Shown here in pieces: positions 1 through 64,000 of a DNA stretch of 64,000 bases. The stretch is from assembly GCA_903893745.1 (NCBI GenBank), contig CAITNF010000004.1:62001-126000 (forward strand). The letters are read 5' to 3'. The notes below the pieces were generated by a model. The model saw nothing but the letters and a program-made list of their open reading frames with translations. It had not been told where the DNA came from and searched no databases. Position 1 is the first letter of the stretch. Each line of letters starts with the position of its first letter. The DNA is from an uncultured Actinomycetes bacterium. GTDB taxonomy: Bacteria; Actinomycetota; Acidimicrobiia; Acidimicrobiales; RAAP-2. Position numbers and translations under genes: made by a program.

Positions 1-263
1 AGATCTTCACGTTTCGCGTAGAGCTCAATTCCCAGGAGGGCCGAGAGTCGACGAAGTGGCGTGACCGGGGTCGGTCGACCCCCAAACTCACGCAGCACTG
101 TGTGATACTCGTCGAGAAATACTGGGTCGGACCAGGCCTCTATGAATGCAGTTTCAAGCTCAAGACACGCTGGCATGAGCGCCTCGGCAACAAATCGGCC
201 TCCGAACTCTCCAAAGCGGCCACGATCGTCCGGAGCGGACATGAATGTATCAACGCGTGTCAT
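1..263 (-). CDS. trpB: Tryptophan synthase beta chain, N-terminal part (cut by window edge)
   Basis: TrpB condenses indole with serine to make tryptophan, using PLP, in a complex with TrpA. The minus strand starts with ATG at 263 and reads open to base 1 for 87 codons. The segment has the family N-terminus: GRFGEFGGRFV near residues 15-25, GRPTPVTPL near 68-76, and a KRED motif just before the edge; in complete proteins this leads to the HTGAHK loop with the PLP lysine. The start overlaps the trpF stop by one base (TAATG), so the two are translationally coupled at the end of a trpC-trpF-trpB run. Only the start is visible; whether trpA follows cannot be seen. Confidence 0.93.
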   Translation of the reverse strand, partial: MTRVDTFMSAPDDRGRFGEFGGRFVAEALMPACLELETAFIEAWSDPVFLDEYHTVLREFGGRPTPVTPLRRLSALLGIELYAKRED

Positions 264-904
264 TAACTCTCTCCCTTAAACGAAAAGTGCCGATGCGCCG
301 CATCAACAAAATCGAGTACAAGTTTCGGGTCTTTTAGACCGGGTGCTCGCTCCACCCCCGAAGCGACGTCGACGCCGAAAGCGTGCGTCTGCCTTAGTAC
401 CGCTTCAACGGTTTGTGGCGTCAGCCCTCCGGCAGCGATAAAGGGTTTCGTAAAAGAGCGCTCTTGTAAGTTTCCCCACGAGTGCGCTACTCCACTACCC
501 GGTACGGAACCATCTACCAGCAAGCCATCAACAAGACGGTCGTCGAAGTCAAGAAACTCAACGCTCTCGATGTCGAGTGCTTTCAGCACCACTACTCCTC
601 GCTCGTGCAGAAGTTCGCATAAAACATCTTCGACCCTACCGTGAATCTGCACAATATTAAACCCGATGTAATCTGTCGCATTTAGTATCTCCTCATTCGA
701 GGCATCGCGAAATACGCCAACCACATCGATGTCATCTCTCAAGCTCTCAGCGATCGCGTAAGCGGACTTAATCGATACTTCTCGACTCGAAGTCGCCAAA
801 ATCAGTCCCAGGGCAGTAGCCCCAGAGTCCACCACCAGCCGTGCGTCATCGAGCGAGGTGATGCCACATATTTTGATCATCGGCAACATGCCCTGCATAC
901 TCAT
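263..904 (-). CDS. trpF: Phosphoribosylanthranilate isomerase
   Basis: TrpF converts phosphoribosylanthranilate to CdRP, the step between TrpD and TrpC. The 213-residue (beta/alpha)8 protein has the family landmarks: KICGIT with catalytic Cys13, the acid Asp131 in LLVDGSVPG, the phosphate loop AAGGLTPQTV, and the C-terminal GVDVASGVE..PGLKD. The ATG at 904 overlaps the trpC stop (ATGA). ATGs at codons 3, 6 and 9 are alternative starts; I keep the first because of the overlap. A second, degenerate TrpF-like gene lies at 48827-49495, so this copy is the likely enzyme. Confidence 0.95.
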   Translation of the reverse strand: MSMQGMLPMIKICGITSLDDARLVVDSGATALGLILATSSREVSIKSAYAIAESLRDDIDVVGVFRDASNEEILNATDYIGFNIVQIHGRVEDVLCELLHERGVVVLKALDIESVEFLDFDDRLVDGLLVDGSVPGSGVAHSWGNLQERSFTKPFIAAGGLTPQTVEAVLRQTHAFGVDVASGVERAPGLKDPKLVLDFVDAAHRHFSFKGES

Positions 905-1698
905 GGAGCCCTATGCCTCCGCACCGAACTGAACTGTCGCACTTCGGTCGCAGTGTCTACAGCTCGGACGAACGTTTCACCTACGAGCACAGCGTCAAAA
1001 CCAGCATCGCGCATCAGTTCGACGTCCGCGACCGACTGCAAGCCAGATTCCGCTACCGTAACAATCTCGCTGGGTAACGATGAGCGCACCGCTAGCGCAC
1101 GTTCGGGGTCTACTTTGAAAGTTCGGAGATCTCGCTGGTTGATGCCCACGATGCGAGCACCACACTGCAATGCGCGCAGAGCCTCATTTTCATCATGTAC
1201 TTCAACAAGACAATCCATTCCGCAATCGGTGGAGGCGGTATAAAAAGCTTGCAATTCACTATCACTCAAGGCGGCCACGATTAACAACACTGCACTCGCG
1301 CCCATCTCTGCAGCATCGAAAATGTCATTAAAACAGACAGTGAAATCCTTGCGCAGTAGCGGCAGAGTGGTCGAATTTCGTACCGCTTCGAAGTCACTGC
1401 GCGAGCCAGCGAACGAAGCCTCGTCGGTGAGAACCGATATCGCACTTGCGCCGCCACGTTCATAGTCGCGTGCCAGGACGGCTGGATCTAAATCCTTGGC
1501 GATCCATCCTTTCGAGGGCGACCGGCGCTTTACCTCAGCAATCACTGAAACTGCATTCGCGTCGGTTGGTCGTAAAGCCTGTTCGAATGAAGCAGTTAAA
1601 CTGCTGTGGATATTTATACGTGTGCGCCAGTCACGTGGATCGCGTGCCGCATTGGCCCGGTGCTCGCTAATGATGCTGTCAAGATACGACTTTTCCAC
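901..1698 (-). CDS. trpC: Indole-3-glycerol-phosphate synthase
   Basis: TrpC decarboxylates and cyclises CdRP to indole-3-glycerol phosphate. The 265-residue protein shows VIAEVKRRSPSKG near residue 52 (catalytic lysine), LLRKDF near 114, GINQRDL near 185 and VAESGLQS near 214, all typical of the family. The GTG start at 1698 lies exactly six bases after a TACGCT -10 box, which suggests a leaderless transcript starting at the codon itself. It heads trpC-trpF-trpB, each joined by a 1-4 base overlap, and is divergent from trpD. A leaderless start leaves no room for a leader-peptide attenuator before trpC. Confidence 0.95.
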   Translation of the reverse strand: MEKSYLDSIISEHRANAARDPRDWRTRINIHSSLTASFEQALRPTDANAVSVIAEVKRRSPSKGWIAKDLDPAVLARDYERGGASAISVLTDEASFAGSRSDFEAVRNSTTLPLLRKDFTVCFNDIFDAAEMGASAVLLIVAALSDSELQAFYTASTDCGMDCLVEVHDENEALRALQCGARIVGINQRDLRTFKVDPERALAVRSSLPSEIVTVAESGLQSVADVELMRDAGFDAVLVGETFVRAVDTATEVRQFSSVRRHRAP

Positions 1699-1704
1699 TC
1701 AACC

Positions 1705-1710
1705 AGCGTA
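1705..1710 (-). promoter_or_regulatory. -10 box for leaderless trpC
   Basis: TACGCT on the minus strand, followed by six bases and then the trpC GTG at 1698. This fits TANNNT-N6-start, seen at many first genes of operons in this window. No clear -35 box at 17-bp spacing. Confidence 0.6.
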
Positions 1711-1776
1711 CCGTTCAACTTGGTAGCTCTAACCAATAGTAACTTTGGTCCATGCATAACCGAACCTGGTGTCAGC

Positions 1777-2796
1777 GTGCTTAATTCCTTTACGCAAGAC
1801 GTGCTCACTCCCCTGGTTCGTGGGATTGATTTAGAACGCGCTGCGGCGCGTCAGGCTCTCGAGAATATTCTTCTCGGCCAGGTCGACCCTTTGCTCATAG
1901 CGAGTTTTCTCACCGCGATGACGGCCAAGGGTGAAACCGCCGATGAGATGACTGGCTTCATTGAAGCGATGATCGCCAATGCGACAACCTTTACTGTGGC
2001 CGAAAATGCCATTGACATTGTCGGAACTGGCGGCGACCAGTTGCACACGGTCAATGTTTCAACAATGGCCGCGCTGGTGGTTGCGGGATGTGGCATCCCA
2101 GTCGCTAAGCACGGAAACCGGTCCGCTTCGTCTTCGGTAGGTTCGGCCGATGTCCTAGAGGCCCTGGGTGTGCGTATTGACGTCCCCCAAGAAGTGGTAC
2201 TGGCCTGCATCCAAGGTGCCGGTATCGGTTTCATGTCCGCCCCCATTTTTCATCACGCGTTTAGTCACCTCGCACCAGTGCGACGGTCATTGGGCTTTAG
2301 AACAATTTTCAACGTGCTTGGCCCGTTAGCGAACCCCGCAATGGTTCGACGTTCGCTCATCGGTGTCGCCGACGTCCGCATTCTTGACCATATGGCTACG
2401 GTCATTGCCAATCGCGGAGTCGACCACGTCATTTTGCTTACTTCTGACGACGGACTTGACGAACTGTCGCTTGGGTCTGGAGCATCGTTACGCATCGTCA
2501 AAGGAACAACTGTGGAGAGCACCAGAATGGATGCCGGCGGGGAGTTACATCGCTCCCATGCTGTCGACACGATTCGTGGTGGTGACCTTACTCACAATGT
2601 GGAAGTGGTCCGTAATTTTCTAGCCGGGACCCAAGGACCGATTTTCGATGTCGTCTGCGCCAACGCCGCCCTTGGCTTAGTCGCTGGCGGTCACTGCACA
2701 GATCTGCAAGCCGGTTTTAGCGAGGCCAGCACCAATGTTCTCAACGGTAATGCCGCCCAAGCTCTCGAGAAATTAGTCGCCCTGTCGAATAGTTAA
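1777..2796 (+). CDS. trpD: Anthranilate phosphoribosyltransferase
   Basis: TrpD transfers a phosphoribosyl group from PRPP to anthranilate. The protein has the TrpD glycine-rich PRPP loop DIVGTGGDQLHTVN near residues 80-93, the KHGNRSASSSVGSADVLEALG segment, and IFNVLGPLANP near 175. The open frame runs back to 1606, but that stretch overlaps trpC and lacks family sequence. GTG at 1777 gives 339 residues, the normal family length, so I place the start there; no good Shine-Dalgarno or TANNNT-N6 box supports it, so the start is the weak point. It stands alone, divergent from trpC, and its stop shares TTAA with the convergent gene at 2793. Confidence 0.9.
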   Translation: MLNSFTQDVLTPLVRGIDLERAAARQALENILLGQVDPLLIASFLTAMTAKGETADEMTGFIEAMIANATTFTVAENAIDIVGTGGDQLHTVNVSTMAALVVAGCGIPVAKHGNRSASSSVGSADVLEALGVRIDVPQEVVLACIQGAGIGFMSAPIFHHAFSHLAPVRRSLGFRTIFNVLGPLANPAMVRRSLIGVADVRILDHMATVIANRGVDHVILLTSDDGLDELSLGSGASLRIVKGTTVESTRMDAGGELHRSHAVDTIRGGDLTHNVEVVRNFLAGTQGPIFDVVCANAALGLVAGGHCTDLQAGFSEASTNVLNGNAAQALEKLVALSNS

Positions 2797-3308
2797 AGTT
2801 CCCGTAATTCGTCCCGGTACCACTTTGCATTTTTGACATAGAGGGCTGCACCCGCTTCAATCGCCTCTTGGTGGCTGGCGCCTTCTTTGATCACAGCCGG
2901 GACGCCAACGGCTAAAGCGCCAGCTGGCACGGTGGTGAGGTTTCGCACGACAGCACCGGCAGCCACAGTTGCACCGCTTTGCACTCGAGCCTGATGCAGC
3001 ACAATAGATCCGCTTCCGACCAGCGCGTGGTCATCAATTATGCAGCCCTCTAAGTGGGCGAGATGTCCAATAACGCAGTCGCTGCCGATAACGGTTGGGA
3101 ACGCCGCGATGGCGTGAATGACGCAGCCATCTTGAATCGAAGTTCTCTCCCCAACGATGATGGTCCCGTAGTCGCCACGCAAGACGGCACTGGGCCACAC
3201 CGAAGAGTCAGCTCCGATGCGAACGTCGCCGATAATCACCGCGTCGGGGTGGACAAAGGCGTCCTTATGGATGACCGGAATTCTCTCTCCGATAGCGTAA
3301 ACAGTCAC
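2793..3308 (-). CDS. Gamma-carbonic-anhydrase-like hexapeptide-repeat protein
   Basis: This is a 171-residue left-handed beta-helix protein of the PaaY/YrdA gamma-carbonic-anhydrase family, with repeats of the form [IV]GxxxxV from about residue 20 to 140. Likely metal ligands are His65 (CVIH) and His82 (GH). The usual third ligand in LHGC reads LEGC here, but His85 lies two residues earlier. Function is unproven: members act as zinc or iron carbonic anhydrases or as acyltransferase-like proteins. GTG at 3308 has a strong AGGAGG five bases upstream. It is the last gene of the DUF512-der-zinc-ribbon group. Confidence 0.85.
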   Translation of the reverse strand: MTVYAIGERIPVIHKDAFVHPDAVIIGDVRIGADSSVWPSAVLRGDYGTIIVGERTSIQDGCVIHAIAAFPTVIGSDCVIGHLAHLEGCIIDDHALVGSGSIVLHQARVQSGATVAAGAVVRNLTTVPAGALAVGVPAVIKEGASHQEAIEAGAALYVKNAKWYRDELREL

Positions 3309-3313
3309 AGTAA

Positions 3314-3319
3314 CCTCCT
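3314..3319 (-). promoter_or_regulatory. Shine-Dalgarno AGGAGG for the gamma-CA gene
   Basis: AGGAGG on the minus strand, five bases before the GTG at 3308. It overlaps the TAG stop of the upstream small gene, which fixes the GTG as the start and links the two genes in one transcript. Confidence 0.7.
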
Positions 3320-3497
3320 AGTGCATTAGCCACGAAACTAATTGATAGATGCGCCAGATGAGGTAAATCACCGTCGCAACAATAAAGAATCGCCACTTCC
3401 ACGGCATTGGCTCGCGGATTTCGGACTCCACCACTTGACCGCATTGTTCGCACGTTTCGCCCTCAAACGGCCGATCGCAGTTCTCGCACCAGCGCAC
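3318..3497 (-). CDS. Small zinc-ribbon membrane protein, function unknown
   Basis: A 59-codon frame begins with GTG at 3497, three bases after the der stop, and ends with TAG at 3320-3318. The protein has two CxxC pairs (Cys4/Cys7 and Cys16/Cys19), a compact zinc ribbon, then an acidic linker and one hydrophobic, Trp-rich helix at about residues 36-58. It looks like a tail-anchored membrane protein with a cytoplasmic zinc knuckle. Its exact fit between der and the next gene, with the next gene's ribosome site overlapping its stop, argues that it is real. I do not recognise a characterised family and assign no function. Confidence 0.75.
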   Translation of the reverse strand: MRWCENCDRPFEGETCEQCGQVVESEIREPMPWKWRFFIVATVIYLIWRIYQLVSWLMH

Positions 3498-3500
3498 GAG

Positions 3501-4796
3501 TTACTCGACTCGAACGCGGACTCGAACTGGCGTGGAACCTAACTCGAAACGTTCTCGCAAGGATCGCTCGACGTAGCGCATGTAGGTAGGTGACAAGCGA
3601 CCGGCGACAAACAGTGTGAAGGTCGGCGGTTCAGTGGCACCCTGTACGGCGTAGCGAATCTTGCCAGTCGGTGACGGTTGCTTGATCTGCAGGTCACGTA
3701 TCGCTCGGTTTAATGCCCCAGTCGGAACACGTTTTACGTAATCCGCCGCCGCAATCGATAGTGCGGGGAGAATTCGATGGACTCCCTTGCCAGAAATGGC
3801 CGTCGTCTTCATAACGGGTGCATCGCCCAAAAAGGCCAACTTCTCGCCCACGGTGGCGAGCACGCCATCGCGAGCCTCGGTCGCGACTAATTCCCACTTA
3901 TTGAGTACTACTAGCGAAGGGCAGCCCGCCGCCGAGATTCGTTCTGCCAACCTCTGATCTTGCCCGGTGGCTCCCACCGTGGCATCGATGACGAGTACCG
4001 CAATATCAGCTCTATCTAAAGCGTCGAGACTGCGTAATACGGCGTATGTTTCGAGCCCCGCTTCGGTCTTGGCGCGCCGGCGCATGCCCGCAGTGTCGAT
4101 GAATCGAATAAGTCCAGCGTCCGTTTGTACAACCGTGTCGATGGCGTCGCGTGTGGTCCCAGGCATGTCGTGAACGACCGAGCGTTCTTCGCCAATCAAG
4201 TAGTTAAAGAGAGTGGATTTTCCTACGTTGGGGCGCCCTACGATAGCCACCCGTAATGCCCCGTCGTCATCGGCTTGCGCAATCTCATCAACTACTTCTT
4301 GTTCGCCGAGATGATCAACGATGAAGTCGAGAAGGTCGCCGGCGCCGCGACCATGAAGCGCGCTCACCGTGTGCGGCTCTCCGGCTCCCAAGTTGAGAAA
4401 TTCCCAACTCGTCGCTTCGTGCAGAGCATCATCAACTTTATTAACCACGAGCGCCACGGGACGACCACTGCGAAGGGCCCACTTGGCCGCGTGAGTGTCT
4501 TCATCAACTAGCCCGGTCGTTACGTCCACGACAAGCAGTACCAGACTGGCATCAGACAGCGCTGCGTTGGCCTGTTCGGAAACTTTGGACTGAAGATCGT
4601 CTCCGGATTCCAACCAACCACCAGTATCAACGACGTCAAATGAAACGCCTCGCCATTCAACTTCGACCGGTTTGCGATCTCTGGTCACCCCACGTTGTTC
4701 TTCGACGACAGTTATTCGTTTTCCTGCCAAGCGGTTCACCAACGAGCTCTTACCCACGTTGGGACGGCCAACAATTACCACCTGAGGGCGACTCAT
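3501..4796 (-). CDS. der: Ribosome-assembly GTPase Der (EngA)
   Basis: Der is an essential GTPase with two tandem G domains and a KH-like C-terminal domain; it acts in late 50S subunit assembly. Both P loops read GRPNVGKS (near residues 10 and 187), with DTGGW and DTAGM G3 motifs and NKVD and NKWE G4 motifs. The protein is 431 residues, the usual length. Its ATG overlaps the stop of the DUF512 gene (ATGA at 4793-4796). No oddity seen. Confidence 0.97.
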   Translation of the reverse strand: MSRPQVVIVGRPNVGKSSLVNRLAGKRITVVEEQRGVTRDRKPVEVEWRGVSFDVVDTGGWLESGDDLQSKVSEQANAALSDASLVLLVVDVTTGLVDEDTHAAKWALRSGRPVALVVNKVDDALHEATSWEFLNLGAGEPHTVSALHGRGAGDLLDFIVDHLGEQEVVDEIAQADDDGALRVAIVGRPNVGKSTLFNYLIGEERSVVHDMPGTTRDAIDTVVQTDAGLIRFIDTAGMRRRAKTEAGLETYAVLRSLDALDRADIAVLVIDATVGATGQDQRLAERISAAGCPSLVVLNKWELVATEARDGVLATVGEKLAFLGDAPVMKTTAISGKGVHRILPALSIAAADYVKRVPTGALNRAIRDLQIKQPSPTGKIRYAVQGATEPPTFTLFVAGRLSPTYMRYVERSLRERFELGSTPVRVRVRVE

Positions 4797-6169
4797 GCTC
4801 CGACCAATCGTCGCGATAGAAAGCTATCCAGTGTTGCTCGAAGATCGCTTCCCGTTGTTGCGACTACCGAAATTGAACGAGGAAGGTCGTCCACGGTCGA
4901 ACCGTCTAGGAATCGGCCTTCGGAGAGACAAACATCGGGCACCAGACAGACAGTTGATTCCGGAATCGTTACCAGCGCTTCAGCCAGGTCTTTTCCGGTC
5001 AGCAGGCCCGCAACCTTGATATTGCCGCCAAAGTACGTGTTAGCAACAGCAACTACTTGCACCGCTTCATAGCCAACGGAGTCCAGCAGCCTTCGCAAAA
5101 TCGGAGCCCCGTACTCGCCAGTCATGATCGCGATGTATTCACCCTCCTCCGGTGTGTCGAGATCTGAGCGATTCGCTCTATAGCCCCAGGCTGGTGCTCC
5201 GTCAACTGATTGGAAGAAACCAGTACCGAGTTTCGCCATTGACGTTCCGTGAAGGAAACTCTGTTCAAAAAGAGCAACCATGCCGATCCCATTTTCAGCC
5301 TCATCGAGGCTCTCAAAACTCTCCGCCGACGGCGGCACTTGACCGGCCACAATGTAAAACTCGTCGCTGGCGTACACCAATGTTCGTCCCAGAGTCTTTC
5401 GACACAGACGTGCGAATCGCTCGGTCAGATTGACCACACTGGCCGCTTCTGGCTGCGTATGTAACCGCATCGACTCTTCACCCGAAAAGTCGCTCACTCC
5501 TACTGGCACAAGTGCAACGGAAGCAAGTTGCGGATATTTTGAAACGATATCTTCCAGTGTTCGTTCAAGGTCCGTACCATCATTAACCCCAGGACAGACC
5601 ACGACCTGCCCGTGAACTTGAATACCCGCCTTTAATAGTTCACTAAGCCAGCGAAGACTCGTAGCACCACGCGGATTACGTAACATCGACGCTCTTAATT
5701 CTGGATCTGTCGTGTGAATTGATACGTACAACGGCGACAGACCCTCGTCGATGATTCGCTCCAAGTCGAACTCGGTAAAACGAGTAAGCGTCGTATAGTT
5801 GCCGTAAAGAAAAGAGAGGCGAAAATCGTCGTCTTTCACGTAGAGCGATCGTCTCATACCTTTGGGCAACTGGTAGATAAAACAGAACGAACAGTGGTTA
5901 TCACACGTTCGTATTCGGTCAAAAACTGCAGAATCAATGGAAATTCCTAACGGCTCTCCCACGGTCTTTCGAATTAGCACCTTGCGTTTTAAAGCGTCCT
6001 CGCCACGCTGGACAAGCAACGTGACTTCTTCGCCATCGATGAGTTGCTGGTATTCAATAATGTCCGTGGGTTCACGCCCGTTGACCTCAATAAGTTGATC
6101 GCCAACACGTAAATCGACCCGCGAAGCGGGCGAACCGCTGCTAATGGAAGATATTTGGGCGCCCGACAC
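4793..6169 (-). CDS. DUF512 radical-SAM-like Fe-S protein with N-terminal PDZ domain
   Basis: 458 residues. A short PDZ-like domain (about 1-70: GSPASR, GDQLIEVNG) is followed by a cysteine cluster C89-x3-C93-x2-C96, the 4Fe-4S pattern of radical SAM enzymes, then the DUF512 C-terminal region. No substrate is known for the family. Coupling to der by an ATGA overlap suggests a link to ribosome or RNA metabolism, but that is inference. The GTG at 6169 lies six bases after a TAGGCT -10 box, so it heads the operon DUF512-der-zinc ribbon-gamma CA, divergent from ispH. Confidence 0.88.
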   Translation of the reverse strand: MSGAQISSISSGSPASRVDLRVGDQLIEVNGREPTDIIEYQQLIDGEEVTLLVQRGEDALKRKVLIRKTVGEPLGISIDSAVFDRIRTCDNHCSFCFIYQLPKGMRRSLYVKDDDFRLSFLYGNYTTLTRFTEFDLERIIDEGLSPLYVSIHTTDPELRASMLRNPRGATSLRWLSELLKAGIQVHGQVVVCPGVNDGTDLERTLEDIVSKYPQLASVALVPVGVSDFSGEESMRLHTQPEAASVVNLTERFARLCRKTLGRTLVYASDEFYIVAGQVPPSAESFESLDEAENGIGMVALFEQSFLHGTSMAKLGTGFFQSVDGAPAWGYRANRSDLDTPEEGEYIAIMTGEYGAPILRRLLDSVGYEAVQVVAVANTYFGGNIKVAGLLTGKDLAEALVTIPESTVCLVPDVCLSEGRFLDGSTVDDLPRSISVVATTGSDLRATLDSFLSRRLVGA

Positions 6170-6175
6170 GTAGAC

Positions 6176-6181
6176 AGCCTA
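6176..6181 (-). promoter_or_regulatory. -10 box for leaderless DUF512 gene
   Basis: TAGGCT on the minus strand, then six bases, then GTG at 6169. The divergent ispH gene has an identical TAGGCT box 25 bases away on the other strand, so the two promoters sit back to back in a 50-bp spacer. Confidence 0.6.
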
Positions 6182-6206
6182 GGTTCTTTTTTTGGTGCAA
6201 CTTCAC

Positions 6207-6212
6207 TAGGCT
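6207..6212 (+). promoter_or_regulatory. -10 box for leaderless ispH
   Basis: TAGGCT followed by seven bases and the ispH GTG at 6220. Same hexamer as the divergent promoter at 6181-6176. Confidence 0.55.
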
Positions 6213-6219
6213 TGCAGGT

Positions 6220-7257
6220 GTGAGCGTAGAAAAGGTCGTTCTGGCTGCACCAAGAGGCTTCTGTGCTGGTGTTGAAAAGGCCATCAAAGCGCTCGATTGG
6301 ATGACCCGAGTCTTCGAACCGCCGGTCTTTTGCTACCACGAAATTGTTCATAACCAGTTTGTGGTCGAACACTTTCGGTCTTTGGGCGTGGTCTTTGTTG
6401 ACGACGTCGCCGATGTTCCTCTCGGTGCGCCAGTGATGCTCAGCGCTCACGGTTCAGCTCCACAGGTGATCGAAGCTGCTCGCAAGTCCGGTGGGGCTGT
6501 TATTGATGCAGTCTGCCCACTGGTCACCAAGGTGCATCATGAACTAAAGGTACGAGCTCGCAAGGGCTACACCGTGCTCTACGTTGGTCACGAGGGGCAC
6601 GAGGAAGCTGTTGGCACTATGGCCGTCGCGCCGGAGTCTGCCGTACTGATTGAGTCCATTGATGACATCAATCGAATTAGCCGTTCAGATGGTCCATTTG
6701 CCCTTCTCAGTCAAACAACGCTCAGTCTCGATGAGTGGCAACACCTTCGCGAACACGCTGAAAATCGCTTTCCGGATATTTGGATGCCCAATCGGAGCGA
6801 CCTTTGCTTTGCCACCACTAATCGTCAGGCTGCACTGCGGGCAATAGCCGCCAACGCAGATGCAGTCGTAGTTATCGGCTCAGCAAATTCATCAAACACC
6901 GTGGCGCTTGCCAAAGTTGCCGAAGCAGTGGGCTGCCCCCGAGTGTTGCGAGTCAACGGGGTCAGTGACCTGCCCAATGACTTGCACGGGGTAGTCGCTG
7001 TAACGGCTGGAGCATCAGCACCGGAGTCGCTAGTTGATGAAGTACTCGAATTTCTTGATCCCGCCAACGGCGTTGATGTGAAATCGGTCACGGTGGAGGA
7101 CGAGTATTTTCCCCCACCACCTGAACTTCGCGAGCTGCTGAAGGCCCTCTCGGCAGTGATTGATCTGGTTTTAACGACTCCCGCGCCCTCAAGTTTCGAC
7201 GGACAAGCCGACCGCGATTTCACTGCCGCGCAAGTGCTAGCCGCAACAACTAACTAA
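6220..7257 (+). CDS. ispH: 4-hydroxy-3-methylbut-2-enyl diphosphate reductase
   Basis: IspH is the last enzyme of the MEP isoprenoid pathway; a 4Fe-4S cluster reduces HMBPP to IPP and DMAPP. The 345-residue protein keeps the three cluster cysteines (in GFCAGV near residue 15, VCPLVTKVH near 99, and SDLCFATTNRQ near 194), plus the His motifs VHNQFVV and GHEGHEE. The start is GTG at 6220, placed seven bases after the -10 box. It leads a plus-strand group with the HD-domain gene, though that gene has its own -10 box. Confidence 0.96.
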   Translation: MSVEKVVLAAPRGFCAGVEKAIKALDWMTRVFEPPVFCYHEIVHNQFVVEHFRSLGVVFVDDVADVPLGAPVMLSAHGSAPQVIEAARKSGGAVIDAVCPLVTKVHHELKVRARKGYTVLYVGHEGHEEAVGTMAVAPESAVLIESIDDINRISRSDGPFALLSQTTLSLDEWQHLREHAENRFPDIWMPNRSDLCFATTNRQAALRAIAANADAVVVIGSANSSNTVALAKVAEAVGCPRVLRVNGVSDLPNDLHGVVAVTAGASAPESLVDEVLEFLDPANGVDVKSVTVEDEYFPPPPELRELLKALSAVIDLVLTTPAPSSFDGQADRDFTAAQVLAATTN

Positions 7258-7282
7258 TACCCAGGTTTCCCTTCTATCTGGC

Positions 7283-7288
7283 TACTAT
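7283..7288 (+). promoter_or_regulatory. -10 box for leaderless HD-domain gene
   Basis: TACTAT followed by six bases and GTG at 7295, which is codon 2 of the frame that opens with ATG at 7292. This favours GTG over ATG as the true start. Confidence 0.5.
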
Positions 7289-7294
7289 TTAATG

Positions 7295-7840
7295 GTGGAA
7301 TCTTTCCCCAGCATGGATGTTTCGACTCGAGACCAGTGGATGGAAATCGTCACTGAAACCATGAGTGCTCAACCGAGAGTTGCGGATCAGTTAATTAATA
7401 TGTTGCGTGGTCTGGCGGGAATTGTTGACGGCTTTTCAGTTGATCAACAGGAACACGCGTTACAGACCGCAACGCGCGCCGAGCAAGCGGGCGCAGATGA
7501 GGAAGTTATCGTGGCCTCCCTACTGCACGATGTGGGAAAATTGATTTCTGTTCCCAATCACCCCAAAATTGCCGCAGAAATCCTTCGCCCCTACGTCCGT
7601 CATGATGTGTACTGCATGGTGGCTCATCACCAAGATTTTCAGTGGCGTTACTACTACGAGCACATTGGTCTCGATCCCGATTTACGTTCTAACCATGTGG
7701 GTGAGCCATGGTATGAACTTGCAGAGCAATTTGCTGATCATTGGGATCAGAAATCATTTGATCCGAACTTCACCTCGTACAATCTCGCGCATTTTGAGCC
7801 GATGGTTCGTCGTATTTTTGCGGCAGCCCGGTCTATTTAG
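7295..7840 (+). CDS. HD-domain protein, possible mixed-valent diiron oxygenase
   Basis: 181 residues. The core has an HD motif (LLHDVGK near residue 88), a downstream VAHHQDF, and a later FADHWDQ, giving the H..HD..H..H..D layout of metal-binding HD proteins. The RYYYEHIGLDPD segment and the single-domain size resemble the MIOX/PhnZ-like oxygenase branch more than signalling nucleotide phosphodiesterases, but I cannot prove this. GTG at 7295 is preferred over ATG at 7292 because of the -10 spacing. It precedes a family-2 glycosyltransferase by eight bases, so the pair probably works together. Substrate unknown. Confidence 0.75.
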   Translation: MESFPSMDVSTRDQWMEIVTETMSAQPRVADQLINMLRGLAGIVDGFSVDQQEHALQTATRAEQAGADEEVIVASLLHDVGKLISVPNHPKIAAEILRPYVRHDVYCMVAHHQDFQWRYYYEHIGLDPDLRSNHVGEPWYELAEQFADHWDQKSFDPNFTSYNLAHFEPMVRRIFAAARSI

Positions 7841-7848
7841 GGAGCGTC

Positions 7849-8649
7849 ATGGCCAGCACCGATCTCGAGAAACGTCGTCTTGCGCGTCTACGGACCTACG
7901 CAATTGATCAAGCTCTGGCTCGAATGCATCATGAATATCCCGGATATCGACCACATCGAATCGTTGCCTCAATATGTGCCTATGAAGAAGAGGGAAACAT
8001 CGGCGGCGTTCTAGCCAAGATGCCCGACACCATCAATGGTGAGCCGTACACCACACTCGTGGTCGTCGATGGCGGCGACGACGAAACTGCGAAAGTGGCC
8101 CGCGACTTTGCCGGAGTGGTCGTCATTGAATTTCCAGTCAATTTGGGTCACGGTGTCGCCCTTCAGGTCACCTACCGCTACTGCATAGACAATGGGGTTC
8201 AATTCGTCGCCACGCTCGATGCCGATGGTCAAAACGACCCTGCTGAAATTCCGCAGGTTCTCGAACCCCTGCTCAACGATCGGGCAGATTTTGTCGTGGC
8301 GAGTCGCCGTCTCGGCGTCGACAATACTTCAGACCTATTTCGAAAAACTGGAGTTAGGTTTTTCTCGTTCATCATGAATCGAATGACTGGTGCCAAGCTC
8401 ACCGATACCTCAACGGGCTACCGAGGTCTGCGCGTTTCGATGCTCGGTGACGTTATAGACCGATTAACTCAAGAGCAGTATCAAACTGCGGAACTTCTTA
8501 TCACCTGTCTAAAACGAGGATGGCGTGCGTCTGAGGTGCCCACAGTTTGGCACCCGAGGTTCTCCGGAACGACGAAAAAGGGAGCCAACTGGCTCTTTGG
8601 CCTCCGCTACACCCGAGTGGTCTTCTCCACGTGGTGGCGCGAACGCTAA
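7849..8649 (+). CDS. Family-2 glycosyltransferase (DPM1/DpgA-like fold)
   Basis: 266 residues, soluble, no membrane helix. The GT-A domain begins near residue 40 (IVASICAYEEEGNIGGVL), has the DAD metal motif in ATLDADGQND near 125, and a DTSTGYRGLR acceptor-site segment near 185. It resembles polyprenol-phosphate sugar transferases, but lacks the C-terminal membrane part found in some. The start ATG follows GGGAG by four bases, eight bases after the HD-domain gene. The N-terminal 40 residues are basic and helical. Donor and acceptor cannot be read from the sequence. Its stop shares CTAA with the convergent plsC. Confidence 0.82.
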   Translation: MASTDLEKRRLARLRTYAIDQALARMHHEYPGYRPHRIVASICAYEEEGNIGGVLAKMPDTINGEPYTTLVVVDGGDDETAKVARDFAGVVVIEFPVNLGHGVALQVTYRYCIDNGVQFVATLDADGQNDPAEIPQVLEPLLNDRADFVVASRRLGVDNTSDLFRKTGVRFFSFIMNRMTGAKLTDTSTGYRGLRVSMLGDVIDRLTQEQYQTAELLITCLKRGWRASEVPTVWHPRFSGTTKKGANWLFGLRYTRVVFSTWWRER

Positions 8650-9308
8650 TTTCGACCTGAAGCTTGATCGTAAACGGTCTGCAGCGCATCTCTTAGTTCA
8701 TTAGTTTTTTCAGCAAGCACCGAACGCGCAATACGACCTTCCGATTCGGGGGGATAAATTGGCGCTCCAACAACAATCCGAATTTTCGCTGGACGTGGAA
8801 AACGCGAACCAACGGGCATTGCGAGATGGCTACCACCGATTCCAACCGGCACCACAATCGCTCCGGTCCTAGCTGCCACGAACATAGCGCCGTCACGTAG
8901 AGGTTCGACTCTCGGACCGTCCTTTCGGGTGCCTTCGGGGAAGAGAACCAGTGCATGACCTCGCCGCAGAACCTCTTCAGCCATCTTTAGCGACTCTCGA
9001 TCCGCACTCCCCCGAGTAACGGGAAACGCACCTAAGTAGCGCACCAACGGCCCGAGGACCGGTACTCGAAAGATGGAATCTTTGGCCATAAAGAAAGCCT
9101 TGCGCGGAGAAATGAACAGTGTGAAAGCAAAATCCACGTTAGACCGATGAATCGGTGCGATGAGGACTGGGCCCTCGAGAGGAATATTTTCAGCCCCTTC
9201 AACGGAAGGGCGAAAGATAACTCGCGCAATGCCACGCAACAAAATAGTTACCACTCTGTAGCCCAGCGTCTTTGAAGGATTGAGTTCTAGCGATGTGTCG
9301 TGAGACAT
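8646..9308 (-). CDS. plsC: 1-acyl-sn-glycerol-3-phosphate acyltransferase
   Basis: PlsC acylates lysophosphatidic acid to phosphatidic acid at the membrane. The 220-residue protein has the catalytic HRSNVD (HX4D) near residue 54 and the substrate-binding FPEGTRKDG near 122, plus VPVGIGG near 148. ATG at 9308 overlaps the end of cmk by 22 bases. It is the last gene of the scpA-to-plsC operon; its TAG stop overlaps the convergent glycosyltransferase stop. Confidence 0.92.
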   Translation of the reverse strand: MSHDTSLELNPSKTLGYRVVTILLRGIARVIFRPSVEGAENIPLEGPVLIAPIHRSNVDFAFTLFISPRKAFFMAKDSIFRVPVLGPLVRYLGAFPVTRGSADRESLKMAEEVLRRGHALVLFPEGTRKDGPRVEPLRDGAMFVAARTGAIVVPVGIGGSHLAMPVGSRFPRPAKIRIVVGAPIYPPESEGRIARSVLAEKTNELRDALQTVYDQASGRN

Positions 9309-9910
9309 GCCACGATCTCCTTTACCACTTCATCAACGGCTCGACCAGTCGTATCGACAAATAATGCATCAGCCGCCTGACGCAGCGGTGAGTTGGTGCG
9401 GTTTGAGTCAGCTTCATCGCGTCGCGCAACTGACGATGCGCTCTCGTCACCTCGTCGGCGTGCTCGCTCTTCGATTGACGCGGTCAGAAACACTTTCAAT
9501 GTGGCATCCGGGAAAACCACCGTCGTAATGTCGCGTCCTTCGACAACCGTTCCCTCGGATTGACTCGCCGCCCAGGCTCGTTGACGGGATACCATCGCGC
9601 GTCGCACCAGCGGTTGTGCCGCGACTACTGATACCGCTTCATTGATGGCCGGTGTTCGAATTTCGTCTTCAACATCTCGCCCATTAATGGTGACTCGCGG
9701 GAGAGTAGTGATCTCCGACTGGTCGGCTAATGTGGCAACTGCTACCTCATCGTGAATTTCAAGACCCTTAAACAGCGCCTCACAAGCAACAGCCCGGTAC
9801 ATCGCGCCGGTATCGAGAAACGACCAACCCAGGGTCTGCGCAACACCTCGCGCAACCGTCGATTTCCCAGAACCCGCCGGGCCATCAATGGCTATAACGG
9901 GGACACTCAC
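9287..9910 (-). CDS. cmk: Cytidylate kinase
   Basis: Cmk phosphorylates CMP and dCMP with ATP. The 207-residue protein opens with a P loop (IDGPAGSGKSTVA near residues 8-20), then LDTGAMYRA and EGRDITTVVFPDA, all family motifs. GTG at 9910 overlaps the aroA stop (GTGA). The aroA-cmk link is common in bacteria (cmk-rpsA is the more usual partner; rpsA lies elsewhere here). Confidence 0.96.
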   Translation of the reverse strand: MSVPVIAIDGPAGSGKSTVARGVAQTLGWSFLDTGAMYRAVACEALFKGLEIHDEVAVATLADQSEITTLPRVTINGRDVEDEIRTPAINEAVSVVAAQPLVRRAMVSRQRAWAASQSEGTVVEGRDITTVVFPDATLKVFLTASIEERARRRGDESASSVARRDEADSNRTNSPLRQAADALFVDTTGRAVDEVVKEIVACLTTHR

Positions 9911-11187
9911 TGCAGCGCCGCCAGGTCATCAAAAAACAGTGGGTAGCTCGAACTGACAGTTTGTGCGCCAGTAATTCGACAACCGTAACCGGCCGCACCG
10001 GCAATGGCACTTGACATCACCATTCGATGATCAGATCTGCCATCAAAGTCAAAGGAATTGAAATGTTTCGCTCCACCAACACCTTCTATGAAGAAGTCAT
10101 CAGATTCACTCCAGGTGCGACAACCCAGCGCTGCCGCCAGTTCCATTGAGCTAGCGAATCGATCGGACTCTTTGACTCTAAGTTCGCCCATGTCACGAAA
10201 GACGCTCACTCCATTTGCCGCGGCGGCAGCCACGGTGAGAGCGGGCACTTCATCCACGGAGGGAATTTCCGAAGACAAAATTTCAGTCGCGGTCAACTTG
10301 GAACTCACACTTCGTAGAGAAATTCCCGTATCCGTGGAGGAAATTGAAAGTTGTGCAGCCATCCTCTGTAGCACCTGAATGAAGCCATTGCGCTCGGGGC
10401 TGCTATCAATATTAAGAATTTCTATTTCCGCGTCTGTGTGAATGGCTCCCAGCACCGCGAAGAATGCGGCCTGTGAAGGATCGCCCGGAATGATCCACGT
10501 CGTGGCTTGGGGTCGACTGGGTTCCAGTTCCACAATCCTTCCATCTGCCAAGTTGGTGCTTTCAACTGAGACTCCGGCGCGAAGCAACATGTCCTCAGTC
10601 GTACTTCGTGTTCGGACGTCCTCTCTGACGATGACCTTCGTAGTCGCCGCCAGACCGGCAAGCAAGATCGACGACTTCACTTGAGCGCTCGAGACCGGCA
10701 AGTGATAATCGATGGCGTGGAGTTCTCTGCTCCCTATCACCTTGAGCGGAGCCGTCACCGAGACGCCCTGACCCGACACCGTCGCGCCCATCAACGTCAG
10801 CGGTATTGCTACCCGGTCCATTGGGCGCCGTGACAGCGACGAATCTCCAATCAGTACGTGGGTACCAGCAATACCACTTACCAAACCCGCAACTAATCGC
10901 ATGGTCGTTCCAGAGTTACCGCAGTCGAGTGGCTCGTTCGCCGCCCTCAATCCCAGTGTGGGTCCTTCAACGGTCACGACTGATTCACTGTACGTCACCT
11001 CGGCGCCAAGCTGACCCGCAATCACTCCGGTTGCGCGAACGTCATCGGCGCGAGAGAGCCCGGTAATCGTGCTTCGACCAGATGCGAGTGCACTCAGCAA
11101 CAACGCACGATGTGACGCACTCTTATCGCCGGGCACTTGGACACTGCCGCGAAGGGCGCCTGCGGCAGCTACCGAGCGTGTCGTCAT
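9907..11187 (-). CDS. aroA: 3-phosphoshikimate 1-carboxyvinyltransferase (EPSP synthase)
   Basis: AroA joins PEP and shikimate-3-phosphate, the sixth shikimate step. The 426-residue protein has PGDKSASHRALLLSALA near residue 19, LDCGNSGTTMRL near 82, SSAQVKSSILLAGL near 166 and a late DHRMVMSSAIAG, matching both inverse domains. Start ATG overlaps the tyrA stop (TAATG). Sits between tyrA and cmk in an aromatic-synthesis operon. Confidence 0.96.
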   Translation of the reverse strand: MTTRSVAAAGALRGSVQVPGDKSASHRALLLSALASGRSTITGLSRADDVRATGVIAGQLGAEVTYSESVVTVEGPTLGLRAANEPLDCGNSGTTMRLVAGLVSGIAGTHVLIGDSSLSRRPMDRVAIPLTLMGATVSGQGVSVTAPLKVIGSRELHAIDYHLPVSSAQVKSSILLAGLAATTKVIVREDVRTRSTTEDMLLRAGVSVESTNLADGRIVELEPSRPQATTWIIPGDPSQAAFFAVLGAIHTDAEIEILNIDSSPERNGFIQVLQRMAAQLSISSTDTGISLRSVSSKLTATEILSSEIPSVDEVPALTVAAAAANGVSVFRDMGELRVKESDRFASSMELAAALGCRTWSESDDFFIEGVGGAKHFNSFDFDGRSDHRMVMSSAIAGAAGYGCRITGAQTVSSSYPLFFDDLAALQ

Positions 11188-12257
11188 TATTCGGCCACGA
11201 CCGAAAATCCCAACGACGTGATTGACGACGTCAGGAGCCCTGCTTTCTCACGATCAATTGCGAGTAACAAGGTTCCGGATCGACCTTCGATGCCGTGAGC
11301 AATCTCAATATCGAAAATATTGACACCAAGCTCGGAAGCAGTTTTTGTGATTGTTGCTAATTGACCCGGTTCATCACTCAAAACAACGCGTAGATGGGAC
11401 ATATCAGAACTATTTATTGCTCGTCCGGGAAGCGCACGCCGAGCGACAGAGGCTGCAATCAGATCCGACTCCAAGTTTGTTCGATCACCACTCTCAATTG
11501 ATTGACGCAAGTGCTGAAGTCGTTGCTCAAGCGCCCGAAGTGCCTGCGTCACAGCAGCACGATTTTCGAAGAGAACTTCGGGCCAAATCGAAGGATCACC
11601 AGCAGCAACCCGCGTCATGTCTCGAAAACCGCCAGCCGCCATCTGAAGGAGTACTGCATCTTGTTGCGCCGCGACACTTGCTTCATTCATTAGAGCGCCG
11701 GCCACGATGTGAGGAACGTGACTCGCGAGAGCAACAAGTCGATCGTGATCTCCAGGACTAACCGCAACGACGTTGGCATCAATTTCGCGCAAGTATCCAT
11801 GTAATTGACCGTACCGATCAGGCTCTGTTTCGCTGGTTGGCGTCAGTATCCATGTACATCCCTTAAACAAATCTGCCCGAGCTCCGGCTAGACCTCGTTG
11901 TTCCGAGCCAGCCATTGGATGCCCACCAATGAAACGCGCGTCCCTAATTTTTTCGACAATTGAAGTCTTGACGCCGGCTACGTCGGTAACGATGCACGAC
12001 GCATCCGCGCTATTTTCAAGAAGAGATCGTGCCACGTCGACCACATCACCAGCCGGAGTGGCCACCACAAAGAGTCGAGTAGCCGGCTCTGGCAGATCCC
12101 CGTCAACCAGGCCAGTTGACAAGGCGGTCTTGAGTGTTTCACTATTCAGATCGCTACCCGTAACACGCCATCCTGCTTGTGCAAGTGCCAAGGCAACCGA
12201 GGCCCCAATTAGTCCTAGGCCCACAATGTGAGCGCTACGCTCACTTGGCGAGGTCAT
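11187..12257 (-). CDS. tyrA: Prephenate dehydrogenase with C-terminal ACT domain
   Basis: TyrA oxidatively decarboxylates prephenate to 4-hydroxyphenylpyruvate for tyrosine synthesis. It has an NAD-binding Rossmann motif (VGLGLIGASVALAL) right after the start, GGHPMAGSEQRG near residue 110 and SHVPHIVAGALMNE near 175. A C-terminal ACT domain (DEPGQLATITKTASELGVN near 290) suggests feedback control by an amino acid. The frame extends to 12311, but ATG at 12257 fits the family N-terminus; it overlaps the end of aroH by 17 bases. Confidence 0.93.
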   Translation of the reverse strand: MTSPSERSAHIVGLGLIGASVALALAQAGWRVTGSDLNSETLKTALSTGLVDGDLPEPATRLFVVATPAGDVVDVARSLLENSADASCIVTDVAGVKTSIVEKIRDARFIGGHPMAGSEQRGLAGARADLFKGCTWILTPTSETEPDRYGQLHGYLREIDANVVAVSPGDHDRLVALASHVPHIVAGALMNEASVAAQQDAVLLQMAAGGFRDMTRVAAGDPSIWPEVLFENRAAVTQALRALEQRLQHLRQSIESGDRTNLESDLIAASVARRALPGRAINSSDMSHLRVVLSDEPGQLATITKTASELGVNIFDIEIAHGIEGRSGTLLLAIDREKAGLLTSSITSLGFSVVAE

Positions 12258-12612
12258 CACGGAGACTAACTGCTTGACGCAAGTAAACGTGACGAATTTC
12301 ACTTCGATCACGTTCAGTCGAAACCACCATCATTATTCTCAAACAGCGCGGCAACGATCCCGGTACTGCAATCTCACTCGCGCACATCAATGGCACGTCG
12401 GCAAATCCAACTGAACGAGCAGCCGTTGCGGGAAATGCAGATACCAAGTCAGAGGTGCTCGTGAAAAATACATTGACTACGCTATCGATAACAATGTTGT
12501 TCGTCTCAAGCATTGCCCGCAGGAGTTCTTGCACGGCGTCATGAATGGCTTCTGGGGTGTCAATTTCGGTGGTGGTAGCCCCTCGAATAGCGCGAATCAT
12601 TGATGAAGTCAT
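12241..12612 (-). CDS. aroH: Chorismate mutase, AroH class
   Basis: AroH is a small trimeric enzyme that rearranges chorismate to prephenate, the substrate of TyrA encoded directly downstream. The 123-residue protein matches the Bacillus AroH pattern: RGATT near the start with the first active-site Arg, a CASE segment with the active-site Glu, LRIMM with the key Arg near residue 93, and the C-terminal IRHVYLRQAVSLRDDL. ATG at 12612 overlaps the rluB stop (ATGA). The frame is open further upstream to 12780, but that part is rluB. Confidence 0.93.
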   Translation of the reverse strand: MTSSMIRAIRGATTTEIDTPEAIHDAVQELLRAMLETNNIVIDSVVNVFFTSTSDLVSAFPATAARSVGFADVPLMCASEIAVPGSLPRCLRIMMVVSTERDRSEIRHVYLRQAVSLRDDLAK

Positions 12613-13349
12613 GATGGCATCGTAGAGGCCATCTCGTCGGTAAGGCCAACTGCTTCCATGAGCCGACGAACTTCCATGAGCGATAGTTGCCGACACGACC
12701 CGGGCGTCAAAGTGGCATCTTGAATTGGGCCAATTCGCGTACGAACTAATCGGGTTACGTCGTGACCAACTGCCCCGCACATACGTCGAACCAGGCGATT
12801 GCGGCCCTCGTGAATGACGATGCGCAGCAGCCCATCACTCACCCGACTGACTTGGGCTGGGCTGGTCACACCATCTTCGAGCTCGACCCCCTCGCGTAAG
12901 CGCCGAATTGCCGCCGGAGATGGATCTCCCTCGACTCGAACCAAATACTCCTTGGCGATACCCGAGCTGGGATGCGTCAAAAGATGTGCCAGTCGACCAT
13001 CATTAGTCAGAATTAAGAGTCCTTCAGTATTCATATCGAGTCGGCCGACTGGAAATATACGAACTGAGGATTCAACGAGCTCCAGCACGGTCGGACGGCC
13101 CTGCGGGTCCGACGCGGTTGTGACTACTCCATCTGGCTTGTTCAACAGGTAATACACGGTGTTCTGCGCCGTGGGCGCCATGGCCCCATCGACACAAATG
13201 ACCTGTTGTTCGGGATCCACACGATTTCCAAGTTCGGCAGTGCGACCGTCGATGGTTACGCGGCCCTCCGCGATCAAGATTTCGCAAACTCTTCGAGAGC
13301 CGAAGCCGGCCCGAGCCAAGGTTTTTTGGAGTCGTTCGCCTTCGCTCAA
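12609..13349 (-). CDS. rluB: 23S rRNA pseudouridine synthase, RsuA/RluB family
   Basis: 246 residues: an N-terminal S4 RNA-binding domain (about 4-50, RLQKTLARAGFGSRRVCE) followed by the pseudouridine synthase domain with the catalytic Asp in GRLDMNTEGLL near residue 102. In Actinobacteria this gene usually follows scpA-scpB, as here. The start reads TTG at 13349, directly after the scpB stop, with GAGGG eight bases upstream; no better in-frame ATG exists before the S4 domain. Confidence 0.92.
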   Translation of the reverse strand: MSEGERLQKTLARAGFGSRRVCEILIAEGRVTIDGRTAELGNRVDPEQQVICVDGAMAPTAQNTVYYLLNKPDGVVTTASDPQGRPTVLELVESSVRIFPVGRLDMNTEGLLILTNDGRLAHLLTHPSSGIAKEYLVRVEGDPSPAAIRRLREGVELEDGVTSPAQVSRVSDGLLRIVIHEGRNRLVRRMCGAVGHDVTRLVRTRIGPIQDATLTPGSCRQLSLMEVRRLMEAVGLTDEMASTMPS

Positions 13350-13940
13350 CTACGTTCCCTCAATCGCGTCGGAGGCTGCCTCAGTGAATTCGTCAACAAT
13401 GGCGTTGGCAGTCTCCAGCGTGGGCATGAACTCTTCGATTGGTGGCAGCTCCGAAATTGACGACAGGCCCATCCGATCAAGAAAGAGTTCAGTAGTGGCG
13501 TAGAGAATCGGTTGGCCCGGGCCCGCAGCTCGGCCCCGCTCTTCGATATAGCCCCGTTGCTCAAGGAGTCGACTGACACCGTCAACGTTGACACCTCGAA
13601 GTGCCGTGATTTGGGCACGCGATATGGGTTGACGGTATGCAATGATTGCCAATGTTTCCAGCGCTGCTGAACTCAAGCGATGCGAAACATCTCGATTAGC
13701 GAACTTAGCCACCCATTCAGCAACGTCTGGGGCCGACTGCATTACCCAACCGCTCGCCAGTTCAATGAATTGAAACCCCCGCCGGTCTGCCACAAATTCG
13801 CTGCGGAGTCGACGAAGAACCTCTAGTACCTCGGTGGCGTCGGCCTCAACCACATCAGCGAGCTCCTCTGTTGAAATTGGCTCAAGCGCGACGGTCAGCA
13901 TTGCCTCGAGTTTCTGTTCTAACGAAAGCTCAACCCTCAT
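13350..13940 (-). CDS. scpB: Segregation and condensation protein B
   Basis: ScpB dimerises and binds ScpA and SMC to form the bacterial condensin. The 196-residue protein contains two winged-helix domains; LSSAALETLAIIAYRQPISRAQI near residue 90 is the family signature, followed by RGVNVDGVSRLLEQRGYI. I prefer ATG at 13940 (AAGGA nine bases upstream) over the TTG at 13949; it lies inside the last codons of scpA. Confidence 0.93.
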   Translation of the reverse strand: MRVELSLEQKLEAMLTVALEPISTEELADVVEADATEVLEVLRRLRSEFVADRRGFQFIELASGWVMQSAPDVAEWVAKFANRDVSHRLSSAALETLAIIAYRQPISRAQITALRGVNVDGVSRLLEQRGYIEERGRAAGPGQPILYATTELFLDRMGLSSISELPPIEEFMPTLETANAIVDEFTEAASDAIEGT

Positions 13941-14706
13941 AGACGTCAATCCTTCCGAGATCGAATTCGACTGAATCCTCTATCCACTCAATATCAACAT
14001 CACCAAATGTGACACCCTGCCCTAGGTTGACGCGGCCCAATTTGCATAGCTCGAGCAGGGCGAGAAAGTGCACAATGATTTCGATTCGAGTGCTGAGGCC
14101 AATAGTGAGCGTGCGAAACGACAATTTTCCGCGACTAGGTAGTGACTGCACCAGAGCAGCAACTGTTTCAGCCACCGTAACTGCATCCACCGTTACGTGG
14201 TGCAAACGCACGAGCGGCATCGGTTTTTCTTCGACCCCTCGTAGGTAGGCCATCGCCAACTGCGCCACCGAAACTCCCGAGAGTAGATCTGGTGGGGTAA
14301 CGATAAACCCGTCATCAATTCCTCGAAGGCGCGGGTAGCCGCGACTTGCGCGTTCAAACAACGAAACGAAGGCATCAGCCAGTGCCGAGTAGGTCCGCAG
14401 TTCCAAAAGTCGCGCGAGCAGGACATCGCGCTCTTCCCATCCAACGAACTCCTCATCCGGTTCCGAGGTGTCTCGACTGGGTAGGAGTCGTTGGCTCTTC
14501 ATCTCAAGTAAAATTGCGGCAATAAGTAGAAACTCTGAGAGTTCTTCAACTGGGATTGTCTGTGCCGTATCGCGAAGAACTGCAACAAATTCATTCACGA
14601 TGGGCGTTAATGGCACATCGAGAATGTCGATCTCGTGGCGGCTTATCAACTGGAGAAGCAGTTCTACTGGGCCGCTAAAGGACGGCGTCGTCACGACGAA
14701 GGTCAC
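13930..14706 (-). CDS. scpA: Segregation and condensation protein A
   Basis: ScpA is the kleisin subunit that bridges SMC heads. The 258-residue protein begins with the conserved FSGPVELLLQLISRHEIDILDVPL and has LLIAAILLEMKSQRLLP near residue 63; the C-terminal winged helix contains SLPSRGKLSFRTL and IVHFLALLELCKLGRV. GTG at 14706 lies six bases after a TAGAGT -10 box. It heads an eight-gene operon to plsC and is divergent from trpS. Confidence 0.95.
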   Translation of the reverse strand: MTFVVTTPSFSGPVELLLQLISRHEIDILDVPLTPIVNEFVAVLRDTAQTIPVEELSEFLLIAAILLEMKSQRLLPSRDTSEPDEEFVGWEERDVLLARLLELRTYSALADAFVSLFERASRGYPRLRGIDDGFIVTPPDLLSGVSVAQLAMAYLRGVEEKPMPLVRLHHVTVDAVTVAETVAALVQSLPSRGKLSFRTLTIGLSTRIEIIVHFLALLELCKLGRVNLGQGVTFGDVDIEWIEDSVEFDLGRIDVYEG

Positions 14707-14712
14707 AAAGAA

Positions 14713-14718
14713 ACTCTA
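14713..14718 (-). promoter_or_regulatory. -10 box for leaderless scpA
   Basis: TAGAGT on the minus strand, then TTCTTT, then GTG at 14706. Head promoter of scpA-scpB-rluB-aroH-tyrA-aroA-cmk-plsC. Confidence 0.6.
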
Positions 14719-14748
14719 GTTGAAACAAGGATTTGGGGAGTGTTCCTC

Positions 14749-14754
14749 TACGAT
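14749..14754 (+). promoter_or_regulatory. -10 box for leaderless trpS
   Basis: TACGAT followed by AGAAGC and GTG at 14761. The scpA -10 box is 30 bases away on the other strand, so both promoters share a 54-bp spacer. Confidence 0.6.
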
Positions 14755-14760
14755 AGAAGC

Positions 14761-15729
14761 GTGCGCATACTTTCGGGCATTCAACCCTCGGGAACCATGC
14801 ACCTGGGCAACTATTTGGGTGCGGTCAAGCAATGGGTGTCTGCCCAGAGCCCTGACGCCTTTTACTGCGTAGTCGATCTGCACGCCCTGACCCTTCAGAT
14901 TGAGCCCTCATTGTTACGAGAACAGACTGCCGACTGCGTTGCAACCCTGCTGGCCGCCGGTCTAGACCCGGAAATCTGCACCCTGTTCATCCAGAGCCAG
15001 GTCCCCTATCACGCACAACTCAACTGGCTGCTCGAGTGTGTCGCCACGTTTGGTGAGCTCAGTCGAATGACTCAATTCAAAGAAAAGGCTTCGCGCCAAG
15101 ATGGCTATCGCGTGGGTCTCTTCACTTACCCGGTACTGATGGCGGGCGATATTTTGCTCTACGAGAGCACGCAAGTACCAGTTGGTGACGATCAGCGTCA
15201 GCATTTGGAACTAACGAGGGAGATCGCCGAGCGATTTAATAATCGTTACGGAACCACATTCACAGTCCCCGTCGGGGTACATCCTCCTACTGGCGCTCGC
15301 ATTATGGATCTCCAAAATCCCAGTCGTAAGATGTCGAAATCACTTTCGAGCCCTCTCGGGTCAATCTATCTTTTTGACAGTCCTTCCGATATTGAGAAGA
15401 AAATAAAAAAGGCAGTCACCGATACCGAGAACGATGTGCGATTCGATTGGGCGACAAAGCCGGGGCTCTCCAACCTCCTCGAAATTTACGCGGCATTTTC
15501 TGATGAACATCCCACCGCAGTTGCCGACCGCTACGAGCGATACGGAGATTTAAAGGCCGACTTGAGTGCTCTGATCATCGAGTCGCTCGCGCCGATTTCC
15601 GCTCGTTACACCGAGCTACGTAGCGATACCGCTGGACTTAACGCTATTACTCGACGTGGCGCCGAAAAGGCCTCGGTCGTTGCAGGTGGCGTCTATCGAC
15701 GCGCGGCCCAGGCAATGGGCCTGCTTTAA
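14761..15729 (+). CDS. trpS: Tryptophanyl-tRNA synthetase
   Basis: Class I synthetase that charges tRNA-Trp. The frame extends upstream, but the family N-terminus RILSGIQPSGTMHLGNYLGA begins at GTG 14761, giving 322 residues, a normal length. HIGH-type signature is PSGTMHLGN; KMSKS is present as SRKMSKS near residue 187; GDDQRQHLELTREIAERFN near 142 is also typical. Single gene, divergent from the scpA operon; its TAA stop shares TTAA with the convergent M50 gene. Confidence 0.97.
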   Translation: MRILSGIQPSGTMHLGNYLGAVKQWVSAQSPDAFYCVVDLHALTLQIEPSLLREQTADCVATLLAAGLDPEICTLFIQSQVPYHAQLNWLLECVATFGELSRMTQFKEKASRQDGYRVGLFTYPVLMAGDILLYESTQVPVGDDQRQHLELTREIAERFNNRYGTTFTVPVGVHPPTGARIMDLQNPSRKMSKSLSSPLGSIYLFDSPSDIEKKIKKAVTDTENDVRFDWATKPGLSNLLEIYAAFSDEHPTAVADRYERYGDLKADLSALIIESLAPISARYTELRSDTAGLNAITRRGAEKASVVAGGVYRRAAQAMGLL

Positions 15730-16352
15730 AACAGTAGGTTCAGCCACCAGTTCTGAAGGCTCCCCAGAGCATGGGTTCCTACGTGGAAAAACAGCGAGTC
15801 AAGAATTACGAGGCCCATAACAATCGGCAGCGCCTTCGATCGGAGCTGGTAGTACGACGCCAACCTCTTACGAGGAATAAACCGTTCGATGATTGCCGAG
15901 CCATCAAGTGGTGGAAGTGGAATCAAATTGAACGCGGCCAGCGTGATATTTACTATCCCAAAATAGACCCCGATATTTAGTACCCAAGGGTTGATATTGA
16001 AATTCTTGATGTCCAATTTACAAAGCCCAAAAGCGGCGGCACTCAGGATGATGTTGACTAACGGGCCCGCCAGCGAAACGTAGAGCGACTGTTTTCGTGG
16101 ATTACGAAGTTGCGAAAAATTTACCGGCACGGGCTTGGCATACCCAAACGCTGGGAGGCCGCTGAAAATCAATATTGCCGGAAGCAGCAACGTGCCGAAT
16201 GGGTCAATGTGGCGAATGGGATTCAAAGTCAGACGGTGCATTTGCTTCGCAGTGGAATCGCCGAAGTAGTTGGCCACGAACCCGTGACTGACTTCGTGCA
16301 GCACAATTGATGGGATTATCGCTATAAAGAAATAGATGTAACTCGATGACAT
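15726..16352 (-). CDS. Site-2-protease-like M50 family membrane metalloprotease
   Basis: 208 residues with about five membrane helices. The zinc motif HEVSH lies in the first helix (near residue 19) and the partner motif NLIPLPPLDGS near 145. There is no PDZ domain, so it belongs to the short M50B group (YwhC-like) rather than RseP. Substrate unknown. It follows xerD by eight bases and is the last gene of a long minus-strand run. Confidence 0.88.
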   Translation of the reverse strand: MSSSYIYFFIAIIPSIVLHEVSHGFVANYFGDSTAKQMHRLTLNPIRHIDPFGTLLLPAILIFSGLPAFGYAKPVPVNFSQLRNPRKQSLYVSLAGPLVNIILSAAAFGLCKLDIKNFNINPWVLNIGVYFGIVNITLAAFNLIPLPPLDGSAIIERFIPRKRLASYYQLRSKALPIVMGLVILDSLFFHVGTHALGSLQNWWLNLLF

Positions 16353-16360
16353 GGCAGTCC

Positions 16361-17263
16361 TTAATCGTTCGCGCGGGGGTGCGCGTTGTTGTACTCGTGT
16401 TGCAGCGAAGTAACTGAAACTGCGGTGTAGATCTGTGTCGTCGCAATAGATGCATGACCTAGCAATTCCTGCACGATACGAATGTCGGCGCCGTGCGCCA
16501 GCATGTGCGTCGCGCAGCTATGTCGAAAGACGTGAGCGCTAATTGTGTGCCGACCAATACCGGCGGCGAGCGCTCGTTTATTAATTATCAGATCGACACC
16601 TTGTCGAGAAAGCCCAGTACCGCGAGCATTTAGGAACAGACGACTTGAGGGCCGACCCAGAATTAGTCGCTCGCGCCCTTCGGCGGCAAGGTATTCATTC
16701 AGTGAGCGGCGCACGGCACCACCCATTGGGACAAGACGCTGTTTCGAACCCTTACCCGTAACCATAATTAGTCCCTCGTCGAAATCAAGATGCTCCAAAT
16801 CAATTCCCGTAGCCTCAGATACCCGCACGCCAGTTCCGTACAGCAGTTCCAATAATGCCCGGTCCCGTAAGTCCAAGGCGGTCGCCGAAGGAAGAGAATC
16901 GAGCAGCGCCATGATCTGGTCTTCCGCGAGAGGTTTCGGGAGCGTACGGCCACGGCGCGTTCCTTTAAGTCGAGCTGAGGGGTCAGTTTTCAAAATGCCC
17001 TCTTCGACTAAGTAACCAAACCAGCCTCGGATCGAAGATCGTGCTCGCGAGATTGAACTTACGGCCAGGCGGCCATCTTTCAATTCGCTGAAGTATCGGT
17101 CGAGGTCGCCCTCACCAATCTGAGCGACCGCCGTTCGCTCTTCCACTAACCACGCCAGGAAACTGCGGATATCGCGTTCATACGCTTCAATGGTCGCGAG
17201 GCTTCGCCCTTTTTCGACAGCCAGCCACTCAACATACTCATCTAAGTGTGATTTATCACTCAT
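16361..17263 (-). CDS. xerD: Site-specific tyrosine recombinase, XerD type
   Basis: Resolves chromosome dimers at dif with a partner recombinase, or acts alone. 300 residues from ATG 17263: SAM-like N-terminal domain (about 1-90) and a catalytic domain with Arg in GTGVRVSEATGI near 150, HVFRH near 245, and GHASIATTQIYTAV with His and nucleophile Tyr near 270-280. Position after pyrG and genomic context (not near an integrase boundary) favour a housekeeping XerD. The frame extends to a TTG at 17293 without family sequence. The 77-base gap before it holds no gene. Confidence 0.92.
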   Translation of the reverse strand: MSDKSHLDEYVEWLAVEKGRSLATIEAYERDIRSFLAWLVEERTAVAQIGEGDLDRYFSELKDGRLAVSSISRARSSIRGWFGYLVEEGILKTDPSARLKGTRRGRTLPKPLAEDQIMALLDSLPSATALDLRDRALLELLYGTGVRVSEATGIDLEHLDFDEGLIMVTGKGSKQRLVPMGGAVRRSLNEYLAAEGRERLILGRPSSRLFLNARGTGLSRQGVDLIINKRALAAGIGRHTISAHVFRHSCATHMLAHGADIRIVQELLGHASIATTQIYTAVSVTSLQHEYNNAHPRAND

Positions 17264-17340
17264 CGAGGATCTTCCACACACTCGAGAGAGCAACCCTCAT
17301 GGCGCCATCGAGATGATTTCTAGTAATCGACAAGCATCGC

Positions 17341-19032
<1,692 letters not shown>

Positions 19033-19052
19033 CTATGGCGACCGAATATGGC

Positions 19053-20642
19053 TTAGCGCCCTAATTCAAGGAGTCGCGACGCCAGCGCCCTCGACTCGCC
19101 GGTCATTTCGTCGCCCGCCAACATCCGAGCAATTTCGTCAATGCGTTCTTCGCCCAAAACCGGACGCAGTGTCGTCGTCGTTGAACCCTTACTGACCGAT
19201 TTCTCAATGACGAAGTGGTGGTTGGCCTTCGCCGCCACCGAAGCCAGATGCGTCACCGCCAGAACCTGCTGACGACCTCCCACCTCTCGCAGACAGTCGC
19301 CTATTTGCTGTGCGACCTGGCCGCCTACCCCAGCGTCAACCTCGTCAAAGACCGCCACAACGTCCTCCTGCGCCGTTTCGAGCGAAATGGCCAGCAGGAC
19401 CCGGCTGAGCTCTCCCCCACTCGCCAAAGCCTGTAGAGGGCCCTCTGGTAGGCCAGGATTCGGGGCAAAGAGAATCTGGACTTCTGAGCCATCATCTCCG
19501 TCAACCTCAAATCGGAGCGACGCATTTGCGAGAGCCACTCGCGGCAACTGTGCACGAACGGCCTGCGTCAGTTGCACTGCTGCTCTCTCACGATCACGTC
19601 GGGCGGTTCGCGCTAGCAGCACTTCTTGCTCTTGTAGTGCCCGAATCTCCTCATCGACCGTCGACAGGCGTATGGCTCCCTCCGTCATCACACTCAGTTT
19701 TTCGGCCAAATCGTCCAGCGTCGACAGCGCAGATTCGAGGGAGCCACCGTACTTACGAGCCAGACTTTGCAGCTGTGTCGCTCGCTTTTCTAACTCATCT
19801 ATTGTCGCTGAATCCGAGAGATCGGGATCGGTTAAGCCGTTCAACTCACTGACTCCCTCGCGCGCCTGTACCAGAGCACTCGTCATGATTTCGCGCACGA
19901 CGTCATAAGTCGATCCTGCCGGGATACGACTGACCACATGCGCAAGCCTATTCAGCAGTGCTCCGTCAGACTCACCATCGAGTTCGTCGACCAGACTTAC
20001 CAACGTCGATTGGCTCTCACGGAGATCGCTGAGCCGAGTTAACTCTGAAAGAACGTCATGCAATTCGGAGGCCGATTTAACCTTGGCCGCTTCGATATCG
20101 CCAATTTGAAATTGGAGAAAATCAATTTCGCGTTCACGGTTCTCACTGTTGCCACCAAATTGGTCGCGAATTTTTTGCAATTCGTGGAGTTGTGTTCGAA
20201 CATTGTCCAACTCTTCAGTGGAAACCCCTCCGCTGACATCGATAATTTTCAAGACGTCAGAGCGATTTTTCAATGAAAGCGAGTCGTGCTGACCGTGAAT
20301 CACGATCAACTTATCCGCTTCAATCCTCAGAGCTTCAGCACTGGTGGTCGCACCATCAATAGCGCTGCGCAAACGACCAGACGAGCTCGATTCTCGAGTC
20401 AGTGCTAACTCGCGCCCTTCGCGAGTCAGAAAGACGGCAGCCGCACGCATCTCGTTCAAGATGGCGTGCCTCGTTGACGATCCTTCGCCGCCTAGGCAGA
20501 GATCAAGCGCTCCCAGCAGCAAAGTCTTTCCGGCTCCCGTCTCACCAGTGATGACGTTAAAACCGTCGCCAAATTCGATACGGGCATCGTCAATAATTCC
20601 TAGACCGTGTGCGTACAGCTCGATCAGTTTCGCCTTAGGCAT
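19053..20642 (-). CDS. recN: DNA repair protein RecN
   Basis: RecN is an SMC-like ATPase that helps double-strand-break repair. 529 residues: Walker A GETGAGKTLLLGAL near 33-46, a long coiled-coil middle (about 150-360), the ABC signature LASGGELSRVLLAI near 412 and Walker B DVVAVFDEVDAGVGG near 433. It overlaps the end of nadK by eight bases, the common actinobacterial nadK-recN pair. Being downstream of nadK, it has no separate spacer for an SOS box. Confidence 0.95.
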   Translation of the reverse strand: MPKAKLIELYAHGLGIIDDARIEFGDGFNVITGETGAGKTLLLGALDLCLGGEGSSTRHAILNEMRAAAVFLTREGRELALTRESSSSGRLRSAIDGATTSAEALRIEADKLIVIHGQHDSLSLKNRSDVLKIIDVSGGVSTEELDNVRTQLHELQKIRDQFGGNSENREREIDFLQFQIGDIEAAKVKSASELHDVLSELTRLSDLRESQSTLVSLVDELDGESDGALLNRLAHVVSRIPAGSTYDVVREIMTSALVQAREGVSELNGLTDPDLSDSATIDELEKRATQLQSLARKYGGSLESALSTLDDLAEKLSVMTEGAIRLSTVDEEIRALQEQEVLLARTARRDRERAAVQLTQAVRAQLPRVALANASLRFEVDGDDGSEVQILFAPNPGLPEGPLQALASGGELSRVLLAISLETAQEDVVAVFDEVDAGVGGQVAQQIGDCLREVGGRQQVLAVTHLASVAAKANHHFVIEKSVSKGSTTTTLRPVLGEERIDEIARMLAGDEMTGESRALASRLLELGR

Positions 20643-21441
20643 GTCCCTCTCGGAGACTTTCGCGAAGTCGGAAACCTAACTCAAAATCTCTCGTGGCCAC
20701 CACGCGAACTGGTCGGGGATTGCGACGAACCTCAATCGATTCACCAGGGTGCAACGTTCCGATAGTGCGACCATCGGCCACAATAATTGCCGGCTTCCCA
20801 TCGGCGGTCAATCGAAGTACGCGGTCACCACCAACCACGATGGACCGATCAATCGTGAAATGAGCAGCAATGGGGGTGAGGACCATAACCCCAAGGGTCG
20901 TATCAACCACAGGTCCGCCCACTGAAAAGTTGTAGCCAGTACTCCCAGTCGGTGTGGCGACCATCACACCATCGGCTGAGTAAGTCAGATAGGGCTCATC
21001 CCCAACAAAAGTTTGAACTCGGACCATTCTTCCAGATTCAGCTCGCTCAACAACCACTTCATTGAACGCAAACTCGTCACCGCTGCGCGGTATTCGAATC
21101 TGTAATGCCAAACGTTCCACTACCTGAGTGCTGCCCATCGATCGCTTCACGTCCTCTATCAATTCGCTCGAGGGCACGTTCAACAAGAAACCCAGTCGAC
21201 CCAAATTGACGGCCAAAATTGAAGCCCCGAATTCGTGCGCAAGTCGCGCAGCACGTAGAAACGTCCCGTCACCTCCCAGACTTATGACCAGTGATGACGA
21301 GTCCAGTTGGGGCGTTACGTCACTGTCGAGAAAGTGCAACGAAGAGGCGATACCTTGCTCTTCCAGTCGCCGGGTGCTTTCACGGGCGAGTTCAACCGCG
21401 TCGAGTCGATTACTGAACGCCGCGAAAACTAATTGGGACAC
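20635..21441 (-). CDS. nadK: NAD kinase
   Basis: NadK phosphorylates NAD to NADP. 268 residues from GTG at 21441, with GGDGTFLRAARLA near residue 55, NEVVVE near 125, and SADGVMVATPTGSTGYNFSVGGPVV motif region near 150-175 (the NAD-binding core). The frame is open to 21504, but the conserved QLVFAAF start follows the GTG, which has GAGG six bases upstream. Linked to recN. Confidence 0.93.
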   Translation of the reverse strand: MSQLVFAAFSNRLDAVELARESTRRLEEQGIASSLHFLDSDVTPQLDSSSLVISLGGDGTFLRAARLAHEFGASILAVNLGRLGFLLNVPSSELIEDVKRSMGSTQVVERLALQIRIPRSGDEFAFNEVVVERAESGRMVRVQTFVGDEPYLTYSADGVMVATPTGSTGYNFSVGGPVVDTTLGVMVLTPIAAHFTIDRSIVVGGDRVLRLTADGKPAIIVADGRTIGTLHPGESIEVRRNPRPVRVVATRDFELGFRLRESLREGHA

Positions 21442-21484
21442 GTCACACCTCGTGATAATCGTAGTAACAAAGGTTCCGGTAGTC

Positions 21485-21499
21485 GGTTCGATTCGAACC
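21485..21499. repeat. Perfect palindrome upstream of nadK
   Basis: GGTTCGA-T-TCGAACC, a 7-bp inverted repeat with a one-base centre, 44 bases before the nadK start in the spacer after tRNA-Leu. It could be an operator for a dimeric regulator. The half-sites resemble actinobacterial SOS-box halves but in the opposite order, so it is not a standard LexA box. Confidence 0.4.
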
Positions 21500-21563
21500 A
21501 TCAATTTGGTGAACTGATGGGCCTGCAGTCAGAACCTGCCGCAATCGAGGGTTTTTGCAACTT

Positions 21564-21650
21564 TGGTGTCGGAGGCGGGACTTGAACCCGCACGCCCCTA
21601 AGGGCACCAGCCCCTCAAGCTGGCGCGTCTGCCTATTCCGCCACTCCGAC
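21564..21650 (-). tRNA. tRNA-Leu (anticodon GAG)
   Basis: Class II tRNA on the minus strand. Acceptor stem GTCGGAG pairs with CTCCGAC; the anticodon stem CCAGC/GCTGG encloses TTGAGGG, giving anticodon GAG (reads CUC and CUU). A long variable arm (GCCC-TTA-GGGGC type) and a GGTTCAAGTC T-loop are present. Discriminator A is followed by an encoded CCA (21566-21564). A TACAGT -10 box lies upstream at 21666-21661. It sits between the substrate-binding-protein gene and nadK. Confidence 0.95.
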
Positions 21651-21660
21651 GCGAGTGACT

Positions 21661-21666
21661 ACTGTA
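21661..21666 (-). promoter_or_regulatory. Candidate -10 box for tRNA-Leu(GAG)
   Basis: TACAGT on the minus strand, ten bases before the mature tRNA 5' end at 21650. Weak -35 region. Confidence 0.35.
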
Positions 21667-21686
21667 GCCGCCCGGCGACCTTCGTA

Positions 21687-23363
21687 TCAGCCCGGCGCGG
21701 TGACCGAGGGCACTCCCGTGAATAGCCACGATGGAATTTGATCGACAAAGCCACTGACCGAAGTGCTGGGATTCACGATGCCGACAGGGCCGGACCACTC
21801 AATTAATGAAGGCGGAGTGAACAGGGGCCGACTCAGAAAAGTTTGCAGGATTGTCTGGTCCATCGCCAGCCACGTCGTGCTCGCGTCAGTTGGATTGAAA
21901 TTTGAGGTCGCCTCGGAGAACAGTCGGCCTAATTTTGGTGAACGAAAGCCACTCGAATAGGAATCTGCGTAAGCGGCCCCACTCCACGAACGGGCCATAA
22001 GCCACGGCGTGGAGATTGTTGAACGGAAAATAATTGCCACGTCATCAAGGTTCTGAGCCACCAACTGCGCCGCCGATCGGTCACTTCGGGCCTCAACACG
22101 GAACGTCGCAATGCCGGCTTGTTTCCACTGGCGGCACACGAGAGTTGCAACACTTTGGTCCAACTTGCTGGGACCAACAATTACTCGTAAGGCCAGCAGG
22201 TTGCCACGCCGATCAATCCAGCCATCCGAACTGCGCCGGTAACCCAATTTACGCAACGTCGTAATCGCACACGAGGGACAGTCTGCGAGCGCTGCTTCAC
22301 CACTCGGGCTAGTCGTGGTTGGCGTATTCACAACTGTGGTGGTGGTTCCCGAGGGAACTGAGCCAGCAGTTCCTGGGTAGTCAGTCTGACCCTGCGAATA
22401 GAGCGCCGAGGCAGCGGGAGTGGGCAGAAAGGTTACCGATCCCCACAGTGCGCTAATCATCTGCTGTCGATTAAGTGACCAACTCAGGGCTTGGCGAATC
22501 GCAATGTTTTTCGTCACTGGTCGTCCAGGTGCATACCTAATCTCCTCAACGCCACTCGCAACGCCAATACGGCTGCGAGCCGCTGGATGAGCGCTCAATG
22601 CCTGTTGCTGTGCCCGATTAACCGTGGTCTGATAACTCGCGAATGGACTTAGGCGGCTACGAGGTAATAAAGAAGAGTTTGTAATGTTGATGCGATCAAA
22701 ACGTTGAGGGTAGGTGGTCCAGTTCGGATCCTTAGCCAACACCACGCGGCGGGCGGTGGCACTAACCACTCGGTACGCCCCTAAGGACGGCCTTTTCAGG
22801 AGCGCCGTGAAGGCGCAGCCGTACTTGGCGCCGCGCGCTTCGACATCTCGAAAGAGGAGATTCCACGCGGGAAAACTTGACGAAAATGTTGCCGTGACCG
22901 CCAACCCATTTTTGCTCACGACCAGAGATTTGATTGACCGGTAACCATCCCCTTGCACGCTCGTTAGTTGACGTGCGTGTCGCCACCAGGCAACCAGGTC
23001 GCCACCGTTAAACGCCAATCCAGAACTCCAATGCAGACCCGCCGCCAACGTATAGACGACCGTCTCGGGTGTCAACGAGGTGAGCTCCGCAGTAGCAATG
23101 GGTCCCCCGGCTCCGTCGAGTCCCCCGGCCGCATTCGATTGAAAAGCTGACGGCCGAACTAAATCAAGAATTGCCGATGAGCTTTCGCTAATCGCCGAGT
23201 CGAGCACCGTGCACCCGTTAAAGGGCCCCGGAAGCGCCAGGGTCAGTACCGAAGGTTCCGCACTTGAAGCGGGCAGCGGTCGCTCCCCGAAAAAGAAGAC
23301 ACTTCCTAGGGAGAGCAGAACAACTACTGCACCAATCCATTTGCCTGATCCTCGAAGGATCAT
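21687..23363 (-). CDS. Extracellular solute-binding protein, family 5 (peptide/nickel type)
   Basis: 558 residues. An N-terminal hydrophobic segment (about 8-27) acts as signal or anchor; there is no cysteine in a lipobox position, so it is not an evident lipoprotein. The body fits the DppA/OppA fold (LTLALPGPFNGCTVLD, then WSSGLAFNGGDLVAWW near 110, and AIRQALSWSLNRQQMI near 285). A Thr-rich linker (about 330-355) is followed by a CPSC pair near 362, both unusual for the family. It ends the secG operon, away from the dpp/opp permease at 35696-39468, which has no binding protein of its own. Confidence 0.85.
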   Translation of the reverse strand: MILRGSGKWIGAVVVLLSLGSVFFFGERPLPASSAEPSVLTLALPGPFNGCTVLDSAISESSSAILDLVRPSAFQSNAAGGLDGAGGPIATAELTSLTPETVVYTLAAGLHWSSGLAFNGGDLVAWWRHARQLTSVQGDGYRSIKSLVVSKNGLAVTATFSSSFPAWNLLFRDVEARGAKYGCAFTALLKRPSLGAYRVVSATARRVVLAKDPNWTTYPQRFDRINITNSSLLPRSRLSPFASYQTTVNRAQQQALSAHPAARSRIGVASGVEEIRYAPGRPVTKNIAIRQALSWSLNRQQMISALWGSVTFLPTPAASALYSQGQTDYPGTAGSVPSGTTTTVVNTPTTTSPSGEAALADCPSCAITTLRKLGYRRSSDGWIDRRGNLLALRVIVGPSKLDQSVATLVCRQWKQAGIATFRVEARSDRSAAQLVAQNLDDVAIIFRSTISTPWLMARSWSGAAYADSYSSGFRSPKLGRLFSEATSNFNPTDASTTWLAMDQTILQTFLSRPLFTPPSLIEWSGPVGIVNPSTSVSGFVDQIPSWLFTGVPSVTAPG

Positions 23364-23369
23364 GACGGA

Positions 23370-23600
23370 CTACTGCAGGCGTAGGTCAAGGGTCAACGTC
23401 GCAAACGTGAACACCAGCGCTACGGCGATCGTAATACGGTCAAGATTACGTTCCACCACGGTCGAACCCGAAGCCGCCGAACCCAGGCTGCCCCCCATGA
23501 GGTCCGAAATGCCGCCGCCACGTCCGGAGTGCAACAGAACTAGAAAGACCAGTCCCACGGCCGATAGCACCTCAATAGTGATAAATGTCCACGTAAACAT
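23370..23600 (-). CDS. secG: Preprotein translocase subunit SecG
   Basis: Small SecYEG accessory subunit: 76 residues with two membrane helices (about 4-24 and 54-73), the LLHSGRGGG turn and the VVERNLDRIT segment typical of actinobacterial SecG. ATG at 23600 has GGAGG five bases upstream. Located after tpiA, as in many Actinobacteria. Confidence 0.93.
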   Translation of the reverse strand: MFTWTFITIEVLSAVGLVFLVLLHSGRGGGISDLMGGSLGSAASGSTVVERNLDRITIAVALVFTFATLTLDLRLQ

Positions 23601-23612
23601 CGAGACCTCCGA

Positions 23613-24398
23613 TTAGCGCTTTCCAGCGTAGCAGCCGTTACAGGCGTGCACGATTGCGACGAACGACTCGGCCTTAAGACTGGCTCCACCGACCAAAAAG
23701 CCATCAACTCCACCATCCGTGATGATCGAAGTGGCGTTGTCCGCAGTCACCGAACCGCCATAAAGCACGCGCGACTCGGCCATTGACTCCGAACGCAAAA
23801 TCGCCTTTACGTGCGAAGTCATCTCGGCAATCTGCTCTACCGTCGCCGACGTTCCGCTGCCAATGGCCCACAGAGGTTCGTACGCAACCGTCACAGCGCT
23901 GCGCGACTTTTCGTCCAGGCCCTCTATCGCGTGACGTAGCTGTTCGGCCACGAAGTCGAGATGCCGTCCTTCTTCGCGCACTCCGGATTCTTCGCCAACA
24001 CAAAGTACGGCCTTCATGCCGCTGGTCGCCACCGTTCGGAGTGTCAACTTAACTAACTCATCGGACATTGAGTAGTTCGTGCGACGTTCGGAGTGTCCAA
24101 CCAGTACCCAGTCCACGTTTAGTCGACGGAGCATGGAGAGACTTACTTCACCGGTATGCGCTCCGTTTTCTTGTGCGTTGACGTGCTGCGCACCGAGAGC
24201 AATCAGCATCCTCTCTGACGCAATGATTGACGCAACGCTTCGCAGATCCACAAAGGGTGGCGCAATTACAACATCAGTGTGCTCCGCGGGTCGATTTTTT
24301 AGGATCACGCCAATTTGTTGTCCTAAGTGCACTGCTTCAACAAAATCAAGGTTCATCTTCCAATTACCCACAACCAGCGGGCGAACATGATTTGTCAT
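23613..24398 (-). CDS. tpiA: Triosephosphate isomerase
   Basis: Interconverts DHAP and glyceraldehyde-3-phosphate. 261 residues with GNWKMN (catalytic Lys) near 11, GHSERR (His) near 100, YEPLWAIGSG (Glu) near 171, and YGGSVTADN and DGFLVGGASL phosphate-binding segments. ATG at 24398 follows the pgk stop by two bases. Confidence 0.97.
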   Translation of the reverse strand: MTNHVRPLVVGNWKMNLDFVEAVHLGQQIGVILKNRPAEHTDVVIAPPFVDLRSVASIIASERMLIALGAQHVNAQENGAHTGEVSLSMLRRLNVDWVLVGHSERRTNYSMSDELVKLTLRTVATSGMKAVLCVGEESGVREEGRHLDFVAEQLRHAIEGLDEKSRSAVTVAYEPLWAIGSGTSATVEQIAEMTSHVKAILRSESMAESRVLYGGSVTADNATSIITDGGVDGFLVGGASLKAESFVAIVHACNGCYAGKR

Positions 24399-24400
24399 TC

Positions 24401-25528
24401 TTAGTACTTGCTCTCTCGTAGTGCACGCAAACCGGGAAGGTCACCGTGCTCGATAAGTTCCAGCGACGCGCCGCCTCCAGTGGAAACGTAACTCACGTCA
24501 CCTTCCAAACCAAATTCGCATAGGGCCGCTACTGAATCGCCGCCGCCAACGACTGAGACTGCCTTCGAGGCCGCAATGGCTCGCGCGACCGCCACAGTGC
24601 CAATCGCGAATCGATCATCTTCAAATACTCCCATGGGACCATTCCACAAGATGGTTCCGGCCGTCGAAATGACTTCGGAAAACTCTTCGATGGTATGAGG
24701 GCCAATATCGAGTCCAACGTAGCCATCGGGAATTTCCTCGGCGAAGTCGATCACTTCATTCGTTCCACCATCACGACCGAAGGAATCACCAGTCGCGAGT
24801 CCGCGCGAGTCAACTGGAATACGAACACGACCAGTCTGCATCAGCACTGCACATTTCTCCGCAAAAGAGTCGTCACAGAGCGAGTCGCCAATAGAGCGCC
24901 CGATTGACTTTTCAAAGGTGTAGGCCATTCCCCCACCCACGACGAGCATGTCAGCCTTCTGGGCCAGCACATTTGCGATGCCCAACTTGTCAGCCACTTT
25001 GGCTCCGCCGATGATCGCCACGAACGGACGAAGCGGATTCTCCAGTAACGCGAGCAACGTTTCAACTTCACGTCGCAGGTGAGGACCAGCAGCACTGGGG
25101 ACCAGTGTTGGCGGCACCACGATTGAAGCATGGGCTCGATGTGACACACCAAACGCTTCATTGATGTAGTAATCAAATCCTTCGACCAGTGAGGCGCCAA
25201 ATGCCTGGTCGTTCGCTTCTTCCCCCTCATGAAATCGAAGATTCTCCATCATCTCGATCCCCGGACAGAGCTGATTGAGTCGCCGCTTTAGCGGAGCGAT
25301 GGAGAACTGCGGATCAACCCTTCCGTTAGGGCGACCCAGATGGGTGCACACGGTCACCGCTGCTCCGCGCTCGAGCAGATCTTGCAGTAAGGGAACAGTG
25401 GCTCGGATTCTGAAATCGTCAACTACTTCGAAGTTTCCGTTGACTTCAATCAGAGGAGTGTTGAAGTCTGCGCGCACTAGTACACGCTTTGACGTCAGGT
25501 CTCCCCACCGTTCGTACGAAGGCAGCAC
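24401..25528 (-). CDS. pgk: Phosphoglycerate kinase
   Basis: Transfers phosphate from 1,3-bisphosphoglycerate to ADP. 375 residues, on the short side for the family (about 390-400). Motifs: RVLVRADFNTPL near 15-26, HLGRPNG near 63, GGAKVADK near 178, GGGMAYTFEKS near 205, and the C-terminal VGGGDSVAAL near 330. GTG at 25528 is three bases after the gap stop. Several surface loops appear trimmed, but no key residue is missing. Confidence 0.96.
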   Translation of the reverse strand: MLPSYERWGDLTSKRVLVRADFNTPLIEVNGNFEVVDDFRIRATVPLLQDLLERGAAVTVCTHLGRPNGRVDPQFSIAPLKRRLNQLCPGIEMMENLRFHEGEEANDQAFGASLVEGFDYYINEAFGVSHRAHASIVVPPTLVPSAAGPHLRREVETLLALLENPLRPFVAIIGGAKVADKLGIANVLAQKADMLVVGGGMAYTFEKSIGRSIGDSLCDDSFAEKCAVLMQTGRVRIPVDSRGLATGDSFGRDGGTNEVIDFAEEIPDGYVGLDIGPHTIEEFSEVISTAGTILWNGPMGVFEDDRFAIGTVAVARAIAASKAVSVVGGGDSVAALCEFGLEGDVSYVSTGGGASLELIEHGDLPGLRALRESKY

Positions 25529-25531
25529 TGC

Positions 25532-26539
25532 TTATTTACCAATATGGCTAGTCAGGTCAACGAGTCGGTTTGAGTAGCCCCATTCATTGTCGTACCAACC
25601 AAACACTTTCACCAGACTCTTCGAATCGTCAATGCGTTGCACCATTGTCATCTGTGCATCGAAGGTGCACGACGCGGGACTACCCACGATGTCGGATGAC
25701 ACAATTGGATCTTCCGTATACACCAGCACTCCACCAAGGACGCCCTGCGCGGCTGTTTTAAAGGCCGCGTTTATTTCTTCTACTGTGGTTGACCTCACGA
25801 CTGCGGTGAAGTCAGTGATACTGCCATCGGGAATTGGGACGCGCAATGATGTGCCATCGAGTCGCCCCTTCATTGCCGACAGCACCAAACTCGTTGCGCG
25901 GGCCGCCCCGGTCGATGAGGGGACAATATTGACCGCGGCCGCACGCGAACGCCGTAAATCCTTATGTGGGAGATCAAGGAGATTCTGATCGTTGGTGTAG
26001 GCGTGCACCGTCGTCATAAGCCCCGCATCCACTCCGAAGGCGTCGTCGAGCACTTTCACCATGGGCACGAAACAGTTAGTCGTACACGAAGCATTACTCA
26101 CCACGTGATGTAGACCTGGATCGTATGTTGTTTCGTTTACTCCCACCACGAATGTGGCGTCCACGTCACTCGCTGGTGCCGAAATAATCACCTTGCGAGC
26201 TCCGGCAGTCAGGTGCGCTGCGGCGGCTTCTCTGGTAGTGAAAATTCCAGTTGACTCAATCACTACATCAATCTTTAAATCACCCCAAGGGAGATTTTTC
26301 GGATCCCGTTCAGCGAATACCCTGATCATCTGGTCGCCAACTGTCAATCCGTTTTCAGAGACCGTTACGGACTGCGCGAGTCGACCTTGAGTCGAGTCAT
26401 ATTTTAAGAGGTGCGCGTTGACCTCGGGAGAAGTTAAATCGTTGATCGCCACCACCACCACCTCGGCGTTTTCGAGCGACGCCCGCAAAAACCCCCTACC
26501 AATGCGACCGAAGCCATTAATCGCTACACGTGTTGTCAC
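25532..26539 (-). CDS. gap: Glyceraldehyde-3-phosphate dehydrogenase
   Basis: 335 residues: NAD-binding INGFGRIGRGFLRA at the start and the catalytic SNASCTTNCFVP (Cys near 152) with HAYTNDQ (His near 178). GTG at 26539 has AGGGAG six bases upstream. It follows yvcK after only 29 bases; in most Actinobacteria whiA lies in that place. Confidence 0.97.
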   Translation of the reverse strand: MTTRVAINGFGRIGRGFLRASLENAEVVVVAINDLTSPEVNAHLLKYDSTQGRLAQSVTVSENGLTVGDQMIRVFAERDPKNLPWGDLKIDVVIESTGIFTTREAAAAHLTAGARKVIISAPASDVDATFVVGVNETTYDPGLHHVVSNASCTTNCFVPMVKVLDDAFGVDAGLMTTVHAYTNDQNLLDLPHKDLRRSRAAAVNIVPSSTGAARATSLVLSAMKGRLDGTSLRVPIPDGSITDFTAVVRSTTVEEINAAFKTAAQGVLGGVLVYTEDPIVSSDIVGSPASCTFDAQMTMVQRIDDSKSLVKVFGWYDNEWGYSNRLVDLTSHIGK

Positions 26540-26568
26540 CGACGACTCCCTAACTTGATAGTTCTTTA

Positions 26569-27426
26569 TTATCGCATTTTCGCTTGAAGAAAATCTGCCA
26601 ATTTGACCACATCGTGCACCAGGCCACCTTCTCCCGCGATATCGCTCATTTCGACAGGCAACGATGCCTCGTCAGACGCGAAAGTACTCTCGTGGTCCAC
26701 GAGAACGAAATCGGGGACAACACCGTGTCGAATGAGGGCGTCAACGTGGTCTTGTAGTGCGTAGTTCTCCGTCTCGGGCACTTGATTTCTTAAATTGGCG
26801 ACATAAATCTTCAATGCACTCGTGCCCGCCAGCGCTTGAAGAATGCCGGGAATAATGCACGCCGCCAGCACGCTGGTAAACAGCGACCCAGGTCCAATCA
26901 GTATTACATCGGCCCTCTCGATCGCTTCTACGGCAGAAATCGGCGCGGCAGAATTTTCTGGCTCGATGCTGACGCGCACTATCGACGATGACGCCGCGAC
27001 CTCAGTCTGGCCCCACGTCTCACCGTCATCAGTAGAAGCGACCAAAACCACACCTTCACAGCTAGCGGGAATGATCGCACCAGTTACACCCATCACCTGC
27101 GCAACCGCCCGTACTGACTCTTCGAGATTTCCAGTGGCGTCGAGTAAGCCAACCAGCAAGAGATTGCCGACAGCGTGATCGCTCAACTCTCCAGTGCTAA
27201 ATCGATGTTCGAACGAACAGGTCAAAGGATTATCCGGATCAGCGAGCGCCACTAAACACTTGCGAAGATCTCCTACTGCGGCAACATTCAACATTGCTCG
27301 CAAGCGACCCGATGATCCACCGTCATCGGCCACTGACACGACGCCAGTGACGTCGTCGGTTAAGCGACGGAGCGCCCGAAGAGAAGCAGCAGTCCCGTGC
27401 CCACCGCCAATGGCTACGGCTCTCAT
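26569..27426 (-). CDS. yvcK: YvcK/CofD-like protein (gluconeogenesis factor)
   Basis: YvcK-type proteins bind UDP-sugars and affect carbon balance and cell-wall synthesis; the fold is related to CofD transferases. 285 residues with AIGGGHGTAASLRALRRL at the start, VVSVADDGGSSGRLR near 29, GDLRKCLVAL near 52, and IGPGSLFTSVLAACIIPGI near 176. Its ATG overlaps the rapZ stop (ATGA), conserving the uvrC-rapZ-yvcK cluster. Confidence 0.93.
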   Translation of the reverse strand: MRAVAIGGGHGTAASLRALRRLTDDVTGVVSVADDGGSSGRLRAMLNVAAVGDLRKCLVALADPDNPLTCSFEHRFSTGELSDHAVGNLLLVGLLDATGNLEESVRAVAQVMGVTGAIIPASCEGVVLVASTDDGETWGQTEVAASSSIVRVSIEPENSAAPISAVEAIERADVILIGPGSLFTSVLAACIIPGILQALAGTSALKIYVANLRNQVPETENYALQDHVDALIRHGVVPDFVLVDHESTFASDEASLPVEMSDIAGEGGLVHDVVKLADFLQAKMR

Positions 27427-28268
27427 CGAGCTATATCACGGTGTAACACGGCGTGGGTGATCTGTAAACGTTGTCGCAGTTCCTCGGCGATAGCCACCGA
27501 GCGATGACGCCCTCCCGTGCAACCGATCGCGATTGAGAGATAGGACTTACCCTCTTTCGCAAATTCAGGTATCTGCCACGCCAGTAGTTTCGTCACGTCG
27601 CCAAGAAAGTGTTGAGCTGCTTCTTGCTCCAACACGTACGTCGACACACTCTCGTCTAGTCCAGAAAGTGGTCGCAGTTCCGGGACCCAATGTGGGTTGG
27701 GCAAGAACCGGCAGTCAAGCACAATGTCGACGTCTCTAGGTATTCCGTGCGAGTAACCAAAAGACAGAATCGATACCCGCAATGAATCCGAACCGTTAAC
27801 CTCAGTAAAAGTCTCGACAATCCTCGAACGAAGTTGATTGACGTTGATTGAACCAGTGTCAATCACCAGGTCGGCTTTGTCTTTTATGGGTTTGAGGAGC
27901 GCTCGCTCTCCCGAAATCGAATCAACCAGGGTTGGACCGGGGAAAGGGTGGCGTCGTCGATTTGCTTCAAATCGAGCAATGAGCACATCATCGGGTGCAT
28001 CCAAAAACAGCACCTTCGCGCCTTCGTGCATCGTTTGTAAATCGCGAATGACCTCTAACAGTGCATCGGTCTGAACCTTGCCCGATCGACCAACGATGAA
28101 GGCGACACCGGCGTAATCCAGTGAACCGGCAGCCGCCAGCTCGCCAACTCGCGAAATCAACTCCAGGGGAAGATTGTCGATAACGAACCAGCCGAGGTCG
28201 TCGAGCGCCGCCGAGACGGTCGATCGGCCCGCACCGGACATGCCAGTAACCAGTAGGACCTCACTCAT
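27423..28268 (-). CDS. rapZ: RNase adapter / nucleotide-binding protein RapZ (YvcJ family)
   Basis: P-loop protein: Walker A GMSGAGRST near residue 9, FLDAPDD Walker B-like segment near 88, and the C-terminal GCTGGRHRSV. In E. coli RapZ guides RNase E to GlmZ sRNA; the role in Actinobacteria is less clear. ATG at 28268 is preferred to the upstream in-frame GTG at 28277; both lie in the last codons of uvrC. 281 residues. Confidence 0.93.
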   Translation of the reverse strand: MSEVLLVTGMSGAGRSTVSAALDDLGWFVIDNLPLELISRVGELAAAGSLDYAGVAFIVGRSGKVQTDALLEVIRDLQTMHEGAKVLFLDAPDDVLIARFEANRRRHPFPGPTLVDSISGERALLKPIKDKADLVIDTGSINVNQLRSRIVETFTEVNGSDSLRVSILSFGYSHGIPRDVDIVLDCRFLPNPHWVPELRPLSGLDESVSTYVLEQEAAQHFLGDVTKLLAWQIPEFAKEGKSYLSIAIGCTGGRHRSVAIAEELRQRLQITHAVLHRDIAR

Positions 28269-30126
28269 GGTCTTCACTCACTTTCCGCGGCTTCGCTCCC
28301 GATGGACCCTGCAGATGATCGTAGAGCCTCCGTCCAATCTCTTCGGGTAGCCACTGCAGTCCAGTGAGCTGCTCAAGGGATGCGCTGCGCAATGCCTCCA
28401 GGGATCCGAACTCCATCAAGAGCCGGTCACGACGGGTTGGACCGAGTCCGACGACCCCCTCGAGCGACGTCGCCACCATCGATTTGCCTCGCTTCGATCG
28501 GTGAAACGAAATCGCGAATCTGTGGGCTTCGTCTCGAATTCGTTGGACCAAGTAGAGGCTTTCCGACCCTGGCTCCAATGCCACTGGTGAAGTGCGGCCC
28601 GGCCGGTAGAGCAACTCCTCGCGCTTGGCTAGCGCCACTAACTCAACTTGGTCTGTCAGCTCCAGCGACTGCGCCGCTCGCTGTGCGGCATGAAGTTGAG
28701 GAATACCACCGTCGATAATCACTAAATCAGATCGGGGGAATTTCGACGTGCGCTGCGTTTCAGCCCAGTGTGTGAGTCGACGGCGAACCACTTCATACAT
28801 CGCGCCGACATCATCATTTCCCAGGACTTCTTTCACGTTGAAATGACGATATTCGGACTTAACGGGTAGACCGTCTTCGAAGACCACCATTGAGCCCACG
28901 TAGTTCGTACCCTGCAGGTGGCTCATGTCAAAACATTCGATGCGGTAGGGCGGCTGATCAAGATTCAGCGCTATCGCGAGCTCCTGAAGCGCCCTCGAAC
29001 GAATATTGTGATCACTTTGTCGACGCAGCGAATCACGTCCAATCACTCCAATCGCGTCACTCATAGCTAGCTCGAGAACTCTGCGGCGTCTCCCCCGTTG
29101 GGGAGCGACCACCGCCACTGGTTTTCCCCTGGCCTTACTTAGGTAGTCACTCAGCAATGACGCCGCGATTGGCGCACTCGACACGACCACGACCGGAGGG
29201 ATGCTTGCCGCATCAACGTACAGGTCGGGTGCCACACTTTCGACAATTTCACGTTCGGATTCGTCCATTGCCCGGTCGATCAGTTGCACCGTTCGACCAA
29301 GGATGCGCCCGTGACGAACTCGAAATCGAGTCAACGCCGCTCGCCCCCCTTCGATGGCCACTGCCAAAACATCCAAATTTGAGTGATCGTCGAGGACCAC
29401 ACTTTGTTGGGCAGCAGCCCTATCGAGCGCGTCCAGACCATCGCGTGCTGCAGCCGCTGCTTCGTAGTGTTGCGCCCCCGAAGCACTCTTCATCTCTTGC
29501 TGCAAGCGACGACGCAACTGCCCGACGTCTCCTTCAAAAAAACGCATCCACGCCTGCATGAGTGAGCGGTAGCCGTCTGGGTCAATTGCCCCGACACAAG
29601 GCCCCGAACATTTTCCAATGTCGTACAAGAGGCAGGGTCGACCAATTCTTTTTTGGTAGTCAAATTTGTGCTTTGTACAAGAACGAAGGGGGAAGGCTTG
29701 GAGAAGTTCATCCATAGTCACGCGCAGGGCCTTCACATCAACAAACGGCCCGAAATACTTCACACCCTTGACGTGCTTACCCCGTGTTGTGTAGGGAACT
29801 GGAAAGTCAACTCTCGTATCTAAAGCCACGTAGGGAAAACTCTTGTCATCTTTCAGACGCAGGTTGTAACGAGGTTGATTCTCCTTAATCAGTTCGTTCT
29901 CCAGAATCAAAGCGTCCAACTCCGACGGAGTAATAATCCACTCCACCGACGTCGCTTCATTCATCAGCGCTTGCGTTTTGGTGTCAAGGGCGTCAATCCG
30001 TTGGAAGTAACTACTTAATCGCTGCGCTAATGACCGGGCCTTGCCAACATAGATAATGGTGCCCGCTTCATTGCGAAATAAATAGCAGCCGCTACGCCTA
30101 GGAATTCCAGAAGGTTTAGCGAACAC
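28261..30126 (-). CDS. uvrC: Excinuclease ABC subunit C
   Basis: UvrC makes both incisions in nucleotide excision repair. 621 residues: GIY-YIG nuclease (residues 10-90, with IIYVGKARSL), a cysteine-containing region (CLLYDIGKCSGPC near 165-178), a UvrBC coiled-coil motif near 205-240, the RNase H-like nuclease (CFDMSHLQGTNYVGSMVVF near 400) and C-terminal helix-hairpin-helix (VGLGPTRRDRLL). GTG at 30126, six bases after the uvrA stop. Confidence 0.97.
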   Translation of the reverse strand: MFAKPSGIPRRSGCYLFRNEAGTIIYVGKARSLAQRLSSYFQRIDALDTKTQALMNEATSVEWIITPSELDALILENELIKENQPRYNLRLKDDKSFPYVALDTRVDFPVPYTTRGKHVKGVKYFGPFVDVKALRVTMDELLQAFPLRSCTKHKFDYQKRIGRPCLLYDIGKCSGPCVGAIDPDGYRSLMQAWMRFFEGDVGQLRRRLQQEMKSASGAQHYEAAAAARDGLDALDRAAAQQSVVLDDHSNLDVLAVAIEGGRAALTRFRVRHGRILGRTVQLIDRAMDESEREIVESVAPDLYVDAASIPPVVVVSSAPIAASLLSDYLSKARGKPVAVVAPQRGRRRRVLELAMSDAIGVIGRDSLRRQSDHNIRSRALQELAIALNLDQPPYRIECFDMSHLQGTNYVGSMVVFEDGLPVKSEYRHFNVKEVLGNDDVGAMYEVVRRRLTHWAETQRTSKFPRSDLVIIDGGIPQLHAAQRAAQSLELTDQVELVALAKREELLYRPGRTSPVALEPGSESLYLVQRIRDEAHRFAISFHRSKRGKSMVATSLEGVVGLGPTRRDRLLMEFGSLEALRSASLEQLTGLQWLPEEIGRRLYDHLQGPSGAKPRKVSEDHE

Positions 30127-30132
30127 AGTGGT

Positions 30133-32973
30133 CTATCGCTTGCCCATGCCCGCGCTCATTGCCTCTCGCAGCACAATTCCCGTCGCGGTCTTCAATTTAG
30201 AAATCTGTTCAGGCGTCCCCTCTCCCACCACGAGTCCACCTCGTCGGCCACCTTCGGGGCCCAGGTCAAGTACCCAGTCGGCGGTCTTCACGACATCGAG
30301 ATTGTGCTCGATCACCAGCACAGTATTTCCTTGATCGACGAGACGGTGCAGTACTTCGAGTAGGCGCTTCACGTCCTCGAAGTGGAGCCCAGTGGTTGGT
30401 TCGTCCAGTACGTACAGTGTGTGACCCGTTGGACGTCGGGCGAGTTCAGTAGCTAATTTCACCCGCTGGGCCTCTCCCCCAGACAGCGTCGGCGCGGGCT
30501 GGCCCAGACGGACGTAACCAAGTCCAACATCCGCCAGGCTTTGGACGTGACGCAAAATGGGTGGTTGTCGCTCGAAAAACGTGAGTGCCTCGGCAATCGG
30601 CATATTCAGGACGTCGCTAATGGACTTACCGCGGTACAGAATCTCCAGGGTTTCACGGTTGTAGCGTGCGCCATCGCACACTTCACAGTTGACGTACACA
30701 TCCGGAAGAAAATGCATCTCGATTTTGATAGTGCCGTCGCCCGCGCACGTTTCGCAACGACCACCTTTTACGTTGAAGGAGAAACGCCCCTGCTGGTAAC
30801 CACGTATCTTTGCCTCTTGCGTTTCGGCAAAAAGTTTTCGAATTTTGTCGAATACTCCGGTGTAGGTTGCGGGATTCGAACGTGGTGTTCGTCCAATCGG
30901 TTGCTGGTCAACGGCGACAATCTTGTCAATGTGCTCAACGCCACTGATGGTGTCGTGCTCGCCAATAGATCGCTTCGCTCTATTTATTTGACTTTCCAGT
31001 GAACTCAACAAGATGCCATTGATCAACGACGACTTGCCCGATCCCGACACTCCGGTCACTGCGACAAACTTGCCCAAGGGAATTTTCGCCGTAACGTTCT
31101 GAAGATTGTTGGCACGAGCACCTTTAATGATGAGACTTTTACCATCACCCTTCCGACGTTCGGACGGAATCGCCACCACCCTTCGACCCGCCAAATAGTC
31201 ACCAGTAATGGACTCTTTGTTGGCGAGTAAATCGGCGTACGATCCGGCGTGAACTACGCGACCACCAAATTCACCAGCACCGGGGCCAATATCAACGACG
31301 AAATCCGCCATCCGGATGGTCTCTTCGTCGTGTTCCACCACAATGACTGAATTGCCTAGGTCGCGTAACCGTTCGAGCGTGGCAATCAGGCGTCGATTAT
31401 CGCGCTGGTGCAGACCAATCGAGGGCTCGTCGAGAACGTAGAGTACGCCCACGAGATAACTACCTATTTGGCTGGCGAGTCGTATGCGCTGCGCCTCGCC
31501 TCCCGAAAGGGTCGCCGAAGCCCTGCTCAAGGTGAGGTAGTCGAGACCGACGTCTAAGAGGAAATTCAATCGTTCAACAATTTCCTTGATGACTTGGCGA
31601 GCAATGGTCTCTTCACGCTTGGAGAGTTTTAGCTTCTTGAAGAATGCAATGGCCTCATCAATAGTCATCGAGTTCACGTCGGCAATATTTAGTTCCGCGA
31701 TCCGAACGGCGAGCACTTCAGGTTTTAGGCGGCGACCTTCGCAGGTAGTACATTCGACCTCGCGCATGTACTGCTCGGCCTGCTCGCGGGACCAGTCACC
31801 ATCAGCTTCACTACGTTTACGTTCCAGCCAGTCAACTATCCCGTTATAGGAGGCGTCGTAGGTTCGAACCTTTCCGTAGCGATTTCGGTACTTGACTGCC
31901 ACAGTCTTTTTGTCAACGCCGTAGAGAACCAACTTGCGGTCCTTGGCCTTCAAACTCTTCCACGGCGTATCAAGATCAAAACCACCAAGTGTCGCGATAC
32001 CCGCAATGAGACGTTCAAAATACTTGAAACGCTGACCCGACCAAGGAGCTAGGGCCCCTTCGGACAGCGAGAGACTGTCGTCGGGAACGACCAAATCGGG
32101 ATCGACCTCGAATCGAGTTCCTAGACCCGTGCACACTGAACACGCTCCGTAGGGTGAGTTGAACGAAAAATCCCTAGGAGCCATCTCAGTGAAGCTCACA
32201 CCACAGTCAGTGCAAGCCATCTTCTCGGAGAACTGAATTAACTCGTCGGTGTCAGTAAACAGGAAGCGAACTGTTCCCTTCGTTAAACGCAGTGCTGACT
32301 CAACAGATTCGGTCAAGCGTTGCCGATTCGAACTCTTCACAGTCAACCGGTCGAGCACCACATCAATCGTGTGCTGCTCGTAGCGGGCCAGCGTGAGACT
32401 GTCGCGATCGGCCAACTCCTGCACGACGCCATCAACCCGAACTCTGGAGAAGCCTTGTCCGGCGAGCTCGTTTAACAATGTGCTGTACTCGCCCTTGCGC
32501 CCTTCAACCATCGTTGCCAGTACCAGAAACTTGGCACCCTGCTCGCTCGTGAGTACTTGGTCAACGATCTGTTGAGGTGTCTGACGTGAGACCGGCTTAC
32601 CGCAGGTAGGACAGTGAGGAATTCCAATCCGTGCGAACAAAAGCCGCAGGTAGTCGTGGATCTCCGTAATTGTGCCCACCGTTGAGCGTGGATTTCGCGA
32701 CGCGGTCTTTTGATCTATCGAAATAGCCGGTGAAAGTCCTTCAATAAAGTCGACGTCCGGCTTATCCATTTGGCCTAAGAACTGTCGTGCATAGGCCGAA
32801 AGGCTCTCCACGTATCGTCGCTGACCCTCCGCGTAGATGGTGTCAAACGCTAAAGAGGATTTCCCGGAACCAGAAAGTCCCGTAAATACCACGAGCTGAT
32901 CTCGAGGTATCTCAACTGAGAGATTCTTGAGGTTATGGACACGCGCGCCTTGGACACGAATCAGCTGAGTCAT
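30133..32973 (-). CDS. uvrA: Excinuclease ABC subunit A
   Basis: DNA damage sensor with two ABC ATPase modules. 946 residues: first Walker [11 protein letters not shown] near 32-41, first zinc cluster [16 protein letters not shown], first signature [11 protein letters not shown] near 488, second Walker [11 protein letters not shown] near 636, second zinc finger [15 protein letters not shown], second signature [18 protein letters not shown]. Length and order of domains are normal. Confidence 0.98.
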
Positions 32974-32989
32974 AGCGCGAATCTACCGG

Positions 32990-35008
32990 TTAGATGCCAC
33001 TACTTGGTTCGTCGAGAGAAGCATCGACACCTTGGCGCTGCAAATTATGCAAAACATCTCGAAGCGCCGCCGCCTCTTCGAAGCGAAGATCCTTGGCCGC
33101 GTCGAGCATTGCGGCCTCGATTCTTGCCAGTTCGAGACTTAAATCGTCCGGTAAGCGGTCCTCCAGAGAAGAGATCCCGTGGACTCGATTAACCGGGTGC
33201 GGCATCGAATCACTGCGCAGACGACCAAGGATGTCGGCCACATTCTTCATAACCGTTTGTGGCTGTATGTTGTGTTCTTCGTTGTAGGCCGTTTGCAGTA
33301 GGCGGCGGCGCTCAGTTAACGAGACGGCTTCGCGCATGGAGTCAGTCATGCGATCGGCGTACAGAATGGCTTCCCCATTGGAATTTCGAGCTGCCCTACC
33401 AATAGTTTGGATTAGGGCGCTGCGGGAACGTAGAAATCCCTCTTTATCGGCGTCGAGAATTGCGACCAACGAAACTTCTGGAAGATCCAAACCCTCGCGG
33501 AGCAAATTAATACCCACCAGAATGTCGAATTCACCGAGTCGTAGGGATCGGAGAATTTCGATTCGTTGAATGGTGTCGATATCGCTATGAAGGTACTGCA
33601 CTCGATACCCAGCCTTGGTCAAGAAATTGGTTAAATCCTCAGCCATTCGTTTGGTCAGTGTGGTGATGAGCGCTCGCTCGTGGCGCGCGATGACCACGTC
33701 GAGACGTGATCGAAGATCGTCAATCTGATTTTGCGTTGGCACGATGGTCACCACTGGGTCCAAGAGTCCAGTAGGACGGATAACTTGCTCAGCAATCTGG
33801 TCGCTCTGCTCGATTTCGTACGGGCCCGGTGTCGCGGAAACGAAGACCACCTGAGGAACCAATTCCATGAATTCAGCAAAATTCAGTGGCCGATTATCCA
33901 TCGCACTGGGCAAGCGAAAACCGTGTTCCACCAATGTCTCTTTGCGCGATCGATCCCCCGCGTACTGTCCACGAACCTGGGGAACTGCCACGTGAGACTC
34001 GTCGATCACCACCAGAAAGTCGGCGGGAAAGTAATCAAGCAGTGTGTACGGGCGCTCCCCCGCAACCCGACCATCCAGGTGCGCCGAGTAGTTCTCAATA
34101 CCGGCGCAAATACCGGTTTGTTCCAGCATCTCTAAGTCGTGCTCCGTTCGTGAACGAAGACGCTGCGCTTCAAGCAATTTTCCCTCTTGGTTGAACTTCG
34201 CTAGCTGGACCTGCAACTCATCTTCGATCGATCGACATGCTCGCTGCAACGTCTCTACGCTTGTTGCGTAGTGCGAAGCAGCGAAGAGGGTGAACTCCTG
34301 CACTTTTCCACGATGTTCTTGGGTCACCGGATTGAAGAAAGAAATCTCCTCGATCTCATCATCAAAAAAAGAGACCCGGATAGCTTCGTTGCTATAGGCC
34401 GGTTGAATTTCGAGCGTGTCGCCCTTCATTCGAAAGAGGCCTCGCTCGAGTACTAATTCGTTTCGGTTGTACTGCATTTCGATTAAACGGCGAAGTAGAG
34501 CTCGCTGTTCAAATTTAACGCCAACCTCTAACTGCAACATCCGGTCGCGATATTCGATAGGTGAACCCAACCCGTAAATGCAAGAGACCGAAGCCACCAC
34601 AATCGTGTCGCGATGGGTCAACAGCGACGAGGTAGCGGCGTGACGCAAACGGTCAATTTCTTCATTAATCGAACTGTCTTTTTCAATGAAGGTGTCGGTA
34701 CGCGGAATATACGCTTCTGGCTGGTAGTAGTCGTAATAGGAGACGAAGAACTCAACCCGGTTGTCGGGCAACATCTCTTTTAACTCTGAGGCCAGTTGGG
34801 CCGCGAGCGACTTATTCGGTTCAAGAATTAGGGTCGGTCGCTGCACTTCTTCAACCAGCCAAGCGATAGTTGCAGTTTTACCGCTACCAGTGATGCCTTC
34901 AAGCGTTTGGTATCGCAGTCCGTCACGCACACCATTGGCCAATGTCGCAATCGCCGTTGGTTGATCACCCGAGGGTTGAAACGGAGATTGAACCTTGAAT
35001 TCACCCAT
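32990..35008 (-). CDS. uvrB: Excinuclease ABC subunit B
   Basis: Helicase-like subunit that verifies damage and loads UvrC. 672 residues: Walker A TGSGKT near 42, beta-hairpin YYDYYQPEAYIP near 92, DESHV near 335, helicase motif VI QTIGRAARN near 540, and a C-terminal UvrC-binding UVR motif (KDLRFEEAAALRD). ATG at 35008 overlaps the coaE stop by eight bases. Confidence 0.98.
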   Translation of the reverse strand: MGEFKVQSPFQPSGDQPTAIATLANGVRDGLRYQTLEGITGSGKTATIAWLVEEVQRPTLILEPNKSLAAQLASELKEMLPDNRVEFFVSYYDYYQPEAYIPRTDTFIEKDSSINEEIDRLRHAATSSLLTHRDTIVVASVSCIYGLGSPIEYRDRMLQLEVGVKFEQRALLRRLIEMQYNRNELVLERGLFRMKGDTLEIQPAYSNEAIRVSFFDDEIEEISFFNPVTQEHRGKVQEFTLFAASHYATSVETLQRACRSIEDELQVQLAKFNQEGKLLEAQRLRSRTEHDLEMLEQTGICAGIENYSAHLDGRVAGERPYTLLDYFPADFLVVIDESHVAVPQVRGQYAGDRSRKETLVEHGFRLPSAMDNRPLNFAEFMELVPQVVFVSATPGPYEIEQSDQIAEQVIRPTGLLDPVVTIVPTQNQIDDLRSRLDVVIARHERALITTLTKRMAEDLTNFLTKAGYRVQYLHSDIDTIQRIEILRSLRLGEFDILVGINLLREGLDLPEVSLVAILDADKEGFLRSRSALIQTIGRAARNSNGEAILYADRMTDSMREAVSLTERRRLLQTAYNEEHNIQPQTVMKNVADILGRLRSDSMPHPVNRVHGISSLEDRLPDDLSLELARIEAAMLDAAKDLRFEEAAALRDVLHNLQRQGVDASLDEPSSGI

Positions 35009-35597
35009 GGCTTAATCCATGTTCACCCAGGAGTATCTCTAGTTGTTCGTAAAGCTCGTCTTTCGTGCCTTCGTTCCACAACACGTGATCGACGATGGCT
35101 GACCGCTCGGCATTGCTTATTTGAGCCGCTAAGCGGGCCACCGCGTCCTCTTCGCGGTAGCCCCGAAATTCGCACAGACGAGAAACCGCGGTTGCCATCT
35201 CGACCTGAACTGACCACGCTTCGTCCAGCGTGAAGATTTCGCGATGTTCAGAACGAAACAGTGGTAACGCAACAAAGATTGCTTCGCCAACTGCCTCATC
35301 CAACTGCCGAATTATCTCGAGACCAATATGACCATGCGTGATGTGATTAAGTCTCCGCAGAGCGGTCGCATCGTGAAAGACGACGTCGGCCAAGAACGCC
35401 CGGTCTACGTCACCTTTCGAATCTAAGATTGCTGCACCAAAGGCGTCGACCAGAGCGAACCAAGCGGGCTGACGTTGGCTCGTCACCTGGTGAGCAATTA
35501 CATCGGCGTCAATGACGTTCCAGCCAAGTTCTAGCAATCGGTCAGTTACGACGGTCTTTCCGGCGCCAATTCCGCCAGCAATGGCAATTCGCTTCAT
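35001..35597 (-). CDS. coaE: Dephospho-CoA kinase
   Basis: Last step of coenzyme A synthesis. 198 residues with P loop AGGIGAGKTVVTD near 7-19, NVIDADVIAHQV near 31 and the lid region AVSRLCEFRGYREEDAVARLAAQ near 137. ATG at 35597 follows TAGCGT-GGAAGG: six bases after a TANNNT -10 box, though GGAAGG could also act as ribosome site. Heads the long uvr-glycolysis run; divergent from dppB. Confidence 0.95.
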   Translation of the reverse strand: MKRIAIAGGIGAGKTVVTDRLLELGWNVIDADVIAHQVTSQRQPAWFALVDAFGAAILDSKGDVDRAFLADVVFHDATALRRLNHITHGHIGLEIIRQLDEAVGEAIFVALPLFRSEHREIFTLDEAWSVQVEMATAVSRLCEFRGYREEDAVARLAAQISNAERSAIVDHVLWNEGTKDELYEQLEILLGEHGLSHG

Positions 35598-35603
35598 CCT
35601 TCC

Positions 35604-35609
35604 ACGCTA
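35604..35609 (-). promoter_or_regulatory. -10 box for leaderless coaE
   Basis: TAGCGT on the minus strand, six bases before ATG at 35597. The intervening GGAAGG is purine-rich, so a conventional ribosome site is an alternative reading. Confidence 0.45.
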
Positions 35610-35684
35610 GCGACTAGGGAACTCCAGGTCGCAAGGTAAATCGTCAATCCTGGTGCTGGTACTTCGCTAGTGTCCATAGCGGAC

Positions 35685-35690
35685 AGGAGG
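35685..35690 (+). promoter_or_regulatory. Strong Shine-Dalgarno AGGAGG for dppB
   Basis: AGGAGG five bases before the GTG at 35696; this fixes the start and contrasts with the leaderless genes around it. A possible TAGTGT -10 box lies at 35668-35673. Confidence 0.65.
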
Positions 35691-35695
35691 GGAAA

Positions 35696-36646
35696 GTGAT
35701 CAAATACGTCGCACGACGTGTCGCGCTGTTGATTGGAATCAGCTTCGTCATTTCGATTGGCAGTTTCTACCTCATCCACCTTTTGCCGGGCGACCCGGCC
35801 GTCTTTATTCTCGGCACCAATGACAGTCCAGCCAACCGGGCCATTTTGTTTAAGCAGCTTGGCCTTGATCGTTCGATTGTCACCCAATACCTAATTTGGA
35901 TTGGTCACGTCTTGCACGGAAATCTGGGGATTTCTTTCATCTCACATAACTCGGTCGTTTCAACTATTAAGGCCGCACTCCCGATTGACCTTGAGATGAT
36001 CTTCCTAAGTCAAATAGTTGCTTTCGCCAGCGCCGTGCCACTAGCAATGCGTTCCGCTCGCAAACCGGATGGGTGGCTTGATCGGGTTCTGGGGGCGGGA
36101 AGTTTTACCCTCCTGTCAGTTCCCCCCTTCATCATCATCGTCCTGCTCGTGCTATTCGTTTCCATCAAACTCGGTGTCGCTAATACCGGGCCGGCTTCAT
36201 TCGTACCGCTCAGTCAAAACTTTTTAGTCAATCTTGAAAGTTTGGTGTTGCCGTCATTTACCCTCTCGGTGGGCAGTTTCGTGGTTTACTACCGCGTACT
36301 GCGCAGTGACCTGATAGCGACACTCCAAGAAGAATTCATCACCATGGCTCGCTCCAAGGGTATTAGTGCGCGCAGAATTATGTGGCGCCACGCTTTTCGC
36401 CCCTCCTCGGTTGCACTTCTTGGCACAGCGGGTGTCAACATCGGTGGGCTGTTGGCGAGCGGTTTCGTAGTCCAATACCTCCTCGCCATTCCCGGACTCG
36501 GCTACACATTGATTTCGGCAATCGACACCAGCGACTATTTGCTCGTGCAGGGGATTGTCTTGGTGGTTTCCGTAGGTGTGGTCTTTATCAATTTCGTTTT
36601 CGACTTCATTATTAATATCGTTGATCCGAGGATTAGTCGTGAGTGA
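35696..36646 (+). CDS. dppB: Peptide-type ABC transporter permease, DppB/OppB family
   Basis: 316 residues, six membrane helices. The N-terminus (KYVARRVALLIGISFVISIGSF, then LLPGDPA near 30) is typical of family 5 permeases, and the EAA loop reads ITMARSKGISARRIMWRHAFRPSS near residue 220. First gene of a four-gene transporter operon without a binding protein. Substrate class (di/oligopeptide, or nickel) cannot be fixed from the permease. Confidence 0.9.
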   Translation: MIKYVARRVALLIGISFVISIGSFYLIHLLPGDPAVFILGTNDSPANRAILFKQLGLDRSIVTQYLIWIGHVLHGNLGISFISHNSVVSTIKAALPIDLEMIFLSQIVAFASAVPLAMRSARKPDGWLDRVLGAGSFTLLSVPPFIIIVLLVLFVSIKLGVANTGPASFVPLSQNFLVNLESLVLPSFTLSVGSFVVYYRVLRSDLIATLQEEFITMARSKGISARRIMWRHAFRPSSVALLGTAGVNIGGLLASGFVVQYLLAIPGLGYTLISAIDTSDYLLVQGIVLVVSVGVVFINFVFDFIINIVDPRISRE

Positions 36647-37505
36647 TCAGATGACAGATTTGCTAGCGGTCGAGCCTCTAGAAGCGAAGACCCCACTGGG
36701 GCCGTTATTTTGGGCCTGTGTGGCGTGGCTCTCTCTCAACGTCCTCGCGGCAATCTTGGCAAATCTGCTACCGCTTCAAGATCCCCTCTTTCAGAATTAC
36801 TCCGCTCTGAACGCTGGGCCTTCTCTCCATCATCTACTGGGCACCGACGATTTGGGCCGCGACATTTTCTCACGAATCGTATTCGGTTCTCGTATCTCGA
36901 TTCTGGTCGGCATCGGGGCAATGTTTATTGGTTTTGGGATTGGTGCGCCACTGGGAATGTTGACGGCGTATCGTCGGGGAAAATTTGATCACATTGTTAC
37001 CACGATGATGTACGTACTTTTGGCCTTTCCCGCGATCATCGCCGTTATCGCGGTGTTGTCATTTTGGACACCCCGATCAATACTGAAAATTATTATTGTT
37101 ATCGGGGCTGCCTCAATTCCGTTGGTTTATCGGGTTGTGCGGGCTGCGTCACTATCGGTGGCGACAAGAGATTTTGTAACAGCTGCAAAGGTGCAGGGTG
37201 CGAGCAGCTTGCGAATTCTTCTGAGGGAGATTTTGCCGAACATCACTCCAATCATGGTTTCGTTTTTACTAATTGGCATCGCCTCCGTAGTGACCTTGGA
37301 GGGTGCGTTGGCTTTCTTGGGACTCTCGGTGAATCCACCCACCCCTTCTTGGGGAAACATGATTAACGAAAGTCGTACCGTCTTGGCCCAAAACCCTTGG
37401 CTGGTACTTTTTCCATCGCTGGCCCTTTGCCTCTTTCTTCTCAGCTTGAATTTCATTGGTGATCGTCTACGAACCTATTTCGATGTGTCTGAGGTCAAAC
37501 TATGA
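36639..37505 (+). CDS. dppC: Peptide-type ABC transporter permease, DppC/OppC family
   Basis: 288 residues, six membrane helices; HLLGTDDLGRDIFSRIVFGSRISI near residue 65 and an EAA loop with GASSLRILLREILPN near 190 mark the second permease. The frame extends upstream in dppB; GTG at 36639 (eight-base overlap) or ATG at 36651 are the plausible starts. Confidence 0.88.
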   Translation: MSDQMTDLLAVEPLEAKTPLGPLFWACVAWLSLNVLAAILANLLPLQDPLFQNYSALNAGPSLHHLLGTDDLGRDIFSRIVFGSRISILVGIGAMFIGFGIGAPLGMLTAYRRGKFDHIVTTMMYVLLAFPAIIAVIAVLSFWTPRSILKIIIVIGAASIPLVYRVVRAASLSVATRDFVTAAKVQGASSLRILLREILPNITPIMVSFLLIGIASVVTLEGALAFLGLSVNPPTPSWGNMINESRTVLAQNPWLVLFPSLALCLFLLSLNFIGDRLRTYFDVSEVKL

Positions 37506-38509
37506 GCCCTGACTCACGGCACCTCCTCGAGGTGGACCAGCTTTCAACAACATTCGCTACTCCACACGGTCTGCTTCCGGCCGTGAGCGAAGTGAGTTTT
37601 ACTTTGCAAGAAGACGAGACAATTGGGATTGTTGGTGAGTCCGGTTCGGGCAAAACAGTCCTGGCTCGAACCATCATGGGGCTCCAACCCATGACCAACA
37701 TTCAGGTTGAAGGCTCCGTACTTATCAACGGATTTCAGGTAGTTGGAGCGTCAGATCCCGAGAAGCGTAAACATTGGGGCACCGACGTTGCGATGGTTTT
37801 CCAAGACCCGATGACGTCACTCAATCCAGTCATGCGAATTGGTAAACAGATTGACGAAACCCTTAGGGTGCGCCTTGGGATGAGTCGACAGAGCGCCAAG
37901 GCCCGAGCGATAGAGCTACTCACTCTGGTTGGCATACCCTCGTCCACCGAAAGATACGACGCCTTTCCCGGCGAACTATCTGGTGGAATGCGTCAGCGAG
38001 TAGTTATCGCGACGGCTCTAGCTTGTTCTCCGAAACTTCTGTTGGCTGACGAACCAACAACTGGTCTGGACGTGACCATCCAGGCTCAGATACTGAACCT
38101 GCTCGGTGAACTCCAGCAGCGTCTCCATATGTCGGTAGTCCTCATCACCCACGACCTTGGTGTAGTCGCAACGCGGACGTCGCGCTTGATCGTCATGTAC
38201 GCCGGCCGAGTAGTCGAAATTGGTGAGACCCGTGACATTTTTGCCCATCATCGAATGCCGTACACCCGAGCACTGTTGGATAGCTCCCCGAGGATCTCGA
38301 ATCCCTCGCACACGAGACTTTTGGCGATTCCGGGACGACCACCAAACCTCCTGAATCTCCCCAACGGGTGCAGTTTCGCTCCGCGCTGTTCATTTGCTAC
38401 CGATCAGTGCCACAACGAACGTCCACCGCTGACGCCGTCGAGCGAACCGGGGCATAGTTTCGCCTGCTGGAATCCACTTCCGATATCGACCAGATCGGAG
38501 ATGTCGTGA
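37502..38509 (+). CDS. oppD: Peptide-type ABC transporter ATPase, OppD/DppD family
   Basis: 335 residues: Walker A GESGSGKTVL near 49, Q-loop, signature LSGGMRQRVVIA near 157, Walker B LLLADEPTTGLD near 178, and the C-terminal oligopeptide extension (NGCSFAPRC with cysteines that may bind an Fe-S cluster) near 295. ATG overlaps the dppC stop (ATGA). Confidence 0.92.
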   Translation: MSPDSRHLLEVDQLSTTFATPHGLLPAVSEVSFTLQEDETIGIVGESGSGKTVLARTIMGLQPMTNIQVEGSVLINGFQVVGASDPEKRKHWGTDVAMVFQDPMTSLNPVMRIGKQIDETLRVRLGMSRQSAKARAIELLTLVGIPSSTERYDAFPGELSGGMRQRVVIATALACSPKLLLADEPTTGLDVTIQAQILNLLGELQQRLHMSVVLITHDLGVVATRTSRLIVMYAGRVVEIGETRDIFAHHRMPYTRALLDSSPRISNPSHTRLLAIPGRPPNLLNLPNGCSFAPRCSFATDQCHNERPPLTPSSEPGHSFACWNPLPISTRSEMS

Positions 38510-39468
38510 CCTCTCACGTGCCACTGCTTTCAGTTCGTGACCTCACTGTGGTCTTTGGCTCTGGCAGCCACGCCGTCAGTGCGGTCGCCGGCATCAGCTT
38601 TGACATCTTTCCGGGTGAGACCCTAGGACTTGTTGGCGAGTCGGGTTGCGGAAAATCAACCACTGGCAAGGCCCTCATGAAGATTGTGGCACCAACCAGC
38701 GGATCAATCGAACTCGACGGTATTGATGTCACTCGCCAGAAGGGCCGTGCCCTGCGGAATGCTCGCTCGCGGATGCAAATGATTTTTCAGGACCCGATCA
38801 GCTCTCTCAATCCCCGACGCCGAATTAAGGACATTGTTGCCGAACCCCTTGACTGCTGGAAGTCGGTAGTGGGTGTCGAACGAGATGACTTAGTGGCCGA
38901 TCTCCTAAATAAAGTTGGTATCGATCCAGCGATTTACGGCAACCGCTACGCACGCCAGTTTTCGGGTGGTCAATGTCAACGGATTTCAATTGCCCGTTCG
39001 CTGGCGATGCGCCCCAAACTTCTTATCTGCGACGAAATGGTTTCGGCACTCGACGTCTCAGTACAGGCGCAGATACTCAACCTTCTGCAAGATCTCAAAG
39101 AAGAGTACGGGCTGACTCTGTTATTTATTGCGCATGATCTCGCCGTCGTGAAAAACGTCAGTGATCGAGTCGCAGTTATGTATCTCGGAAAAATCTGTGA
39201 AATTGGGCCAGCGGACAACCTGTACCATTCGCCGGCGCATCCCTACACGAAGGCGCTTCTCGGTGCCGCTCTCGAAGCCGACCCGGACTCGCCCGTCCAC
39301 GGTGAAGTCTTACAAGGTGAGCCACCCAGTCCCCTCGATCCGCCTTCTGGCTGTCGCTTTCGTACCCGATGCCCCTACGCAACGGAACTCTGTGCCAACG
39401 AAGAACCCCAGCCTCGTGAAATCGCACCTGGCCATCAAGTGGCTTGTCACTTCCCGCTAGTTCCTTAG
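38506..39468 (+). CDS. oppF: Peptide-type ABC transporter ATPase, OppF/DppF family
   Basis: 320 residues: Walker A GESGCGKSTTGKAL near 44, signature FSGGQCQRISIARSLA near 146, Walker B LLICDEMVSALDVS near 168 (Glu followed by Met, where the family usually has Pro), and the cysteine-containing SGCRFRTRCPYA near 280. GTG overlaps the oppD stop (GTGA). Followed by a strong bidirectional terminator. Confidence 0.92.
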   Translation: MTSHVPLLSVRDLTVVFGSGSHAVSAVAGISFDIFPGETLGLVGESGCGKSTTGKALMKIVAPTSGSIELDGIDVTRQKGRALRNARSRMQMIFQDPISSLNPRRRIKDIVAEPLDCWKSVVGVERDDLVADLLNKVGIDPAIYGNRYARQFSGGQCQRISIARSLAMRPKLLICDEMVSALDVSVQAQILNLLQDLKEEYGLTLLFIAHDLAVVKNVSDRVAVMYLGKICEIGPADNLYHSPAHPYTKALLGAALEADPDSPVHGEVLQGEPPSPLDPPSGCRFRTRCPYATELCANEEPQPREIAPGHQVACHFPLVP

Positions 39469-39474
39469 AACAAC

Positions 39475-39505
39475 AAAACCCCCGGTCAAGTTGACCGGGG
39501 GTTTT
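39475..39505. terminator. Bidirectional intrinsic terminator between oppF and rpsA
   Basis: A perfect inverted repeat: AAAACCCCCGGTCAA, one base, TTGACCGGGGGTTTT. The GC-rich stem with a T tract on each strand can stop both the plus-strand transporter transcript and the minus-strand rpsA transcript. It is the only clear intrinsic terminator in the window. Confidence 0.9.
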
Positions 39506-39523
39506 GGTTCTAAATTGAAATAA

Positions 39524-40915
39524 CTACTCGACCGGCGCCTCGTCGGTTGCTGCTTCCACCGTCTCGCTAGGAGCACTTACAACCTCTTCAGCGATGATCT
39601 CTGCAGTTCCTTCAGCGGCTGGGGCATCCGTGGCGTATTCCGCCCAGGCGGCCTGAGCTTCCGTCTCAGGGGTGAAGTTGCCGTAGTCAATGCCTCCGAT
39701 GTAGTTACCCTCGGTGTCGTAAGCGTGCGAACCAAAGGCCTCTCGGTACTCCTCGGAGACCTCTCCACCGTCAGCAGCTTGTTTGATTGAGAGACTGATT
39801 CGACGACGAGCTGTGTCAAGTTCAATGATTTTGACCCACAGTTCCTCGCCGGCCTGTACCACTTGGTCTGGTGCTTCCACGTGGTGTGCCGCCATCTCGG
39901 AGATGTGCACAAGTCCTTCAATTCCTTCACCGACCTGCACGAAGCAGCCGAAGGGAACCAATTTCGTCACTCGTCCGTACACCAGCTGGTCTACCGCGTG
40001 GCTATCGGCGAAGACCTGCCATGGGTCAGACTGGGTGGCCTTCAAGGACAGTGAAATACGTTCCTTGGAGAAGTCCACTTCAAGGACTTCGACGTCAACC
40101 TCGTCACCAACTGCCACTACCTGGCTGGGGTGATCGATGTGCTTCCAGCTGAGTTCGGAGACGTGGATAAGTCCATCCATGCCACCCAAGTCAACGAAAG
40201 CACCAAAATTGACCACTGACGAGATGACGCCATGACGACGTTCGCCCGGCTTCAGGTTGCTTAAGAAATCGCCTCGTTGCTCTTTCTGAGTCTCCTCGAG
40301 CCACGCACGACGAGACAGCACCACGTTGTTGCGGTTGCGGTCAAGTTCGATGATTTTTGCCTCAACGGTCTTACCAATGTAGGGCTGGAGTTCGCGGACT
40401 CGTCGAAGCTCCACGAGCGAAGCGGGGAGGAAGCCTCGAAGTCCAATATCAACGATGAGACCACCCTTGACTACTTCGATGACGACACCCTTGACCACTT
40501 CGTCACGGTTCTTGAGCTCTTCGATGTTGCTCCAGGCCTTCTCGTACTGGGCACGCTTCTTCGAGAGAACTAGGCGACCTTCTTTGTCTTCCTTTTGCAG
40601 TACTAAGCATTCGATTCGTTCACCGATCGAAACAATGTCCGCAGGATCAGCGTCATTTCGAATCGAAAGTTCTCGTGAAGGAATAACTCCTTCAGATTTG
40701 AACCCAATATCGAGAAGCACTTCATCGCGATCGATTTTGACAACTATGCCGGTGACCAAATCACCGTCATCAAATTCCAGAACACTTTCGCCAACCAGAG
40801 TGGCGAGGTCTGTGCCAACCATGTTGTCTTCGGTAATGACCCGGGGAATGTAATTTCCCTCATCGTCAAAGGTTCCCATTTGCTGGGAGGAGAGGAGGCT
40901 GGTGCCTTCCGACAT
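39524..40915 (-). CDS. rpsA: 30S ribosomal protein S1
   Basis: 463 residues from ATG 40915. Four S1 domains: about 50-120 (ESVLEFDDGDLVTGIVV), 135-205, 220-290 (HGVISSVVNFGAFVDLGGMDGLIHVSEL) and 305-375 (YGRVTKLVPFGCFVQVGEGIEGLVHISEM), followed by an acidic Ala/Glu-rich tail. This is the actinobacterial four-domain form. The open frame runs back to 41032 through polA's downstream spacer without family sequence. A hairpin lies between polA and this gene. Confidence 0.95.
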   Translation of the reverse strand: MSEGTSLLSSQQMGTFDDEGNYIPRVITEDNMVGTDLATLVGESVLEFDDGDLVTGIVVKIDRDEVLLDIGFKSEGVIPSRELSIRNDADPADIVSIGERIECLVLQKEDKEGRLVLSKKRAQYEKAWSNIEELKNRDEVVKGVVIEVVKGGLIVDIGLRGFLPASLVELRRVRELQPYIGKTVEAKIIELDRNRNNVVLSRRAWLEETQKEQRGDFLSNLKPGERRHGVISSVVNFGAFVDLGGMDGLIHVSELSWKHIDHPSQVVAVGDEVDVEVLEVDFSKERISLSLKATQSDPWQVFADSHAVDQLVYGRVTKLVPFGCFVQVGEGIEGLVHISEMAAHHVEAPDQVVQAGEELWVKIIELDTARRRISLSIKQAADGGEVSEEYREAFGSHAYDTEGNYIGGIDYGNFTPETEAQAAWAEYATDAPAAEGTAEIIAEEVVSAPSETVEAATDEAPVE

Positions 40916-40962
40916 ACAAGTACATCCGTAACGACCACACCGGGGTCCGCTAGAGGGCTGGG

Positions 40963-40987
40963 ACTGGGTTTCCGGTGTAAACCCAGT
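40963..40987. repeat. Inverted repeat between polA and rpsA
   Basis: ACTGGGTTT, seven-base loop, AAACCCAGT: a 9-bp perfect stem in the 95-base spacer between the polA stop (41011) and the rpsA start (40915). No T tract follows on either strand, so it is not a classic terminator. It could be a Rho-linked stop for polA, a leader element for rpsA, or an RNA-stability hairpin. Confidence 0.5.
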
Positions 40988-41010
40988 TAACAACCCTACC
41001 ATTTGGCGCC

Positions 41011-43647
41011 TTAATGCTTGGCGGCCGCCCAATTATCTCCCCATTTGAGTGAAATCTCAAGTGGAACACTGAGCTCGGCTGCACTCTTTAACGATTCGGT
41101 GATCGTTCGCTCGACCACTTCGCGTTCATCCAGTGGTGCTTCGACAACGACTTCGTCGTGGACCTGGAGAATCAGCCGAGCCCGAAGTCCATCGCTCTGC
41201 AGCTGTCGATCAAGCCGCACGAGAGCTGCCTTGAAAATATCGGCGGCGAGACCCTGGATGCCGGCGTTCATTGCTTGGCGTTCTGCTGCCTGACGTTGAG
41301 GGCCAACGGCAGTAACCAGATCGGGGAAAGGACGGATGCGTCCGAACTCGGTTCGAGAGTAGCCACGCTGACGTATCTCTTTGATCGTCTCGTCCATGTA
41401 GGCCTTCAAGCTGGGAAAGCCGGCAAAGTACTTCGCCATAATCTCTTTGGCGGAACTTACTGGCACACCTAGACGTTTGCTTAAGCCAAAGGCTTCCATC
41501 CCGTACGCCAACCCGTACGAGACGGCTTTGGCCTGTTCACGTTGTTCGTAGGAAATTTCGTCAGCGGCGACACCGAACACGGAACTCGCAATCTGTCGGT
41601 GCACATCGCGGTTCGAAGCAAACGCTCCCAGCAAGCCCTTATCTTGCGAGAGGTGCGCGAGAATTCGTAATTCAATCTGGTTGTAGTCCGCCACACACAG
41701 TTGCCATCCTTCACTAGGGATAAACGCGAAGCGCAACCTTCGCCCTTCCTCGGTGCGAACGGGAATGTTGTGCAAGTTGGGGTTTTCCGACGACAGGCGC
41801 CCGGTCCTCGCCACCGTTTGGTGAAAGGTTGCATGGATTCTGCCATCGGGGGCGACGGAATCGATGAGCGGGTTGCCGTAGGTACTGCGAAGCTTCTCCA
41901 CCTCGCGATAACGAAGAATCAATGGCACAATTTCGTGTTCATCTTCAATAACTTCGAGACTTGCCGCATCGGTTGAGTAACCACTCTTGATCTTCTTTAC
42001 CGTGGACAGCTGCAACTCGTCGAAGAGAACTGTTTGGAGTTGTTGAGGTGAGTTCACCTTGAACGGATGCCCGGCGACTCGTTGAATCTCCGTATTGAGT
42101 TCTGAGGCCTCTACGGCAAATTCTGCGGCAATTGTTCGAAGCAATTCAACATCGACTCGAATACCACGTGATTCCATTCGACCGAGTACCGCCACGAGTG
42201 GCAACTCGATGTTCTCGTACACGTAGTCCAGCTGCCACTTCGTAATTTGTTGGCGAAGATGGTCGCATAGCTGGCTGATGAGTTCAACTTCCCCAATCAA
42301 CACATCATCAGATAGTTGCTCGTCAAAGAGAGACGGCGCTGCGACGTTACGAACCACATTTAGATAGCGTTCGACAACTTCGTTGAGCTCGTAGTGACCA
42401 CTCGTCGCGTCTACGAGAAATGCCATTATGGAACTATCGTCACCGGGTTCGAGAAGCGGCAGATCGAGATCGGCCGCATACCGATAGAGCCCCTTTAAAT
42501 CGTGCCCCCGAGGGCGTCGACTCCCAACAAGTCCAAGGAACTCGCTTACATTCCCAACGCCAACCGAGTCCGCACCAGCGAGCACGGCAATTCGCGACCC
42601 GCTGTATGCCACCACAAGGTCAGTCGCGTCCTTCATGGCTGACGCGAGCGTCTTAGTTCGAGTTATTTTCTTCTTCGCCGTTGTAGGACGCGCCCCAACT
42701 TCTTCCGGCTGACCAGATGGTCCCGCGGGCCCAAGTAGTCCTTCGGACATCAATTTCTCATAACGCGTGCGCATTGCGTTCATCTCGAAGCGATCAAAGA
42801 AAGTCGTTACTTCACCTCGGTTCCATCCCCCAAGTTGGATTGAGTCGAGGGTGAAGTCGAGCGGGACGTCACGCACCAGTCGCATCACTTCGACGTTGTT
42901 ACGCGCTCTAACTTCGAAGTTGGCCAGATTCTCCCGTAATTTGGGGGTCAGTGCATCGAGATGTGCGTAGAGTTCATCGAGATTCTGGTACTGCGCGAAA
43001 AGCTTTGCCGCCGTCTTTTCCCCTACTCCAGGAACACCCGGAAGGTTGTCGGAGTTATCACCACGTAATGCGGCCAGTAGCACGTAGCGACCAGGCTCAA
43101 TACCACAACGTTCGAATATTCCGGCTTCGTCGTACAGCGCGTAGTCGGAGACTCCGCGACGGTTGTAAAGAACTTTGACAAACGGATCCTCAACCAACTG
43201 AAAGGCGTCTCGATCACCGGTGACTACCACCACGGGAATCTTCTCGTCTCGTCCCCAAGTTGCGAGTGTTGCGAGCACGTCATCGGCCTCAAACCCCGGA
43301 ACTCCCAATACGGGGATATGCATTACTTCACAGAGGTTGCGAATCAGCTCGAACTGGTGCTCAATCTCCAGGGGGGTCTCTGCTCGACCCCCCTTGTAGT
43401 CCTCCGTCAGCGAATCACGGAATGTTCCACCAGGTAAATCAAACGCCACGGCGAGCGCGCGCGGTTGTTGGCTTCTAATAAGCGAGTGCAGCATTGAGGC
43501 AAAGCCGTGCAACGCATTCGTGACCACGCCTTCCGAGGTGGCAATATCTGTCGTCAGTGCGAAAAAAGCCCGGAAGGCCAGCGACATTCCGTCCAGTAAG
43601 AGCAATGGGCGTTGATCGAGCGCCGGTTTAGCCAAGGAACTCGCCAT
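41011..43647 (-). CDS. polA: DNA polymerase I
   Basis: 878 residues: 5'-3' exonuclease (about 15-300; LLLDGMSLAFRAFFAL, GDRDAFQL, RGDNSDNLPGVPGVGEKTAAKL), a 3'-5' exonuclease-like domain (about 330-490) in which I do not see the metal-binding DxE motif at its start, and a polymerase domain with DYNQIELRILAHLS near 655, KAVSYGLAYGME near 709 and QVHDEVVVE near 830. Loss of proofreading is usual in mycobacterial PolI. ATG overlaps the ANTAR regulator gene by 20 bases. Confidence 0.96.
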   Translation of the reverse strand: MASSLAKPALDQRPLLLLDGMSLAFRAFFALTTDIATSEGVVTNALHGFASMLHSLIRSQQPRALAVAFDLPGGTFRDSLTEDYKGGRAETPLEIEHQFELIRNLCEVMHIPVLGVPGFEADDVLATLATWGRDEKIPVVVVTGDRDAFQLVEDPFVKVLYNRRGVSDYALYDEAGIFERCGIEPGRYVLLAALRGDNSDNLPGVPGVGEKTAAKLFAQYQNLDELYAHLDALTPKLRENLANFEVRARNNVEVMRLVRDVPLDFTLDSIQLGGWNRGEVTTFFDRFEMNAMRTRYEKLMSEGLLGPAGPSGQPEEVGARPTTAKKKITRTKTLASAMKDATDLVVAYSGSRIAVLAGADSVGVGNVSEFLGLVGSRRPRGHDLKGLYRYAADLDLPLLEPGDDSSIMAFLVDATSGHYELNEVVERYLNVVRNVAAPSLFDEQLSDDVLIGEVELISQLCDHLRQQITKWQLDYVYENIELPLVAVLGRMESRGIRVDVELLRTIAAEFAVEASELNTEIQRVAGHPFKVNSPQQLQTVLFDELQLSTVKKIKSGYSTDAASLEVIEDEHEIVPLILRYREVEKLRSTYGNPLIDSVAPDGRIHATFHQTVARTGRLSSENPNLHNIPVRTEEGRRLRFAFIPSEGWQLCVADYNQIELRILAHLSQDKGLLGAFASNRDVHRQIASSVFGVAADEISYEQREQAKAVSYGLAYGMEAFGLSKRLGVPVSSAKEIMAKYFAGFPSLKAYMDETIKEIRQRGYSRTEFGRIRPFPDLVTAVGPQRQAAERQAMNAGIQGLAADIFKAALVRLDRQLQSDGLRARLILQVHDEVVVEAPLDEREVVERTITESLKSAAELSVPLEISLKWGDNWAAAKH

Positions 43648-44200
43648 TCAGAATCTGTTGAGCGACTTCACGCATCCGAGTTCTGCCCTGCATTGCGGCT
43701 TGCTGAATCAATTCGAATGCGGCTGGTTCGTCCATGCCGCGTTGACTCATCAGCAGCTCTTTGGCTTGCTGAACGATTTCTCGGGTTTCGATTTTGTCCT
43801 CTACATGGTGCGCGGTCGCTTCGTCCTTGGAGTTACTTCGAGATGGATCGAGAATGGCGGCTAGTTTCGGCAGAATTTCACTACCCCGGAATGGTTTAAC
43901 CAGATAGGCCACGACTCCGGCATCACGAGCGCTTTCAATAAGCGAACGTTGACTAAACGCGGTGAGAAGTACGACCACTGTGTTGGTGTCTTTAATTTGA
44001 CGCGCGACTTCAATGCCATCGATGCCCGGCATCTTGATGTCCAGGAGGGCTAAATCTGGTTGATGTTCCTTAATCATCGTGAGCGAATCATCGCCTCGAG
44101 CGGCTTCGCCCACCACTAGGTAGCCATCGCCTTCCAAAATCTCCTTGAGATCAAGCCGAATAATTGATTCATCGTCAGCAATCACCACTCGTTTAGTCAT
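43628..44200 (-). CDS. ANTAR-domain response regulator (PdtaR/AmiR-NasT type)
   Basis: 190 residues: receiver domain (about 3-118) with phosphoacceptor Asp in LALLDIKMPG near 53 and switch Thr/Lys (LTAF, LVKPF), then a C-terminal ANTAR RNA-binding domain (about 135-185). In this family phosphorylation promotes binding to paired hairpins and antitermination. ATG at 44200 has AAGGA five bases upstream; an ATG two codons earlier is possible. Its histidine kinase is not in the window. Followed by polA. Confidence 0.92.
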   Translation of the reverse strand: MTKRVVIADDESIIRLDLKEILEGDGYLVVGEAARGDDSLTMIKEHQPDLALLDIKMPGIDGIEVARQIKDTNTVVVLLTAFSQRSLIESARDAGVVAYLVKPFRGSEILPKLAAILDPSRSNSKDEATAHHVEDKIETREIVQQAKELLMSQRGMDEPAAFELIQQAAMQGRTRMREVAQQILNGEFLG

Positions 44201-44492
44201 TGTCATCCTTTAACGTCCACTCACGCAATAGTTCATCACGTTCTGAAATCAATTCCAGTACTTCTGCAGTGCGTCGCTTCATCTCAGCATTTGCCACGGC
44301 CACGTGGCGCGACAATTCGTCATATTCTTGTTGCTGGATTGGCGTCTCCGAAATTAACGACCGGATTCGAGAATCCTCGAGTGCATCATTCCACACCGCC
44401 ACTTGCTCTTCGAGCACTCGCAGGCTCTCTCGAGCGGCGCCCAAGCGCCGTTGGGTATCTTCCAGCCGACGCTTTTGAAGTCGAGAACCCAT
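44193..44492 (-). CDS. Coiled-coil protein of unknown function
   Basis: 99 residues, almost wholly charged and helical: heptad-like patterns from about 3-45 and 52-95 with one central break, no cysteines, no membrane segment. ATG at 44492 follows TACACT by six bases, so it begins its own leaderless transcript and is coupled by an overlap to the ANTAR regulator. I do not recognise the family. A partner or scaffold role with the regulator is possible but only from position. Confidence 0.7.
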   Translation of the reverse strand: MGSRLQKRRLEDTQRRLGAARESLRVLEEQVAVWNDALEDSRIRSLISETPIQQQEYDELSRHVAVANAEMKRRTAEVLELISERDELLREWTLKDDND

Positions 44493-44498
44493 AGTGCC

Positions 44499-44504
44499 AG
44501 TGTA
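44499..44504 (-). promoter_or_regulatory. -10 box for leaderless coiled-coil gene
   Basis: TACACT on the minus strand, then GGCACT, then ATG at 44492. It lies within the 21 bases after the menC stop and separates the coiled-coil-ANTAR-polA transcript from menC. Confidence 0.6.
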
Positions 44505-44513
44505 AAAGGCTAA

Positions 44514-45563
44514 CTACCAACTGCCGATCTCTTTTGATCTCGTCAAGATAACTTCATCCGGACTCATCCCCATACCGCCCTTGGCGGGCGAAAGGGCCCG
44601 CATCAATGGCCCTGCTTCGACAACCGGGCTTAAATCACTTGGCGCATCGACGCAGTGCTCGGCCAGAATTCGATGTACGTACCGGCCGTAGGGTGACTCA
44701 AAGAAGCCCCCAAGGTAGGGGACCAGCTTTAGTTCATTCGCCCGAAGGATCATGGTTCGAGCATTGGCCACTCCCCCAACTCGGGCAATCTTGACGCAGA
44801 CCATGGACGCCGCTTGGTACCGCGCTATCTGCTCGAGGTCACGCAAAGAACGAACTCCCTCATCCAGGCTCACGGCTACGTCCAGCGCCTCCGCCAAGGC
44901 CGCGTGGTCGACGAGATTGCCGACCTCAAAGGGCTGCTCAACAGCATCCACTTTCACTACTTCTCGAAGCGCGCCTATCTGGGCCAGCACGTCTTCTTCG
45001 TTTCGTGCCGAACAGTTGAAATCCACAATGATGGGAATATTCACCGACGAGAGCTTGGTAAGCGCGTCCGGCGCAAGAGTTCCGGACTTTGTTTTCACTC
45101 GAAGCCGCGAAACCTTGGAGTCGTAAACCCAGGGTTCATCATCAAGTAGCGAGACCGTCGCTTGCGTGGGAGTGTCGTAATGATGCGGCCAAAGTGAGGA
45201 AATTTCGTCGCCATTAAACCGGTACTCCCAGTCAAGCACCGCCATTTCCAACAGCGCAATTGCACTCGAGCTACTAGAGCGCGGTCCCGCAAATCGAGCT
45301 AGTCGAGTCCACGTTGGAGGCGTACCATCGCGCTCGCATGCGGCGAGCATTTGCGGCACCGTACGGGTGCGCAGCTCGTCAATCACCTGCTCAACCGAGG
45401 GGTCACCGTTGAGTTCAAATGGCTGAGGGGCCACTTCTCCATATCCCGATACCCCGTGGTGGGTGACCGCCACAAAGAGCCTCGAACGGACGTCGTGCAC
45501 CTGCCCGGCCGCTCGCACCGGGCGAGCCACAGTCACGTCATCGCGCCATAGGGTTACCCTCAT
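44514..45563 (-). CDS. menC: o-Succinylbenzoate synthase (enolase superfamily)
   Basis: 349 residues. Fold and motifs of the muconate-cycloisomerase branch: KTK general-base pair near 149-151, metal ligands in VDFNCS near 172, VEQPF near 200 and SLDEG near 225, and the second lysine in CVKIARVGG near 248. Dipeptide epimerases share this fold; I choose MenC because menF and menG are also in the window. ATG at 45563 has a purine-rich AAGGTGG upstream; GTG at 45572 is an alternative. Confidence 0.82.
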   Translation of the reverse strand: MRVTLWRDDVTVARPVRAAGQVHDVRSRLFVAVTHHGVSGYGEVAPQPFELNGDPSVEQVIDELRTRTVPQMLAACERDGTPPTWTRLARFAGPRSSSSSAIALLEMAVLDWEYRFNGDEISSLWPHHYDTPTQATVSLLDDEPWVYDSKVSRLRVKTKSGTLAPDALTKLSSVNIPIIVDFNCSARNEEDVLAQIGALREVVKVDAVEQPFEVGNLVDHAALAEALDVAVSLDEGVRSLRDLEQIARYQAASMVCVKIARVGGVANARTMILRANELKLVPYLGGFFESPYGRYVHRILAEHCVDAPSDLSPVVEAGPLMRALSPAKGGMGMSPDEVILTRSKEIGSW

Positions 45564-45602
45564 CCCCGCCACCTTATGGTTACTGCTACCGTTGTCGCCG
45601 CA

Positions 45603-45686
45603 GCCCGGATGGCGGAATCGGCAGACGCGGAGGCCTCAAAAGTCTTTACTCGAGAGGGTGTGTGGGTTCGAGTCCCACTCCGGGCA
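45603..45686 (+). tRNA. tRNA-Leu (anticodon CAA)
   Basis: Class II tRNA: acceptor GCCCGGA pairs with TCCGGGC, anticodon loop CTCAAAA gives anticodon CAA (reads UUG), long variable arm around ACTCGAGAGGGT, and T-loop GGTTCGAGTC. Discriminator A at 45686; CCA is not encoded (CGC follows), unlike the tRNA-Leu at 21564. It lies between menC and fabD. Confidence 0.95.
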
Positions 45687-45692
45687 CGCTGT

Positions 45693-45698
45693 TACCGT
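45693..45698 (+). promoter_or_regulatory. -10 box for leaderless fabD
   Basis: TACCGT followed by TGTTCT and ATG at 45705, seven bases after the end of tRNA-Leu(CAA). The tRNA 3' end thus lies inside the promoter region of the fab operon. Confidence 0.55.
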
Positions 45699-45704
45699 TG
45701 TTCT

Positions 45705-46628
45705 ATGTCGAGCGCTACTCCCTTTCAAGAAAATGCGGTCGCCTTGTTTCCCGGTCAGGGTTCCATTGCGAGCGGCGCCGGCTTGGCCTGGAGGGAATCT
45801 GCCCACTGGGGAATCATCGCGAAAATTAGTGAGGTTGCCAATACTGACGTCGCCACACTCCTCCTCGACGCGCCGACTGAAGTCATCGTTCGAACCGACA
45901 ATGCGCAGATTGCCACCTTTGCGCTTTCGATGATTGGTTACTTGGAATTGCTCGAGCGAGGAGTCCGACCTCGATATCACTTAGGCCACAGTTTGGGCGA
46001 GTTCACCTCGCTGGTCGCATCGGGACTGATCTCGCTTGAAGATGGCGCGCGACTCATATCGGTACGCGGGGCGGCAATGGCCCGTGCTGCCACTGAGTGC
46101 GAGGGCTCTATGGTGGCGTTACTGGGTGGCGACGACCAAGCTCGAGCAGCTCTTGCCGATCTTGACGGAGTGTGGGTGGCGAACATCAACGGTACCGAGC
46201 AGATTGTCGTCAGTGGCACCACGCAAGGACTGCAAGTCCTCGTAGAGAAGGCTCGAGAGTTCGGCTGGCGACGCGCCACCGCACTGCCAGTGGGTGGTGC
46301 ATTCCACTCGCCCCTCATGGCGCCAGCACAAGAGGCGCTCGACCAAGCCCTCTCGCGTGTTCAGTGGGGCACTACCGAAGTTGTCCACATCGCGAACGTC
46401 GACGGTCGCATTCACGCTAATTCAGGTGACTGGTCAAATTTGTTGTCGCGCCAATTAACGTCGCCAATCGAATTTGTTGACGCCACCTTGGCACTGCCAC
46501 CAGCAGTAACCACGTCTATCGAAATGCCCCCCGCCGGAGTACTGACCGGTCTGACTAAGCGCATTCGCGAATTTCCTCAGCAAGTTGCACTGTCCTCACT
46601 CACTGACCTTCAGGAGCTCACCCTATGA
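45705..46628 (+). CDS. fabD: Malonyl-CoA:ACP transacylase
   Basis: Loads malonyl groups onto ACP. 307 residues with FPGQGS near 15, catalytic Ser in GHSLGEF near 96, and the His motif in GGAFHSPLM near 200. The frame is open back to 45576, through the tRNA gene; ATG at 45705 fits the -10 spacing and the family start. First gene of fabD-fabG-acpP-fabF. Confidence 0.95.
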   Translation: MSSATPFQENAVALFPGQGSIASGAGLAWRESAHWGIIAKISEVANTDVATLLLDAPTEVIVRTDNAQIATFALSMIGYLELLERGVRPRYHLGHSLGEFTSLVASGLISLEDGARLISVRGAAMARAATECEGSMVALLGGDDQARAALADLDGVWVANINGTEQIVVSGTTQGLQVLVEKAREFGWRRATALPVGGAFHSPLMAPAQEALDQALSRVQWGTTEVVHIANVDGRIHANSGDWSNLLSRQLTSPIEFVDATLALPPAVTTSIEMPPAGVLTGLTKRIREFPQQVALSSLTDLQELTL

Positions 46629-47329
46629 AACGACACGTCATCATTACCGGAGCCAGCCGGGGTATCGGCGCCGCAATCGCTGAGATGTTCATCGCTGACG
46701 GAGACAATGTCGTAGCGCTTTCTCGATCAGGATTCGCTCCCGCGGGGTGCGGACTTTCACTCGCGGTCGACGTGGCCGCCAGCGCCGAGGTCACCGCTGC
46801 GGTTAAAACGGCGATCGATACCTACGGCCCGGTGGACGTACTCGTGGTAAATGCGGGCGTTACCCATGACGGCCTAGCGATGAGAATGACCGATGATCAG
46901 TGGCGCGAGGTACTCGCGACCAATCTCGACGGCGGGTTTTTCAGCGCCCGTGCAGTCTTAGGTTCGATGGTGAAGGCCCGAAGTGGGTCGATAATCTTCA
47001 TCGGCTCGGTCAGCCCATTCATGGGTGTTCCGGGCCAAGCTAACTACGGAGCCGCCAAGGCGGGACTCGTTGGACTAGCTCGATCCCTCGCCAAGGAAGT
47101 CGCGAGTCGCTCCATCACCGTCAACGTCATTGCCCCGGGCTTGGTTGATACGGACATGACCAGCGGACTTGGAAATACTCTCGAGCAAATGTCCGAGATG
47201 ATCCCACTCGGGCGAATAGGACTACCGGCCGATATTGCTGGTGTGGTTGGGTTTCTCGCCAGTAACCATGCGCGCTACATCACTGGAGCCGTCATTCCAG
47301 TCGACGGCGGACTCGCTCTGGGGCTTTAA
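46625..47329 (+). CDS. fabG: 3-Oxoacyl-ACP reductase
   Basis: Short-chain dehydrogenase of the fatty acid cycle; 234 residues with NADPH motif TGASRGIGAAIA near 7-18, VNAGVTHDGL near 77, catalytic Ser in IGSVSPF and YGAAKAG (Tyr and Lys near 139-143), and VIAPGLVDTDM near 170. ATG overlaps the fabD stop (ATGA). Confidence 0.95.
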   Translation: MKRHVIITGASRGIGAAIAEMFIADGDNVVALSRSGFAPAGCGLSLAVDVAASAEVTAAVKTAIDTYGPVDVLVVNAGVTHDGLAMRMTDDQWREVLATNLDGGFFSARAVLGSMVKARSGSIIFIGSVSPFMGVPGQANYGAAKAGLVGLARSLAKEVASRSITVNVIAPGLVDTDMTSGLGNTLEQMSEMIPLGRIGLPADIAGVVGFLASNHARYITGAVIPVDGGLALGL

Positions 47330-47355
47330 GTACGTCAAATGAATTCGCGTTTTAG

Positions 47356-47361
47356 TACGAT
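47356..47361 (+). promoter_or_regulatory. Candidate -10 box upstream of acpP
   Basis: TACGAT in the 62-base fabG-acpP spacer, about 30 bases before the acpP ATG, which has AAGGGG eight bases upstream. It could give acpP-fabF an extra, stronger transcript with a normal leader. Confidence 0.4.
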
Positions 47362-47391
47362 GGAGCCAGACATATCTAAGGGGACTGACTA

Positions 47392-47631
47392 ATGGATCGT
47401 AATGAAGCTCTCGCGAAATTTACCGACAACGCCGTTGAAGTTCTGGCTGTCGACGCAGCCAAGGTCACACTCACTGCTTCGTTCGCTGACGACCTTGGCG
47501 CGGACAGTCTGGACCTCGTCGAATTAGTAATGGCCCTCGAAGAGACTTTTGATATTGAAGTTGCCGAAGATGAGTTGAAGGACATTCGAACTGTCGGCGA
47601 GGCCTTCGAACTGATTTACGCCAAGCTGTAG
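47392..47631 (+). CDS. acpP: Acyl carrier protein
   Basis: 79 residues, acidic four-helix carrier. Phosphopantetheine attaches at Ser39 in the [12 protein letters not shown] motif. It carries growing acyl chains for FabD, FabG and FabF encoded around it. The TAG stop overlaps the fabF GTG by one base. Confidence 0.97.
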
Positions 47632-48830
47632 TGCTACTCGGAATCACGTCTGACGGCCCAATTCAGGGTCGACGAGTTGCCGTAACGGGACTTGGCGCGC
47701 TCACGTGTGCTGGAGTCGGGGTCGATGCCCTTTGGTCAACGCTCTTGACGACCGATGCTCCGGTAAACAAACGAATCGGCGAGTTCCCCACAGATCACCT
47801 TGGCGGCCCCAAGGAGATTCGACGACTTGATCCATTCGCACTTTACGCAGTGGTCGCGGCCGATGAAGCTTGGCGCCAAAGCGGACTGATCGGTCCTCTC
47901 GACGACGCGGCCAGCATCGTGACTACCGGGATTGGGGGACTGCAGACCGTCATTGAGCAAATTCGCGTGCAAGAGACACGAGGGCTTGACCGAGTTTCAC
48001 CCTTCATGGTTCCAATGATGATGCCCAACGCCGCCACGGCAGCCGTGTCAATGCGCTTCGGTCTTGGTGGGCCGTGTGAAACGGTAACGACAGCCTGTGC
48101 CGCCGGTACCCACGCCATTGGCAACGCGGCTCGATTGGTGTCAAGCGGTCGAGCGACCGTCGCCGTCGCCGGTGGCGCCGAAGCGGTAATGGTTGACATC
48201 GCCGAAGCTGGTTTTCGAAATATGACTGCACTTAGTTCGAGTGATCTCTCTCGTCCCTTTGATCTTCACCGCGATGGTTTCGTCATGGGTGAAGGCGCCG
48301 GTATTTTGATACTTGAGGACTGGGACTACGCCCACGCACGCGGAGCAACGATTCTCGCTGAAGTCATTGGAGCGGCGTCCACGGCGGATGCCCATCACAT
48401 CACAGCGCCAGATCCGTCCGGACGAGGCGCAATTCGTTGCATGGAACTCGCCCTCGCTGACGCCGGCATCTCGACCGACGAGGTATCGCATATCAACGCC
48501 CACGGAACATCAACTCCCCTCAATGATCTAGCTGAATCAGTTGCAATGCAGCGGCTGTTTGGGGACACGATTCCTCCCGTCACCTCCATTAAGGGCCACC
48601 TAGGGCACTCTCTGGCCGCCGCAGGGGCGCTCGAGGGCGTCGCTTCGGTGCTCACCCTGCGTAATCAGCTGATTCCGCCGACTGCGGGAACGACCACAAT
48701 CGATCCGGCGATAGCCCTTGACGTTGTAATTGGCTCGCCGCGATCACAAGCACTCGAAACGGTACTTTCTAATTCGTTTGGTTTTGGTGGTCACAACGGG
48801 AGCGTCGTTTTTCGACGTTACGCTGACTAA
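47631..48830 (+). CDS. fabF: 3-Oxoacyl-ACP synthase II
   Basis: Condenses acyl-ACP with malonyl-ACP. 399 residues with catalytic Cys156 in TTACAAGTHAIG, His in NAHGTSTPLND near 290 and His in KGHLGHSLAAAGALEG near 325. GTG start overlaps acpP. No fabH in the window. Its stop shares CTAA with the convergent TrpF-like gene. Confidence 0.96.
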   Translation: MLLGITSDGPIQGRRVAVTGLGALTCAGVGVDALWSTLLTTDAPVNKRIGEFPTDHLGGPKEIRRLDPFALYAVVAADEAWRQSGLIGPLDDAASIVTTGIGGLQTVIEQIRVQETRGLDRVSPFMVPMMMPNAATAAVSMRFGLGGPCETVTTACAAGTHAIGNAARLVSSGRATVAVAGGAEAVMVDIAEAGFRNMTALSSSDLSRPFDLHRDGFVMGEGAGILILEDWDYAHARGATILAEVIGAASTADAHHITAPDPSGRGAIRCMELALADAGISTDEVSHINAHGTSTPLNDLAESVAMQRLFGDTIPPVTSIKGHLGHSLAAAGALEGVASVLTLRNQLIPPTAGTTTIDPAIALDVVIGSPRSQALETVLSNSFGFGGHNGSVVFRRYAD

Positions 48831-49495
48831 GCACCAAAGAAATCTTCGTTGTTCCGTTCGACGTACGAGTTTTCGTAGGCCCAGCGAGCGTTACTGATGA
48901 AATCGCCGAGCAAAACTGGATCCTTGACGCCGGGGCTACTCTCGACGCCGCCGCGAGCTTCCACGCCCCACACCGGGTAATTCTGGACCACATCAACCAC
49001 GGTCGCCACGCTCAGACCACCCGAAGCGATACACGGGACACGTAGCGCCTCATCAGCGAAATCGTCGACACAATTTACCAAGGCATTGTGCTCGTCTTGC
49101 TCGGGCATCACAAAGTAGTCAACACTTGGCGCCGAACGCACGAGGTCGACCGCCTTAAGCGTTGACACCATTCGAAACACTGTATTTACGCGTTCCGAAA
49201 TCCAGGACACTTGGGACACGGTCATGGAACCTTCGATCTGCACCACCGAAAGTCCGAGGGTATTTGCAATCTCCGCGACGCGCTCGGGCATTTCGTTTCG
49301 AAATGAACCGACTGTCAAGGCCCCTTGGGGTAGTCGTCGGATGATGTCACGAGCGAACGTTGGTGAGACTTGCCGAGGGGTCGGGCCAAAATCAAAACCC
49401 ACAGCGCTCGCGCCGAGACCGATTGAGAGCAGCGCGTCATCTTCCGTGGTGACGCCGCCGACACCAATGTACAGTCCGTCAATTATCAGGCGCAT
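48827..49495 (-). CDS. TrpF-like protein without catalytic residues
   Basis: 222 residues with clear TrpF architecture: the N-terminal strand (IGVGGVTTEDDALLSIGLGA), ASGGLSVATVV phosphate loop and GVEARGGVESSPGVKD C-terminus align with the true TrpF at 263-904. The catalytic Cys is Gly13 and the LLVD acid is replaced by a FVMPEQDE stretch, so it should not isomerise phosphoribosylanthranilate. A binding or altered catalytic role is possible. ATG at 49495 has GGAG seven bases upstream; the frame opens at GTG 49516. Its closest neighbour is ygfZ, with a 43-base spacer. Confidence 0.8.
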   Translation of the reverse strand: MRLIIDGLYIGVGGVTTEDDALLSIGLGASAVGFDFGPTPRQVSPTFARDIIRRLPQGALTVGSFRNEMPERVAEIANTLGLSVVQIEGSMTVSQVSWISERVNTVFRMVSTLKAVDLVRSAPSVDYFVMPEQDEHNALVNCVDDFADEALRVPCIASGGLSVATVVDVVQNYPVWGVEARGGVESSPGVKDPVLLGDFISNARWAYENSYVERNNEDFFGA

Positions 49496-49538
49496 AGGTT
49501 TGCTCCACGCCCTCACGCTAATTCAAGAGTCTCGGGAA

Positions 49539-50237
49539 TTAGGTAATCGCAGAAACTACTGTGGCCCCACTACCAGCTAATCCGTCTAGGCCCAGCAGAG
49601 ATCGGTGCGCGATACCAAGGGCCTCAAAACCACTTTCACGCTCGATCACCGACGTGAGCCCTTGAGGACCCGAGGGACCCTTCGAACGGAGCAAGCTGTC
49701 CATCTCCTCGGGCGATTCACCCTCTACTCGAACGAGCCGCCAAGGGACCGATGAGCCGCGAGCGTCCAGACGTCCAACTAGCTCCTGGCCGGTGAAACAG
49801 CCTTTTGAAAATGACACCGTTGACTCAACGAAGTGGTTGCCAAAGGCTTGAGGTACGAGGTTGGCCCTAAATTCATTCTCGCCCGGCCAACCCTTGGTCA
49901 CTAACTCGCCAACTGTCGCTACCGGACCAGCTGTGTCATCCTCTCGTTCCAAGACGCACTTAACGCGTAACAAAAATCGGCTCAGTCGACGCAGCGACAC
50001 TTCCGCGAGGCCCTGTGAAAGCGTCAGTGAGAAGCCATCCTCGATCTGCCGTACCAACGCTGACGAAATGACGGCACTATCCGGTTCGAGAAGTAGCGTC
50101 CACATTCCGTCGTCCTTGACTGCACTCAAGTCTTGGGAGAGTTGACCTTGAAGGAATTCCAGACTTTGGGGACCTCTCGCCGAAATCTTCGCCCAAGGTG
50201 CCAATGCCGTTGCACTCTGTACCGTCCACTGCCCCAT
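49539..50237 (-). CDS. ygfZ: YgfZ-type folate-binding Fe-S maintenance protein
   Basis: GcvT-related protein that uses folate in repair or assembly of some Fe-S enzymes. 232 residues with the diagnostic KGCFTGQE motif near 150 (conserved Cys) and the LEFLQGQLSQDL segment near 26. Short for the family (E. coli 326) but normal for Actinobacteria. ATG at 50237 lies eight bases after a TACTGT box shared back-to-back with the next gene. Confidence 0.88.
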   Translation of the reverse strand: MGQWTVQSATALAPWAKISARGPQSLEFLQGQLSQDLSAVKDDGMWTLLLEPDSAVISSALVRQIEDGFSLTLSQGLAEVSLRRLSRFLLRVKCVLEREDDTAGPVATVGELVTKGWPGENEFRANLVPQAFGNHFVESTVSFSKGCFTGQELVGRLDARGSSVPWRLVRVEGESPEEMDSLLRSKGPSGPQGLTSVIERESGFEALGIAHRSLLGLDGLAGSGATVVSAIT

Positions 50238-50244
50238 AGACCAT

Positions 50245-50251
50245 TACAGTA
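50245..50251. promoter_or_regulatory. Overlapping divergent -10 boxes (ygfZ / small-protein-mshD)
   Basis: TACAGTA reads TACAGT on the plus strand (50245-50250) and TACTGT on the minus strand (50251-50246), so both -10 boxes occupy almost the same base pairs. RNA polymerase bound one way must exclude the other, coupling the two units by competition. Confidence 0.5.
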
Positions 50252-50295
50252 TGCGCCGGCGAGCAAATATGGGGCAGAAAAGGAAAGGGGTCAAA

Positions 50296-50490
50296 ATGAG
50301 CATGAAGAATGAGCTCAATACGATCACCTCGACCATTACTGAACTATCAGCCAGAATTACCACCCTCGTTGAAGCTGAAGGCGCAACAATGCCAACTGAG
50401 GTCTACGCCGAGCTCGTTGCCGCAGAACGTACCGTCGGAGCATTGCTGCGTCGCCTCAACCGTGTTGCCGGCCGAGTTAACCCATCGTGA
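50296..50490 (+). CDS. Small helical protein upstream of mshD, unknown function
   Basis: 64 residues: two amphipathic helices (about 3-26 and 33-55) and a short basic tail. The open frame begins at 50251, but ATG at 50296 has AGGAAAGGGG five bases upstream. The stop overlaps the mshD GTG (GTGA), so the two are coupled. I do not recognise it; link to mycothiol synthesis is only positional. Confidence 0.6.
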   Translation: MSMKNELNTITSTITELSARITTLVEAEGATMPTEVYAELVAAERTVGALLRRLNRVAGRVNPS

Positions 50491-51347
50491 CTAGCGCCGA
50501 GCCCCAGATCAACGCTTGGCAACAACGTCCAAGTTTGACCCAAACGGAACGACTCGATGTCTTAAATCTACTGAACCGCACTGAAGATTCTTTGGGACGC
50601 GAAGCCATCGACGAAGGGCGTCGTCGTTCAGTAGTGCACGGCTGGCCCGCCGAACATTGGTTGCGTTACGAGGGGGAAGTCTTAGTCGAATACGCTCATT
50701 TAAGCGGAGCTGACATACCAACGCTCGAGCTGTGCGGTGGCGGATTCAGTGCCGGTTTACTGAGCGCACTCTTGACCAGCCATTCGACAATTGATTGGTG
50801 GATTCGAGAAATCGAGCCACCGGCAATTGGTTCAGTGGTTCGCACTCTCCAACTTATGCGAATTGCCATAACCTCGATGGACGCAGAAATTCCTTCCGGA
50901 GCAACGCTGCGGAACTTTGAGCCGGGACGCGATGATGCTGCCTGGCTTGAGCAGAATAATGCCGCCTTTTCACACCACCCCGAGCAGGGAGCTTGGCGTA
51001 ATGAGGACCTCGCCGAGCGGACGCACGAACCATGGTTCGACTCCTCAAGTTTTTTGCTGCTGGAGTTCGATGGTCGACTCGCTGCGTCGTGTTGGACCAA
51101 GGTCAACGAATTGAACCCTCAGCGATTTGGTGAGATCTACATAATTTCGGTTCATCCCGATTTTCAAGGACGTGGTTTGGGCAGAGTGATGGTTCTGCAG
51201 GGACTGGCTTCACTACGACGAAGAGGTGTGAATACCGGCATACTGTTCGTTGACAAATCGAACATCCCAGCAAAAGAACTGTACGAAAATCTGGGATTTA
51301 CCGTAGTGCGAAACGACCATCTCGTCCGATTCTCTGCTGAGGACTAA
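50487..51347 (+). CDS. mshD: Mycothiol synthase
   Basis: MshD acetylates Cys-GlcN-Ins in the last step of mycothiol synthesis, the actinobacterial low-molecular-weight thiol. 286 residues with two GNAT domains; the active C-terminal one has GEIYIISVHPDFQGRGLGR near 215 and the N-AASCWTKV strand near 190; HPEQG near 160 is family typical. GTG at 50487 overlaps the preceding small gene. Confidence 0.9.
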   Translation: MTSAEPQINAWQQRPSLTQTERLDVLNLLNRTEDSLGREAIDEGRRRSVVHGWPAEHWLRYEGEVLVEYAHLSGADIPTLELCGGGFSAGLLSALLTSHSTIDWWIREIEPPAIGSVVRTLQLMRIAITSMDAEIPSGATLRNFEPGRDDAAWLEQNNAAFSHHPEQGAWRNEDLAERTHEPWFDSSSFLLLEFDGRLAASCWTKVNELNPQRFGEIYIISVHPDFQGRGLGRVMVLQGLASLRRRGVNTGILFVDKSNIPAKELYENLGFTVVRNDHLVRFSAED

Positions 51348-52039
51348 CCGCCTACAAGGTGGCCAATGCCGTAGGTCACACCAGCGGCCAATGTCGCGAT
51401 AAGTAGCTGCAGACCGGCCCAGCGGAAAATACCTCGACGAGTAAACAGACCAATCATTGCTCCAACTCCAGCGGCGCCCACACCACCGAAAAGAATCGAC
51501 CAGCCAATATCGTTTCCATTCGTTGACCAAAGCCAGGGCAACAGTGGCACTAAGGCTCCAGCTGAGAATGCGGCTAATGAGGAGACAGACGCCGCCCACG
51601 GCGAACCCGTGGCTGAAGGATCAATGCCCAACTCTTCACGCGCGTGGGTGCGTAAGGCTAGATCAGGGTCGCTCATTAAGTCGGTGGCGAGGCGCTCGGC
51701 CAACTCAGCGTCAATTCCACGCCCAATGAAAATATCACGTAGCTCCAGACGCTCGGCTTCTGGACTCAGCTCCAGTGACTTTCGCTCAATAGCGATTTCG
51801 TATTCCAGCAACTCCTTTTGAGCACGCATGGATAAGTATTCGCCGCTGGCCATCGAGAATCCCCCGGCGACCAACCCAGCCAGTCCCGCAAGTCGGACCA
51901 AATTGTGCCCCGGATTTGCACCAGCAAATCCTAAAATCAGTGACACGTTGGTAATCAGCCCATCACTTACGCCGAAAATGGCCGCCCTTGCCCAGCCATC
52001 ACTGATGTTTCGATGGCTCTCTTCGTGGGTGGCTTCCAT
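51344..52039 (-). CDS. VIT1/CCC1-family iron/manganese transporter-like protein
   Basis: 231 residues with about five membrane helices and a cytoplasmic helical insert (about 80-150). ARAAIFGVSDGLITNVSLILG near 18-38 and GGFSMASGEYLSMRAQKE near 65-82 are the family signature (VIT1 helices 1 and 2). Probably moves Fe2+ or Mn2+ across the membrane; direction unknown. ATG at 52039 lies seven bases after TAGCAT; the longer frame to 52132 overlaps the divergent gene. Confidence 0.85.
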   Translation of the reverse strand: MEATHEESHRNISDGWARAAIFGVSDGLITNVSLILGFAGANPGHNLVRLAGLAGLVAGGFSMASGEYLSMRAQKELLEYEIAIERKSLELSPEAERLELRDIFIGRGIDAELAERLATDLMSDPDLALRTHAREELGIDPSATGSPWAASVSSLAAFSAGALVPLLPWLWSTNGNDIGWSILFGGVGAAGVGAMIGLFTRRGIFRWAGLQLLIATLAAGVTYGIGHLVGG

Positions 52040-52046
52040 TGCAACA

Positions 52047-52052
52047 ATGCTA
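52047..52052 (-). promoter_or_regulatory. -10 box for leaderless VIT1-like gene
   Basis: TAGCAT on the minus strand, seven bases before ATG at 52039. Confidence 0.5.
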
Positions 52053-52092
52053 GCGCCCTCAAAGTCATTGCCACTGAATATTGGCCAGCCGG

Positions 52093-52098
52093 TAGAGT
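52093..52098 (+). promoter_or_regulatory. Candidate -10 box for maoC-like gene
   Basis: TAGAGT followed by a short leader with GGAGG (52105-52109), five bases before ATG at 52115. This promoter has a normal ribosome site, unlike the leaderless ones. Confidence 0.4.
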
Positions 52099-52114
52099 CG
52101 TCGTGGAGGTCAAC

Positions 52115-52570
52115 ATGACAACGCACGTACAAAGCATTGATGAGCTACGAACACTCGTTGGATCACCACTCGGCGAGTCGCCCTATCACACGGTGACGCA
52201 AGAAGAAGTCAATCTCTTTGCCGACGCGACCGGCGATCACCAGTGGATTCACGTCGATCCGGTGAAGGCAAAGTCCGGACCATTCGGTCAGACCATCGCC
52301 CACGGTTATTTCACACTTTCGATAATTCCTATACTTCTGCGCGACGTTATTCAAGTTGACGGCGTGGCTATGGGTCTCAACTACGGCGTCAACAAGGTTC
52401 GATTTACTAGTCCGGTGCCCATTGGCTCTGAAGTGCGCGCTACCGCGACAGTAGCGGCGTGCGAAGAGATCGAAGGTGGTGCTCAATTGACTCTTGACGT
52501 CATCGTTTCGATAAAGGATGCACCGAAACCTTCCTGCGTTGCCCAAGTCGTCTATCGCTATTACCGATAG
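52115..52570 (+). CDS. MaoC-like (R)-specific enoyl-CoA hydratase
   Basis: 151 residues, single hot-dog domain with the hydratase motif FADATGDHQWIHVDPVKA near 35-52 (Asp/His active pair) followed by GQTIAHGYFTLS near 62. Likely hydrates an enoyl thioester; substrate unknown. ATG 52115 chosen for its GGAGG; the frame extends to 52013 without family sequence. Heads maoC-like-menG-menF. Confidence 0.85.
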   Translation: MTTHVQSIDELRTLVGSPLGESPYHTVTQEEVNLFADATGDHQWIHVDPVKAKSGPFGQTIAHGYFTLSIIPILLRDVIQVDGVAMGLNYGVNKVRFTSPVPIGSEVRATATVAACEEIEGGAQLTLDVIVSIKDAPKPSCVAQVVYRYYR

Positions 52571-52574
52571 TCCC

Positions 52575-53267
52575 GTGAGTGCCCCGCCGCTTCCCCAAGG
52601 GGAAGAAAAAACGCGGCAGGTTCGCGCAATGTTTGATGCCATAGCTGGGCGCTATGAACTAATCAATCGACTTATGACCTTCGGACTCGACGTCCATTGG
52701 CGGAAACGAGCTGTCGCGGATTTGCGGCTACCCCAGCAAACATTGATTCTGGACATCGCAGCCGGTACCGGAGACTTTTCACGCGAAATATCGAAGCAGG
52801 GGATGCGAGCTGTTGCCACTGACTTAAGTTTTGGAATGTTGCACGAAGGTCGCGGCATGCCCGACCGCGTTCAGGCCGACGCCGCTGAACTTCCATTTCG
52901 CACCAAGTCTTTTGACGGGATCACCTGCGGCTACGCGCTTCGCAACTTCACTAATCTTGCAGGCACGTTTAACGAAATGTCGCGAGTATTGAAAGAGGGG
53001 GGTCGACTCTCGTTGCTCGAAGTTGCGGAGCCCTCGTCAGGACTATGGCGGGCTGGATTCCGCTTCTGGTTTCGTCGCGTGGTTCCCTTCATCGGATCTC
53101 TGCTCTCTGACCGCACGGCCTATCGTTATCTACCCGCGTCCACGGCCTACCTACCTTCCAGTGATGAGATTATTCGAATGCTCAATGAATCTGGTTTTAC
53201 CGCGGTAAATCATCGACGCATTTTGGGTGGTTTGAGTCAACAGTTCATCGCCACACGGAAATCATGA
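52575..53267 (+). CDS. menG: Demethylmenaquinone methyltransferase
   Basis: UbiE/MenG methylates demethylmenaquinone, the last menaquinone step. About 230 residues with SAM-binding LDIAAGTGDFSREI near 55-68, FDAIAGRYELINRLMTFGLD near 17, and GYALRNFTNLAGTFNEMSRVLK near 116. GTG at 52575, four bases after the maoC-like stop, chosen over the upstream ATG at 52518. Confidence 0.92.
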   Translation: MSAPPLPQGEEKTRQVRAMFDAIAGRYELINRLMTFGLDVHWRKRAVADLRLPQQTLILDIAAGTGDFSREISKQGMRAVATDLSFGMLHEGRGMPDRVQADAAELPFRTKSFDGITCGYALRNFTNLAGTFNEMSRVLKEGGRLSLLEVAEPSSGLWRAGFRFWFRRVVPFIGSLLSDRTAYRYLPASTAYLPSSDEIIRMLNESGFTAVNHRRILGGLSQQFIATRKS

Positions 53268-54505
53268 AGTTCTCACGTCGCGAAATACCACCACAAAGTC
53301 GTGAGGCGCTCCGAACGATCGGGGCAAGGACGGGATGGCTTCTTGAAAGCAACGAGTACATTCGCGTGGGATTTGGTGGGGTGGCAGATTCAGTTCATTT
53401 TCCAAATGGACTCAACGAACCAGTAAACGCGGTTATGCAGTTGCGGGGCCATAGTCTCGAAGGTGACGACGGACCCTGTGGATCAGGCATCACCGCTTTT
53501 GGGGCGTTTCCCTTTGATCGCGAAGTAACCGCACGGATGGATGTGCCTCGCTACCTCATTACCCAAGATGCCGTGGGTGGGAGTTGGCTCACGTCGGCTG
53601 ACGGATTCGAGTCCTGGGAGCAAGAGCTCGCGAACGAAGTTGCGCCAATTCAAGAACCACAAAGTATCCGGTCGCTCACGTACCAGCCCACTCCCGAAGA
53701 GTACGCGCACCGAGTCGCACTGGCCGTAGAGATTCTTCGGCGAAAAGAAATTGGCAAAGTGGTTCTAGCGAGGGCAGTATTGGGATCGGTCCCGGAAGCT
53801 CTCGACGCTGCAGCCATCGCAACTCGCTTGCGCCAACGAGAACCCATCTGCACCATTTACAGTTTGCCGATTGAACATGGTCGGCGGTTTATCGGAGCGA
53901 GTCCAGAACTACTCGCACGGCGAACGGGCGACGTGGTGCGGTGTCACCCGCTAGCTGGCACCATTGCTTTGCCCGCAAATGTGGCCCCGGACGACTATGA
54001 GACGTGGCTCCTGGGCAGCACGAAGAACCTCCACGAACACGAGGTTGTCGTTGATGACATTGTGAGCATCTTGGCCGATTCATATGACGAAGTCATTGCT
54101 GACGCCTCGCCATCTATTGTCACGCTCCGTACCGTTGCTCACTTAGGGACCTGGGTTACGGCCGAGGGGCACCAATCCGACGAATCACCTGACGCCCTCG
54201 ATGTAATGCGTCTGCTTCATCCCACTGCAGCCGTTGGCGGATTCCCGCGCAATCTTGCGTACGACCTCATCGCTCGCCTCGAGGAACATGACCGAGGCCA
54301 CTACGCGGGACCTATTGGCTGGGTCGATGCGAACGGCGATGGCGAATGGTGGGTTGGTATTCGCGGTGTGATGGTCGAAGGACGTGAATTCGAAGCGTGG
54401 GCCGGTGCGGGAATTATAAGTGAGTCTGATCCGATTGCGGAACGTGAAGAAACTCGTGACAAATTATCTTCGGTACTGTCATCGGTCTTAGTGGACCGAG
54501 TCTAA
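53264..54505 (+). CDS. menF: Isochorismate synthase
   Basis: Converts chorismate to isochorismate for menaquinone (or salicylate). 413 residues with KVVLARA near 165, SPELLARR near 210, HPLAGT near 227, KNLHEHEVVVDDI near 248, HPTAAVGGFP near 325 and HYAGPIGWVDANGDGEW near 347, as in MenF/EntC. ATG overlaps menG (ATGA). Genomic context favours the menaquinone role. Confidence 0.93.
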   Translation: MKFSRREIPPQSREALRTIGARTGWLLESNEYIRVGFGGVADSVHFPNGLNEPVNAVMQLRGHSLEGDDGPCGSGITAFGAFPFDREVTARMDVPRYLITQDAVGGSWLTSADGFESWEQELANEVAPIQEPQSIRSLTYQPTPEEYAHRVALAVEILRRKEIGKVVLARAVLGSVPEALDAAAIATRLRQREPICTIYSLPIEHGRRFIGASPELLARRTGDVVRCHPLAGTIALPANVAPDDYETWLLGSTKNLHEHEVVVDDIVSILADSYDEVIADASPSIVTLRTVAHLGTWVTAEGHQSDESPDALDVMRLLHPTAAVGGFPRNLAYDLIARLEEHDRGHYAGPIGWVDANGDGEWWVGIRGVMVEGREFEAWAGAGIISESDPIAEREETRDKLSSVLSSVLVDRV

Positions 54506-55221
54506 TTTTTAAGCACTTTCGTGATCCGTTTGGTCCCCCACTTTGTCACGAGCCATAGCGCCTCAACAACTATCGCACTCGACATTTTCGACTCGCCCCG
54601 TGTTCGGTCCGTAAACGAGATTGGCACTTCAATGATTGAAGCCCCACCCTGTCGAGCCCGATAGGTCATCTCAATTTGGAAACCATAACCGTCAGCCCGG
54701 ACCGTTTCGTAGTTAATCTTCTCCAGGGCTGACTTCGAATAAACCCTAAAGCCAGCAGTCGCGTCCGAGACTCGAAGTGCCAGTAACGCGGATGCGTATT
54801 TATTGCCTCCGCGTGAGAGTAGTAGTCGAGGAAGCGACCAAGAAGGAATTGCTCCACCCTGTACATACCGAGAGCCAATCACTACTTCGTTTGTTATCGC
54901 CGCTTCGAGCAGTTTTGGTAACGAATTTGGATCATGGGAAAAATCGCAATCAATTTCCACGAAGCTGTCATAGTTACGCTCAAGGCCCCAAGTGAATCCT
55001 GCCCGATAGGCGCTGCCAAGTCCCTCTTTCGAGGTGCGTGACAGGATAGAAATCTGTCCGAGTTGAGCGCCGAGCTGCCGCGCCGCAGCTGCTGTTCCGT
55101 CCGGGCTACCATCATCGACCACCAAGATGTCGCACTCCGGCACGATGGCCCGTAGGGCCCTCAACATTGCCTCAATGTTGAGAATCTCGTTGTAAGTCGG
55201 TAGAACTACTAGCGTTCGCAC
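54502..55221 (-). CDS. Polyprenol-phosphate mannosyltransferase-like GT2
   Basis: 239 residues, GT2 domain with LPTYNEILNIEAML near 6-19, ILVVDDGSPDGTA near 33, DxD motif as EIDCDFSHDP near 90, and RVSDATAGFRVYSKSALE near 155. Typical of Ppm1-type polyprenol monophosphomannose synthases, which supply sugars for surface glycans. The frame opens at TTG 55227, but GTG at 55221 lies six bases after TAGGAT. Divergent from a flippase-like gene. Confidence 0.85.
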   Translation of the reverse strand: MRTLVVLPTYNEILNIEAMLRALRAIVPECDILVVDDGSPDGTAAAARQLGAQLGQISILSRTSKEGLGSAYRAGFTWGLERNYDSFVEIDCDFSHDPNSLPKLLEAAITNEVVIGSRYVQGGAIPSWSLPRLLLSRGGNKYASALLALRVSDATAGFRVYSKSALEKINYETVRADGYGFQIEMTYRARQGGASIIEVPISFTDRTRGESKMSSAIVVEALWLVTKWGTKRITKVLKN

Positions 55222-55227
55222 GACCAA

Positions 55228-55233
55228 ATCCTA
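55228..55233 (-). promoter_or_regulatory. -10 box for leaderless Ppm-like gene
   Basis: TAGGAT on the minus strand, then TTGGTC, then GTG at 55221. Confidence 0.55.
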
Positions 55234-55303
55234 CCCAACGCCTAGACTCACTACGTCAGCGTGCCACTGGTTATGTTCAACGCAACATTCTTAAGGAAAC
55301 GTT

Positions 55304-56365
55304 ATGTCTACGCCAGCCAAGAAGAAGCGATTCGCCGTACCACGTGAGATTCGCATCATCCTAAGTCTGGGTCTACTCGTTTTCATCTTCGAGTATCTGG
55401 TCGTTCCTCAGTTTGATTCCGCACGGCACTCGTTGCATCTATTGGCTTCATTGAATCCGTTCCTCGTAATCTTCGCGGTCGTCTGCGAATTGGCGGCGAT
55501 CTACGCTTACGTTGAGCTAAGTAGAACCGTCCTGTTCCCTCACGCACCCAGCCGGTACAACACCCTGCGCGTAAATCTGGCCGGTCTCATGATTGGCCAC
55601 GTTCTTCCTGGAGGTACTGCACCGGCTGGAGCGCTGTCGTATCGAATTTATTCCGAATTGGGCGTTCCTAAAGAAACCAGCGCCTTTGGGCTCGCTACCC
55701 AGGGCACCGGCAGTGCCGTGGTTCTTAATGTGATTTTCTGGATCGCCCTAGTGATTTCGATTCCTCTACGCGGGTTCAATCCGGCGTACGGCTTTGCTGC
55801 TCTAGCTGGAGTCTTCCTACTGATGGCCTTTTTCGGCACCATCATGCTGCTTACTCGTGGCCAGCAACACGCAGATGCGTGGTTGAGAGCACTCGCCAAG
55901 CGAGTGCCACGACTGGACCCAGAGAAAGTATCCACGCTGCTCAGCAAAATTGTCGAGCGAATCTCCATGCTCATTCATAACCGTCGTAATCTCTACTGGG
56001 CGTTGACGTGGGCGGGCCTGAATTGGATCTTTGATGCGGCCTGTCTCTGGGTGTTCATCTGGGCATTTGGGCACGCGATCTCGCCGATAGACCTTCTAGT
56101 GGCGTACGGGCTTGCGAACGTACTGGCGGCCATTCCTATAACTCCAGCCGGACTTGGCGTCGTTGAGGGTGTATTAATTCCAACCCTGGTGGGGTTCGGT
56201 GTACCCCACAATCAGGCAATTTTGGCAGTGCTCTCCTATCGGTTAATTAACTTTTGGATACCAATTCCTATTGGTGGTGTTGCCTACGCCAGTCTTGAGT
56301 GGCGACGCAAAAATTCTACTGAATCGACGAAACTGAGCGAGAACGACTCAGAGCCTGATTCTTAA
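55304..56365 (+). CDS. Flippase-like membrane protein (LPG-synthase TM / UPF0104)
   Basis: 353 residues, about eight membrane helices in the lysylphosphatidylglycerol-synthase membrane-domain family, with GHVLPGGTAPAGALSYRIY near 98 and ITPAGLGVVEGVLIPTLV near 280. Many members flip or transfer lipid-linked groups. No synthetase domain. ATG has AAGGA upstream. Facing the Ppm-like gene, it may work with polyprenol-sugar. Its last 50 bases overlap the end of ppk. Confidence 0.8.
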   Translation: MSTPAKKKRFAVPREIRIILSLGLLVFIFEYLVVPQFDSARHSLHLLASLNPFLVIFAVVCELAAIYAYVELSRTVLFPHAPSRYNTLRVNLAGLMIGHVLPGGTAPAGALSYRIYSELGVPKETSAFGLATQGTGSAVVLNVIFWIALVISIPLRGFNPAYGFAALAGVFLLMAFFGTIMLLTRGQQHADAWLRALAKRVPRLDPEKVSTLLSKIVERISMLIHNRRNLYWALTWAGLNWIFDAACLWVFIWAFGHAISPIDLLVAYGLANVLAAIPITPAGLGVVEGVLIPTLVGFGVPHNQAILAVLSYRLINFWIPIPIGGVAYASLEWRRKNSTESTKLSENDSEPDS

Positions 56366-58388
56366 ATTGTTCCTGGGCCGATGAGTTATTGACAGATTGC
56401 AGACGACGCCATCGTCGGTCGGTGCCAAGAATCCACGTGTAGCGATCATCACTCCATGTCGTTTCGAAAGCGTCAATCAACTCACGTTGGGCTTTCGAAT
56501 CATTGATGGGAACCATCACTTCGATTCGGCGGTCTAAGTTTCGTTCCATTAAGTCAGCAGAACCGATGTGCACTGAAAACGCTGAACTGCCCAATTTGCC
56601 AAAAATAAATACCCGCGAATGCTCAAGAAACTCCCCCACCAGACTGTGCACGAAAATATTCTCTGAAAGTTTCGGTACTCCTGGGCGCAAACAACACAGC
56701 GTGCGAACCTCAAGACGAACGTCTACACCTGCCATACTCGCCCCATACAAAGCATCAATCACTATTGGGTCTGTTAGTCCATTCACCTTAATTGCGATGC
56801 GCCCATCAGTTCCTAAGTCACGCTGTTCATCGATCATGTGCACAATATTGTTTCTCATCATCGTGGGGCTTACAACTATCGATGGGTAGTCCATATTCTT
56901 GGAGAATCCAGTCAAGAAATTAAATAGCTCGCCGATATCACGAGTGATGTCTGGATCACACGTGAGCAATCCAAAATCTTCATATTCACGTGCCGTTTTT
57001 GAGTTGTAGTTGCCAGTTCCAATGTGGGCATAACGGACCGTTGAAGATCCTTCGCGGCGAACCACGAGAGCTGTTTTTGAGTGCGTTTTCAAACCCATGA
57101 TTCCGTACACCACATGGACTCCAGCATCTTCCAACGCTTTGGCCCATTCAATGTTGGCGGCCTCATCGAAACGTGCCTTTAACTCCACCAGTGCGACTAC
57201 TTGCTTTCCACGCTCCGCCGCACGAATCAGGGAAGCAACTATTGGTGAATCTCCAGATGTGCGGTACAGCGTTTGCTTGATACCGGCTACGGTCGGATCG
57301 TCCGCGGCTTGGGCGATGAACACCTCAACTGAGTCACTGAATGAATCATAAGGATGATGCAGCAGCAGGTCGCCTTCACGAATGACTTCGAAAATGTCCG
57401 TAACGTGATCTCCGGCAAGAAGTCGTGGAGGAGTGAGCGGAGACCATCCATCACCTTTGAGATCTGGTCGCTCCATCGCGCAAAGAGACCATAGGTCGTG
57501 TAGTCCCAGTGGTGCATCAGTCACGTACACATTTGATGCGTCAAGCTCAAGTTGGCTAGTGAGCAGGTTGAGGAACTCGGGGGACATTTCTCTCTGAATT
57601 TCGACTCGTAGTGCCTCACCAAATCTTCGTCGTCGTAGCTCCACCTCCAAAGCAACCATAAGATCATCAGCTTCATCTTCATCGAAGGCTAAATCAGCAT
57701 TCCTTGTAACGCGAAATAGATCTGCGCGGCCAATCACCATTCCAGGAAATAAGTAATCCAAGTTCGCTGTAATGACCTCTTCGAGGAGACACCAGCGACC
57801 GGGTGAAACCGGGACAAATCGTGGGAGCGATCCGGGTACTTTCACTCGGGCGTTGCGCTCTTCGCCTGACAATTCGTCTACTACTGACACGGCAATATTG
57901 AGTGACAGATTTGAAATCATTGGAAATGGGTGCCCCGGATCGACAGCCAACGGCGTGAGTACTGGGTAAATATTTTCAGAGAAATAAGCATTCAACTGAA
58001 GTTTTTCTTGCTCGTCGAGATCTGAGTAGCGTACGACCGACAGACCACGTTCGGCTAGTTCGGGCAGCAATACGTCGAGGACAAGACGATCTTGACTTTC
58101 CACCAATGCGGAGACTCGTTCTCGAATTGCAGCAAGTTGCTGACGGGGACGAACGCCATCGATTGACAATGTCTGAACACCGGCGGCCACCTTGTCCTCG
58201 AGACTCATCACTCGGACCTGGAAAAACTCGTCAATCATGTCCGCAAAAATTGCTACGAACTTAAGTCGCTCAAGAATTGCTAGTGAGCTATCTCGCGCCA
58301 GCTCCAATAGTCGTTCGCCAAATTCAAGTCGAGATAGCTCTCGACTTGAAAACCGCTCAGGCCCGAACGACGTAACATCGAAATCCAC
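56316..58388 (-). CDS. ppk: Polyphosphate kinase 1
   Basis: Makes polyphosphate from ATP. 690 residues with N-terminal helical domain (ELSRLEFGERLLELA near 17), PVLTPLAVDPGHPFP near 135, and the phospholipase-D-like catalytic half with the first catalytic His in GLKTHSKTALVVR near 427 and the second HIGSADLMERNLDRRIEV near 607. GTG at 58388; leader with GGGGAG. C-terminus overlaps the convergent gene by 50 bases. Confidence 0.95.
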   Translation of the reverse strand: MDFDVTSFGPERFSSRELSRLEFGERLLELARDSSLAILERLKFVAIFADMIDEFFQVRVMSLEDKVAAGVQTLSIDGVRPRQQLAAIRERVSALVESQDRLVLDVLLPELAERGLSVVRYSDLDEQEKLQLNAYFSENIYPVLTPLAVDPGHPFPMISNLSLNIAVSVVDELSGEERNARVKVPGSLPRFVPVSPGRWCLLEEVITANLDYLFPGMVIGRADLFRVTRNADLAFDEDEADDLMVALEVELRRRRFGEALRVEIQREMSPEFLNLLTSQLELDASNVYVTDAPLGLHDLWSLCAMERPDLKGDGWSPLTPPRLLAGDHVTDIFEVIREGDLLLHHPYDSFSDSVEVFIAQAADDPTVAGIKQTLYRTSGDSPIVASLIRAAERGKQVVALVELKARFDEAANIEWAKALEDAGVHVVYGIMGLKTHSKTALVVRREGSSTVRYAHIGTGNYNSKTAREYEDFGLLTCDPDITRDIGELFNFLTGFSKNMDYPSIVVSPTMMRNNIVHMIDEQRDLGTDGRIAIKVNGLTDPIVIDALYGASMAGVDVRLEVRTLCCLRPGVPKLSENIFVHSLVGEFLEHSRVFIFGKLGSSAFSVHIGSADLMERNLDRRIEVMVPINDSKAQRELIDAFETTWSDDRYTWILGTDRRWRRLQSVNNSSAQEQFKNQALSRSRSVSSIQ

Positions 58389-58435
58389 CGCTCCCCACTC
58401 ACTTTCAAAAGATTCGCTTTACCCCATCGTACGAC

Positions 58436-58441
58436 TACTGT
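58436..58441 (+). promoter_or_regulatory. -10 box for leaderless FtsW/RodA gene
   Basis: TACTGT, then TGAATC, then GTG at 58448. Back to back with the ppk promoter in a 59-base spacer. Confidence 0.55.
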
Positions 58442-58447
58442 TGAATC

Positions 58448-59818
58448 GTGGCGAAACACGTTAAGAGTGGTCTGGCACGGACACCCGAGGCTGTCGAAGA
58501 TGCCGCTGCGAAGTCCCGCTCAACCGAGCTGGTCTTGCTGTCAATCGCCTGGGTAATTGTAACTGCTTTCTACGCTTTGGCGGAACTTGGAGCGAAGGGC
58601 AAAGCGCCCTCGGACATTTGGCTCTTTCTCTCGTCCATCGTTTTAATCTCACTTGCCCTACATTTTGCGATTCGCCGCTACGCGCCGAGAGCTTCTCAGA
58701 TTCTCCTACCCGTGTCAACGCTCTTGAACGGTATTGGCTACGTCGAAATTGCACGATGGAATCCGGCGAAAGCGGCTTACCAGGCCGGGTGGTTCCTGAT
58801 CAGTGCCATTGGCGTCGTGGTGACCCTAAAGATCGTCCGTCGAGTCCGTGACCTCGACCGCTACCGCTATTTGACTCTGTTGAGTGCGATAGGACTGCTG
58901 CTTCTGCCACTGGTTCCCCACCTTGGTCAAAATATCAACGGAGCGCGCCTATGGGTTCGGGTTGGTCCGATATCGTTCCAACCCGTTGAGTTAGCCAAAA
59001 TTCTTTTGGCTTTCTTTTTTGCCTCTTACTTTGCCGCTAATCGCGAGCTGCTCACCACACCAACGCAGCGATTTGGTCGCCGTCTAATCGTGCCACCTCG
59101 GACCTTGATTCCAATTCTCGTGGCGTGGGGATTCGCAATTGCAATTTTGGGCGCAGAAAATGATATTGGATTCGCGCTGCTACTCTTCGCACTCTTCATG
59201 TCAATGCTGTGGGTTACTACGGGCTTGAAGACTTATGTCGCACTCGGAGCAACGTTTTTCGTTGGCGGTGCATTTATCGCTTCGCATCTTTTCGCCCAAG
59301 TGAGTGTCCGAGTTAGTGAGTGGCTCAACCCGTGGTCACCGGCGAATTTTCAGTACTCGCATCAACTTGCCTACGGATGGTTCTCCCTCGCGGCCGGTGG
59401 GATTACCGGCACGGGTCTCGGGCTAGGTCAAAGCGGCAATATTCCGTTCATCACATCGGACATGATTTTCGCCGCCGTAGGTGAAGAACTCGGTTTTCTT
59501 GGCATTATTTTAGTGCTCTCCCTCTTCGCAGTATTTGTCGGAGAGGGTTTTCGAATTGCACAGCGTGCCCATTCTGATTTTGTGCGCCTTGCCGCGACCG
59601 CACTCACGGCGACCATGGGATTTCAAGCCTTCTTCATCGTCGCTGGAGTCTTGCGTCTACTGCCCTTCACCGGTATCACTCTCCCATTTATGGCGTACGG
59701 GGGAAGTTCACTCATAGCCAATTACATCATCGTGGCACTTCTCTTGCGAATCTCCGATGAGAACAACAGTGAGTTGCGGGGCGGCGAAATTAAAGTGCTG
59801 CAATTCTCTAAGAATTAG
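58448..59818 (+). CDS. SEDS-family protein (FtsW/RodA type)
   Basis: 456 residues with ten or more membrane helices. GARLWVRVGPISFQPVELAKI near 175 and GITLPFMAYGGSSLIANYI near 415 are the SEDS signatures of peptidoglycan polymerases. A polar N-terminal 20 residues resembles the actinobacterial RodA-like proteins near pknAB. A second SEDS gene lies at 60274-61413. No penicillin-binding partner gene is adjacent. GTG at 58448 placed by the -10 spacing. Confidence 0.88.
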   Translation: MAKHVKSGLARTPEAVEDAAAKSRSTELVLLSIAWVIVTAFYALAELGAKGKAPSDIWLFLSSIVLISLALHFAIRRYAPRASQILLPVSTLLNGIGYVEIARWNPAKAAYQAGWFLISAIGVVVTLKIVRRVRDLDRYRYLTLLSAIGLLLLPLVPHLGQNINGARLWVRVGPISFQPVELAKILLAFFFASYFAANRELLTTPTQRFGRRLIVPPRTLIPILVAWGFAIAILGAENDIGFALLLFALFMSMLWVTTGLKTYVALGATFFVGGAFIASHLFAQVSVRVSEWLNPWSPANFQYSHQLAYGWFSLAAGGITGTGLGLGQSGNIPFITSDMIFAAVGEELGFLGIILVLSLFAVFVGEGFRIAQRAHSDFVRLAATALTATMGFQAFFIVAGVLRLLPFTGITLPFMAYGGSSLIANYIIVALLLRISDENNSELRGGEIKVLQFSKN

Positions 59819-60270
59819 AGAGAGATCAGAACTTCTTCATTGCAAAGAATTGGAGCTGGCACAACTTGTCGCAGTGCCAAGATGAGAGCGTCGCTAGTTC
59901 GACAATCGATGACCGTTCGCCCGCGCGGCGACATCAAGTCAAGTTCCGAAATGAAGGCGCCGTTTTCTATTCTCAAGATGCGAATGGCTACGATATCGGC
60001 CTGCAGTTCCCGCAGAATGCTGCTTACGAGCTCGTGCGTTCCCGGGCGCGTGCCCTGAATGCCCCGTAGTGCCCCATGGAGCGCCTGTGCTTCGGGGAGG
60101 GCAATCGGAATTGAGATACTGCGAAACGGAACTTCAGATTCCATCAGGTGCACATGAGGTGACTGATCGCCAAGTTCAAAAGTGACGGTCTCGACCGACA
60201 TCACTCGAAACGTGACGTCGACATCACTTTCAAGTTTTCCATCCTCCGCTAATTCGTTTTCGCTACTCAA
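59815..60270 (-). CDS. Bifunctional nuclease-like protein (DUF151)
   Basis: 151 residues of the BFN/DUF151 family: IPIALPEAQALHGALRG near 55, RPGTHELVSSIL near 74, CRTSDALILALRQVVPAPI near 125. A plant member has weak RNase/DNase activity; bacterial roles are unclear. TTG start at 60270 with AGGTGA upstream, three bases after the rodA stop, so it is co-transcribed with rodA. Confidence 0.82.
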   Translation of the reverse strand: MSSENELAEDGKLESDVDVTFRVMSVETVTFELGDQSPHVHLMESEVPFRSISIPIALPEAQALHGALRGIQGTRPGTHELVSSILRELQADIVAIRILRIENGAFISELDLMSPRGRTVIDCRTSDALILALRQVVPAPILCNEEVLISL

Positions 60271-60273
60271 GAA

Positions 60274-61413
60274 TCACCTAACCATCCGACGCGAAACTGA
60301 AAGTACTATGCCACCAGCACTGTAGAACACGAGAGCCGCGGAACCTCCGTAACTGAGCAGTGGAAGCGGAATACCCGTGACTGGCATAATTCCCATCGTC
60401 ATGCCAATATTCTCAAAGCAACTGAATGCAAAGAATACAAAAACACCCAGGCAAATAACTCGGCCCATGGTGTCGCGCGCTAATTGCCCAATTCGAAACA
60501 TGCGATAGGCAACAAAGGCCAGCAGCAGAATCAAGAACGCAGATCCGATAAAACCGAGCTGTTCGCCGATTGCTGTGAAAATAAAGTCGGTCCGTTGCTC
60601 TGGCACGTAGCCAAGTACCGTCTGGAGTCCGTGAAAAAAGCCGGCTCCGTGCAGACCACCAGAGCCAATAGCATTTTTGGCATTACTCACTTCGTAGAGA
60701 AGGGCTTGGATTTTTGGATCTGACGAATTCTGATTTAAGAACGATACGAAGCGATCGACTTGATACTTCTGCAAAATATTTCCGTACACGCCAACTACCA
60801 CCGCTAACGATCCCATGACGGCTAGAAACGACATAAAACGGGGAGGCACTCCAGCAACCACCATCATTGCGGAAATCGTCAGCACAATAATGATCGAGGT
60901 TCCCAGGTCCGGCTGAACCACGATCATAAGTAGTGGCAGGGCCGTCATCAGAAGAATTCGAACCACGTCGTACATGGCCAGCCCGTTGGGCCGCCGTTCA
61001 CAGTACGTCGCCACCGCCAAGATTAAAACCAGAACTGCAAACTCACTTGGTTGAACCTGGAAAAAACCAAAATTGAACCAACGTTGCGCTCCGCGCGAGC
61101 TCTGACCAATGACGAATACACCAAGCAGCGCAACAACAATTGCAATGTAGAAAGGAGTACTCAGAATTTCGAGGCGACGATAGTCAACGAGTGAGAAGAG
61201 ATACATCACGATGATTCCTACGGCGACGAAGAGGCCTTGTCGCTCAAGGTAGTAGTGAGGATTGAACCCGGCGCCAACGAGAGCTGCGCGGGTTGCGCTG
61301 TAAATCATTACGACGCCCGTCAAGCCCAACACCACGAGTCCCCAGAGCAGACCCGGATCGCACGCCCCGCGCGAGCGTACTTTGGTGGACATCGAGGTCA
61401 TCAGGTCGCTCAC
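60274..61413 (-). CDS. rodA: Rod-shape peptidoglycan polymerase RodA
   Basis: 379 residues, about ten membrane helices. SRGAQRWFNFGFFQVQPSEFAVL near 108, VVQPDLGTSIII near 165, AIGEQLGFIGSAF near 296 and TGIPLPLLSYGGSA near 343 are RodA/FtsW motifs; the extracellular loop before GLHGAGFF is short. GTG overlaps the aroE stop (GTGA). Assigned RodA from length and similarity; FtsW is less likely because no ftsI/mur cluster is near. Confidence 0.88.
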   Translation of the reverse strand: MSDLMTSMSTKVRSRGACDPGLLWGLVVLGLTGVVMIYSATRAALVGAGFNPHYYLERQGLFVAVGIIVMYLFSLVDYRRLEILSTPFYIAIVVALLGVFVIGQSSRGAQRWFNFGFFQVQPSEFAVLVLILAVATYCERRPNGLAMYDVVRILLMTALPLLMIVVQPDLGTSIIIVLTISAMMVVAGVPPRFMSFLAVMGSLAVVVGVYGNILQKYQVDRFVSFLNQNSSDPKIQALLYEVSNAKNAIGSGGLHGAGFFHGLQTVLGYVPEQRTDFIFTAIGEQLGFIGSAFLILLLAFVAYRMFRIGQLARDTMGRVICLGVFVFFAFSCFENIGMTMGIMPVTGIPLPLLSYGGSAALVFYSAGGIVLSVSRRMVR

Positions 61414-62192
61414 TGAATTACCTCAAGTAATTGTGCACCGCTGATCGGCGCTTCGAACCACCATTGCATCTGTAGAGCGGCTTGGTAAGCAAGCATTCCC
61501 AGTCCATTCGCCGTACGACAGCCCATCGCCTCGTGACGTGACCGCCACGTTGACATTCTCGGTTCGTAGGTTATATCAACTGCCATAGACGTTGATTTCA
61601 CTCCATCAAGGACTTGGTCACGATCGCTGCGCCCCTCAACGGGCGTCGTATTTATCACTAAATCAATCGACTCAGAACATGAAGAGCCATCCTTCACCAC
61701 GGCGTAACGCTCGACAAGTTCGCTCACGTGCGACGCAGTGCGCCCAAAAATCAACACCGATTTCACTCCGACTTCGACCAAGCCGTCCACTATTGCCTTG
61801 GCCGCCCCTCCGGCACCCAAAACCGCCACGACCTTGTCAGCCAATTCGTACGACAGACCAGTTCCTAGGTACTCAGTAAAACCTTTTCCGTCAGTACATG
61901 CTCCGTGCAATTCTCCCTCACGCCACAGAAGTGAATTAACCGACCCCGTGCGAGCCGCCACGGGGTCCAAACTGGCGCAGAGGCTGCCCACTCGTTCCTT
62001 TAGCGGCATTGTCACGGAGAGCGCGTCCACGTCTCTACCCATGATGCCGGTGAGTTGGTTTGCTTCTTCAGCCTTTATCGATAGTCGCACCGAACTTCCG
62101 CTCAGACCCGCCAGGGAGAGTCCAGCTTCGTGCAAAAGCGGTGAAAGCGAATGCTCGATCGGAAAACCAGCCACCCCGAGGCGCCAAATCAT
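61410..62192 (-). CDS. aroE: Shikimate dehydrogenase
   Basis: Reduces 3-dehydroshikimate with NADPH. 260 residues: shikimate pocket AGFPIEHSLSPLLH near 8-21, catalytic Lys in VTMPLKE near 65, Asp in CTDGKGF near 103, NADP motif LGAGGAAKAI near 127, and NGLGMLAYQAALQ near 230. ATG overlaps the mltG stop. Confidence 0.95.
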   Translation of the reverse strand: MIWRLGVAGFPIEHSLSPLLHEAGLSLAGLSGSSVRLSIKAEEANQLTGIMGRDVDALSVTMPLKERVGSLCASLDPVAARTGSVNSLLWREGELHGACTDGKGFTEYLGTGLSYELADKVVAVLGAGGAAKAIVDGLVEVGVKSVLIFGRTASHVSELVERYAVVKDGSSCSESIDLVINTTPVEGRSDRDQVLDGVKSTSMAVDITYEPRMSTWRSRHEAMGCRTANGLGMLAYQAALQMQWWFEAPISGAQLLEVIQ

Positions 62193-63199
62193 CCAATCCC
62201 CCTCGTTGCGGCGAGACGTTCGTTTGCCAACTGTTCGCTGAAGGTGGTCGCGAATGCCTCGTGACCACTCTGATCAATCACCGTAAAATAGAGCCACGGC
62301 CCCGGTGGTGCGTGCAGCATCGCATTCAAGGCGAACGTCGATACCGTGCAAATGGGTGTGGGAGTAAGTCCATTAACTAAGTACGTGTTGTACGGACTCT
62401 TTATCCTCAACATGGCGTGCGTCACGGCACCACCGTCTTTATTCAGCGCGTAGAGAATCGTGGAGTCCATTTGTAGCGAACCCTTTTTCTCCAATCGGTT
62501 AAATATGACTCGGGCCACTTTTGGCAGATTGCTTGGGTAGTACCCCTCTTTTTCAACAATTGAGGCAGCGATTAGCAGTTGATATGCATTGAGCCCATTG
62601 ATTCTGGTCGCCGAAGTGAACCCTACGGAGGCAGCTTCGACTGAAAACGCTTTCGTCATTGCCGCTACGAGTTCGGCGGGAGTCTCGCCGGGACGAAGAA
62701 TGTAGTCGCCCGGAGCAATCAAACCCTCCAGCGAGCTGCCCGGCTTAAACGGAGACGCTGCGGCCGCTTTACGAGCTTCAAGTACGAATGAATTGGCGAA
62801 CGTATTGTCTAAATCTCCAGCTACTCGTAGAGCAACTTCATGGAGAGTTAGTCCCGCGGTTACCGAAAGGATTGAAACGTTGGGACCAGCGCCCAGCAAA
62901 GATTTCACGGTACTAAAGGAAGAGTTTTGCCGAATTTGATACGAGCCAGCCTGAATCGTCGGCGCCCCGAAAAGTAAAGTGTCAATGCGTAATGCCAGTG
63001 ATGATCCAACCACTCCCTTGGTTTGGAGTTTTCCGGCGATTACTCCAACTGAATCACCAGGTTTAACCGTAACAATCACCCAGTGCCCTGGCCCACCCAG
63101 CGGAACGACCTGAAGACAGAACCAGACCACGACAACTATCGCCAGACCACCGAGACCCAGCACCATGCGTCGGATTAATTTATTCAACGCGTTGCCCAT
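62189..63199 (-). CDS. mltG: Endolytic murein transglycosylase MltG
   Basis: Cuts nascent glycan strands at the inner membrane. 336 residues: one N-terminal membrane helix (about 10-32), a LysM-like part, and the YceG domain with catalytic Glu in AASIVEKEG near 215, LEKKGSLQMDSTILYAL near 240 and SPYNTYLVNGLTPTPI near 267. ATG overlaps the ruvX end by 20 bases. Confidence 0.92.
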   Translation of the reverse strand: MGNALNKLIRRMVLGLGGLAIVVVVWFCLQVVPLGGPGHWVIVTVKPGDSVGVIAGKLQTKGVVGSSLALRIDTLLFGAPTIQAGSYQIRQNSSFSTVKSLLGAGPNVSILSVTAGLTLHEVALRVAGDLDNTFANSFVLEARKAAAASPFKPGSSLEGLIAPGDYILRPGETPAELVAAMTKAFSVEAASVGFTSATRINGLNAYQLLIAASIVEKEGYYPSNLPKVARVIFNRLEKKGSLQMDSTILYALNKDGGAVTHAMLRIKSPYNTYLVNGLTPTPICTVSTFALNAMLHAPPGPWLYFTVIDQSGHEAFATTFSEQLANERLAATRGIG

Positions 63200-63596
63200 C
63201 CAAGTAGTTCTGCAGCATCACTACGGCCGCGGCGCTATCAATCTTCTGGCGATGTTGTCGGACCTTCAAACCAGCGTTGGTGAGCGAACGCTGTGCTTGA
63301 GTCGTTGTTAGACGTTCGTCCCACTGCAAAACCGGCAAAGGGCTTAGTTCAACGCAAAGCTGACGATAGAGTTCGTCGGCCGATATGGTGCTCGCGGTCT
63401 CATTTCCAGAAAGTGCCACGGGTCTACCCACCACAATGAGATCAACCGTTTCCTCTTCAAGAAATCTTCGCAGTTCAAAAATCAAGTCTTCATTCACGGC
63501 CAAAGCCGGTCGAGGAAACGCCATGGTGCGGCTGGAATCACTGATGGCAATTCCACACCGCTTCGTACCAGGGTCTAGCGCCATGATTCGTGCCAT
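63180..63596 (-). CDS. ruvX: Holliday-junction resolvase-like RuvX (YqgF)
   Basis: 138 residues, RNase H fold: ALDPGTKRCGIAISD near 6-20 (first Asp), LIVVGRPVALSGNE near 53, and DERLTTTQAQ near 94 with SAAAVVMLQNYLD near the end. In E. coli it helps process the 16S rRNA 5' end; junction cleavage is also described. Five bases after the alaS stop. Confidence 0.92.
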   Translation of the reverse strand: MARIMALDPGTKRCGIAISDSSRTMAFPRPALAVNEDLIFELRRFLEEETVDLIVVGRPVALSGNETASTISADELYRQLCVELSPLPVLQWDERLTTTQAQRSLTNAGLKVRQHRQKIDSAAAVVMLQNYLDGQRVE

Positions 63597-63601
63597 AGGG
63601 G

Positions 63602-64000
63602 TTACAACTCGTTCGCGGCGGCGAGTGCGCGGTCCAGACCACTCGGGTCACGACCTCCCGCAATAGCCAGTCGCTCCGAACCACCACCACCACCACCGAT
63701 ATGGCTCGCCAATGACTTCACCACTACCTGGGCGTCCAGAGAACCGTCAGTAGCAACCACGATGGAGACCTTTTCCTCCGCAACGCCAGCGAGTATTACC
63801 AGGCGACGGCCTCGCTGCTGCAAGTTCTTTGCCACCGTGCGCAAATTATCCCCAGAGTAACCATCGACTCGTGCAACCACACGATCCCCGTCACTACTGC
63901 CGTCTATTTGTTCGGCAATAGTTGATAATTGCGCTTGTCGCATCGCAGTAACTTCTTTTTCGACTTCACGCTGACGATCGAGGAGTCGTTCGAGCGCGGG
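63602..64000 (-). CDS. alaS: Alanyl-tRNA synthetase, C-terminal part (cut by window edge)
   Basis: The frame is open from base 64000 down to the TAA at 63602: about 132 residues. It begins in a charged helix (LERLLDRQREVEKEV) that precedes the DHHA1 domain, then VKSLASHIGGGGGGSERLAIAGG, the C-Ala/DHHA1 glycine-rich motif. The catalytic and editing domains lie outside the window. Order alaS-ruvX-mltG-aroE is common in Actinobacteria. Confidence 0.9.
   Translation of the reverse strand, partial: PALERLLDRQREVEKEVTAMRQAQLSTIAEQIDGSSDGDRVVARVDGYSGDNLRTVAKNLQQRGRRLVILAGVAEEKVSIVVATDGSLDAQVVVKSLASHIGGGGGGSERLAIAGGRDPSGLDRALAAANEL

Follow-up and report, generated by a model that had tools for sequence, protein, structure and literature searches.

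The window analysed here, a 64,000-nucleotide stretch of a contig from an uncultured Actinomycetes bacterium, includes two genes related to trpF, the gene for phosphoribosylanthranilate (PRA) isomerase, an enzyme widely used to study how barrel enzymes evolve. The product of only one of them has the catalytic residues of the enzyme, which raises the question of what the other protein does and how it came to be kept. The first gene, named T (263-904, complementary strand), codes for a canonical TrpF as judged by Pfam and alignment, with Cys and Asp present, and is located in a trpC-trpF-trpB operon together with an ORF (901-1698, same strand; ORF list and trpC tree) that we take to be trpC. The second, named B (48827-49495, complementary strand), codes for a 222-amino acid TrpF-derived protein without the catalytic pair, as defined by its ORF, its Pfam match and alignment.

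The B ORF runs from 49495 to 48827 and is intact; its 222 amino acids are counted from an ATG, and a GTG is found 21 bases further upstream. The ribosome-binding site noticed in the initial annotation corresponds to a GGAG sequence (49503-49506, complementary strand), located by eye 7 bases before the ATG. The description of B as an intact TrpF homologue beside the true TrpF was also correct: it matches PF00697 (PRAI/TrpF) with 67.5 bits, well over the cut-off of 22.7, and can be aligned to T (266-886) over 198 residues without gaps and with 28% identity (E 1e-22). A search of the genome that includes the window, which is 96.4% complete, revealed no third TrpF-like gene beside B and T. Directly upstream of B, 43 bases apart and on the same strand, is a gene for a YgfZ-like protein identified by family search (49539-50237). 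A convergent ORF from the ORF list (47631-48830, forward strand), which we take to be fabF, overlaps the B stop by 4 bases and served as a synteny anchor, with mshD, the mycothiol synthase gene assigned by ORF and family evidence (50487-51347, forward strand), as the second one.

According to the available excerpt of PMC2667513, Cys7 and Asp126 are the catalytic residues of the Thermotoga maritima TrpF (1LBM), and Arg36 binds the carboxylate of the ligand. When the B protein of the window was aligned to this enzyme (all codons on the complementary strand), Gly13 (49457-49459) was found in place of Cys7 and Pro131 (49103-49105) in place of Asp126, and Arg36 was retained as Arg41 (49373-49375). 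Asp35 (49391-49393), at the end of strand 2 by alignment and model, corresponds to TrpF position 29, and Glu88 (49232-49234) to His83. The phosphate-side element consisting of residues 179-192, EARGGVESSPGVKD (48920-48961), is kept, with Arg181 replacing Ser/Ala, and the C-terminal element reads GGVESSPGVKD. Both the loss of the two catalytic residues and the conservation of the phosphate-binding and C-terminal elements, as initially annotated, are therefore found in the window, and the elements are alike in most B proteins. The case is also a warning for annotation, as the window protein passes the Pfam cut-off for TrpF although it is predicted to be unable to carry out the TrpF reaction.

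B is not a peculiarity of one genome. In a census of 99 genomes of the genus, nearly all of them drafts in many contigs as are the relatives in general, B was present in 85. Eleven genomes have one TrpF, two have T without B (G111 and G113), and one, G085, which is 88% complete and has one TrpF and no ygfZ match, was left uncalled. Of the 85 B copies, 78 have their full or almost full length, and seven are partial at contig ends or split in frame. A further TrpF-like match was found in 83 of the 85 B genomes, the exceptions being G036 (86% complete) and G112 (70% complete), with the qualification that the match in G083 may be the other end of B. In the 32 genomes where both sequences are full, T has Cys and Asp in all 32. 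The single TrpF of the 11 other genomes keeps the catalytic pair, except in G105, where the gene (L145, 3392-4060, in the trp operon) has an Asp codon (GAT) for the catalytic Cys and keeps Asp126.

The B query matched 17 named loci, 16 of which are B loci. Their titles are mostly those of Acidimicrobiaceae, Acidimicrobiales or actinobacterial metagenome-assembled genomes, and some isolate names include palsa or bog. The fabF-B-ygfZ-mshD locus was also present in records titled Candidatus Saccharibacteria and Acidobacteria (L036, CAJCJA010000026.1, and L038, JABBNY010000067.1); judging from the gene order, the bins or titles of these two look mislabelled. A B-only profile used on 296 genomes of the class gave nothing above 197.3 bits outside the genus. 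Since the same profile scored six B genomes at 299.5-378 bits, the divergent B of G099 at 208 and the TrpF of G117 at 268.6, a divergent B outside the genus could be missed. At E 1e-20, 146 of the 296 genomes had no match to this profile. Seventy of the 73 other genomes of the family had one match and three had none; two non-genus genomes, G333 and G367, had two matches each, those of G333 at 173.1 and 139.5 bits.

Residues were counted, using Thermotoga numbering, in 83 B rows (5 of them partial) and 81 rows of other TrpFs, leaving out nine duplicate loci and, from the residue alignment, L161, L182 and L185. Position 7 is Ser in 74, Ala in 7, Gly in 1 and Cys in none of 82 B proteins, and in the others it is Cys in 80 of 81 and Asp in the remaining one. 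The replacement of the general base by Gly, which the initial annotation took from the window, is consequently right for the window and does not describe the family: no orthologue shares the Gly, although the ygfZ and mshD neighbors are common to B loci, and by this alignment Gly13 is a private change of one genome in a family already devoid of Cys. Position 126 in B is Pro in 76 of 81, Asp in 4 and Leu in 1, a contig-end fragment; the other TrpFs have Asp in 80 and Glu in 1. Position 29, at the end of strand 2, is acidic in all 83 B rows (Asp in 57 and Glu in 26) and Ile, Val, Asn or Leu in all 81 others, a count that could be circular because an Asp or Glu at this very position was what assigned a genus row to B. 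The 81 non-B rows are exactly the 11 single-copy, 34 T and 36 other-genus TrpFs, so that absence of the acid did not cause any row from the B locus to be left out, and the five partial B rows, which were added by locus position, also have Asp or Glu there.

Other changes accompany these. Position 83, which is His in 79 of 81 other TrpFs, has an acidic residue (Asp or Glu) in 59 of 81 B rows and V, T, S, G, H or A in the rest. The segment following strand 6 that includes Gly134, Ser135 and Gly136 (81, 79 and 81 of 81 other TrpFs) and Trp141 (71 of 81) was lost in B, and Tyr or Trp is found at residue 98, unlike in TrpF. On the phosphate side, Gly158 is kept in 70 rows and Gly159 in 74, as are Asp/Glu178 (79 of 79), Glu184 (75), Gly188 (73) and Asp191 (79 of 79), and a new Arg replaces Ser or Ala at position 180 in 64 of 79. 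These glycines and the SGVE/PGxKD element are present in the window and most B proteins, and are altered in side lineages such as G081/G098. A subgroup formed by G097, G088, G084 and G099 (L152, L153, L154 and L156) has Ala at position 7, Asp rather than Pro at 126, Trp for Arg36 and an altered phosphate element. The C-terminal tail of B is conserved (V212 in 70, R214 in 68 and W205 in 69 of 75), and the T proteins listed, 14 of the 34, stop some 5-10 residues sooner than B. A tail with a YDW-like motif is found in most of the 14 listed TrpFs from other families (L053-L069) and is absent from the listed T proteins; the B tail is different.

Could B still be a PRA isomerase, using Ser or Gly at position 7 and dispensing with the general acid? 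The TrpF fold, the presence of Arg36 in 69 of 83 rows and the retained phosphate elements would be in keeping with this. However, both catalytic residues known from 1LBM (excerpt of PMC2667513) are gone together with the GSG/Trp segment, and every one of the 32 genomes with both genes has a T with Cys and Asp. With the best NCBIfam TrpF model the window B scored 82.6 bits and two other B proteins 105.1 and 94.2, compared to 153.3 for T and 161-168 for the sister TrpFs; none of the NCBIfam equivalog cut-offs is reached by B, nor by the canonical T or the proteins of G070, G006 and G105. A persisting isomerase activity is hence very improbable, and from the residue pattern the activity was very likely lost.

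The position of the genes suggests how this came about. In 9 of the 11 single-copy genomes the fabF-mshD interval holds trpC-trpF-trpB and ygfZ, and at 9 of the 11 loci there is also a chorismate-binding gene; the contigs of G013 and G105 stop short of fabF and mshD, and the only ygfZ match in G118/G119 was weak. In genomes with B, this interval is occupied by ygfZ and B, separated by -11 to 48 bases (median 40; 75 loci measured of 78). At 31 other T loci trpC-trpF-trpB is found elsewhere, with a gene on the opposite strand that is presumably trpD, and mostly beside genes that we take to be those for a gamma-carbonic anhydrase and der. B therefore occupies the spot where the single-copy relatives keep trpF, and it is B that is the resident gene and the canonical TrpF that is the one elsewhere; the idea that B is a spare paralogue, free to diverge beside a working TrpF, has to be turned around. 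The 36 TrpFs from other genera and families, most of them with trpC and trpB, have Cys in all 36, and Asp in 35 and Glu in 1. T and the single-copy TrpFs are predicted to be functional, judging from their residues and operons.

The same comparison bears on the ygfZ neighbor, the adjacency of which was confirmed as stated above. Since ygfZ was already beside trpC-trpF in the old operon, its adjacency to B was inherited and says little on function, and the functional link between B and ygfZ that the tight pairing had suggested was rejected.

Phylogenetic trees, from which the archaeal L048 was left out, are consistent with a change on one stem. In the careful TrpF tree (48 rows: 14 of 83 B, 11 of 11 single-copy, 11 of 34 T and 12 of 36 other TrpFs; bootstrap not settled) B is one clade with support 100/100, its nearest sister is the TrpF of G070 (98/90), followed by those of G006, G117 and G105 (94/84), and the stem of B is 0.47 changes per site long, compared to 0.13 for G070. 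None of the 82 B proteins keeps Cys, four of 81 have Asp at 126, and the single-copy TrpFs, the only orthologues found with the catalytic pair, branch outside the B clade. A quick fabF tree showed the single-copy genomes as a basal grade and the B genomes as one group, with support of 50 for the exact split and 95 when G070 is included; with another row set, without three long-branch rows and one duplicate, G070 was found inside the B group at 81-88. T joins G118/G119 on long branches (94/98). The single-copy TrpFs of these two genomes (L163 and L162 for G118 and G119) are in the old fabF-mshD position and yet group with the T clade, which may hint at TrpF exchange within the genus. A horizontal origin of the T operon from another family was considered and rejected, as the trpC genes of the T operon and of the old operon form one clade apart from the sampled families (98, quick trpC tree). 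We infer from loci and trees that, within the genus, tryptophan synthesis moved to another place and the changes in the resident trpF occurred along a single stem.

A stranded gene could be a slowly decaying relic of the old operon, and some lineages would agree with this. B is strongly eroded in G081/G098, where most of the phosphate element is gone, has a split frame in one fragmentary genome, G069, shows phosphate-side changes in G084/G088/G097/G099, and was lost in G111/G113, which are relatives of G081/G098. In these last two the locus has no room for a B remnant, since only 14 bases separate the fabF and ygfZ stop codons in G113, and in G111 the two overlap; a loose search for remnants in them gave 33 matches with E up to 1, all weak among the 23 listed (best 0.013). 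G111 and G113 are sisters (96) adjoining G081/G098 in the fabF tree, and their loss of B fits one event in the sampled tree. The signs of decay anticipated as a counterargument by the initial annotation are thus limited to these lineages.

Against a relic, 78 of the 85 B copies are complete or almost complete, the new residues are coherent, and the spacing between ygfZ and B is within -11 to 48 bases in 75 of 75 measured loci. When the 32 genomes that have both genes were compared pairwise, the B proteins averaged an identity of 0.606 and the T proteins one of 0.480, and B was the more conserved in 479 of 496 pairs. In 20 listed close pairs (B identity at least 0.80) the NG86 dN/dS of B ranges from 0.03 to 0.33, with a median of about 0.12, and is below that of T in 18. 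With a looser filter (250 pairs) the medians were 0.341 for B and 0.462 for T, B being lower in 214, and 233 B pairs with dS 0.1-0.8 had a median of 0.536 and a maximum of 1.01; we think that these high values stem from underestimated dS in distant pairs. The close pairs indicate that B is maintained by purifying selection, the looser filters giving values up to 1.01. Slow decay is for these reasons hardly credible as an explanation of B, and the view that it is maintained was well founded. The consistent loss of the catalytic residues, together with retention across most of the genus, means that B probably has a new role.

To what end the protein is kept can be approached from its predicted structure. 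The AlphaFold2 model of B, made with 89 aligned sequences (73 of the 78 full-length B including the window, 10 of 11 single-copy and 6 of 36 other rows), shows the TrpF barrel in full, with pLDDT 91.8 and pTM 0.89. In a VIA-align comparison TrpF structures filled the first 11 ranks (Z 20.7-26.5), other barrels having Z of 19.5 or less, and the best PDB matches were 1NSJ and 1LBM (Z 26.0-26.5, rmsd 1.9-2.1, 191-197 residues). In the model, residues 13, 35, 88, 131 and 179-181 sit at the C-terminal end of strands 1, 2, 4, 6 and 8, or immediately behind it; their side-chain geometry is predicted. The fold is predicted to be kept and the catalytic residues are lost, as is expected of a pseudoenzyme. 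A putative phosphate site is likely retained.

With middling confidence, we consider B a repurposed TrpF that would not isomerize PRA and would act as a binding protein, or pseudoenzyme, for a putative phosphorylated ligand. The resident TrpF, which would have been stranded when tryptophan synthesis passed to the trpC-trpF-trpB operon elsewhere, lost Cys, Asp, His83 and the GSG/Trp segment, and gained an acid at the end of strand 2 that is invariant in B. A phosphate-bearing ligand may still be bound in the TrpF barrel by the elements of strands 7 and 8, in most cases with the help of the Arg, so that the remodelled pocket could capture a phosphorylated small molecule which would control or assist a partner. 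The tolerance for Ser, Ala or Gly at position 7 argues against a base or nucleophile there, and as position 126 is mostly Pro, only one always-acidic new group is left; we infer from this a binding protein rather than an enzyme. Several points go against this explanation: the acids at 29, 83 and 178 could form a new catalytic site; B was dispensable in G111/G113 and eroded in G081/G098; G084/G088/G097/G099 have Asp at 126 with Ala at 7; Arg36 is gone in 14 of 83; and dN/dS was higher with the looser filters.

The first of these leads to the possibility, which we are inclined to doubt, that B has become an enzyme for a different phosphorylated sugar; its old phosphate cradle would then be combined with a new catalytic acid, the one that ends strand 2, and possibly also with residue 83 and Asp178. 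Position 29 is acidic in 83 of 83 B rows and 0 of 81 others (subject to the sorting described above), position 83 in 59 of 81 and position 178 in 79 of 79, Arg180 is present in 64 of 79, the new residues are at or beside the C-terminal strand ends in the model, and a new activity would be in keeping with the long stem of B and the constraint after it. On the other hand, only one new position is always acidic, Asp and Glu interchange at it, and residue 83 is variable; moreover, there is no substrate and no pathway context, the neighbors being the inherited ygfZ and fatty-acid genes.

A partner of a different kind would be T itself, or TrpC, with B as the inactive member of a heteromer through which tryptophan synthesis would be tuned, a role that noncatalytic paralogues have elsewhere in metabolism. 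The further TrpF-like match in 83 of the 85 B genomes (that of G083 possibly being the other end of B), the conserved C-terminal tail of B, which the shorter listed T proteins do not reach, and a precedent in the same pathway, the TSB-like protein of eudicots (excerpt of PMC12727527), would favor it. We regard it as improbable, since G111 and G113 keep T without B, T evolves fast and B does not, and most of the listed TrpFs from single-copy genomes and other families already have a tail.

A lineage of at least 85 genomes turned TrpF into a protein without its catalytic pair and then held it tighter than the canonical enzyme, and since sister species have the canonical form at the same place, the locus offers a before-and-after series for a released gene gaining a new role. 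We propose, tentatively, that the released resident TrpF became a new enzyme or a metabolite-sensing protein with the acidic strand-2 residue as key group; if this were true, the TrpFs of G070, G006 and G117, with the catalytic pair, and of G105, with Asp for Cys, would allow the stepwise conversion to be replayed. Among the matches listed from the open-access literature, judged by titles and the beginnings of abstracts, no noncatalytic TrpF paralogue and no TrpF of this genus was recognised.

Compared to TrpF (PF00697; 1LBM/1NSJ), B is alike in the whole fold, the gene origin, Arg36 in 69 of 83, the phosphate glycines and the SGVE/PGxKD element. It differs in lacking Cys7, Asp126, His83, GSG 134-136 and Trp141, and adds the acid at 29, Arg at 180 (64 of 79), Tyr/Trp at residue 98 and its own C-terminal tail. 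The single-copy TrpFs of G070, G006, G117 and G105 share 48-51% mean identity with B and the same ygfZ-adjoining interval (the G105 contig ends before fabF and mshD), but have the catalytic pair (Asp for Cys in G105), are found within trpC-trpF-trpB, and come from genomes with no second TrpF-like match. PriA is a member of the superfamily of ribulose-phosphate-binding barrels. HisA, which belongs to the same superfamily as B, relies on the conserved Asp8, Asp127 and Asp169 (excerpt of PMC2667513), while the strand-1 position, the one compared, is Gly or Ser in B. The TrpF of G105, with an Asp reminiscent of the one in strand 1 of HisA, might be a natural variant that is active, as predicted from its sequence. 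In core eudicots, TSB-like is a noncatalytic paralogue derived from TrpB by change of key residues and was shown to activate TSA, as described in the excerpt of PMC12727527. TSB-like and presumably B are tryptophan-pathway paralogues of the noncatalytic type, one derived from TrpB and the other from TrpF, and the eudicot case indicates that the tryptophan pathway can recruit a noncatalytic paralogue.
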